This document shows, piece by piece, positions 1 to 36,539 of a DNA stretch of 36,539 nucleotides. Both the position numbers and the translations under genes were made by a program. Where the stretch lies: the NCBI GenBank assembly GCA_016181585.1, contig JACOYX010000007.1, forward strand, positions 1 to 36,539, written 5' to 3'. This DNA is from Candidatus Sungiibacteriota bacterium. Its GTDB lineage: Bacteria > Patescibacteriota > Minisyncoccia > Sungbacterales > HO2-52-23. A model generated the notes under the pieces. That model saw only the letters and a program-made list of their open reading frames with translations, did not search any database and was not told the DNA's origin. Positions within the stretch are counted from its first letter, which is position 1; every line of letters begins with the position of its first letter.

Positions 1-129
1 TAGGATGGAGAGTTCCATACGATCCGTCTTACTAAAGTGTGTGTACCTCATATATTAATTGTGATATATAAGGTGTTGCACTTCAAAGTTCATTTTACAC
101 TTGTAAATTCCTAAAAAAGGAGATGGCCA

Positions 130-1911
130 ATGCTTTCAAATTCTTTTGTTTTGGCTCCCCCTCCCGTGGAAACGCTTTTATATGGCGATACCGGCAACTT
201 GGGTTTATGGCCGAATGAGATAAAAAATAGTGCGGAATTGCAAAAGCAAACCGAAGCGCGCTCTCGCCTATATACAGCACTCAATAGCGTATTCAAGCGT
301 ATAGGCAACCCTGTTATAGAAATAACTGATGCTATCTCCTCCGAAACGATAGCCCGGGAAGACGCAACCGCACTGTACAGGGAGCTTGCTGATTTTTTAG
401 AGGAGGATGCGCTGAATAAGCGGTTTGTTCTCTATCTTCCTTTTGAGATTCTGCCCCACCGCCAATGGAAATTCGCATCGCGCGCGCTCAACGAGGCGAT
501 TGCAGAATTTACTTATACGTATATGAAACGCTGGGATGAATTGCTTTCGGTCAATGATGTAAGGGCAAATTTCTTGGATGGAAATGTTTTGGAGCCGGAG
601 CTTCGCATCGAGCCTTTGATGCGTGTAGCCAAAGCCGCGCATTTTATCCCATTTCTCGTCGCTAAAGATCTAATCCCCCCATCTCTCGTTCGCGATTTGA
701 TTGATGAAAGTCCGGGAAGTGTTTTGCAAAAAAGCGTCATTGATGCACTTCCTGTGCTTGTTGATTTAGGATTTCTCACTGCCTATGAAGCGGGGAAAAT
801 AATCATGGCAAGCGGTGTGCACGAAACGCATGAGTTTTCACTATCGCCGGCATATATTACCCCGGCACGCGCGCAATGGCTCGCACAAGAAAAAGAGCAA
901 AAGCGCATTGCACTCGATGCGAAAGCCATTGCGGAAAGAATTGTACGCGGACATCTGCAACCGCACCATTTCGAAGTATCAGTACAAAAACATGTTATGG
1001 CGCTTGCGATAATTCATGGCGTACGAATCGCCGTTGAAACAGCCGCTCGCGCTGTTACCGAGGAAGCCGCAAAAATTCTTTACCAGCGCTATGAACCCAT
1101 ATTGCTTGTTTTGTGGAGACAAGAAGCATCCGCCGCTGCAAAAGATGCCGTCACAAGCGCATGGGCGCATCTATATCATCTGAACATCATCAGCCGCGAA
1201 TATATTGAACAACAAGGAGTTTTTATTCCCGATTTTGATGCTCCTTTTGCGAAAAATATGAAGCTTATCGAAGAAGATATCGGAGCATTCAAGGATATTT
1301 TGGAACGCATGCAAAGCGAACCGGAACTTTCTCAATTGCTTTATCCGGCATGTATTCTTTTCGGCTCACGTGTTAAGGGCTACGGCACAAGCACCGCCGA
1401 TCTTGATGTTGCGGTGTTTGTAAAACCGGAAGTTTCTATGATGGAAAAGCGCCCCGAACTGCAAAAGCGACTCAAAGAACTTTTCACGCATGGTAACGCG
1501 CACGGGAAAGCGGTTGAATTTTGGCTTACGGAAAAAGAAGGCGGACTCGAGGTGATGTGTATGCCTCGTCCCGATACCGCCATGGGCGACAGCATGTTGG
1601 TGCACGTTCTCTTTGGCGGAGCATGGTACGGCGAGGAGCACGCAATCCGCGAACTCTACGATAAGGTTCTCACCCCGTATCTATATGCCAAAGATGAGGA
1701 AAACCGAAGAACATGGCTTGAAGAGATGGAGCGAGATACCCTCCTCTATCGGCTTCTGCACAAAGGCTATGCCCGCTTTTTCCCGGAACAAGGCGGCGTT
1801 CACACAAGAAATGCGGCGGCTATAGATGGGCAGAGCGTATTTTACGATTCTGGATACCGCCAGCTTGCCGCGAAATTATTCATAAAAAAAGTTTTTTTGC
1901 CGAGGCTATAA
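130..1911 (+). CDS. Nucleotidyltransferase-domain protein (593 aa), minimal NTase motif in C-terminal half
   Basis: ORF with strong SD (AAAGGAGATGG) before ATG at 130; motif LFGSRVKGYGTSTADLDVAVFV matches the GSxxxG...DxD nucleotidyltransferase signature. Confidence 0.7.
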   Translation: MLSNSFVLAPPPVETLLYGDTGNLGLWPNEIKNSAELQKQTEARSRLYTALNSVFKRIGNPVIEITDAISSETIAREDATALYRELADFLEEDALNKRFVLYLPFEILPHRQWKFASRALNEAIAEFTYTYMKRWDELLSVNDVRANFLDGNVLEPELRIEPLMRVAKAAHFIPFLVAKDLIPPSLVRDLIDESPGSVLQKSVIDALPVLVDLGFLTAYEAGKIIMASGVHETHEFSLSPAYITPARAQWLAQEKEQKRIALDAKAIAERIVRGHLQPHHFEVSVQKHVMALAIIHGVRIAVETAARAVTEEAAKILYQRYEPILLVLWRQEASAAAKDAVTSAWAHLYHLNIISREYIEQQGVFIPDFDAPFAKNMKLIEEDIGAFKDILERMQSEPELSQLLYPACILFGSRVKGYGTSTADLDVAVFVKPEVSMMEKRPELQKRLKELFTHGNAHGKAVEFWLTEKEGGLEVMCMPRPDTAMGDSMLVHVLFGGAWYGEEHAIRELYDKVLTPYLYAKDEENRRTWLEEMERDTLLYRLLHKGYARFFPEQGGVHTRNAAAIDGQSVFYDSGYRQLAAKLFIKKVFLPRL

Positions 1912-1925
1912 ATAACAAGAAAAAT

Positions 1926-1962
1926 AAAATGGACAGCTCATTGAGCCGTCCATTTACTTTTT
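1926..1962 (+). terminator. Intrinsic terminator-like hairpin
   Basis: AATGGACagCTCAttgagccGTCCATT followed by T-rich tract, just after the stop at 1911. Confidence 0.6.
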
Positions 1963-1977
1963 AACCTATTAGCTTTT

Positions 1978-3003
1978 TTATAGATCGTCTTCAGTGCGAC
2001 CGAGGCCGGCAAGGTCACGCGGAGTAGTGCGCCGCCGGCGGGGCATCAGCTCTGCCCGACGCGGACCTCGGCCAAGCATAACCCGAAGCGTGGGCAAAGA
2101 ACCCGTTCGTGCCGCCTCGTTATATTCCGACAGCGCTTTTGGCGCTTGCCCCTGAAATACCAATCGTGTCGATGTCGAACTGATATGATCGCGCAACCAC
2201 GCAAGATGCGCTTCATTGGCCGGATCGATCTCTTTTGTGCGCGTCACAGCATAGTATGTGACTTGCTTGACCTCCAGCGGTACACTATTCCAGCGAACGC
2301 GTCCGATACCCATTCCATTTTGTTGCAGTGCGCGTGCTGAATCCAATGGATCGGCATCGTGCACACTCTGTGCATCAACGCCAACACGCACCACTTCATA
2401 CGGCTTTCCTTCTTCGTCGTTATATACATTATCCACAGCGGGCTCAAACCCTTCTTCAAGAGAATTGATGTATCGCACCGTCAACTCATGGTTGACGGAT
2501 CCATCCGCATTTATGATAACAATGGGTGTTTCGAGACGCCGCTCAAGCTGTCCCATAATCATATATGGCATATCACGCCGCTTCGGATTATATCCAGCGA
2601 CGATTTGCGGAATGGGAAGCATGCCGGACAAATCCATATCCATACCAGTGCCGCCCGCCATATTGGCAAACATAAACATAGAAAGCATATTTGGATCTAT
2701 GCCCATCGCACTCGCAAAACTGCTTACTTGCGCCGGCGATGGTTTTTCGCCCTTTACTTCCGCATTCGGGTCTACTGCCTCAACCACAGGAGATACCACG
2801 GCGGTGGGCGCAGAAACCGGTCGAAATGCATTATAAACCTTTGCGGCTTTTACCAAACCGCATCCCGTCACTTGCTTGATCTGATCTGCGGTTAAGAGCG
2901 CCAAGTCAGCTTCGCTCTCTACACCCTCTTTTGCTAATTCTGCAACCTTCTCGTTGGTCAACCCAAACTCATCCAATAATCTCTTCTTCAATCCTTCATC
3001 CAT
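1978..3003 (-). CDS. Hypothetical protein (341 aa) with N-terminal helix-hairpin-helix/SAM-like segment and basic C-terminus
   Basis: ORF with SD (AGGAGAG) upstream; N-terminus GLTNEKVAELAKEGVESEADLALLTADQIKQVTGCGLVKAAKVYNAF resembles HhH-type helical repeats; ends GRGPRRAELMPRRRRTTPRDL. Confidence 0.6.
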   Translation of the reverse strand: MDEGLKKRLLDEFGLTNEKVAELAKEGVESEADLALLTADQIKQVTGCGLVKAAKVYNAFRPVSAPTAVVSPVVEAVDPNAEVKGEKPSPAQVSSFASAMGIDPNMLSMFMFANMAGGTGMDMDLSGMLPIPQIVAGYNPKRRDMPYMIMGQLERRLETPIVIINADGSVNHELTVRYINSLEEGFEPAVDNVYNDEEGKPYEVVRVGVDAQSVHDADPLDSARALQQNGMGIGRVRWNSVPLEVKQVTYYAVTRTKEIDPANEAHLAWLRDHISSTSTRLVFQGQAPKALSEYNEAARTGSLPTLRVMLGRGPRRAELMPRRRRTTPRDLAGLGRTEDDL

Positions 3004-3060
3004 ATATATCTCTCCTCTTTAATAAAAAGATCAATTGAGCAAAAATTGCTCTGGAAATAT

Positions 3061-3087
3061 ATTATATTACATTGAATTTAATGTCAA
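3061..3087 (-). promoter_or_regulatory. Candidate sigma70 promoter for 3003..1978
   Basis: minus strand TTGACA - 15 bp - TATAAT; spacing is short. Confidence 0.4.
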
Positions 3088-3096
3088 GTAAATGAA

Positions 3097-3125
3097 AAAG
3101 GCGGAGCTTAAGTCCCGCCTTTTTG
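3097..3125. terminator. Bidirectional terminator-like hairpin
   Basis: AAAAAGGCGGagcttaagtCCCGCCTTTTT. Confidence 0.6.
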
Positions 3126-3141
3126 TTTAAAAATAGCTATA

Positions 3142-3357
3142 GGGCATGTTGCCGAATACCATTTCTCCTACAAATGATGAATTTCTGCCAAAATAGCTTC
3201 AAAACTTTTTGGCATATCTTCCAGATAGGCCTCAAAGTTTGTTCAGCAATTTTGTCTAGAAATTCATCAATCTTCCAGATAGGCCTCAAAGTTTGTTCAG
3301 CAATTTTGTCTAGAAATTCATCATTTTCGGAACGAAAGCCTATTTGGCAACAGACCC
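3142..3357. mobile_element. MITE-like palindromic element, family 1 copy D, with internal 54-bp tandem duplication
   Basis: GGGCATGTTGCCGAATA...TATTTGGCAACAGACCC; flanked by CTATA/CTATA (3137-3141, 3358-3362). Confidence 0.8.
3216..3323. repeat. Two tandem 54-bp units inside copy D
   Basis: atcttccagataggcctcaaagtttgttcagcaattttgtctagaaattcatca present twice in a row. Confidence 0.95.
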
Positions 3358-4749
3358 CTATAAACAAATTTTGTCATCTTCGGTTGGCCCGAAAGATATC
3401 ATTTTTACTGGCACTTTCAGTTCTTGTGTGAATACTCTTTCGCAGAGTTCAATCATGTACTCCAGCTTCTCATTTTTCCGGAATAGATAAGCGGTACAAT
3501 TCGGACGGCACATCCGCAAGAGCTCACCTAATTTTCCCTGATGCGCCAGCTGATGCTCATCCGCACCACGCCGGACAAGGATATCGCCTTTCTCAAAAAA
3601 GTGCTGATGATGCGCACCGTTATAGGAATCGCACATTTTCCAAGCGCCATTCACTATAATCTGATCAAACCACGTTACCGCAATCCCATCAAACGCATCA
3701 GGGCCGCCGCACACATTAACCGCGTAGCGCAGTGCTACAAAATCGAGGGGACCCACACGCACTTTTCCCTGCCAGCGATTCTCGTTTTTATTGCTCCCCG
3801 GCAAAAGATTTTCCAGCATCTCGGAACACTCGGTCACCATCGGTCCCGCCCCATGGCGAATCTGGTACGCGCGCGTAACGCCAAGTTTAATCACTTCTCC
3901 GTCGTAGCCGCATTCCTTTAGCAAATTGAATGTAGTTTCAGCCGGTATTGTGCGGAGCTTGCTGGTGTGCGGATGAAAGCCGTAATAGCGATCGGTCAAA
4001 ACCCCATGCGAGCTTTCAACCACCACGACGCCATCGCGCTCGAGCACTTCTTTTTCAAGATAATCGCTTTCCACAATCCGCACGGAAGATGCCATTGTTT
4101 TGAACCGATCATATGTCCATTGTATTAGGCCCGGAAAATGAAGCAGTTCGATAAGTTCTGTCGCGGAATCGCGGTCGCTTTCCAAGAAACAATCATTATT
4201 TGCAGTAATTTCAGCAAGTTCAGCTATTTTTTGCATCCTTACCGCTTCAAGTTGGCGATAAAGATTATTACCCTTAATATCTTTTGCTCTAATAGCGAGT
4301 TTCGGATACCGCTCTGCATCGAGAAATGCCTCGCCTACACCAGTACCAATAGTTCCGCGCGGATTATCTCTCCGCGCAAGCTCGCGCAATCGAGAAGCGG
4401 CTTGGTGCCATGGAGTAGCAGAAATTGCATTTTCATCCACCGTAAGATATTCAAAACTATTCCTCACTCCACAACCATATTTCAGAAGTTCAGCCTCATT
4501 CATTATCCCATTTGGGTCTATTACGAAATTTTGGGTTAAATGAGTTTTTACTCCTTCGAAGGTACCGCAGCCAAATTGACTGAAATTAAACTTAAACCCT
4601 CGCGATGTTGCTACCCCATGGCTCCCCTGCGCACCGCCGACCTTTATGACCGTATGAGCGTTCATCTCTGTACAAATCTTATGCACTACTCCGCCCTTTC
4701 CCCCGTCTCCTCCACCAAGATCAGTGACTGTAAAAAGCTTTTTCGCCAT
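3358..4749 (-). CDS. Divergent adenylosuccinate synthetase (PurA)-family protein, 463 aa
   Basis: GGGDGGKGG (cf. GDEGKGK), GGAQGSHG (cf. GGNNAGHT), GTGVGEAF (cf. GTGIGPAY), VESSHGVLTDRYYGFHPHTS (cf. [21 protein letters not shown]), GVTRAYQIRHGAGPMVTE, VGPLDFVALRYAVNV, C-terminal ISFGPTEDDKI (cf. ISVGPDREQTI). Confidence 0.85.
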   Translation of the reverse strand: MAKKLFTVTDLGGGDGGKGGVVHKICTEMNAHTVIKVGGAQGSHGVATSRGFKFNFSQFGCGTFEGVKTHLTQNFVIDPNGIMNEAELLKYGCGVRNSFEYLTVDENAISATPWHQAASRLRELARRDNPRGTIGTGVGEAFLDAERYPKLAIRAKDIKGNNLYRQLEAVRMQKIAELAEITANNDCFLESDRDSATELIELLHFPGLIQWTYDRFKTMASSVRIVESDYLEKEVLERDGVVVVESSHGVLTDRYYGFHPHTSKLRTIPAETTFNLLKECGYDGEVIKLGVTRAYQIRHGAGPMVTECSEMLENLLPGSNKNENRWQGKVRVGPLDFVALRYAVNVCGGPDAFDGIAVTWFDQIIVNGAWKMCDSYNGAHHQHFFEKGDILVRRGADEHQLAHQGKLGELLRMCRPNCTAYLFRKNEKLEYMIELCERVFTQELKVPVKMISFGPTEDDKICL

Positions 4750-4773
4750 TCCGCATCTCCTCTCTCACTAAAA

Positions 4774-4934
4774 GGGACTGTTGCCGAATAGCACTTTGGC
4801 TACAATTGCATAAATTCGGTCAAATTTTCCAAAAAATTTCTTGGCTTATCTATCAAGATAGGCCGTAAAATTTGTGTGAGTATTTGCCTCGAATTTCTGC
4901 AACTTCGCGACGTAGGCTATTCGGCAACATACCC
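4774..4934. mobile_element. MITE-like palindromic element, family 1 copy A
   Basis: GGGACTGTTGCCGAATAG...CTATTCGGCAACATACCC; flanked by TAAAA/TAAAA (4769-4773, 4935-4939). Confidence 0.85.
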
Positions 4935-4950
4935 TAAAAATAAGAATAAA

Positions 4951-4969
4951 AGGGTGGCTTTGCCACCCT
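4951..4969. terminator. Terminator-like hairpin
   Basis: AGGGTGGctttgCCACCCT between converging T/A tracts. Confidence 0.5.
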
Positions 4970-4983
4970 CCTGTTTTGCTAAT

Positions 4984-6117
4984 TTAGAGCCACATTTTCC
5001 CTTTTTTAGGCGGCGTGCCATTACCCTTTTTTTTCGAGGAGGGTGTTTTAATCACCGTCTCATCACCTATCGGCCAGAGGTCGCCTTTTTTTGCAAACTT
5101 TGCGTCCTTTAAAGGGATTTTGTCAAAGTTAGGAAGTATTTTTTGCGCACCAATGGGGATGTTAGATACGGAACGCACAATATCACGCGCATCTTCCTGA
5201 TTTAAACCTGCCGTTCGCAGAAAAGATTCTGTGGTCTGCAAATCAAGTACCCCCTCGGTCAGGCCTATAATAGCCGCCTTAACGTGAGGTAATAATTGTG
5301 TTTGCGGAAGAATCACAACACGTTCGTTTCCGAACATGCTCGTCCAGAAACTGTTTGTTTCCCCATCATGCCCTACTTGCAGAAAGAAAGCGTGCGCCTG
5401 CTTGAGAAGATCGTTAACCACCTCTTTAGTGCTCGGCAGGATTTTCTTATCGATCTGATACCCGTTTTCTAGTACTTTCTCAAACACTGAGTCTCCAAAC
5501 ACGCGAACAAGTGTCCCCCGATCAAGTTTGGCTCTTCCCGGCGCATCGGATACGGTGAAATCGTAATACTTCAATTCGTATTTGTTGATATCCGCCGATG
5601 TGCAATAAGCTCCTCCAAAAAGCCCATATTGTGGATCTTCCGGCGTGTCACCGCCTCTGTGCTCCGGGATCATAAGCGTCATCTGCTCCGCAATCTTTTC
5701 ATCCATCTCGGCTTGGGAGCGGCACAGCACATAATTATCGCCTATATCGCCAAAAATTGAAGTAATCATCTGTACATCATAGCGCTTAAGCACTGCCTTT
5801 GGTCCGCTTGCGAGTAGTTCGTATGTTTTAGGAAGTACTTCAAGCGCAATTTCGACGTTGTGTCCCATCGATCCCGTAGTATCCAGCCGTGTTTCTTCAA
5901 GCATCGCTACGCCACGCGGCAAGATGAAATAATCACCTTCCGGATTCATCCGTGAAATTGATCTTCGAATCACGTCATAACCCGCCGGATCAACCAAAGG
6001 ATGCAGACCCAATCCTTCTCGTCTTCGCTGTTCACCCTTATGAGTTGCGGATCCGGCAAGCTCTGCTTCTGCTTTTACTCTGCGATACGAAACATAAGAC
6101 AATGTATTTTTACCCAT
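4984..6117 (-). CDS. vWA-domain-like protein (377 aa)
   Basis: MIDAS-like motif ETRLDTTGSMGHNVEIALEVLPKTYELL plus SIFGDIGD...HRGGDTPEDPQYGLFGGAY; SD upstream. Confidence 0.65.
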   Translation of the reverse strand: MGKNTLSYVSYRRVKAEAELAGSATHKGEQRRREGLGLHPLVDPAGYDVIRRSISRMNPEGDYFILPRGVAMLEETRLDTTGSMGHNVEIALEVLPKTYELLASGPKAVLKRYDVQMITSIFGDIGDNYVLCRSQAEMDEKIAEQMTLMIPEHRGGDTPEDPQYGLFGGAYCTSADINKYELKYYDFTVSDAPGRAKLDRGTLVRVFGDSVFEKVLENGYQIDKKILPSTKEVVNDLLKQAHAFFLQVGHDGETNSFWTSMFGNERVVILPQTQLLPHVKAAIIGLTEGVLDLQTTESFLRTAGLNQEDARDIVRSVSNIPIGAQKILPNFDKIPLKDAKFAKKGDLWPIGDETVIKTPSSKKKGNGTPPKKGKMWL

Positions 6118-6135
6118 ACTATATTCCTTTCTCCT

Positions 6136-6972
6136 CTAAAGAGGATAAGCCGTAAATGGATGAAACCCCCGAGATGGCCACAAAGCTCTTACAAGACGGT
6201 AAAATGCTTCATGAGCCCGCGCCGCATCGTGTTCATTTTCTTCTGCAAGGTTATGCAAAAAAAGTTCATAATCACGACTCTTGAGTTGATCATCGGCAGG
6301 AAGCACTCCGGTAGCAGGATCGCCCCCGAGGGCAAGGATCACTTGTTTAGCCGCTTTTGCTATATCTTTGGCGGCTAAGTTGGCAGGCAACCCGCCTACC
6401 CCATAAATATTAGCTTCGGTAAAATCGAAAAGGGCAATATAGTGCTGATCTCGTTCAATTAAAATATTTTCGCCATCTACCCCGCCGGCAACAATCCCTT
6501 GATCGTGCAAAAAAACAAGCAACTTCAAGAGTTTTCCCATAATCCATGCGCTTGTTTTCGGATCAATCCGCACGCGGTCGCGAAAAACAATTTGTTCAAT
6601 CGGCACCAAGCGGCCAATATCGTCCGCTACTCCCACAAAACTCAAAATGTTCACCCTTCGATCATCCTGGTCTTCGGCAATAAAACTTTCCACAAGATTA
6701 GGAAACGTAATTTGGTAGTTCAATAGTATGCTAGGGTCTTCTTTCACCAATGCATACTCTTCTTCCAAACGCTTCGCTTCATCGCGCATAGCGCGCAGAA
6801 GAAACGCCTCGCGATCGAGAAGCGGATTTTCCGCTGTTGTCGCGGCGATTTTTAAGATACCCGCACCGCCCTCGTCCGGCAATCTGCATTCATAAAGACG
6901 AAATTGCTCCGTCTCACCCAAGAGTTTTGATTTTCCCTGCACGGTAACTAGAGGATATTTACTGATATCCAT
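6136..6972 (-). CDS. Protein-kinase-fold protein (278 aa), degenerate catalytic loop
   Basis: LLKLLVFLHDQGIVAGGVDGENILIERDQHYIALFDFTEAN resembles the HRD...N / DFG region of Ser/Thr-kinase-like proteins; SD upstream. Confidence 0.55.
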   Translation of the reverse strand: MDISKYPLVTVQGKSKLLGETEQFRLYECRLPDEGGAGILKIAATTAENPLLDREAFLLRAMRDEAKRLEEEYALVKEDPSILLNYQITFPNLVESFIAEDQDDRRVNILSFVGVADDIGRLVPIEQIVFRDRVRIDPKTSAWIMGKLLKLLVFLHDQGIVAGGVDGENILIERDQHYIALFDFTEANIYGVGGLPANLAAKDIAKAAKQVILALGGDPATGVLPADDQLKSRDYELFLHNLAEENEHDAARAHEAFYRLVRALWPSRGFHPFTAYPL

Positions 6973-7019
6973 GTGTTGTTCTCCTTACTTCTTTTTTAAA
7001 GGACTATTGAATGGAAGTT

Positions 7020-7048
7020 ATGATACTAAATAAATTGTAATATGTCAA
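7020..7048 (-). promoter_or_regulatory. Candidate sigma70 promoter upstream of the kinase-like/vWA/PurA-like cluster
   Basis: minus strand TTGACA - 17 bp - TATCAT. Confidence 0.6.
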
Positions 7049-7089
7049 TAAAACACGCTAAAGCCCTGCGAATTCAAGAATCTAATAAG

Positions 7090-7252
7090 GGGTCTGTTGC
7101 CGAATAGCCTATGTCGCGAAATTTCAGAAATTCGAGGCAAATTTTTCAAACAAATTTCGAGGCCTATCTGGAAGATAAGCCAAGAAATTTTTTGGAAAAT
7201 TTGACCGAATTTATGCAATTGTAGCTCATAAGCGCTATTCGGCAACAGTCCC
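7090..7252. mobile_element. MITE-like palindromic element, family 1 copy B
   Basis: GGGTCTGTTGCCGAATAG...CTATTCGGCAACAGTCCC; flanked by ATAAG/ATAAG (7085-7089, 7253-7257). Confidence 0.9.
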
Positions 7253-7325
7253 ATAAGATAACGACTATTTGCCTATCCGCCCGAAGCGTACTACGGTAGG
7301 GTAAGTACCGTCCCCAAGGAGTGCC

Positions 7326-7934
7326 ATGAATCATACCATTAATCTGCTTGAATTTCCGCCGCGCGACACATTACTTCACACCCTCCAAACCAAAGGAGTA
7401 CTATCATTTCCCCTTTTGGACAATTCGGCACGACTGGAACTTCTGGAAGAAGCCGTGTGTTACCCCTATCGGAGAAAAAAGCCATATATAGAAAAATATA
7501 AGGTTGTACAGTATTTTTCGGCTTTTAATAGCTTTCCTGAAACGAGCAAGTTTTTATACTTTGCCGATATTTTGCAAAAAGCGATTATCGCGCGTTGTGA
7601 AGGTGCGGCGCATGAAGCATTTCCCGTTCCGCTTGCATTCAACGACTTTGTGCTTCAGCGCTATGACAGGAATCCGATCGGCATAAGCCCCCACCAAGAC
7701 GGATTAAGCCGTATCAATCTTGTTGCCGTACTCCTGCTTACCGGCCATGCGCGATTTTGTATCTGCCGCGACCGAGGTGGCCGAAATGCGGAGGAAATAT
7801 CATCTCCGCCAGGCAACATCATTCTCATGCGCGCTCCGGGTTTTTGGGGAGAGCAAGAACAACTTTTTCATTTTGTTGACTGTATCAGCGAACCTCGCTA
7901 TACCTTCGGCATGCGGCAATGGGTAAAAAAATAA
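7326..7934 (+). CDS. Possible 2OG-Fe(II) oxygenase-fold protein (202 aa)
   Basis: ISPHQDGL (HxD-like), later LFHFVDCI and RYTFGMRQ consistent with H...R of the double-stranded beta-helix; weak similarity by eye only. Confidence 0.4.
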   Translation: MNHTINLLEFPPRDTLLHTLQTKGVLSFPLLDNSARLELLEEAVCYPYRRKKPYIEKYKVVQYFSAFNSFPETSKFLYFADILQKAIIARCEGAAHEAFPVPLAFNDFVLQRYDRNPIGISPHQDGLSRINLVAVLLLTGHARFCICRDRGGRNAEEISSPPGNIILMRAPGFWGEQEQLFHFVDCISEPRYTFGMRQWVKK

Positions 7935-7965
7935 ACCGTGGCACATACAGTGCACGGTTTTTATA
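7933..7965 (+). terminator. Terminator-like hairpin
   Basis: AAACCGTGgcacatacagtGCACGGTTTTTAT directly after the stop at 7934. Confidence 0.65.
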
Positions 7966-7968
7966 TTT

Positions 7969-8004
7969 GGAACAACTAGCACGCGACCGTGTGCTAGTTG
8001 TTCC
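7969..8004. repeat. Long inverted repeat / hairpin
   Basis: GGAACAACTAGCAC...GTGCTAGTTGTTCC, 14-bp stem. Confidence 0.85.
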
Positions 8005-8045
8005 AAAACTTTACGATACTTTTTCACATCTGGGATGCCGTCATT

Positions 8046-8402
8046 TCAACATCGGGTAATCACCACTCCAGGATATCCTTCGGGCCATACATCAAGTTTC
8101 CATATGCCGACAATCACTGCTTCAACAGCACATAAAGAAAGAATCTCATCGGCGATTAAATTTGCCAGACGCTCGATCAAATAACAGCTCTCCCCTTCGA
8201 TAACCGCTTGTACTTTTTTCCTTGCGAGCGAATAATTTGCGGTATCGGCCATCGCATCGCTTTCTCCTGCGTGTGACAAGTCGAGATACATATCCACATC
8301 GACGCGAAACCGCTGTGGCTTATTGCGCTCTTCGGCCTTTACCCCGTGCCTACCCAAAAACACCATTCCATGCATCTCAATCTTATCCAAGGTTCTTTCC
8401 AT
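8046..8402 (-). CDS. folB: Dihydroneopterin aldolase-like (FolB family)
   Basis: MERTLDKIEMHGMVFLGRHGVKAEERNKPQRFRVDVDMYLDLSHAGESDAMADTANYS...LIERLANLIADEIL is FolB-like; start chosen at internal Met. Confidence 0.8.
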   Translation of the reverse strand: MERTLDKIEMHGMVFLGRHGVKAEERNKPQRFRVDVDMYLDLSHAGESDAMADTANYSLARKKVQAVIEGESCYLIERLANLIADEILSLCAVEAVIVGIWKLDVWPEGYPGVVITRC

Positions 8403-8617
8403 ACTATTCCGCCTTTCCTTTTTTCCCATCTTTACGCAAGGGAACTTTCATGTCAAACGCCCAGTGGAAACACCCCATACAGACATCGAGATGCGCATCA
8501 AGCCCCAAAAGCACAGAAAGCGAAAGCTCTTCAATACATTCAGCGGAAATCCATATAGCTCGAAATTCAACACAAGACATGCGAAACATACTCCAGTGCA
8601 TATAAATCCTTTTTTAT

Positions 8618-8835
8618 AGACCTGTTGCTTAATAATTTTCGTGACGAAAATTATTAAGGGACTGTTGCCGAATTGTCTTTGAAGCGAAATTTCAGAAATT
8701 CGAGGCAAATTTTTCAAATAAATTTTGCGGCCTACCTGCAAGGTAAGCCAAGAAATTTTTTGGAAAATTTGACCGAATTTATGGAATTGCAGCTCATAAG
8801 ACAATTCGGCAACAGTCCCATTAAGCAACAGGTCT
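8618..8835. mobile_element. Composite: 51-bp perfect-palindrome repeat split by a family 1 element
   Basis: AGACCTGTTGCTTAATAATTTTCGTGACGAAAATTATTAA at left and ATTAAGCAACAGGTCT at right; removing the inner element plus one ATTAA restores a perfect palindrome. Confidence 0.85.
8658..8819. mobile_element. MITE-like palindromic element, family 1 copy C
   Basis: GGGACTGTTGCCGAATTGTCTT...AAGACAATTCGGCAACAGTCCC; flanked by ATTAA/ATTAA (8653-8657, 8820-8824). Confidence 0.95.
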
Positions 8836-8902
8836 TATGAAGAACCACCTTTAAAACCGTATGTTTCTCCAAAACGTTTCGCTGGCTAATCCTACAAAAA
8901 AT

Positions 8903-8911
8903 TGGTATAAT
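8903..8911 (+). promoter_or_regulatory. Extended -10 promoter placing the TSS at or near ATG 8919 (possible leaderless mRNA)
   Basis: TGG-TATAAT at 8903-8911, then GCGCTTA then ATG at 8919. Confidence 0.5.
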
Positions 8912-8918
8912 GCGCTTA

Positions 8919-9467
8919 ATGCAAAACACTATTGACCTTAGAAAACCGACGGCACATCCCTCATCTCCGGAGGAATCATCCGCGCAGGAAGCTCCAGTCC
9001 CTGACTACGCGGAAGCATTGCTTTCATGGACCGCTCCGGAGTTTGAAAAGAGAATATATACTGCACGTTGGTTTTTTGTCGTAGGAGGGTTTGCGCTCAT
9101 CTGCATCATTGCCGCCATTATCACAAAAAACTATTTTTTTATCGTCTTTATCGCTCTCTCGTTTTTGGTCACCATGCTCTATACCAGACAAACGCCGCGC
9201 GACATGGCGTTTGCCATCGCGAAAGAAGGAGTATATATTGGGCGCAAGGTTTTTTTGTGGAAAATACTTAAATCGTTTGCGCTTATGGGAAGAGACGGTC
9301 GTAGCGAGCTCTCCCTTGAAACCGAAAAACTACTTACCCCTTATATCCGCATCCCGCTTCCTGAAATAAATATCGAAGAACTTCGGGTACTCTTGAAGAA
9401 ATTTATTCCTGAAAAAGAGCATCCTGAATCCGCGGCGGATGAGCTCGGGAAAAATTTGGGGTTTTAA
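8919..9467 (+). CDS. Two-TM membrane protein, hypothetical (alternative ATG at 8910)
   Basis: ORF 8910..9467; hydrophobic WFFVVGGFALICIIAAIITKNYFFIVFIALSFLVTMLY. Confidence 0.65.
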   Translation: MQNTIDLRKPTAHPSSPEESSAQEAPVPDYAEALLSWTAPEFEKRIYTARWFFVVGGFALICIIAAIITKNYFFIVFIALSFLVTMLYTRQTPRDMAFAIAKEGVYIGRKVFLWKILKSFALMGRDGRSELSLETEKLLTPYIRIPLPEINIEELRVLLKKFIPEKEHPESAADELGKNLGF

Positions 9468-9516
9468 CTAGCAACTAAGTTCTAGCGGCTAGTCTCTATT
9501 TATAGTTGTAACACAT

Positions 9517-9588
9517 GCCCTCGTCGTTCAATGGACAGGACACGAGCTTGCGGAGCTTGAAATGTAGGTTCGATTCCTACCGAGGGCA
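9517..9588 (+). tRNA. tRNA-Arg (anticodon GCG)
   Basis: Cloverleaf: GCCCTCG/CGAGGGC acceptor; GTTC/GGAC D stem; CGAGC TTGCGGA GCTTG anticodon arm; GTAGG TTCGATT CCTAC T arm; no encoded CCA. Confidence 0.9.
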
Positions 9589-9598
9589 AAAAATTATT

Positions 9599-9648
9599 AA
9601 ATTAGTCCGAACGCATTTCGCCGCCTGCGGCGGCGAGGAAGCCCCCCG
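9599..9648 (+). repeat. Left arm of inverted repeat flanking the two pilin-like genes
   Basis: aaattagtccgaacgcatttcgccgcctgcggcggcgaggaagccccccgc, near-identical to the reverse complement of 11328-11374. Confidence 0.8.
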
Positions 9649-9754
9649 CAAAATTGAGCGGCTTTGCCGCGAACCGAAAAACTGCCAAAGAACCTGTAAA
9701 AACATCGGCTCGAACCATATTTTAATATTGAGGGAAGAAAATTTTTTAATCAAT

Positions 9755-10447
9755 ATGAATAATAAAGGGTTTGTAAATATTGCATTGATTGGAATAGTCG
9801 TTATCCTTCTAGGCATAGGGGGTTATTTTGTTTGGTCAGAATATGGACCACAACCTTGTGCACAAAGTCTATTACCATCTGAAGCTGTAAACAAAAAAAC
9901 CGGCGAGAAAAAGATTTTTGAGTATCCTTGTGCTGTTCCTAGAGGTTGGGTAATTACTGATTATCATCCAGCAACTACGCCCCAACCGACTTCTATACCA
10001 ACCCCTCAACAACCCTCCCCAACACCGACAAATGAAACTACGAGTTGGAAAACATACAAGAACGATACGTATAGTTTTGAATTAAAGTATCCATCGGATT
10101 GGGCATCGAAAGGATCTTGGAGTGAAAATGGTGGTTTCTTTTATGTTGCATTTGGAGTTGCTAATTCAATCGACTCAAAACCACTTGCGACTCTCCGTGT
10201 ATATCCGAACCAAACTACTTTAGATAAGTTCATAAAATATTTTGATTATGTTGGTGGAACTTGGAAGAATGTTTCGCTCGGTGGTGTAGCTGCAAAAGAA
10301 GTAGTTTCAACTGGACAGAATTCAAAACAATTTATTCTCACTGCTTCAGTTAAAAACTCTTATGGCTTTGAATTGGCCTCAACAGTATTTGGGGACAATG
10401 TCGATACTGTAAGAAAGATGAATTTGACTTTTCAGTTTCTTAAGTAG
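9755..10447 (+). CDS. Pilin-like N-terminus / membrane-anchored surface protein with Pro-rich linker (231 aa)
   Basis: The 9515 ORF start falls in the tRNA; SD-like GGGAAGAAAA precedes ATG 9755; MNNKGFVNIALIGIVVILLGIGGYFVW; linker TTPQPTSIPTPQQPSPTPT. Confidence 0.7.
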   Translation: MNNKGFVNIALIGIVVILLGIGGYFVWSEYGPQPCAQSLLPSEAVNKKTGEKKIFEYPCAVPRGWVITDYHPATTPQPTSIPTPQQPSPTPTNETTSWKTYKNDTYSFELKYPSDWASKGSWSENGGFFYVAFGVANSIDSKPLATLRVYPNQTTLDKFIKYFDYVGGTWKNVSLGGVAAKEVVSTGQNSKQFILTASVKNSYGFELASTVFGDNVDTVRKMNLTFQFLK

Positions 10448-10586
10448 AATTCGTAAAGCGAATTCTTGGATTTAATGCCGCCAAAGAAAAACTTGTCGTG
10501 CCTGAGGCAGATCTGCCTTTGGCTGAAATTTTGGGGGAAGAAAATTTTTTAATCATAATGTCGAAAAATAATTTATGAATTATCAT

Positions 10587-11195
10587 ATGAACCAAAAAGG
10601 ATTTGCTAACATTATTCTCATTGTTTTGGTCGTCGTTTTGGCGGGTGCGTTGGGGTATGTAACTTTAGTCAAAAAACTGGCTCCAGTTGAACAACCCTCA
10701 ACTAACAATTCACAAAACACACAAACTACTACGCCACCGCCATCCAACAACCCTGCTTCTCAAAATCCGCCGGCTACCCAACCTCCAGTTACGCCTCCCT
10801 TATCTCTGCCAACAACTTGCGTAGATCAACAAGAAGCAACACCTATCATTACTTCAATTTCTCCGCAATCTGGTTCGGTGGGAACAAAAGTAGAAATTCG
10901 GGGCTGCAACTTTACCGGATTTGAGGGCGACCTTGATGCTGTGTTTGTGAGAAGCGACGGTAAAGAAATTCCTGTTTCTGGTGGTAACTGGTATCCCGGA
11001 TACGGTGGAGGAGTGGGGCGAGGGAAAATTATGATCGTAACAGTACAGTCATACTGCGAATCCGGTTCAATAACCGGCAGTTACTCCGGAATTACTTCGC
11101 CGTGCCAGACAATAAAAGCAAATCCGGGAGTTTACAAAGTTTATGTAACTGCTTGGGGAAAAAAGAGCAACACCGCGACCTTTACTGTGAAGTAG
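10587..11195 (+). CDS. Pilin-like N-terminus / membrane-anchored surface protein with IPT/TIG-like domain
   Basis: MNQKGFANIILIVLVVVLAGALGYVTL; Pro/Thr-rich linker; ITSISPQSGSVGTKVEIRGCNFTG is IPT/TIG-like. ORF track begins 10575, second Met at about 10587. Confidence 0.65.
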   Translation: MNQKGFANIILIVLVVVLAGALGYVTLVKKLAPVEQPSTNNSQNTQTTTPPPSNNPASQNPPATQPPVTPPLSLPTTCVDQQEATPIITSISPQSGSVGTKVEIRGCNFTGFEGDLDAVFVRSDGKEIPVSGGNWYPGYGGGVGRGKIMIVTVQSYCESGSITGSYSGITSPCQTIKANPGVYKVYVTAWGKKSNTATFTVK

Positions 11196-11327
11196 TTTCA
11201 AAATCCTGTTTTTGATTTCTGTAAAAGATAAGTTTCAGAATTTGCTGTCAAAGAAAAACTTGATTCACCGGCTGGATGTCACCGGTGCGGCTCCGCCGTC
11301 TTTCCGTCCGCCAGCTGGCGGATTCGT

Positions 11328-11374
11328 GGGGGGGCCTCGCCGCCGTAGGCGGCGAAAGCGGTGCGGACTAATTT
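11328..11374 (-). repeat. Right arm of inverted repeat flanking the two pilin-like genes
   Basis: gggggggcctcgccgccgtaggcggcgaaagcggtgcggactaattt. Confidence 0.8.
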
Positions 11375-11488
11375 AAGTATTCTGCACGGAAGTTTTACAA
11401 TGTAAATAATTTGTTCTCGTTTTTGTGGAACAAAAAGTAGCTCTTTTTATGAACAATAAAAATTTAACCAGAAGGGAGGTGATACATA

Positions 11489-11713
11489 ATGGCAAAAAAG
11501 GCTTTTGACGTAGTTGAAGGCGTTTGGGGTGGTTTAGTGATGACTCTCGCAGTACTGGTGCTGTTGTTTGAAGTGGGCCAGCCGCTCGAACAAACCTTTA
11601 TTACGTGGTGGTCTGCGAATCCAGTAGTTTTTATTGGACTAGTGTTGCTTTTTGCAGTAGGCGCATTGGGTCACCATCACCAAAATAATTCCCCGCCGAA
11701 AGAAAACACTTAA
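11489..11713 (+). CDS. Small two-TM membrane protein (74 aa)
   Basis: Near-consensus SD AGGGAGGTGAT before ATG; GLVMTLAVLVLLFEV...PVVFIGLVLLFAVGALG. Confidence 0.65.
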   Translation: MAKKAFDVVEGVWGGLVMTLAVLVLLFEVGQPLEQTFITWWSANPVVFIGLVLLFAVGALGHHHQNNSPPKENT

Positions 11714-11811
11714 TTTATACATCTCTTTCATTTGCGTATCAGTTGTTTACGCCCCGCACTAATCGTGCGAGGGCTTTTCTTTTTATGCGGCAATCGCTAA
11801 AGTAAAAGCAC

Positions 11812-13893
11812 ATGCCCTATCTTTCGATAACAATTGAACACGCAGGAAAAATAAATAAAAAAATTATTCCGGCGCTGAAACGCCTGGGGATTTTTACCGT
11901 GCGCGATCTTTTATTCCACATCCCTTCCCGCTATGAAGATTTTTCAAACATGAAACCGATCTCGGAAGTTGCAGCCGAAGAGCGCGTCACGATTGAAGGA
12001 GAAATAACTTCGCTAAAAAGTTTTCGCACGCGTGCAAAAGGAATGCACATTACCACCGCGGCAATCACCGACGAAAGCGGCACCATCGAAGCACTTTGGT
12101 TTAACCAGCCATTTCTTGCACGCGCTCTGCACGTCGGCCTGCGTGTACGCCTCTCTGGCAAACCAGTGCTCGGCAAAAAAGGAATTGTTCTGCAAAACCC
12201 CGCGCATGAAAAAATTTCCGCATACGCAACCGAAGCGGAACAAAAAGGAATCCACACCAGCGGTCTCGTACCGATCTATCCGGAAACGGCAGGTATCACT
12301 TCGCGCTGGCTTCGCTGGCTGATCAAATCGTATATCAGCGCACGGAAAGAACTCCGCGATCCTCTGCCGGAAAAAATCGCCCAACAATATATTTTGCCCC
12401 ATCTGCACGATGCAATCGCGGCGATTCATTTTCCGGAAACAAAAGAAGAAGCGGAGCGTGCCAAGCGCCGCTTCGCATTTGAAGAACTTTTGCTCATCCA
12501 ACTGCGTGCACTGCGCGAGAGAAGCAGACTCAAGCAATACCAAGCGCCTGCAATTTTGCTTGATGTTTCACTGATACAAGAATTCGTGAAACAACTGCCC
12601 TTTATCCTCACCGATGCGCAAAAGCGTTCGCTTTGGGAAATCTTGAAAGACATTGAAAAGCCAAAACCTATGAATCGCTTGCTTGAAGGTGATGTCGGCT
12701 CGGGAAAAACAATCATCGCCGCGGCCGCATCCCTCATTGCCGCGCATGCAGGACGGCGGGTGCTATTTATGGCGCCGACGGAAATTCTCGCACGCCAGCA
12801 TTTTGAAACAGTAAAAAAATTTTTATTGCCATTTCATATTTCCATCGGGCTTCTTACCGGATCGGAAAAAAAGATCATACATGTGCCCGACATAATAATC
12901 GGTACTCATGCGCTTATACAAAAACATTTGCAGTTTGAAAATTTGGGGTTAGTTATTGTAGACGAACAACACCGCTTCGGTGTGGAACAGCGCATGGCTT
13001 TGCAAAAAAAACGCGGATCAACTTCAACGATTATTCCTCATTTTTTGAGCATGTCCGCAACGCCGATTCCCCGCACGCTTGCGCTTACCATCTATGGTGA
13101 TCTTGATCTTTCGATTATTGACGAGCTGCCAAAATCACGCCGTCAAATCATGACAAAAATCGTCAGCTCGACACGGCGTACTGAAGCGTACAGTTTTATC
13201 CGGAAAGAAATACAAAATGGAAGACAAGTGTTTATCATCTGTCCCAAAATAGAAACAAAACCGGATGAGCGGCGTGAAACAAGTTTTTCTCGAGCATTTC
13301 TAAATCAAGAAGTAAAAGCGGTCAAAGAAGAATACGAGCGGCTGAAAAAAGAAATTTTTCCTGATCTCAAACTTGCCGTGCTTCACGGAAAAATGAAGCC
13401 CAAGGAAAAAAATGAAATCATGCAAGAATTTAAAAATCGCACCTGCGACATTCTTGTTTCAACATCGGTTATTGAAGTCGGCGTAGATGTGCCAAATGCA
13501 ACCATTATGCTGATTGAAGGCGCGGAGCGTTTCGGCCTCGCGCAATTGCATCAGTTCCGCGGACGCGTAGGCCGAGGAGAGCATCAGTCGTATTGTTTTC
13601 TTTTTTGCACCGAAGACGGAGTTGCGGCTAATCGTTTGCGTGCGATTGTTGAAGCGAAAAACGGTTTTGAGCTTGCGGAAAAAGATTTGGCGATTCGCGG
13701 ACCGGGCGATCTTTTTGGCGGGCGGCAATCCGGCATTCCCGATTTGGCACTTGCCAATATCACCAACGCGGAGCTTGTGCGCGCAGTACGCATGGCGGCG
13801 CGCGAGATAGTTTCCGAAAGCCCTGACTTAAAAAAATTCCCCGCGCTTGCCGAAGCATTGCGCAAATTTGAGCAAGCGATTCATCTTGAATAA
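11812..13893 (+). CDS. recG: ATP-dependent DNA helicase RecG
   Basis: LEGDVGSGKTIIAAAA, DEQHRFGVEQR, MSATPIPRTLALTIYGDLDLSIIDELP, SVIEVGVDVPNATIMLIEGAERFGLAQLHQFRGRVGRG. Confidence 0.97.
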   Translation: MPYLSITIEHAGKINKKIIPALKRLGIFTVRDLLFHIPSRYEDFSNMKPISEVAAEERVTIEGEITSLKSFRTRAKGMHITTAAITDESGTIEALWFNQPFLARALHVGLRVRLSGKPVLGKKGIVLQNPAHEKISAYATEAEQKGIHTSGLVPIYPETAGITSRWLRWLIKSYISARKELRDPLPEKIAQQYILPHLHDAIAAIHFPETKEEAERAKRRFAFEELLLIQLRALRERSRLKQYQAPAILLDVSLIQEFVKQLPFILTDAQKRSLWEILKDIEKPKPMNRLLEGDVGSGKTIIAAAASLIAAHAGRRVLFMAPTEILARQHFETVKKFLLPFHISIGLLTGSEKKIIHVPDIIIGTHALIQKHLQFENLGLVIVDEQHRFGVEQRMALQKKRGSTSTIIPHFLSMSATPIPRTLALTIYGDLDLSIIDELPKSRRQIMTKIVSSTRRTEAYSFIRKEIQNGRQVFIICPKIETKPDERRETSFSRAFLNQEVKAVKEEYERLKKEIFPDLKLAVLHGKMKPKEKNEIMQEFKNRTCDILVSTSVIEVGVDVPNATIMLIEGAERFGLAQLHQFRGRVGRGEHQSYCFLFCTEDGVAANRLRAIVEAKNGFELAEKDLAIRGPGDLFGGRQSGIPDLALANITNAELVRAVRMAAREIVSESPDLKKFPALAEALRKFEQAIHLE

Positions 13894-13920
13894 GAGCATA
13901 CCTCAACACTCTTCTCTCAC

Positions 13921-13970
13921 TTTAAGGCACTTACTTGCTATAGCAAGTAAGTGCCTTAAAGAGTTTTTTG
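13921..13970 (+). terminator. 40-bp perfect palindrome plus T tract, recG terminator
   Basis: TTTAAGGCACTTACTTGCTATAGCAAGTAAGTGCCTTAAA then GAGTTTTTTG. Confidence 0.8.
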
Positions 13971-14078
13971 TTTTTATTCAGTAGGTCTGGTTTTTTTGCC
14001 TTACCTTACCTTAAAAAATAAAATTCCCGACATTGCTGTCGGGATCGTTTAACTACTTCGAGTTCGAGGTCAAACCAG

Positions 14079-15509
14079 CTACCTAGCCGGTTTTACACTA
14101 AACCCCTTTTCGCCATATTCCAAATAAAATTTTTTATTATTAACCGTCGTTTCGAGTACGACTTCCCTTCCCCAGAGGCGGTGAAGGTGTTCCAATGTTC
14201 TTTCGGCATACTCCATTTGAAGGTCACGTCCTTCATGGTCGTGTCTCAATAACAAAACGCGATTGTGACCATAATCCGCATCGCATACTTTGATCACGGG
14301 AATCGTTCCCATGCCCACGTTTTTCAATAGAGTCTCTTTTACCTCTCGCCAGCTGTCTTTGTCCGATACTTTGGAGATGACCATCTTGTCATCTTTTTTT
14401 TCGTATTCGAACATATCCATTTCTCGCATCATTTCTTCCGTAAGAAACCTCCGTAAAAATGATACATCCCTGTCTGCCTCTCTCGCGGTAAAGATTGCTT
14501 GCATGCCGCTTTCCAGGGGCTTTCCATATTTTTCGATTTCCTCCAAAGTAGGCTCGTCGTGGCGGCGCACAATATCTTCCCACAATTTGAATCCCAGAAA
14601 ATAAGGATTTATCCCCCGGGGAAACGGCCGCACCACTTGATTGTGATGCACCATAAATTCAATGTGGAGTTCTTGCGGCAAGTCAAGACTTTTCAAGATT
14701 TTGTAATGCCAATAGCTCGCCCACCCCTCATTCATGATTTTCGTCTCGATCTGTGGAATAAAATATTGCTCGCGCTCATGCGCTATAGTGAGCAAATCTT
14801 TTTCCCACTCGCTTAAGTAGGGATTGTAATCGCGAATGAAAAGCAAAATATCCTCTTCCGGCTCAAGCGGCACCTTATCAAAATCCGGCTCTATATATTC
14901 TTGTTTTTTGTGCACTTTTGCGAAAGGATCGTGCGCGGGAGATGCAACATCTGCGGCGTGATCCTTTTGCTCTTCGGGCGTTCGCTTTTTAATACCCATG
15001 TTGCGACGGCACTGTATGGCAAGCGCATGCGCCGCATCAAGAATAGATTCCACCTTCTCTTCACCAATGGATGGCGTTTCAATGTATTTCCGCACACGAT
15101 CGGCATGCATCTTGAAGCGGCCGAGTGTCAGTTCCGCGCGCGTGCTTTTGAAAGTAAAGTTGTTTCTGAAAAAATCATTATGCGCGTATACATGCGCAAT
15201 AGTCAGAACCTGAAGACAGAGCGTATTGTCGCGCATCAGATAGGCCAGTGCCGGGTTCGAGTTAATGACCATTTCGTACGGCAACCCGGTGACACCATGG
15301 TCATACATGGTCTTGAGTTTCTCGTAACTCTTCCCATACGACCAATGCGGATAGTGAGATGGCATACCGGAGTAGGCCATAGCACCAATCATTTGATTAT
15401 GATCATAAAGTTCAAATTCCTGCGGATACCAGGAAAGCCCACACTCTGCGGCTTTTTCGCGGATCCGCTCATCCCACATTGCTAAATCTTTTGTATCGTA
15501 GTAGCTCAT
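14079..15509 (-). CDS. spoVR: SpoVR family protein (YcgB-like)
   Basis: HNQMIGAMAYSGMPSHYPHWSYGKSYEK, AHVYAHNDFFRNN, NEGWASYWHYKI, NPYFLGFKLWEDI. Confidence 0.93.
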   Translation of the reverse strand: MSYYDTKDLAMWDERIREKAAECGLSWYPQEFELYDHNQMIGAMAYSGMPSHYPHWSYGKSYEKLKTMYDHGVTGLPYEMVINSNPALAYLMRDNTLCLQVLTIAHVYAHNDFFRNNFTFKSTRAELTLGRFKMHADRVRKYIETPSIGEEKVESILDAAHALAIQCRRNMGIKKRTPEEQKDHAADVASPAHDPFAKVHKKQEYIEPDFDKVPLEPEEDILLFIRDYNPYLSEWEKDLLTIAHEREQYFIPQIETKIMNEGWASYWHYKILKSLDLPQELHIEFMVHHNQVVRPFPRGINPYFLGFKLWEDIVRRHDEPTLEEIEKYGKPLESGMQAIFTAREADRDVSFLRRFLTEEMMREMDMFEYEKKDDKMVISKVSDKDSWREVKETLLKNVGMGTIPVIKVCDADYGHNRVLLLRHDHEGRDLQMEYAERTLEHLHRLWGREVVLETTVNNKKFYLEYGEKGFSVKPAR

Positions 15510-16711
15510 GCTGCATCCTTTTTCTTATCTTTTGCGAGAAGTTCATTAAATCGAACCCATAAATCTTCCTTTTTCTCAATCAGCAACGTCATGAAATTTG
15601 CCGCTTTTACGGCTTTAAAGATATTCAACATTGAACTTTCATAGTAGCGGCTTCCGCTTGGTTTAATTTCTCCGTAACCGAAGAAATTGCATATCTCGCA
15701 AAGCTCTTCCGCCATTTTGATCGCCGAAGGGTTGTCTGATTCAAAATTGTCTCCATCCGAACAATGAAACGCATAAATATTCCACAGTGTCGGATGATAC
15801 CGCTCGGCGATAATCTCAAGCGCTTTTTTATAGCCCGAGGAAATAAACGTGCCTCCCGATTCTCCCTTATGGAAAAATTCTTCTTCCGTAACCTCCCTGC
15901 CTTCGGTGTGGTGCGCAACAAAAACAATTTCAACATTCCTGTACTTTGTGAGCACAAACCGATACAACAAAAAAAAGAACGTCCGCGCCAAATATTTTTT
16001 AATCATATCCATCGACCCCGAAGTATCCATAATGCAGATAACCGCGGCATTCGACTCCGGCCGTGTATCCGGCTCCATGTGCCGATAGACAAGATCGTCC
16101 TGATGAAAAGGGAAGCGCTCTTCAGGGTTTTTCGGATCCGCCGGCACGGCGCCTTTTTTCGCCATCCTGCGCTTTATCCGGTTTTTAGCGGTACGCTTCT
16201 TGTCGAGACGTACCCAAATACCCTTTTTCCGATATCCTTGGCGCTTACTGACACGCTCCGACATCACTTCACGCAGGATTTTCCGCTCCATAAAAGGAAG
16301 CTCGAGATCCTCGAACAGAATTTCTATAAGTTCATCCAGCGTTACATCCGTCTCGTAGTAATCTACGCCAGGCTGTTCTCCCGCTTTATCCTGCCCCTGA
16401 CCCTTTTCTCCTTGCGCATTGCCCACCACTTGGCCGGGCTGGGAATTGCCATCGCCCTGCCCTACGCCGGGAGTGTTTTCGCCATATATAAAGCGATACT
16501 CTTTTACTCCGCGAATGGGCACCTTAATAATTTTATCTCCGCTTTTCCCGATAATGGACTCCTCGCCTACCAGATCGGCAATATTATCTCGGATAGATTT
16601 TCGAACTTTTTGGCGGTGTCGCTGGAGATCTCCCGCGCTTCGATCGGACCGCAGAGCATCCTGCGATGAATAATCACGAATTATGCTTCCGCCATGTGGA
16701 TCCAATTCCAT
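15506..16711 (-). CDS. DUF444 / YeaH family protein (vWA-like)
   Basis: ICIMDTSGSMDMIKKYLARTFFFLLYRFV...VFVAHHTEGREVTEEEFFHKGESGGTFISSGYKKALEII; 4-bp overlap with spoVR. Confidence 0.92.
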   Translation of the reverse strand: MELDPHGGSIIRDYSSQDALRSDRSAGDLQRHRQKVRKSIRDNIADLVGEESIIGKSGDKIIKVPIRGVKEYRFIYGENTPGVGQGDGNSQPGQVVGNAQGEKGQGQDKAGEQPGVDYYETDVTLDELIEILFEDLELPFMERKILREVMSERVSKRQGYRKKGIWVRLDKKRTAKNRIKRRMAKKGAVPADPKNPEERFPFHQDDLVYRHMEPDTRPESNAAVICIMDTSGSMDMIKKYLARTFFFLLYRFVLTKYRNVEIVFVAHHTEGREVTEEEFFHKGESGGTFISSGYKKALEIIAERYHPTLWNIYAFHCSDGDNFESDNPSAIKMAEELCEICNFFGYGEIKPSGSRYYESSMLNIFKAVKAANFMTLLIEKKEDLWVRFNELLAKDKKKDAA

Positions 16712-16788
16712 AATTTTACTCCTTCATGTGTCAACGTGCTGTCTTACCTTTACCAGCTTTTTATTAAAAAGTAAAGCCCTATATCGCT

Positions 16789-16811
16789 ACTTGGAGGTTG
16801 AACCTCCAAGT
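16789..16811. repeat. Hairpin between prkA and yeaH
   Basis: ACTTGGAGGTTgAACCTCCAAGT. Confidence 0.85.
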
Positions 16812-16826
16812 AAAAGCGGAGCAAGT

Positions 16827-16857
16827 AAAAATCCCACCTTTGCAAGACGGGATTTTA
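16827..16857 (-). terminator. Terminator-like hairpin between prkA and yeaH
   Basis: AAAATCCCacctttgcaagacGGGATTTT. Confidence 0.55.
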
Positions 16858-16878
16858 TTTATATTTACTTGGATGTTT

Positions 16879-18801
16879 TTAGTCTTTCCAAAGATTATTC
16901 GCGGCGTATTTCAGCACCACGTCCACGCAATACTCACAATAGCCATGGTCATCAAGCATGTTTTTTACCATCGCCTGATGTTTCTCAGTTTGTTCGACAT
17001 CGCGCGTACGGGCTTTGGTAATAATACGGCTCAATTCCCTCACAGAACTCATCAGCTTCTTCTCGATTGCTTCTTTCAGCGGCTCATAACTCTGGTAGGA
17101 GACCCGCTCTCCCTTGCGGCCCGCCGCCCAAAGGTAAGACACTACTTCCTGCCGGAAACCCTCGGCGCTTGACCCGATAATCGCGATCTGCTCCTCAATG
17201 GACTTAAGAAGCCCTTCGTTCGGCTGAAGCTCTTCTTTAGTATTCTTATCCTTGAGCTTTGTCTTGTTGACAAAGGCTTCAGCATGATCCAGATAGTTCT
17301 GGAACATCGCCTCTGCTTGCTCTTGATAAGAATACACAAATGCTTTTGTTATTTCTTTCTCAAGCAATTCCAAATATTCTTTGTGTAGCGTATCTTGGAG
17401 AAACTCCAAATACATTTTTTTTAGATCATCCGCAAAATCCTGGTCTTTTACCATGGAAATCAAGGCTTCTCTCACGCTGATAGGGTTGATGCATTTTCCT
17501 GTCTCAGCAAGCGCATTGTCCAGCGATTTCATGATAAATCGCGTGGAAATACCATTCATGCCTTCACGTTTCGCTTCTTCACGAAGTTCCTGCACATTTA
17601 TCTTTTTCGTACGACCCTTTTCCACCACTTCTTCGCCGTTATACAAGCGAAGCTTGGTCATAAGATCGCACTTCGCCGTCGGTTCCAGCCGCGATAGCAC
17701 TGCAAACATCGAGGCCATCTCAAGCGTGTGAGGCGCCACGTGGGCGCGGAAATCCGAATTGTGCAAAATTTTCTGGTAAATTTTTACTTCTTCTGAGAGG
17801 CGAAGGTTGTAAGGCACTTTAACCGCCACAATGCGATCCAAAATCGCCTCGTTGGTATGATCAGCCTTGAACTTCTGCCATTCCGCTTCGTTGGAGTGCG
17901 CCACGATAACCGAATCGACATAGATAGTCCCGTGTCTGCCAGGCGCAGGGATGGTTTTTTCCTGCGTCGCGGTGATCATGGCATGGAGGTATTCGGTCTC
18001 GTTCTTAAAGACCTCAATGAACTCCACCACGCCCCGGTTGCCGACATTGAATGCGCCATTGAGCTCCAGCACGCGCGGATCTCCTTCGGAATAGCGGTCA
18101 AGCTTCGAGATATCTTCCGAACCTATCAACACTGCTGTATCTTGGTTATTCGGATCCACCGGAGGCACCACACCGATACCTTTGCGATTACGCTTGGAAA
18201 ATCCAACGGTTGCAACAGGAAATTCCTCATAACGTGCGTCAAATTCATTCTTAAGCCGGAAACGGCACACGGGGCAAATATCCCCCTCGATGTGCACTCC
18301 CAGCATCTTCTCAAACTCTTTGCGCAGATGGCGCGGAATTAAATGCAAGGGCTCTTCAAACATCGGACAGCCCTCAATTGCATAAACAGGGTCGGCGCCC
18401 TCTAGTCCCTTGTGCAATTTTTCTACAAGAGAACTTTTGCCGGATCCTACCGGTCCCATGAGGTAAAGCACTTGCCGTGATTCTTCGCCTTTTAACGAAG
18501 CTGAATGGAAATAGCGCGCAATTTGCGCCAAGGTACGCTCAATGCCGAAAAATTCATCCTTAAAAAAATTGTACACTTTCACCGGCTGGTCTTTGTACAA
18601 CCGCTTAACTCTCGGATCGTCAGAGTTCATTACTTCACTTGCTCCGTCCCTAATGATAACGTCATTCATACGCGCATGTGCAAGTTTGGCAATTGCAGGG
18701 TCTTTCTTTGCGATTTCCAAATAATCTAAAAGATTTCCCCTCCACTTTTTATTATCTCTTGTCTCTCTATCACTACGAATCAAATCCTGAAATTGACTCA
18801 T
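16879..18801 (-). CDS. prkA: PrkA serine protein kinase / AAA+ protein
   Basis: LYLMGPVGSGKSSLVEKLHKGLEG, YAIEGCPMFEEPLHLIP, CPVCRFRL; start at MSQFQDL (18801) behind an AGGAGAAAGG SD. Confidence 0.95.
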   Translation of the reverse strand: MSQFQDLIRSDRETRDNKKWRGNLLDYLEIAKKDPAIAKLAHARMNDVIIRDGASEVMNSDDPRVKRLYKDQPVKVYNFFKDEFFGIERTLAQIARYFHSASLKGEESRQVLYLMGPVGSGKSSLVEKLHKGLEGADPVYAIEGCPMFEEPLHLIPRHLRKEFEKMLGVHIEGDICPVCRFRLKNEFDARYEEFPVATVGFSKRNRKGIGVVPPVDPNNQDTAVLIGSEDISKLDRYSEGDPRVLELNGAFNVGNRGVVEFIEVFKNETEYLHAMITATQEKTIPAPGRHGTIYVDSVIVAHSNEAEWQKFKADHTNEAILDRIVAVKVPYNLRLSEEVKIYQKILHNSDFRAHVAPHTLEMASMFAVLSRLEPTAKCDLMTKLRLYNGEEVVEKGRTKKINVQELREEAKREGMNGISTRFIMKSLDNALAETGKCINPISVREALISMVKDQDFADDLKKMYLEFLQDTLHKEYLELLEKEITKAFVYSYQEQAEAMFQNYLDHAEAFVNKTKLKDKNTKEELQPNEGLLKSIEEQIAIIGSSAEGFRQEVVSYLWAAGRKGERVSYQSYEPLKEAIEKKLMSSVRELSRIITKARTRDVEQTEKHQAMVKNMLDDHGYCEYCVDVVLKYAANNLWKD

Positions 18802-18887
18802 TACCTTTCTCCTTTTTATATTTAAAAGGGCTACCACAACAAGTATCAAAAAAAGAATATATTGTCAAATAAATAGGATAAAATAAA

Positions 18888-18920
18888 ATTGCCGCATAGT
18901 TCTCCATGCGGCAATGTTTT
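18888..18920 (-). terminator. Terminator-like hairpin after the second prkA-like gene
   Basis: ATTGCCGCATagttctccATGCGGCAAT. Confidence 0.6.
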
Positions 18921-18942
18921 TTATACCGTTTTATACAATTTT

Positions 18943-20892
18943 TTATTCAGCGAATATCGTTTTATTCGCGTATGTTCGAATGTTTTCCCAACAGCAGTTT
19001 TCTGATCCTTTATAGCCGTTTTCCCGAAGTTCTTGAGCCATGGCATCTACTTTCTTCTTTGCTTTTTGGGGATCTTGCGGCTTTCCCACCATCGCCTCCC
19101 GTACCTCATCAATTTTTGCAATTATATCTTTATCTTTCTTTGCAAACATAATCACTCGTTCAATGGCTTCAGAAAGCGGTATATGATCTTCCAGCACTTC
19201 GCGTTTTTGATTTCTGAAAAACGCAGTGATGCCGCTCCGAAATTCCTCTTTCGTGTCTTCCTTAACGCCAATTTCGCCCTCAATCAGCCGCAGCATTTTT
19301 TCATCTACGGGCAGTTCTTGTATGGTAGTTTCATCCGAGATATTGCGTTTCATCGTAAAGTGTAGAGCATGGTTAAGATAGTCTTTAAAATACTGCTGTT
19401 TCATTTCCTCAAACCGTTTAAATCCTATCCACCCTCTGACAAGATCTCTCCTCAAATAACCGCGATACCACTCTTCCATTTTCCCCAGTGCGTAATTGCC
19501 TTTCGCGTCCGGATCGAAGACAACCCATGGTTTCATGCGCTCTTTAACGTCTTTATCTATCCCTCGGTAAAGCGCCGGGTCACGAAGCATAGAAAGAACA
19601 TGCTGGATGCCGATACATTTTTGATACTGCCCCATTTTATTGCGTAGAATTCTTGCCCTCCGCACCGTCAGACCATTGGCGCCATCAAACGGCCGTTTTT
19701 CCCGCAGTTCTCCGTAAGTATGGCGTGCCAATGACTTCTTATCATCAGCAAGCCTTGCGCCGCCGGCATAAAAAAGAAGAGCGTCTTCGGGAGTGAGCGT
19801 TAAACTCCACTGTGAAGGATCCAGCCTAGTCGCTATCTCCATTCTGGACAACGCCTCTTCAACACCGGGAACAAAATGAAAGGTATCGGTATTGTTTCTT
19901 TTCGCGCGATGGTGAATTTTTAGTTCGGCCTGGACATCCAGTGGTAAATGAAATTTAACTGGAATGATCCGATCACCAAGCGCTCCGGTTTTTTCTTCTT
20001 CTTCAAGATGAGTATTCGAAACACTCACGACCGCCAGATCAAGGTGAACCTCGGTCTGATCCGGAGCGCGAATGGTTCCATCCGCTACCAAATTCCCTAT
20101 CATGGACCTAAATTTTTCCGGCTGTGCTTTGGATGAAAGATCGATAAACAGCACTCCGCCATTGGCACACTTAAATATCGAATACCATTCGCTCGGAAAC
20201 TTGCCCCTGTCTACATCAGGAAGCGAGTCCTCCACGCGGAGCATGCCAATACCCGCACTCAAGCGATAAGAACGTGGCATAACAGGAAAAGAACGCCAAT
20301 CTCCGGAAAATTCTCGCCCCTGAAGCCGTTCCTCGCATGTGCGGCAAAGCTCGCCTTTAAAAGGAAAAAATTGAGAAAAAAATTCGTTTCGCTCTTTTTT
20401 GGGTATTGCATGAAGCGGTAACTCATGCCATGGACACCCCTCAATCTCATAAAATAAAAGTTCCTTCATGGCTTCTGCAATACAATCGCGTATCAGCGTT
20501 GTTTTTCCGCACCCATGCGGTCCGCCTACCGCAAGCACCTGACGCGCCTCTTCCTCGCCAGATCCCGCCGCACGAAAATACTCGCCTACTTCGGCCAAGA
20601 CAGGATCTATACCCAATAAATCCTGAAATGCGGGAAAACGCATACGCCGCGACGGTTGGTCGCGATATAAATTCTGCAGGCGAATATTGTCCGATTCAGC
20701 CAGTGGCACCGGTTTTTCGCCGCGAAACGTCGAAATTGCGCGCCATACCGCACTATGCGCCCTGTCCAGCACCGCGGGACTCTCTTTTGCAAAGTTCAAT
20801 AAATCTCCAACTGTTCTAATCGTTGTATTGTTCTCCATTCGGGAGACCCCCCTTATATATCTATGTAAATGTTCTGCATCAATTCGTACCAT
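18943..20892 (-). CDS. Divergent PrkA paralogue (start uncertain: 20892 or 20838)
   Basis: VLAVGGPHGCGKTTLIRDCIAEA, YEIEGCPWHELPLHAIP, CRTCEERL align with PrkA motifs of the adjacent gene. Confidence 0.85.
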   Translation of the reverse strand: MVRIDAEHLHRYIRGVSRMENNTTIRTVGDLLNFAKESPAVLDRAHSAVWRAISTFRGEKPVPLAESDNIRLQNLYRDQPSRRMRFPAFQDLLGIDPVLAEVGEYFRAAGSGEEEARQVLAVGGPHGCGKTTLIRDCIAEAMKELLFYEIEGCPWHELPLHAIPKKERNEFFSQFFPFKGELCRTCEERLQGREFSGDWRSFPVMPRSYRLSAGIGMLRVEDSLPDVDRGKFPSEWYSIFKCANGGVLFIDLSSKAQPEKFRSMIGNLVADGTIRAPDQTEVHLDLAVVSVSNTHLEEEEKTGALGDRIIPVKFHLPLDVQAELKIHHRAKRNNTDTFHFVPGVEEALSRMEIATRLDPSQWSLTLTPEDALLFYAGGARLADDKKSLARHTYGELREKRPFDGANGLTVRRARILRNKMGQYQKCIGIQHVLSMLRDPALYRGIDKDVKERMKPWVVFDPDAKGNYALGKMEEWYRGYLRRDLVRGWIGFKRFEEMKQQYFKDYLNHALHFTMKRNISDETTIQELPVDEKMLRLIEGEIGVKEDTKEEFRSGITAFFRNQKREVLEDHIPLSEAIERVIMFAKKDKDIIAKIDEVREAMVGKPQDPQKAKKKVDAMAQELRENGYKGSENCCWENIRTYANKTIFAE

Positions 20893-20963
20893 ATTCCTTA
20901 GAAAAAACAAGACCATTGAGTAATGTGAGGACAAAAATAAATCCCCCATGCCAGTGATGAGGG

Positions 20964-21545
20964 TTATGGTTTTGCCGCTATTCGCTTTTTTTTAAATTCC
21001 CGATAAAGGAACGCCGCCTGATCCTGAATACTGGCATATCTTCTCCGTGCGCTTTGCACCAAAGACATGCACTCGGCGGGAGACATAATAATGCCGATTT
21101 TTTGAGAAAAAAATTCATCAATGATGCGGGAAATAAATTTTTTCCGCGCCGCCTCGTCTTTTAAATAACGTCCTGACCGCCAAGAATTTTCCGGCAAAAC
21201 CTTTATTGCGCTTTCAATAATATCGTATAAAAATTTATCTCCTTCGCCGGAAAGCTCTAGCTGAAGCGCCATCACCCGCACTTGATCAGAGCCGCTATGC
21301 ATAGCATCTTTAAGCGTATGATAAATTACCCATTCAAGAGATATGGTGGTTACATCAACCAAGAATATGCCGTCAAGCGAGAAAATAAGTTTGATCATTT
21401 TGCCGATAGATGTCGGTACGGTGTTGTAGAGAAAAAACCAGCCGTTCCCTGTTTTCACCGTACGCGGAATGGGAATATCGGCAAATGCTTTCAGAATAGC
21501 TGCATAGACAATATCTTTCGGATCTCGTGCCGTCGCGCCCGCCAT
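20964..21545 (-). CDS. Hypothetical protein (193 aa) at head of the PrkA/YeaH/SpoVR run
   Basis: ORF with SD-like AAAGGAAATG; co-directional with prkA genes. Confidence 0.6.
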   Translation of the reverse strand: MAGATARDPKDIVYAAILKAFADIPIPRTVKTGNGWFFLYNTVPTSIGKMIKLIFSLDGIFLVDVTTISLEWVIYHTLKDAMHSGSDQVRVMALQLELSGEGDKFLYDIIESAIKVLPENSWRSGRYLKDEAARKKFISRIIDEFFSQKIGIIMSPAECMSLVQSARRRYASIQDQAAFLYREFKKKRIAAKP

Positions 21546-21623
21546 AACATTTCCTTTTCAGATTCTGATTTCAAAGTGCTTGCTACTGGAATAATACCCA
21601 AATATTGATAAAAAAGAAAATAG

Positions 21624-21789
21624 ACCTACTGCGTAAAGATTTTCGTAACGAAATTTCTTAATTTAGAGATAAAATCGTTGAATAAATTTCGAGGCCTATC
21701 GGCTTAGATACTTCGTTAAGCCAAGAAATTTTGAAGCGATTTTGGCCTAAATTAAGAAATTGCAGTAGAAGTATCTTTATGCAGTAGGT
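21624..21789. mobile_element. MITE-like palindromic element, family 2 copy F
   Basis: Ends ACCTACTGCGTAAAGA / TCTTTATGCAGTAGGT; nested AAATTTCTTAATTTAG / CTAAATTAAGAAATT; core AAATTTCGAGGCCTATC...AAGCCAAGAAATTTT shared with family 1. Confidence 0.75.
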
Positions 21790-21863
21790 ATAATGCTTGC
21801 GGTCTGGAAAAATGCAAAGTAATATGGAGACGGTCAGCTAGTTCTTTATAAGGAGAATAGTGT

Positions 21864-22418
21864 ATGGATTTGCCCGCGCCCGAACAAATTGATATGCTCG
21901 CCGAAGGCAGAAATGCGTGGATGGAATATACTAATTTTGATCAAAGCGGTAAATATAAAGACGAGCATTTGGCTCTTTCTCACTTTATACTCATAGGAGA
22001 TATACTCTGCTGCATGCGCGGAGAAGTGATAATGGCGCTCCATTGCGCAGAAAACGGACTTCTGCCGCTTACCACGGACGACGAAATTGCGGCATTCGTT
22101 TTGCAATTGCAAAAAATAGGAGAATATGATTTTAGCGAAGGAATGCTCGAAGATTGTTTATGCGAATTGCATTATGACTATGAATCAAATTCTATGCAAA
22201 AAGCACTGGCACAAGCTGCGAAATCACTCAATATGAGCGTAGAAGAATATGAAGAAATAATACACAAACCTGTTATGGAAAAAATAAATGCGGGATACTC
22301 TTTGTCTCCTGAAGATGAAGCAGAGATGCACGCGAGCAACGCAAAAAGAGAACGTATTGAGAATGTATTAGAAAAAGTGCTCCAGATGCATCTTGATCGT
22401 GTAAAAAGCGGCACTTAG
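21864..22418 (+). CDS. Hypothetical acidic protein (184 aa)
   Basis: ORF with SD AAGGAGAATAG. Confidence 0.65.
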   Translation: MDLPAPEQIDMLAEGRNAWMEYTNFDQSGKYKDEHLALSHFILIGDILCCMRGEVIMALHCAENGLLPLTTDDEIAAFVLQLQKIGEYDFSEGMLEDCLCELHYDYESNSMQKALAQAAKSLNMSVEEYEEIIHKPVMEKINAGYSLSPEDEAEMHASNAKRERIENVLEKVLQMHLDRVKSGT

Positions 22419-22437
22419 GAACCACCCTGTTAAACCA

Positions 22438-22467
22438 AACCTCCTCTGTGCAACAGAGGAGGTTTTA
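22438..22467 (+). terminator. Intrinsic terminator
   Basis: AACCTCCTCTGTgcaACAGAGGAGGTTTTAT. Confidence 0.75.
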
Positions 22468-22469
22468 TG

Positions 22470-22722
22470 GGTCTCCTGCCGAATAGCACTTATGAGCTAC
22501 AATTCCATAAATTCTGGCGAATCATATAGTGATTCGCGGGAAATTTAGCGAAGCCGGGTATTCCAGTGCGAAGCGTAAAATTTCCCCGGCTTTTGCTAAA
22601 GGAAGCAAAAGAATTTTCCAAAAAATTTCTTGGCTTACCTTGCAGGCAGGCCGCAAAATTTGTGTGAGTATTTGCCTCGAATTTCTTAAATTTCGCGACG
22701 TAGGGTATTCGGCAACAGTCCC
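22470..22722. mobile_element. MITE-like family 1 copy E with about 95-bp internal insertion
   Basis: GGGTCTCCTGCCGAATAGCACTTATGAGC...GTATTCGGCAACAGTCCC; relative to copy A an extra segment begins near gcgaatcatatagtgattcgc. Confidence 0.8.
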
Positions 22723-22729
22723 TTAGAAA

Positions 22730-22944
22730 TGGGTGTGCCTGGATTCGAACCAGGAACCGGTCGTGTATACTAAACGTATAACTGGTTCGCTCGGAAAAAA
22801 TACAAATGTCGGTCCGGGAGGATTCGAACCTCCAACCCCCCGTGTATAAGACGGATGCTCTGCCATTGAGCTACGGACCGCCACTTACATTTTCCCCTCG
22901 CTGCCAGTTATAAGACGACTGCTCTGCCGTTGAGCTACACACCC
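22730..22944 (-). tRNA. Interrupted tRNA, tRNA-Ile(UAU)-like, with about 143-bp insertion in the anticodon loop
   Basis: 5' half GGGTGTG TA GCTC AACGGCA GAGC A GTCGT CT(TATA); 3' half (TATA)C ACGAC CGGTT CCTGG TTCGAAT CCAGG CACACCC A; acceptor 7/7 and anticodon stem 5/5 complementary. Confidence 0.75.
22809..22880 (-). tRNA. tRNA-Ile(UAU)-like, complete, lying inside the insertion of the flanking tRNA
   Basis: CGGTCCG TA GCTC AATGGCA GAGC A TCCGT CTTATAC ACGGG GGGTT GGAGG TTCGAAT CCTCC CGGACCG A. Confidence 0.88.
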
Positions 22945-23041
22945 TATCCTTAATTTGTACTGTTTTTTAGCGCGAAACACAACCACTCAGAGCAACCTGG
23001 GCGGTTTTAAATATTCACTTTGATATTGTCATTGCGAAAAG

Positions 23042-23116
23042 TGAGATTGCTTCGCTAACGCTCGCAATGACAACCAACTTCTGTCATTGCGAGGCGTACT
23101 CGCCGAAGCAATCTCA
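23042..23116. repeat. 75-bp dispersed palindromic repeat (REP-like), copy 1
   Basis: TGAGATTGCTTCGCTAACGCTCGCAATGACAACCAACTTCTGTCATTGCGAGGCGTACTCGCCGAAGCAATCTCA. Confidence 0.95.
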
Positions 23117-23395
23117 TACCTCCGACAAATCTTTAAATTCAGGATTTATTTCCTGTATAAGTAAAATTTTCTTTTTTCTCGATCCACCTTTGATTTTCTT
23201 TTCAGCAACAATCGCTTCTTCGGCCATGGGAAACACAGCATAATATACCAATTTATTAACATTGTATGCGGCGGTAAATCCAGGAGTTATTTTATTTTTG
23301 TGCTCACTTATTCTTCTCTGAAGATTATTAGTCACACCTGTATATAAAACAGTATTACCTTTATTGGTTAGAATATAGACATAGTACTGCTTCAT
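23114..23395 (-). CDS. GIY-YIG nuclease domain protein (93 aa)
   Basis: YYVYILTNKGNTVLYTGVTNNLQRRISEHKN, typical single-domain GIY-YIG protein. Confidence 0.93.
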   Translation of the reverse strand: MKQYYVYILTNKGNTVLYTGVTNNLQRRISEHKNKITPGFTAAYNVNKLVYYAVFPMAEEAIVAEKKIKGGSRKKKILLIQEINPEFKDLSEV

Positions 23396-23400
23396 ATGTG

Positions 23401-23475
23401 TGAGATTGCTTCGCTAACGCTCGCAATGACAACCAACTTCTGTCATTGCGAGGCGTACTCGCCGAAGCAATCTCA
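23401..23475. repeat. 75-bp dispersed palindromic repeat, copy 2 (identical to copy 1)
   Basis: Same 75-bp sequence. Confidence 0.95.
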
Positions 23476-23501
23476 TTCTTTGCAATGACGCTAAAATCCT
23501 G

Positions 23502-25319
23502 TTATTCCTTCACTATCTTATCAAACTCCTCCCGCTCGATGGTTTCTTGTTTAATCAAGAGATTGGCAAGCTCGTCGAGTTTTGCACGGCGCCTCGTCAA
23601 AATATCGTGTGCTTTTTTTTGCGCGTCATCAATAATTTTTTTCACTTCTTGGTCAATCGTGCGCGCGGTTTCCTCCGAATAATTGCGCTGTGTCGTAAGT
23701 TCTCTGCCCAAAAACACCATCTCTTCGCGCTCCCCGAATGACAGGGGTCCTAGCTTTTCTGACATCCCGAATTGCATCACCAAACTCCGCGCGAGTGCCG
23801 CGGCTTTGCGTAAGTCATCGTGCGGACCTGTGGTTACATCGGCAAACACCAGTTTCTCCGCCACAAAGCCGCCAAGGGCTGATGCGATTTCATCCAGAAA
23901 ATGCGCCCGTGAATACATATGCCGGTCTTCCGCGGGAAGCTTGAGCGTATATCCCGCCGCGCGGCCGCGGGATACTACTGAAACTTTATGCACGGGGTCT
24001 GCGTGCGGAAGAGATGCCGCCACCAAAGCATGCCCCGACTCGTGAAACGCGGCGATTTTTTTCTCATCCGTCGTCAAAAGGCGGCTTTTGCGTTCCGGTC
24101 CCAAAATTACTTTTTCAATAGAATTGATCAAATCCATCTGCTCCACTTTTTTTCTATTGCCCCGCGCCGCCACAATCGCCGCTTCGTTTACCAAATTCGC
24201 CAAGTCCGCGCCGGAAAACCCGGGGGTACGCTCTGCAATTACATGCAAATCCACTTCTTCCACAAGCGGTTTATTTTGAGTGTGAATTTTTAAAATTTCT
24301 TCACGGTCTTTCAAATCCGGCAAATCAAGCACCACGCGGCGGTCAAAGCGTCCTGGGCGCAAAAGCGCGGGATCCAAAACATCCGGTCGGTTGGTGGCCG
24401 CCATTACGATCACGCGGTCATCGGTCTCCATCCCGTCCATTTCAACCAAAATCTGATTGAGCGTCTGCTCCCGCTCGTCGTGCCCACCGCCAAGCCCTGC
24501 GCCGCGAATACGGCCGATGGCATCGAGCTCGTCGATGAAAATAATCGCCGGGGCGGCTTTTTTGGCAAGACGGAAAAGATCGCGCGTGCGCGATGCGCCT
24601 ACACCCACAAACATTTCAATAAATTCTGATGCCGACATATGGAAAAACGGCACCCCTGCTTCTCCGGAAACGGCTTTGGCGAGCAGTGTTTTTCCCGAAC
24701 CCGGCGGGCCCATAAGAAGCACTCCTTTCGGAATTTTGGCGCCTATGTCCAAAAACTTCTTCGGGTTTTTCAAAAAATCAACAATTTCAATCAACTCTTC
24801 CTTCGCTTCCTGCACACCAGCAACATCTTTAAACATTACCCGCTCCTTTTTATTTTCAGGATTTATCAGGCGCGCGCGGGACTGGCCAAAGGTAAACGCC
24901 TGCATAGACCCCCGCTGGACTTGCCGCGCGGTAAACCAGATGAAAAAACCGATCAAAAGCACGGGTCCCAGAATGGGCAAAATGATGCCGAAAAATACAT
25001 TCGAAAAATCGCGCGATTTGACGGTAATCGGCACTTGGCGGAGTTTTTCCTGATCCACGCCATAATTTCGCAGGGTCTCGGTAATACCCGATTCGAGTTC
25101 TTTTTCCGCAGTTATCTCTTCATTATTTTTTAATTTTATTTCAAGCGTCGTATCTACAACATTGATTTGGGCCACCTCTCCCGCATTTACTTTCATCGCA
25201 AGTTCGGAAAGCGAAAGTTCCTTTTTTTCCTTAAATTCCCCGCTCACGAGCGAATACATCACTGAGATGGAGAATAAAATGATAAGCACCCAAATAAAAT
25301 TTTTTGTAAAGTTTTTCAT
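23502..25319 (-). CDS. ftsH: ATP-dependent zinc metalloprotease FtsH
   Basis: [57 protein letters not shown]; start at [10 protein letters not shown] (25319). Confidence 0.97.
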
Positions 25320-25461
25320 ACCCAAAAAGACTAACACAAATAAAGCCATACTGCAAGAAATACTGTAATATCCCCTAGAATTTAGCAAATAATAACGCAT
25401 GGCTGTCATTGCGAGACATTTCGGCACTCCGAGAAACCGAGATAATCACATTTCTCGATAA

Positions 25462-25535
25462 TGAGATTGCTTCGCTAACGCTCGCAATACAGCCAACTTC
25501 TGTCATTGCGAGGCGTACTCGCCGAAGCAATCTCA
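25462..25535. repeat. Dispersed palindromic repeat, copy 3
   Basis: Matches copies 1 and 2 except for a small indel/substitution (CAATACAGCC vs CAATGACAACC); shares downstream ATTCTTTGCA with copy 2. Confidence 0.9.
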
Positions 25536-25544
25536 TTCTTTGCA

Positions 25545-25589
25545 TCGAATTTATGGAATTGCAGCCAAAGGCAATTCGGCAACAGACCC
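25545..25589. mobile_element. Truncated right half of a family 1 element, copy G
   Basis: CGAATTTATGGAATTGCAGCCAAAGGCAATTCGGCAACAGACCC. Confidence 0.75.
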
Positions 25590-25601
25590 CTAAAAAATAA
25601 A

Positions 25602-25632
25602 AACAGCCTCGATAAGACGCGGCTGTTCTTTC
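25602..25632 (-). terminator. Terminator-like hairpin
   Basis: AACAGCCtcgataagacgcGGCTGTTCTTTCTT. Confidence 0.5.
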
Positions 25633-25643
25633 TTATTTTCATA

Positions 25644-26498
25644 TTATAAATTTTCCTGATGTTCGATCAGCGCCAAGCGGCACCGGTCGTCCACCAATTT
25701 CTGCATTTCTTGGGCTTGAATCCACTCCACCTGCTGGAGAAGCCCGCGAAATGTGTTGCGAAATCCGGCATGATGACTATTATCTATTACCATGCCGTAG
25801 GCAGTCTCGAACTGTTCTAGAACGCCATGAATCACTTCACAAATACAAAGAAATCGTTTGCGAAGATTTTTCACGGCAATTAAATAGCTTTTCCCTTCGT
25901 GATCGAGCATGGCCATGAAGCGATAAAGGAGCTTTCCTACTTCTCCCACCGTATCGCCAAGCCCTGCAAGCCACGCTTGGGAAGGAATAGACCATTCTTC
26001 ATGAGTTTTTTCATTATACTCGCAATGCGAGACCACCGAAAAACCTAAATTATGATTAACCAACATCGGATAAAACACGCATACAAACTGAAATTCCGCG
26101 ACCTCTTGCGCGGCATTGGCGTCAAATTCCCACGCCTTGAATCCCGGCATGTTGAGATTTTGCAAATCACGCCATAGCTTTTTAAATTGCAAAATACATT
26201 GCTCAAGGATAGCCGTATCAAAGCTCCGAAGCGCCTTGATTCCTTTTTTAGAAACAGAAATCATATCGTTCGAAACCCTATAACCCTGTCCTATATTTCT
26301 TCTTTGTTCCTCGTAATCACGCGACAATGGCCGCGCAATTTCGTTCAGTTTTTCCCCGATTATATTGCAATCGTTCCGGAACCCTTCTGTCATTTCAAAA
26401 AGATTAAAGGCACTTTTTGTCATAGCAAAACCGTTTTCATTTTGTTTATCACCACTCACCCTATCATCATCAAAACGTCCATCGCTAAAATTACCCAT
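25644..26498 (-). CDS. Translin-like protein (about 284 aa)
   Basis: IARPLSRDYEEQRR; C-terminal IPSQAWLAGLGDTVGEVGKLLYRF...AVKNLRKRFLCICEVIHGVLEQFETAYG resembles the translin/TRAX C-terminal helices. Confidence 0.5.
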   Translation of the reverse strand: MGNFSDGRFDDDRVSGDKQNENGFAMTKSAFNLFEMTEGFRNDCNIIGEKLNEIARPLSRDYEEQRRNIGQGYRVSNDMISVSKKGIKALRSFDTAILEQCILQFKKLWRDLQNLNMPGFKAWEFDANAAQEVAEFQFVCVFYPMLVNHNLGFSVVSHCEYNEKTHEEWSIPSQAWLAGLGDTVGEVGKLLYRFMAMLDHEGKSYLIAVKNLRKRFLCICEVIHGVLEQFETAYGMVIDNSHHAGFRNTFRGLLQQVEWIQAQEMQKLVDDRCRLALIEHQENL

Positions 26499-26713
26499 AA
26501 AACCCCCGTATGTTCTTACGAGACCATGTCTCATAAATTTTCTCAAAGAACTTGCCGCTATTCAGGTTTTCATTTAATGAATACCGGAACACTGGTAAAT
26601 TCTTTAGGTCATGTAATTTGTAACATGTAACACATATCTCAAGGAAAAATCCTCTTGAGATTCTCGAGTTACAAGTTATACATTGCGCGTTACAAGCCCT
26701 TAATAAACTGATG

Positions 26714-26741
26714 CCCCAGAAGGTCGAAAGACCTTCTGGGG
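26714..26741 (-). terminator. Terminator-like hairpin after 28203..26752
   Basis: CCCCAGAAGGTCgaaaGACCTTCTGGGG. Confidence 0.65.
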
Positions 26742-26751
26742 ACTTGGTTAC

Positions 26752-28203
26752 TTATACCTTTCCATATGGAAGGTACTTCTGGAGGAGATTTTGAGCTCCT
26801 CCTCTCTGGCGGCGGCGACCCGGCCCTTTTTTCGGGCCATCGTCACCACCAGCAACGCCCTCTCCACCGGCATTGTGGCGCCGCTCGCCACGCTGTTTCT
26901 GGTGACTCCCACCCTTGCCTTCCTGCTGCGCCGCCGCAAGCAGGATGGGGTTGAAATTTTGCGGAGTCTCGCGGTGGGTCTTTTTGTACCCCATCGCCGC
27001 GAGAAATAGCGCTCTGAGAAAACCCATGTCCTCTCCGGAGAGCTCACCCCGGATCCCCGCGAACTGTTTTCCAATCTCATATTGGCAAACAGTTCCAGCC
27101 TCTACCCCTTTTTTAAAGAGGTAGTGTCGGATCCCTCCAGTGGACCCCATGAACTGAATGCGACCGCACGTCTCCTTAGGCTCATCCGTTGCCTTGCCTA
27201 AGCAAAGCAGGTAGACGAAGCCCGTCAACGGCTTGCCCCCCTCATACATGCGCCACTGATGCTCTGGCGCAAGCACCACCTTCACCATATACGGATAAGG
27301 TGGTTGTTTTGGGTTTGAGCATGGCTTCAGATCAGCCATGTCTTCCAGCGATCTCCCGCCATCCACTTGGAAGTCGAGAGAATCCACAAGAGCTTCCTCC
27401 TGCTCTCGCCGCTCTGCCGCCGCGGCTTCCATCGCGGCTTTGCGCTCTCTCGCCTCCTCCCGCACCCTCTTATGGTGCGTCTCATAGGCCGAGGAAAGTC
27501 GCCGATACTCTGACTGCCACTCCTGTCCTTTTTCGCGCCACTCCTCTTTCGAGTATCGGCGCAATTTAAAGTAACAAGTGGTCCCCTCATCTCCGGGGTC
27601 CCCGCGTACTGTCCAAAAATTCTCCGGATAGGGGTTTTTGTACTGCCCAGTCAGATCCCTCTCGCGGCGATCCTCCTCGGGTAGTGCAAAATAAGCCTGT
27701 CGCTTAGCTACCATCTCCGATTTTTCCTCGGCGGAGATTTGCTCGAGGATTCCCCGCTCAACGAGAGCGGTAGAAACTCGGTACTCATCAGCGCGGTCTA
27801 GGTGTCCTCCGACCCAGATTTCAAAAACATTTATATCATCCACGAAGCCCTCGGTGATACTAATGATTTTTCGATCTAGGGCTGTCAACTGCGCATCCTC
27901 AATGGCCGTCCGGCTCCTCTTGAACCGGAGATCATTCGCCTGCTCTTGCAGGCCATCGAAGTCGGAAAACATTTGCTCAGCGGCTTCGGCAAGCTCCTTT
28001 TGTGCTTGCTTGAAAATCTCCTCCGCCTGCCGCCGTGCTTCCTGTTTAGGATTCACATACGGGGTCGGCCGAGGAGGTGTCTCCTCTGACTTCTTCTCTT
28101 CCGCAACCGGCACAACCGGTGCGGCAATCACCGCCTGCGTCGCCTTCATCCGCTCGAGAAGAGCGTTGAGTTTGTTGGAGTTGGGTGTCGTTTTTTGCGT
28201 ATC
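26752..28203 (-). CDS. Hypothetical coiled-coil protein with Arg/Gly/Lys-rich C-terminus (about 483 aa)
   Basis: Long ORF, SD GGAGAAG before MDTQKTTPN; C-terminus KGGSHQKQRGERRHNAGGEGVAGGDDGPKKGPGRRRQRGGAQ. Confidence 0.7.
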   Translation of the reverse strand, partial: DTQKTTPNSNKLNALLERMKATQAVIAAPVVPVAEEKKSEETPPRPTPYVNPKQEARRQAEEIFKQAQKELAEAAEQMFSDFDGLQEQANDLRFKRSRTAIEDAQLTALDRKIISITEGFVDDINVFEIWVGGHLDRADEYRVSTALVERGILEQISAEEKSEMVAKRQAYFALPEEDRRERDLTGQYKNPYPENFWTVRGDPGDEGTTCYFKLRRYSKEEWREKGQEWQSEYRRLSSAYETHHKRVREEARERKAAMEAAAAERREQEEALVDSLDFQVDGGRSLEDMADLKPCSNPKQPPYPYMVKVVLAPEHQWRMYEGGKPLTGFVYLLCLGKATDEPKETCGRIQFMGSTGGIRHYLFKKGVEAGTVCQYEIGKQFAGIRGELSGEDMGFLRALFLAAMGYKKTHRETPQNFNPILLAAAQQEGKGGSHQKQRGERRHNAGGEGVAGGDDGPKKGPGRRRQRGGAQNLLQKYLPYGKV

Positions 28204-28367
28204 CATTTCTTCTCCTTGGCTGCGTGCACGAGACACGTTTTCACAAAAAAATCGTTAAAAAATTACATCCATGTAAACAACAGTGAATCCCCTCTATGCT
28301 CTTGCCATTAATCAAGTGCTTAAACTATAAAAAATCTCCTTATGTAAAGAACGTTAATGATAAACTC

Positions 28368-28396
28368 ATTATACTCTGGTTAACAAAACTTGTCAA
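28368..28396 (-). promoter_or_regulatory. Consensus sigma70 promoter for 28203..26752
   Basis: minus strand TTGACA - 17 bp - TATAAT, perfect hexamers. Confidence 0.85.
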
Positions 28397-28418
28397 GCAT
28401 GGTTGACATAAGGACAAT

Positions 28419-28577
28419 AGACTTGCTCCATAATAACTCTTCTACTGCAACTTCCCTGCTTCGACTGCGGCTTTGCAAAAATTATTCAACATATACGCCG
28501 TATATGCTTCATAATTTTTGCTTAGTCTCGCGCGAAGCAGGAAAATTTCGTAACGAAAGTTATTATGGAGCAAGTCT
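28419..28577. mobile_element. MITE-like palindromic element, family 3
   Basis: AGACTTGCTCCATAATAACT ... AGTTATTATGGAGCAAGTCT perfect 20-bp TIR with nested stems and CATATACgcCGTATATG apex. Confidence 0.8.
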
Positions 28578-28584
28578 AATTTTT

Positions 28585-28612
28585 TAGCCCGCTGGTTTGC
28601 ACCAGCGGGCTA
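28585..28612. terminator. Terminator-like hairpin
   Basis: TAGCCCGCTGGTttgcACCAGCGGGCTA flanked by A/T tracts. Confidence 0.6.
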
Positions 28613-28763
28613 TTTGTTTTGTTGTTTATTTTTTAAAATAATTTTTTGCAGTGTCATTCAAACTTTCGATGGAATGACACTGCTGTCTTGTGCTATGCCA
28701 TCCCACGCGGTCTTTGCAATCATTCAGACAGCATCAGACAGCAGAGGTTTTTTTCTGCTTCCT

Positions 28764-29501
28764 CTATTTCCGCGACGACTCGCGCGCCTCCGCCCACCAC
28801 ACTCCCTCGGCAAATTGCGGAATGATGTGATTTTTCTTGGCGCTCCTTTCGCGCCTTCCCACAAATTCAATCGAATGGACCACTTGTCCATTCTCGTCAG
28901 GCGGATTGGCGTGAATGTGTGCATTCAGCCAACCGTCCTGCAGGAGAAGTCCAAAGAGGTCTTTCCCTTGCTGTGTTACGGGGAACTGGGGTTCCGCGTT
29001 TTTTCGAAATCCGCAAACCAACGTCGCGCCGCCGGAGGCACGTTCGTACCAATGCTGATTTACCAGCCGGTAGCCGAGTGCCTCTATTTCCAAACGTAGC
29101 AAATGAATGCTACCGACCTCCTTCAAACCCTCTTTCATAAAAACTGGGCAACCATTATACCCTCTTTCCGGATCTAAGTGGCGCGGATCACGACCAGTGC
29201 GCGCCGCGTCAGCTAAGCGTTTTGCAAGCTGTGCTTGCTCATTGCGCTCCACCTTGAAGATATCTGAATCTTCAAGATATTTTTCCTGCGCCTTCCACCC
29301 AAGAATGAACTGGAATAACATCCATTCCGGCATTGGCGCCATGGGAGGATCCTCCTCTTTCAGATGCCCGATGCAGTCGTGCCACCGCTCTGTGGCACAA
29401 TCTACACCTCCCGCCGAAATCATGGCAAGATTTTGACATCGTCCCCCCGTGCGGTCAGACCGCACGCACGCAAACTTAAAGGGCAGTTGCAACTTCGACA
29501 T
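28764..29501 (-). CDS. Hypothetical protein (about 245 aa)
   Basis: ORF with SD AGGAGGCG before MSKLQLPF; start overlaps end of the NYN gene. Confidence 0.65.
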   Translation of the reverse strand: MSKLQLPFKFACVRSDRTGGRCQNLAMISAGGVDCATERWHDCIGHLKEEDPPMAPMPEWMLFQFILGWKAQEKYLEDSDIFKVERNEQAQLAKRLADAARTGRDPRHLDPERGYNGCPVFMKEGLKEVGSIHLLRLEIEALGYRLVNQHWYERASGGATLVCGFRKNAEPQFPVTQQGKDLFGLLLQDGWLNAHIHANPPDENGQVVHSIEFVGRRERSAKKNHIIPQFAEGVWWAEARESSRK

Positions 29502-30594
29502 CTTTCGCCTCCTCTCTTGGTTCTTGTTCTTGGTTTTCTGTGAGTTCAGCAAATCTCTCCAACAAACCTTTTGCTAACTCATGACCATCTTTCTTAAAGA
29601 CATAGTACTTACTCAAAGTTATTTTTCTGCCGTTCTCGAATCTATGCTTAACAACTTGCCTCACAATACCCAGATCAACAAAAATCTGAAGCATTATTCT
29701 GTAATGCCATTTTCCGAAGCCATTGGTATTGCCGTAGGCGCTTTTGTTAATTCTTTCAACAACTCTGCGTAAAAGCGTTTGGAAAGGTAACTGCTTTCCC
29801 TCGCACTCTTTCATGGCGATCCCCGCAACCAATGCGGCGAGCATCGAATTTTTTTCAAACTCTCCATCCGCATTGTTGAAAAGTAAAACCCCTTTTACTC
29901 TTTTCTTAAAGCGCTGCATTTCCGTCCATGACGGCTCTATTTGCACCACTTGGGAATGAATTACTTGCATTTTTGGGCTCGGTTTATCCACCATGATAGG
30001 CACCACAGTCTTTTTCTTCTCGAGCAATGCCTTCATCGTGCTCACAAACCCCGTATCGTGGCTTACTATAAACACGGTTTTTATTGAAGGATTCAATATG
30101 GCACACCGCGCCATTTCTTTCATTTTTTTGTCCGCGGCATTGGGTGCGGGTTGCACCATGTTTACATAGAATCCCAACTGCAGAAAACCCATGGCGAACT
30201 CGGCGGCAAGCGCCTCCGTACCGCCGCTTTTGGTGGTGAGAAAACAAAACTTTGCGGCCCCGTCAAACAAAAAATTCCGCAAAAGCGCCTGGCGCCTGAG
30301 AAACGCCGTAAACTCTTCGAGATTTTTCCACGTACCCTGCTCGCGGGCCTGGTACTCAACATTATCAAAATCCACCAAAATCATGGCGGATTTCCCGGCT
30401 TCTAGCAATAAATCTTTCCCCGCTTCGGTTACCCGAAGATACCCAACGGGGTATTCCTCCACGAGATTGTGTTTGAAAAGTTTCTTACGCAACTTTTCAT
30501 CCACATTGTCTCGATGATACATACGCCCGTTCTGCTGAACAATTCCGGCCAGAACGGTAATTTGCTTGGTTGGTGGTCTGCCGCCGCGAGGCAT
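29476..30594 (-). CDS. NYN/LabA-like PIN-fold nuclease domain protein (372 aa)
   Basis: SAMILVDFDNVEYQ...KFCFLTTKSGGTEALAAEFAMGFLQLGFYVNMVQPAPNAADKKMKEMARCAILNPSIKTVFIVSHDTGFVSTMKAL. Confidence 0.8.
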   Translation of the reverse strand: MPRGGRPPTKQITVLAGIVQQNGRMYHRDNVDEKLRKKLFKHNLVEEYPVGYLRVTEAGKDLLLEAGKSAMILVDFDNVEYQAREQGTWKNLEEFTAFLRRQALLRNFLFDGAAKFCFLTTKSGGTEALAAEFAMGFLQLGFYVNMVQPAPNAADKKMKEMARCAILNPSIKTVFIVSHDTGFVSTMKALLEKKKTVVPIMVDKPSPKMQVIHSQVVQIEPSWTEMQRFKKRVKGVLLFNNADGEFEKNSMLAALVAGIAMKECEGKQLPFQTLLRRVVERINKSAYGNTNGFGKWHYRIMLQIFVDLGIVRQVVKHRFENGRKITLSKYYVFKKDGHELAKGLLERFAELTENQEQEPREEAKDVEVATAL

Positions 30595-30685
30595 AAAACA
30601 TCCTCCTTCTTCCGCAACATATATTTTGCGACTTGCCCCATGTGCAAGTCACATGTTACGCGAAATTGACAACGAGCATGTCTTG

Positions 30686-30726
30686 ATTTTACCAGCTATT
30701 GACAGTAAAGTCAAGAATGGTACGAT
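30686..30726. promoter_or_regulatory. Overlapping divergent sigma70-type promoters (NYN gene on -, Nudix gene on +)
   Basis: +: TTGACA(30699) -16- TACGAT(30721); -: TTGACT -16- TAAAAT. Confidence 0.6.
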
Positions 30727-30762
30727 AGCGCCAGCACATTCCAACATTTAGGAGTAACACAT

Positions 30763-31890
30763 ATGGGATCCCAGAATATTCTGTATCAAAGCGCTTCGGT
30801 GTTTTCCCTCGTAACAACACCAGAACCGGTGCGTTTGGAGCGAGAGATATTGGTAATTATCGACAAGGGAAGCAAAAAGAAAAAATGGCCGGGGGGTGGT
30901 GTAGAAGGTGAAGATCTTGATGCCGCCGCAGGCATCGAATTGCTTGAAGAAACAGGACTGCGCGGGTTTAGAAGAGAAGCAGTACTTGTTGAAACGCATA
31001 AGATTTCGCAGGAAAACGCGAATGAAATTCATAAAGATATATTTTTTCTTAGCTGTCCGATTGCAAAAAGCGAACCCACACCGGGTGAAGACATTGCCTA
31101 TGCCGCGTGGGAACCGGTCAGCGATGTAATGAGGCAAGTCCAAAAACGCGGATTCGTGCCAAACCACGCTTCGGCATTTATTTGGTGGCTGGTAAGAGAC
31201 GAATTTCTAAAAACCGGAAATCGGAATCTTTTGTATCATGTTTTGTCTGATAATAATTCGCTTTCAATCGGCATACGGCAATCCACTCTTATTCTTTGTT
31301 TTGCCCACACCTGTGCTGAATGTGCTGAAGGACGCAAGAGCGGAGGTATGGTTACCCCCGCAGTTTTTGGCCAAAACTACCGTTTTAGAACAGAAGAAAA
31401 AATTGATAAAATAGACGGCAAAATCTATTTCATTATCTATTCAGGCAACAGGTTTGATGATTTTGTGTTATTCCAACCTACGCGTACAGAGGGAGTATTC
31501 CTCCTTCCGCGGCGCATCCTAGAAAAACCGCTCGGTGTCGAGGATGTTCCACACTACGCCGCAAAAAATTTCGGCGGGGAGTTCACCATCATCGGATGTA
31601 AAAAAATTGGAGTCGTAGCACACGAGCATGTAGTTGTTCTGCGCTTGCATTCTTCGCTGGAGGGGGTTCATCTCACACCAGTATGCGTGAGCAAGCCGCC
31701 GCACCTGAATTTTGCCATGTCTCCGGAAACGTGGCAGGCGTTCAATGCCGCCGTTCCTTTGCTGGAGGCATATAGCTTTGCTATGGACGGAGAGAATCAT
31801 ATGGCCGCGGTAAATCGCCTTTGGAAATCGAGTTGGCGTGACCGTGTGCCAAAATATATTCCTCGTGAAGAAGGATCTGTTGCCGAATAG
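30763..31890 (+). CDS. Nudix-hydrolase-like protein with C-terminal extension (375 aa)
   Basis: Nudix box GGGVEGEDLDAAAGIELLEETGL (Arg of REUXEEXGU replaced by Ile). Confidence 0.75.
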   Translation: MGSQNILYQSASVFSLVTTPEPVRLEREILVIIDKGSKKKKWPGGGVEGEDLDAAAGIELLEETGLRGFRREAVLVETHKISQENANEIHKDIFFLSCPIAKSEPTPGEDIAYAAWEPVSDVMRQVQKRGFVPNHASAFIWWLVRDEFLKTGNRNLLYHVLSDNNSLSIGIRQSTLILCFAHTCAECAEGRKSGGMVTPAVFGQNYRFRTEEKIDKIDGKIYFIIYSGNRFDDFVLFQPTRTEGVFLLPRRILEKPLGVEDVPHYAAKNFGGEFTIIGCKKIGVVAHEHVVVLRLHSSLEGVHLTPVCVSKPPHLNFAMSPETWQAFNAAVPLLEAYSFAMDGENHMAAVNRLWKSSWRDRVPKYIPREEGSVAE

Positions 31891-31952
31891 CCTTTGAAGT
31901 GATTCCGATATGTCGGGACGATGCAAATACTCACACAAATTTCGCGGCCTAG
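31872..31952. mobile_element. Truncated left half of a family 1 element, copy H
   Basis: AGGATCTGTTGCCGAATAGCCTTTGAAGTGA...CAAATACTCACACAAATTTCGCGGCCT. Confidence 0.7.
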
Positions 31953-31971
31953 TTATTTTCATGCCTATAAA

Positions 31972-32005
31972 AACACCATCCCGCTTTACCGGGATGGTTT
32001 TATTT
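31972..32005. terminator. Terminator-like hairpin
   Basis: AACACCATCCCGctttaCCGGGATGGTTTTATTTTT. Confidence 0.65.
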
Positions 32006-32332
32006 TTGCATAACAGGTTCTCCTAACTTTTCCTTCAAATATTCCGCAAGGTCTTCTTTAAACGAAAGCGTCTCCCGCACAACTATCTCCTCAAAATTCG
32101 GCACGTTTGCTTGTATAAACGCAGTGCGCTCTTCCGGCGTATGCGGCGTGTCGAAAAGATCCGCAAATTCTTTTGCTTTCTCTTCCGACAGTTCGGAAGC
32201 GATTGATGAAGCAACATCCGCCAAAATCTCTTCGCCGAATGTCCGGCTTAACTTCTCTTTTTCCATAAACGGCATATTCTGCAGTCCGGGAAGAGAAAAA
32301 ATATTGAGTTCGAAAAGTTGCTGGATATTCAT
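32000..32332 (-). CDS. Small hypothetical protein (110 aa)
   Basis: Intact ORF adjacent to 32336..32902 on the same strand. Confidence 0.55.
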   Translation of the reverse strand: MNIQQLFELNIFSLPGLQNMPFMEKEKLSRTFGEEILADVASSIASELSEEKAKEFADLFDTPHTPEERTAFIQANVPNFEEIVVRETLSFKEDLAEYLKEKLGEPVMQK

Positions 32333-32335
32333 GGC

Positions 32336-32902
32336 TTATAGCTTAGTCGCTTCTTTTCCGAAATTTTTAAATATATCTCCGATCGTCTTGGCGCTAAAAG
32401 GCTCTTTCAAAGTCTTTTTTGCCGCTTCTTTTTGTTTAGGATACTGATTCGCAATTTTTGCAATCGGCCACGAAAAGAGCAAAATTCCAATCGCTTTTAA
32501 GGTTGTTTTTTCTTCATCGGTTATAAGCACACGCGCCTCTTCTTTCGACATTGGTGTAGTGCCGATAATTTTTCCCGCTTCTTTCAATTTCTCCCGATAG
32601 ACAAAATTATCCCTTTGCGCCAGTATCGGACTGCGGATGATGTCCCAGAAAGTAATACCTTCTTTGGCTTCAAGTTTTTGCTTAAGTTTATCCGCTTCGC
32701 CCGCTGTTTCGAGCTCTTTCGCCTCGTATTTCAAGCGTTTCTTCCGTATATTCTGAATATGCTTTGCCCTTTTCCATGCTTCGGGTTCTTTATTTCTCGT
32801 TTTCAAAAATTCATAGAGCATATTGAGCGCAAATTCGTCAGGACTCATGTTTTTATAGTCTATAGGTAATTCTTTTCGCACTCGCTTTGGTGGTGATTCC
32901 AT
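32336..32902 (-). CDS. Hypothetical protein (188 aa), Lys-rich, one hydrophobic segment
   Basis: ORF context; LKAIGILLFSWPIAKIA hydrophobic segment. Confidence 0.55.
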   Translation of the reverse strand: MESPPKRVRKELPIDYKNMSPDEFALNMLYEFLKTRNKEPEAWKRAKHIQNIRKKRLKYEAKELETAGEADKLKQKLEAKEGITFWDIIRSPILAQRDNFVYREKLKEAGKIIGTTPMSKEEARVLITDEEKTTLKAIGILLFSWPIAKIANQYPKQKEAAKKTLKEPFSAKTIGDIFKNFGKEATKL

Positions 32903-32929
32903 ATGGGCAGTATAGAGAAAAATTGAAAA

Positions 32930-32956
32930 GCGATCAACCGTTGCCGGTTGATCGCT
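32930..32956. terminator. Hairpin
   Basis: GCGATCAACCGttgCCGGTTGATCGC. Confidence 0.6.
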
Positions 32957-32965
32957 TACTTACTT

Positions 32966-34063
32966 TTACATCCTGTGCCACGAACTTATCCAATACGCGG
33001 CATTTGTTATCTTTCTTTTTGCCCACTCGAGCATCCTAGGCACCAAGGGGTTCTCCTTGTAAGGAGCCTTGATACTCTCGATCATTTTTTTAGCGGCTTC
33101 AGGTTCGCCGCGCTTTATGGCGCTCTCCGCCTGGGACAAGCGTCTATTTATACTATTCCCTTCCGCAACTATCAATTCCTTTTGCACGCGGTCGAATTCT
33201 CGTTGTTGCAGGGCAAGAGGTTTTACATGATAAAATCCCAGCTCATGGCGCAAGTCGCGGCCAAAGAGGTGCATGGACGTAGCAGGCGAAAGCGCCACGC
33301 ATCCGGCCCATACCACCAGCACCGCTTGCAAAGTAAACGCTCCAACCCTCCCGATGCCGACGCCTTTATCCCAAACCACTGCCATCAGCATCCATCCTAC
33401 TCCGCCCATCACGATCACCAGCAGAAACTCCATCGGTGATGTGATGCCGATAAAAACTCCGACTTCGCCAATAACATAGAGCCAGACGACCAAACTGAAA
33501 TACTGCTCTATGAGATAACGCAGTCGATATGCCGGCGTCTTTTTCCAAATAAATCGGTTCAGAATGGTGGCAAGAAACGACCCGCCCAATCCAAGGACCA
33601 GAAGCGCAGGCAATCCGAGAAACAAAATTCCGACCGCCATGACCCATTGCCCCCACACCGGAGCGTCAAACATGCCATAATAGTCAGCGATACCGGCGAG
33701 ACACTCCACCGCTGAAATTCCTAGCAAAACAAATCCAATAATGGGGTGTCTCCAGTAAAACGCCGCCACCGACAACCCAAAAACAGCTAACCCCGCAAGG
33801 TGCACTGTGGCTGGAATGCCGTCTATGCAAGCATGTACCAGAAAAATCCCAAGCAGTGTCCCGATAATAGGAGCAATAATGCCGGACGAAGCAAGAATTA
33901 TCACCCCAGCCTTGATCCATATCATCGTCCGCTCAAACGGACGGAATCCATCGTCCTTTCCGCTTAACCAATAGATCATACGGTCGGCAAAAGCTTCCAT
34001 AGAAATCTCGCGCGCGGTTTTCACCGGCGGAGATGCGATATTTTGCTTATGCAGAACTGGCAT
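32966..34063 (-). CDS. Multi-pass membrane protein (365 aa)
   Basis: Several hydrophobic helices (AGVIILASSGIIAPIIGTLLGIFLV, ALLVLGLGGSFLATIL, EFLLVIVMGGVGWMLMAVV). Confidence 0.65.
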   Translation of the reverse strand: MPVLHKQNIASPPVKTAREISMEAFADRMIYWLSGKDDGFRPFERTMIWIKAGVIILASSGIIAPIIGTLLGIFLVHACIDGIPATVHLAGLAVFGLSVAAFYWRHPIIGFVLLGISAVECLAGIADYYGMFDAPVWGQWVMAVGILFLGLPALLVLGLGGSFLATILNRFIWKKTPAYRLRYLIEQYFSLVVWLYVIGEVGVFIGITSPMEFLLVIVMGGVGWMLMAVVWDKGVGIGRVGAFTLQAVLVVWAGCVALSPATSMHLFGRDLRHELGFYHVKPLALQQREFDRVQKELIVAEGNSINRRLSQAESAIKRGEPEAAKKMIESIKAPYKENPLVPRMLEWAKRKITNAAYWISSWHRM

Positions 34064-34072
34064 GTCGTCCCC

Positions 34073-34813
34073 CTAACTCTTTCTGACACCGTTTTTGTCA
34101 ATCGAGTATCCCGCTATCGCATACAAGAGCCGGGTACCCAAACCATATGTTTTTACTCTTTTAGATTGTGCTTCCGAGTGCCTGGCATATCGATCTATGA
34201 AGATCGTCCCGATCTCCTGACCTTTCAATTCAGGGTCTAATTTCGGCAAAGCGCGCACAAATTGGTTTTTTTGTGCAGTCGTTAATGCCAAAAAGATCCC
34301 AAGCCGACTGGAATCGGTAAGCAGACACGTCTCTACTTTTTTCCGATCTTCCGGCGTCAGCTTGGCAAACCAGCCGATAAACTTCCCGATGCGGCCGTCT
34401 CCGGTTGCGAATTTTTTATCAAGCACCGCAAGAAGTTCAGCAGGCAACGGTGTCGTCGCCATTGCATGCCCCCGTCCCATTCCTTTTTTCATTCTCAACG
34501 CATGCGCCGGATTTGCTGTGCCAGCGATTGGCATGCCCCTCGCATCCACTTCCAAAATCTTTTGGATTTCTCGGGGAATTACCTCCAGCAGATCTATGGA
34601 CGCTTTTATCCACGGATGCTGGTTCATTTGTTCTTTTATTTCCCCGATTGCAATAGAGAGAACACTTACCATCAACCCGGGACTGATGTTGAATAAATCC
34701 CGCAACAAGGGAATTTTGAGCAAACTTTCGAGATTCTGCTCAAGAATTGCCTCAAGATGCGGCTTTGCCGCATTTAACACACGTTCAAATGCCTTACTTT
34801 TATCTATCGGCAT
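34073..34813 (-). CDS. Hypothetical protein (about 246 aa)
   Basis: ORF 34073..34843; better start MPIDKSKAF behind GGGGAGGAATG. Confidence 0.6.
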   Translation of the reverse strand: MPIDKSKAFERVLNAAKPHLEAILEQNLESLLKIPLLRDLFNISPGLMVSVLSIAIGEIKEQMNQHPWIKASIDLLEVIPREIQKILEVDARGMPIAGTANPAHALRMKKGMGRGHAMATTPLPAELLAVLDKKFATGDGRIGKFIGWFAKLTPEDRKKVETCLLTDSSRLGIFLALTTAQKNQFVRALPKLDPELKGQEIGTIFIDRYARHSEAQSKRVKTYGLGTRLLYAIAGYSIDKNGVRKS

Positions 34814-35208
34814 ACATTCCTCCCCTTCTCTCTCAGATTCCATGCAAAATAAGTGAAAGCACCAATTATCGACCCTACGAAATCCACGGTCAAATCCTGC
34901 ACAAGGTTCCAGTAAGACGTATCTTGTGCATAAATAGGCAACATGCCAAACATCTCGACAGCCTCAAGTAACGCACCGAGCAGTAATCCGCACGCCACCA
35001 TCACCACAAATCGAGGCAAAACGCTACCAACTCTGAACATTAGTGAAAAACGCTCCAGCACAAACCCACACAGTAAAGCGGACAACTGCCCGCCCCACCC
35101 ATGTATCGCCACATCTAGCCAAAACGGTTTCGGAGATAGTGAGTCTCCGAGAGAATAATTCACCAAAAACAACACCCAAATCAAGCCAAACACGACCAAT
35201 ATTTTCAC
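34804..35208 (-). CDS. Small multi-TM membrane protein, VanZ/DUF2238-like style
   Basis: LLLGALLEAVEMFGMLPIYAQDTSYWNLVQDLTVDFVGSIIGAFTYFAW. Confidence 0.5.
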   Translation of the reverse strand: MKILVVFGLIWVLFLVNYSLGDSLSPKPFWLDVAIHGWGGQLSALLCGFVLERFSLMFRVGSVLPRFVVMVACGLLLGALLEAVEMFGMLPIYAQDTSYWNLVQDLTVDFVGSIIGAFTYFAWNLREKGRNVCR

Positions 35209-35280
35209 ACAGCACCTCTTTCTTTTTCAACGAACATTACCCATAGTAATACACTAAATTTGCTCAAATGTCAAAAAATA

Positions 35281-35310
35281 AAAACAGCCTGCTCGCGCGG
35301 GCTGTTTTTA
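35281..35310. terminator. Terminator-like hairpin
   Basis: AAAACAGCCtgctcgcgcGGGCTGTTTTTA. Confidence 0.65.
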
Positions 35311-36489
35311 TTCCTTCACTTCTTCTTTTTTCTCTCTCACCACCCCCAAACTCATCCTGTGATCCTTTGGATCAATCAAAAGCACTTTAAATTCATACTC
35401 CTTGCCCAGTTCTATTTCTTCCTTCATCTTTGCCTCCGTCCCGAATTCCGAGATATGCACTAACCCTTGTATCTGCGAATCGAGCGAGATAAACGCGCCG
35501 TAGGGATTGAACTTAGTCACTTTTCCTTTAATCAAATCGCCTTTTTTAAATTGTTCTGCAAATTTTGTCCATGGATCTTCTTTTAGCTGTTTCAGCGAAA
35601 GTGATACTTTGTCACCCTGCACATCAATAATTTTAGCTTGCATTTTGTCGCCCACCTTCAAAACCTCGCGCGGGTTTTCGATCAATGTCCAATCAATTTC
35701 AGAAATATGGATAAGTCCCTCAAGTCCTGCACCGTCGAACTTCAAAAATGCTCCGAAATCCACTACACCGGTAATCTCTCCTTCCACCGTATCTCCCACT
35801 TTATATTTCCCCAACGCCTTGCCAAGCTCTTCCGAAGTTTGCCCTTTTTCGGTGAAAATAAGTTTTTGCTCAATCGGATTTACATCCAAAATTTTGACTT
35901 TCATCGGTTTTCCGACCAGTTTCTGCAGTTCCTGGAATATTTTTTCTTTGTCCCCTCCCTCTACACGGGGATAATTGGCCTGAGAAAGCTGGGATGCAGG
36001 CAGAAAACCCTTCACACCCTTGGCTTCAAGCAAAAGTCCGCCGCGGTTGGCCTCAAGCACTGGAAGCTCGAGCACATCGCCCGCTTCCGCCATTTTTTTG
36101 AGTTCCGCCCACGATTGGTCAGCTCCGGCTTGTTTAAGCGAAAGCTCCACATAGCCTTCTTCGTTGTCGAATTCCACTACTTTTCCGCTAATCTGATCTC
36201 CGGGCGCTAATTTCTTGACCATATCATTTGCCGCGCGAAATTCACGGCCAAACACAATACCCGTTCCATGCATACCCAAATCCACAAAAAGCTCCGCACC
36301 CTTGCGTTCGATCACCGCACCTTGCACCACCTCGCCGATTTTCGGAACAGAAAATCCTCCCTTTTTCAAAAGGAGTTCCATGGGATGCTTCGGTTTGAGA
36401 AGAGAGGCGGCTTTGCGATCGGCAAGCGCCGCGTCGCCGATGTTTGCGGCTTCCTCTTCTTTTTCATCGTGTTCTTCCCGCATAGACAT
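35308..36489 (-). CDS. rpsA: S1 RNA-binding domain protein, 30S ribosomal protein S1-like
   Basis: Four S1-like repeats, e.g. GDTVEGEITGVVDFGAFLKFDGAGLEGLIHISEIDW and GDLIKGKVTKFNPYGAFISLDSQIQGLVHISEFG. Confidence 0.9.
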   Translation of the reverse strand: MSMREEHDEKEEEAANIGDAALADRKAASLLKPKHPMELLLKKGGFSVPKIGEVVQGAVIERKGAELFVDLGMHGTGIVFGREFRAANDMVKKLAPGDQISGKVVEFDNEEGYVELSLKQAGADQSWAELKKMAEAGDVLELPVLEANRGGLLLEAKGVKGFLPASQLSQANYPRVEGGDKEKIFQELQKLVGKPMKVKILDVNPIEQKLIFTEKGQTSEELGKALGKYKVGDTVEGEITGVVDFGAFLKFDGAGLEGLIHISEIDWTLIENPREVLKVGDKMQAKIIDVQGDKVSLSLKQLKEDPWTKFAEQFKKGDLIKGKVTKFNPYGAFISLDSQIQGLVHISEFGTEAKMKEEIELGKEYEFKVLLIDPKDHRMSLGVVREKKEEVKE

Positions 36490-36539
36490 TACAGGTGAGT
36501 ATAGGAGAACAAAGAAAATTCGTCAATAGACCTGTCCTC

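Follow-up and report, generated by a model that had tools for sequence, protein, structure and literature searches.

On the minus strand of the window (the whole 36,539-nt stretch of DNA analysed), an intact tRNA-Ile(UAU) gene at 22880–22809 lies within the anticodon loop of a second, split tRNA-Ile(UAU) gene at 22944–22730. The arrangement is real and recurrent. The insert is probably a miniature palindromic (MITE-like) mobile element, the cognate tRNA cargo of which replaces the split host tRNA. The open-access literature yielded no previous description of nested tRNAs in bacteria, subscription papers being outside the search.

The 5′ half of the outer tRNA (22909–22944, minus strand; 5′ to 3′, GGGTGTG-TA-GCTC-AACGGCA-GAGC-A-GTCGT-CTTATA) extends from the acceptor stem to the anticodon loop CTTATA. 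The 3′ half (22730–22769, minus strand; TATAC-ACGAC-CGGTT-CCTGG-TTCGAAT-CCAGG-CACACCC-A), extends from the loop sequence TATAC to the discriminator A. The halves pair perfectly in the acceptor (7/7) and anticodon (5/5) stems, as the preliminary description had stated, and also in the T (5/5) and D (4/4) stems; all of these pairs are Watson–Crick. They are separated by an insert of 143 bp, about 70 nt of which lie outside the inner tRNA; it contains no ORF. The ends of the insert are complementary (TATAACTGG/CCAGTTATA). It consists of a palindromic left arm (22881–22908, minus strand; ACTGGCAGCGAGGGGAAAATGTAAGTGG), the inner tRNA at the hairpin tip (22809–22880, minus strand) and a right arm (22770–22808, minus strand; CATTTGTATTTTTTCCGAGCGAACCAGTTATACGTTTAG). 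A 4-bp direct repeat, TATA, is present at both junctions; its left copy (22909–22912, minus strand) corresponds to anticodon loop positions 34–37 and its right copy is located at 22766–22769 (minus strand). The inner tRNA is a full-strength gene, with an Rfam RF00005 score of 69.7 bits at 22809–22880 and an ARAGORN assignment as Ile(UAU), anticodon tat; it alone is called by both programs and the outer tRNA is uncalled. The nesting itself, the complete inner UAU tRNA and the insert of about 143 bp with complementary ends and TATA at both junctions had all been described beforehand and are all borne out. Over 72 positions, the inner and outer tRNAs show 18 differences. The 212-nt minus-strand sequence folds with an energy 4.95 sd below that of dinucleotide shuffles, none of 200 shuffles being as stable; in the predicted fold, the anticodon arm of a tRNA is lengthened to a long hairpin with the second tRNA at its top.

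The window is contig C11 of a Patescibacterium genome (G000; 867 kb, 31 contigs, 86% complete). The inner tRNA is the only tRNA-Ile seen among the 41 tRNA matches of this incomplete genome, five long matches (83–89 nt) being unread, and tRNA-Ile(GAU) may be absent from the bin. The order on the minus strand is ftsH (23502–25427), a small GIY-YIG gene and then the nest. The closest relatives of ftsH, 69–77% identical, are found in Sungbacteria and other Patescibacteria, with the Sungbacteria homologues nearest. In Paceibacteria, tRNA-Ile(UAU) lies downstream of ftsH in most of the Patescibacterial loci examined, often followed by tRNA-Val, and is usually single and uninterrupted. Since the association of tRNA-Ile(UAU) with an upstream ftsH is conserved in Paceibacteria, the nest occupies the native tRNA-Ile(UAU) site. 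A whole nest is present at the same site in G069 and at locus L004 (a contig identical in G017 and G738), and partly decayed nests are present in G018 (3′ half gone) and in G007, G010 and G066 (5′ half gone or broken). The preliminary description had named expression of the inner tRNA only, together with decay of the outer halves in relatives (a pseudogene), as an outcome that would speak against it; decay is seen in the latter four genomes, and the outer gene is whole in the former two cases and in the window. The outer gene is best read as displaced, decayed in many relatives and intact in the window, where the arms of the element have drifted, yet the outer tRNA has not. In an attempt to date decay and insertions, outer decay did not correlate with arm divergence (rho −0.01); arm divergence therefore gives neither a date for the insertions nor proof that the outer genes are neutral.

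The surroundings of the nest have features of their own. The gene just upstream (23114–23395, minus strand) is GIY-YIG endonuclease-like. Other inverted-repeat families (GGGACTGTTGCCGAATA...TATTCGGCAGGAGACCC and TGTCATTGCGAGCG...GAAGCAATCTCA) occur at 22400–22730 and 22990–23120; the former is also found in locus L113 (2650–2730), and G000 is rich in small palindromes. On contig C23 of G000 (L113, 2723–3658), a tRNA-Pro gene and a YraN-like gene lie between two inverted palindromic copies of about 140 bp with GAAACCCCGCACTAAATTTCGAC ends, possibly a composite able to mobilise a tRNA.

The arms of the nest belong to dispersed palindromic repeats. Window-type ends GGCAGNGAGG...CCGAGYGAACCA occur three times in G000, in the nest and in two tRNA-free copies; GGCAGNGAGG, from the left arm, is common to the tRNA-free copies, and CCGAGYGAACCA, from the right arm, recurs without a tRNA at C12:18248 (CTTATC...CGAAG-TATC) and C6:12093. 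A further tRNA-free window-type copy is found in G004 (CTTATA...TATA), with related copies in G007 and G022. The direct repeats are TATA/TATA at the window and TATC/TATC or TATA/TATA at the tRNA-free copies; the best preserved of the latter sit in CTTATC...TATC and CTTATA...TATA, and CTTAT is the anticodon loop sequence of tRNA-Ile(UAU).

A second arm family, TTCA-CCCCGTTAGA...TCTAACGGGG-TGAA, has 22–63 matches in five of six nest-bearing genomes and 5 in the sixth, against 0–2 per genome in a reversed-sequence control. The matches are mostly inverted pairs about 30–130 bp apart with variable interiors; in G115, 12 of the 21 copies read have identical 4-bp flanks. None of 36 nested CCCC-type copies has equal 4-bp flanks, and these copies are therefore not simple transposition products; they possibly originated by recombination between element copies. 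Different tRNAs of one genome tend to have the same arm family, which is what an element active in that genome would produce and not what an inherited intron would. Among other copies of the second family, one palindrome in G115 (L318/L330) has a GIY-YIG gene as its entire cargo, and in G040 (L323; C2:14100–16400) repeat ends lie inside the starts of type IV pilin-like genes, TCTAACGGGGTTTACC encoding the LTGFT that precedes the prepilin cleavage motif. Palindromic elements without a tRNA are also nested in elements of the same family (L155, 2242–2430; L325; L304).

A non-exhaustive search found no autonomous parent with the same ends, and no free tRNA-bearing cassette was found outside a cognate tRNA. 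A 1.8-kb inverted pair of CCCCGTTAGA in G040, considered as an autonomous element, contains pilin-like genes and no transposase. Ten of 13 nest-bearing genomes have Y1 transposase (Y1_Tnp) genes, and G017, G040 and G312 lack them; none of the five Y1_Tnp genes examined is flanked by element ends, and Y1/RAYT transposases were rejected as the mover on both grounds. Matches in a phage collection reflect ordinary tRNA similarity.

Similar nests were sought by the spacing of D-arms, since D-arms separated by less than about 70 nt are too close to belong to tandem tRNAs. The pattern was matched in 57 of the 384 genomes of the class, about 46 of which were judged genuine on reading, and in 41 of 380 genomes of a phylum sample; it was devised after the first cases had been seen and required TAGCTYA D-arms, so that these counts are a survey rather than a blind test and underestimate the nests. 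The nested arrangement, for which the preliminary description had proposed a search in related genomes, was read at 74 loci in Patescibacteria, other classes of the phylum included. The outer 3′ half is kept (acceptor at least 6/7, T stem at least 4/5) in 40 of the 74, a foreign acceptor attaining 6/7 by itself in 11%, and the outer tRNA is perfect in the acceptor, anticodon and T stems in 22. The isoacceptors of 78 loci are Val (22), Ile-UAU (19), Thr-UGU (14), Ile-GAU (7), Arg (5), Thr-CGU (4), Met (4), Ala (2) and Lys (1); tRNA-Gly within tRNA-Gly (L162) and tRNA-Pro within tRNA-Pro (L326) were recognised by eye. L090, L142 and L192 have insertions outside the anticodon loop, either in the T loop or in the variable region. 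The outer 3′ halves of L136, L143, L159, L163, L164, L176 and L184 have one or two extra hairpins in the T loop (TTCG-[hairpin][hairpin]-CGAATC), a pattern suggestive of a second hairpin element that targets T loops. In 249 Pseudomonadota genomes the pattern was matched in 10, with no nested tRNA; the matches are tandem tRNAs, coding repeats and two 5′-end duplications without a 3′ half. In the last (L255 and L256), the 5′ end of a tRNA is exactly duplicated some 64 bp upstream of the complete gene; these are unlike the nests.

The inner and outer tRNAs are cognate. Their loop positions 33–35 are identical in 55 of 78 loci, compared with 13.2 (maximum 24) when the inner tRNAs are permuted; in the remaining 23 loci the junction mostly lies before position 35, and a few are decayed. 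No clear non-cognate nest was seen among the 78, the isoacceptors agreeing wherever readable. Double or triple nests occur at L160 (Ile), L175, L178 and L179 (Val), and L197 and L241 (both Met). In these ‘Russian dolls’, two 5′ halves precede the inner tRNA and, in most of those in which the contig continues, two 3′ halves follow it.

The most probable course of events at the window can be outlined as follows. An element with a complete tRNA-Ile(UAU) at its hairpin tip would have hit the native ftsH-linked gene at CTTAT, between the TATA repeats. The host tRNA would thereby be split and AUA still be read by means of the cargo tRNA, the element acting as both target breaker and replacement. Persisting insertions would be cognate nests because a cell could survive a hit on a single-copy tRNA gene only if the element brought a cognate copy, and Russian dolls would be the expected outcome of later, repeated insertions into the sole intact copy. 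We infer that the element was inserted as a unit and that the inner gene is the working copy. The preliminary description had offered two readings, a novel tRNA-containing intron and a transposed cassette that destroyed the host tRNA. The latter is supported: the arms are ends of dispersed palindromes that occur without a tRNA in the same genome, 4-bp repeats stand at the junctions, outer tRNAs are broken or half lost at the ftsH locus of relatives, and the isoacceptors match. The former is not supported as a general explanation, as is discussed below.

It is also conceivable, with a distinctly lower probability, that the inner copy was formed in place: a plain palindrome entered the loop, and slippage, or recombination with sister or imported DNA, filled its tip, so that tRNA and arms never moved as a unit. 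The cargo is cognate across tRNA kinds with one arm family per genome (G115, G208, G040 and G104), and nested CCCC-type copies lack the 4-bp repeats, both of which fit such an origin; so do the inner tRNAs of L197 and L199, which are identical to the outer ones, and several other nests in which the D-arm and anticodon stem are identical. The window copy, however, has a 4-bp repeat, and identity between inner and outer tRNAs of the same locus (0.81) is barely above that across genomes (0.75). In addition, among intact tRNA-Ile genes, those of G059 and L009 are closest to the outer tRNA of the window, and those of G238 and of G011, a member of the same family, to the inner one; the relatives compared in families f31 and f37 mostly represent different genera and not strains. 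With 18 differences and different nearest relatives, the inner tRNA of the window is no recent duplicate of the outer one. Since the window copies differ and those of L197 and L199 are identical, inner tRNAs seem, from sequence comparison, to arise by both import and local duplication.

An intron is improbable. Under this reading the insert is an extended anticodon arm from which the inner tRNA is cut out and the halves are joined, two tRNA-Ile molecules coming from the locus; the spliced outer RNA would join CTTA/TATA to TACACGAC without the insert. The perfect outer halves of the window and of 22 of the 74 loci agree with this, as does the predicted folding of the insert as a single long arm. 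In Ile, Arg and some other nests, precise removal would leave a normal loop, as the insert is placed either exactly at the boundary of loop positions 35 and 36 or with a TATA repeat on each side. Mismatches in the arms of window-type (Ile) elements lean towards G-U over A-C, with very few counts; over the whole set they are 40 G-U to 41 A-C, so that conservation of the arms as RNA stems is not general, and RNA-level selection on them was rejected for the set. In tRNA-Thr and tRNA-Val, the junctions are imprecise, and the outer loop or stem would remain faulty if the insert were taken out (3 nt too short or 2 nt too long). The T-loop and variable-region insertions, and the many outer tRNAs without one half or with further T-loop hairpins, also argue against splicing, and a cognate tRNA cargo is not required of an intron. 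The ligase search, which covered RtcB in 14 nest-bearing genomes, found it above the cut-off in three, and not in G000 (86% complete) or the complete G004. No Rfam intron was matched in the window. An archaeal-type bulge–helix–bulge intron was rejected, the internal loop being 4×3 instead of two 3-nt bulges and RtcB being mostly absent; so was a group I intron, as only tRNA matched Rfam in the window, with no catalytic core, and the insert is too small. The window copy might conceivably be spliced, judging by an outer tRNA that would be perfect after precise removal. That nests are doubly functional, the insert being taken out at the RNA level (or by precise DNA excision) and the inner tRNA being a structured intron, is equally doubtful; one locus would then give two tRNAs with the same anticodon and different bodies.

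An assembly artefact, in which fragments of two tRNA genes were joined through palindromic repeats, is very unlikely: the arms are repetitive and the genomes mostly metagenome bins, but cognate nests recur in dozens of separate assemblies and on large contigs, in a conserved ftsH or Tyr-tRNA neighbourhood, and one, in tRNA-Thr (L106), is carried by the single-contig complete genome G004.

The mobile element proposed here resembles several known systems. MITEs and repeat palindromes, including Rickettsia palindromic elements, are short inverted repeats present in many copies and inserted inside genes; 4-bp flanking repeats occur at many of the plain copies described above. To our knowledge, no MITE or palindromic element has been described that carries a tRNA gene and sits in the cognate tRNA gene. 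Bacterial group I introns occur in tRNA anticodon loops, a location shared with the nests, but their cargo and position rules differ, and apart from the inner tRNA the nests have only about 70 nt. Introns and permuted or split tRNAs of archaea and eukaryotes also interrupt the anticodon loop, and archaea have multiple nested tRNA introns and a box C/D RNA in a tRNA-Trp intron (PMC4090602, PMC3978253, PMC3218864). In contrast, the nests are non-archaeal, with variable junctions, a cognate tRNA cargo and no bulge–helix–bulge seen. Islander integrative islands target tRNA genes, the anticodon loop and T loop being among their attachment subsites, and the DNA that they bring in restores the gene that they split (PMC4383910), as the cargo of the window element would. 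Islands, however, bring an integrase and no more than part of a tRNA, and an intact gene and a displaced fragment are left at their ends (PMC4383910), whereas the window element, of about 140 bp, lacks genes of its own and has a whole tRNA at its centre and two displaced halves. It works like a target-restoring integrative island at the smallest scale; having neither an integrase nor a gene-restoring fragment, it is not one.

If this reading is correct, the nests would represent a minimal self-rescuing mobile element, which disrupts an essential tRNA gene present in single copy and itself provides the substitute. Such an element would be hard to lose, as without the inner gene there would be no working tRNA while the outer one is split. 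It would renew tRNA genes in reduced genomes and would explain the stray tRNA fragments in Patescibacterial genomes, and the stacked layers of the Russian dolls would provide material for studying tRNA replacement.
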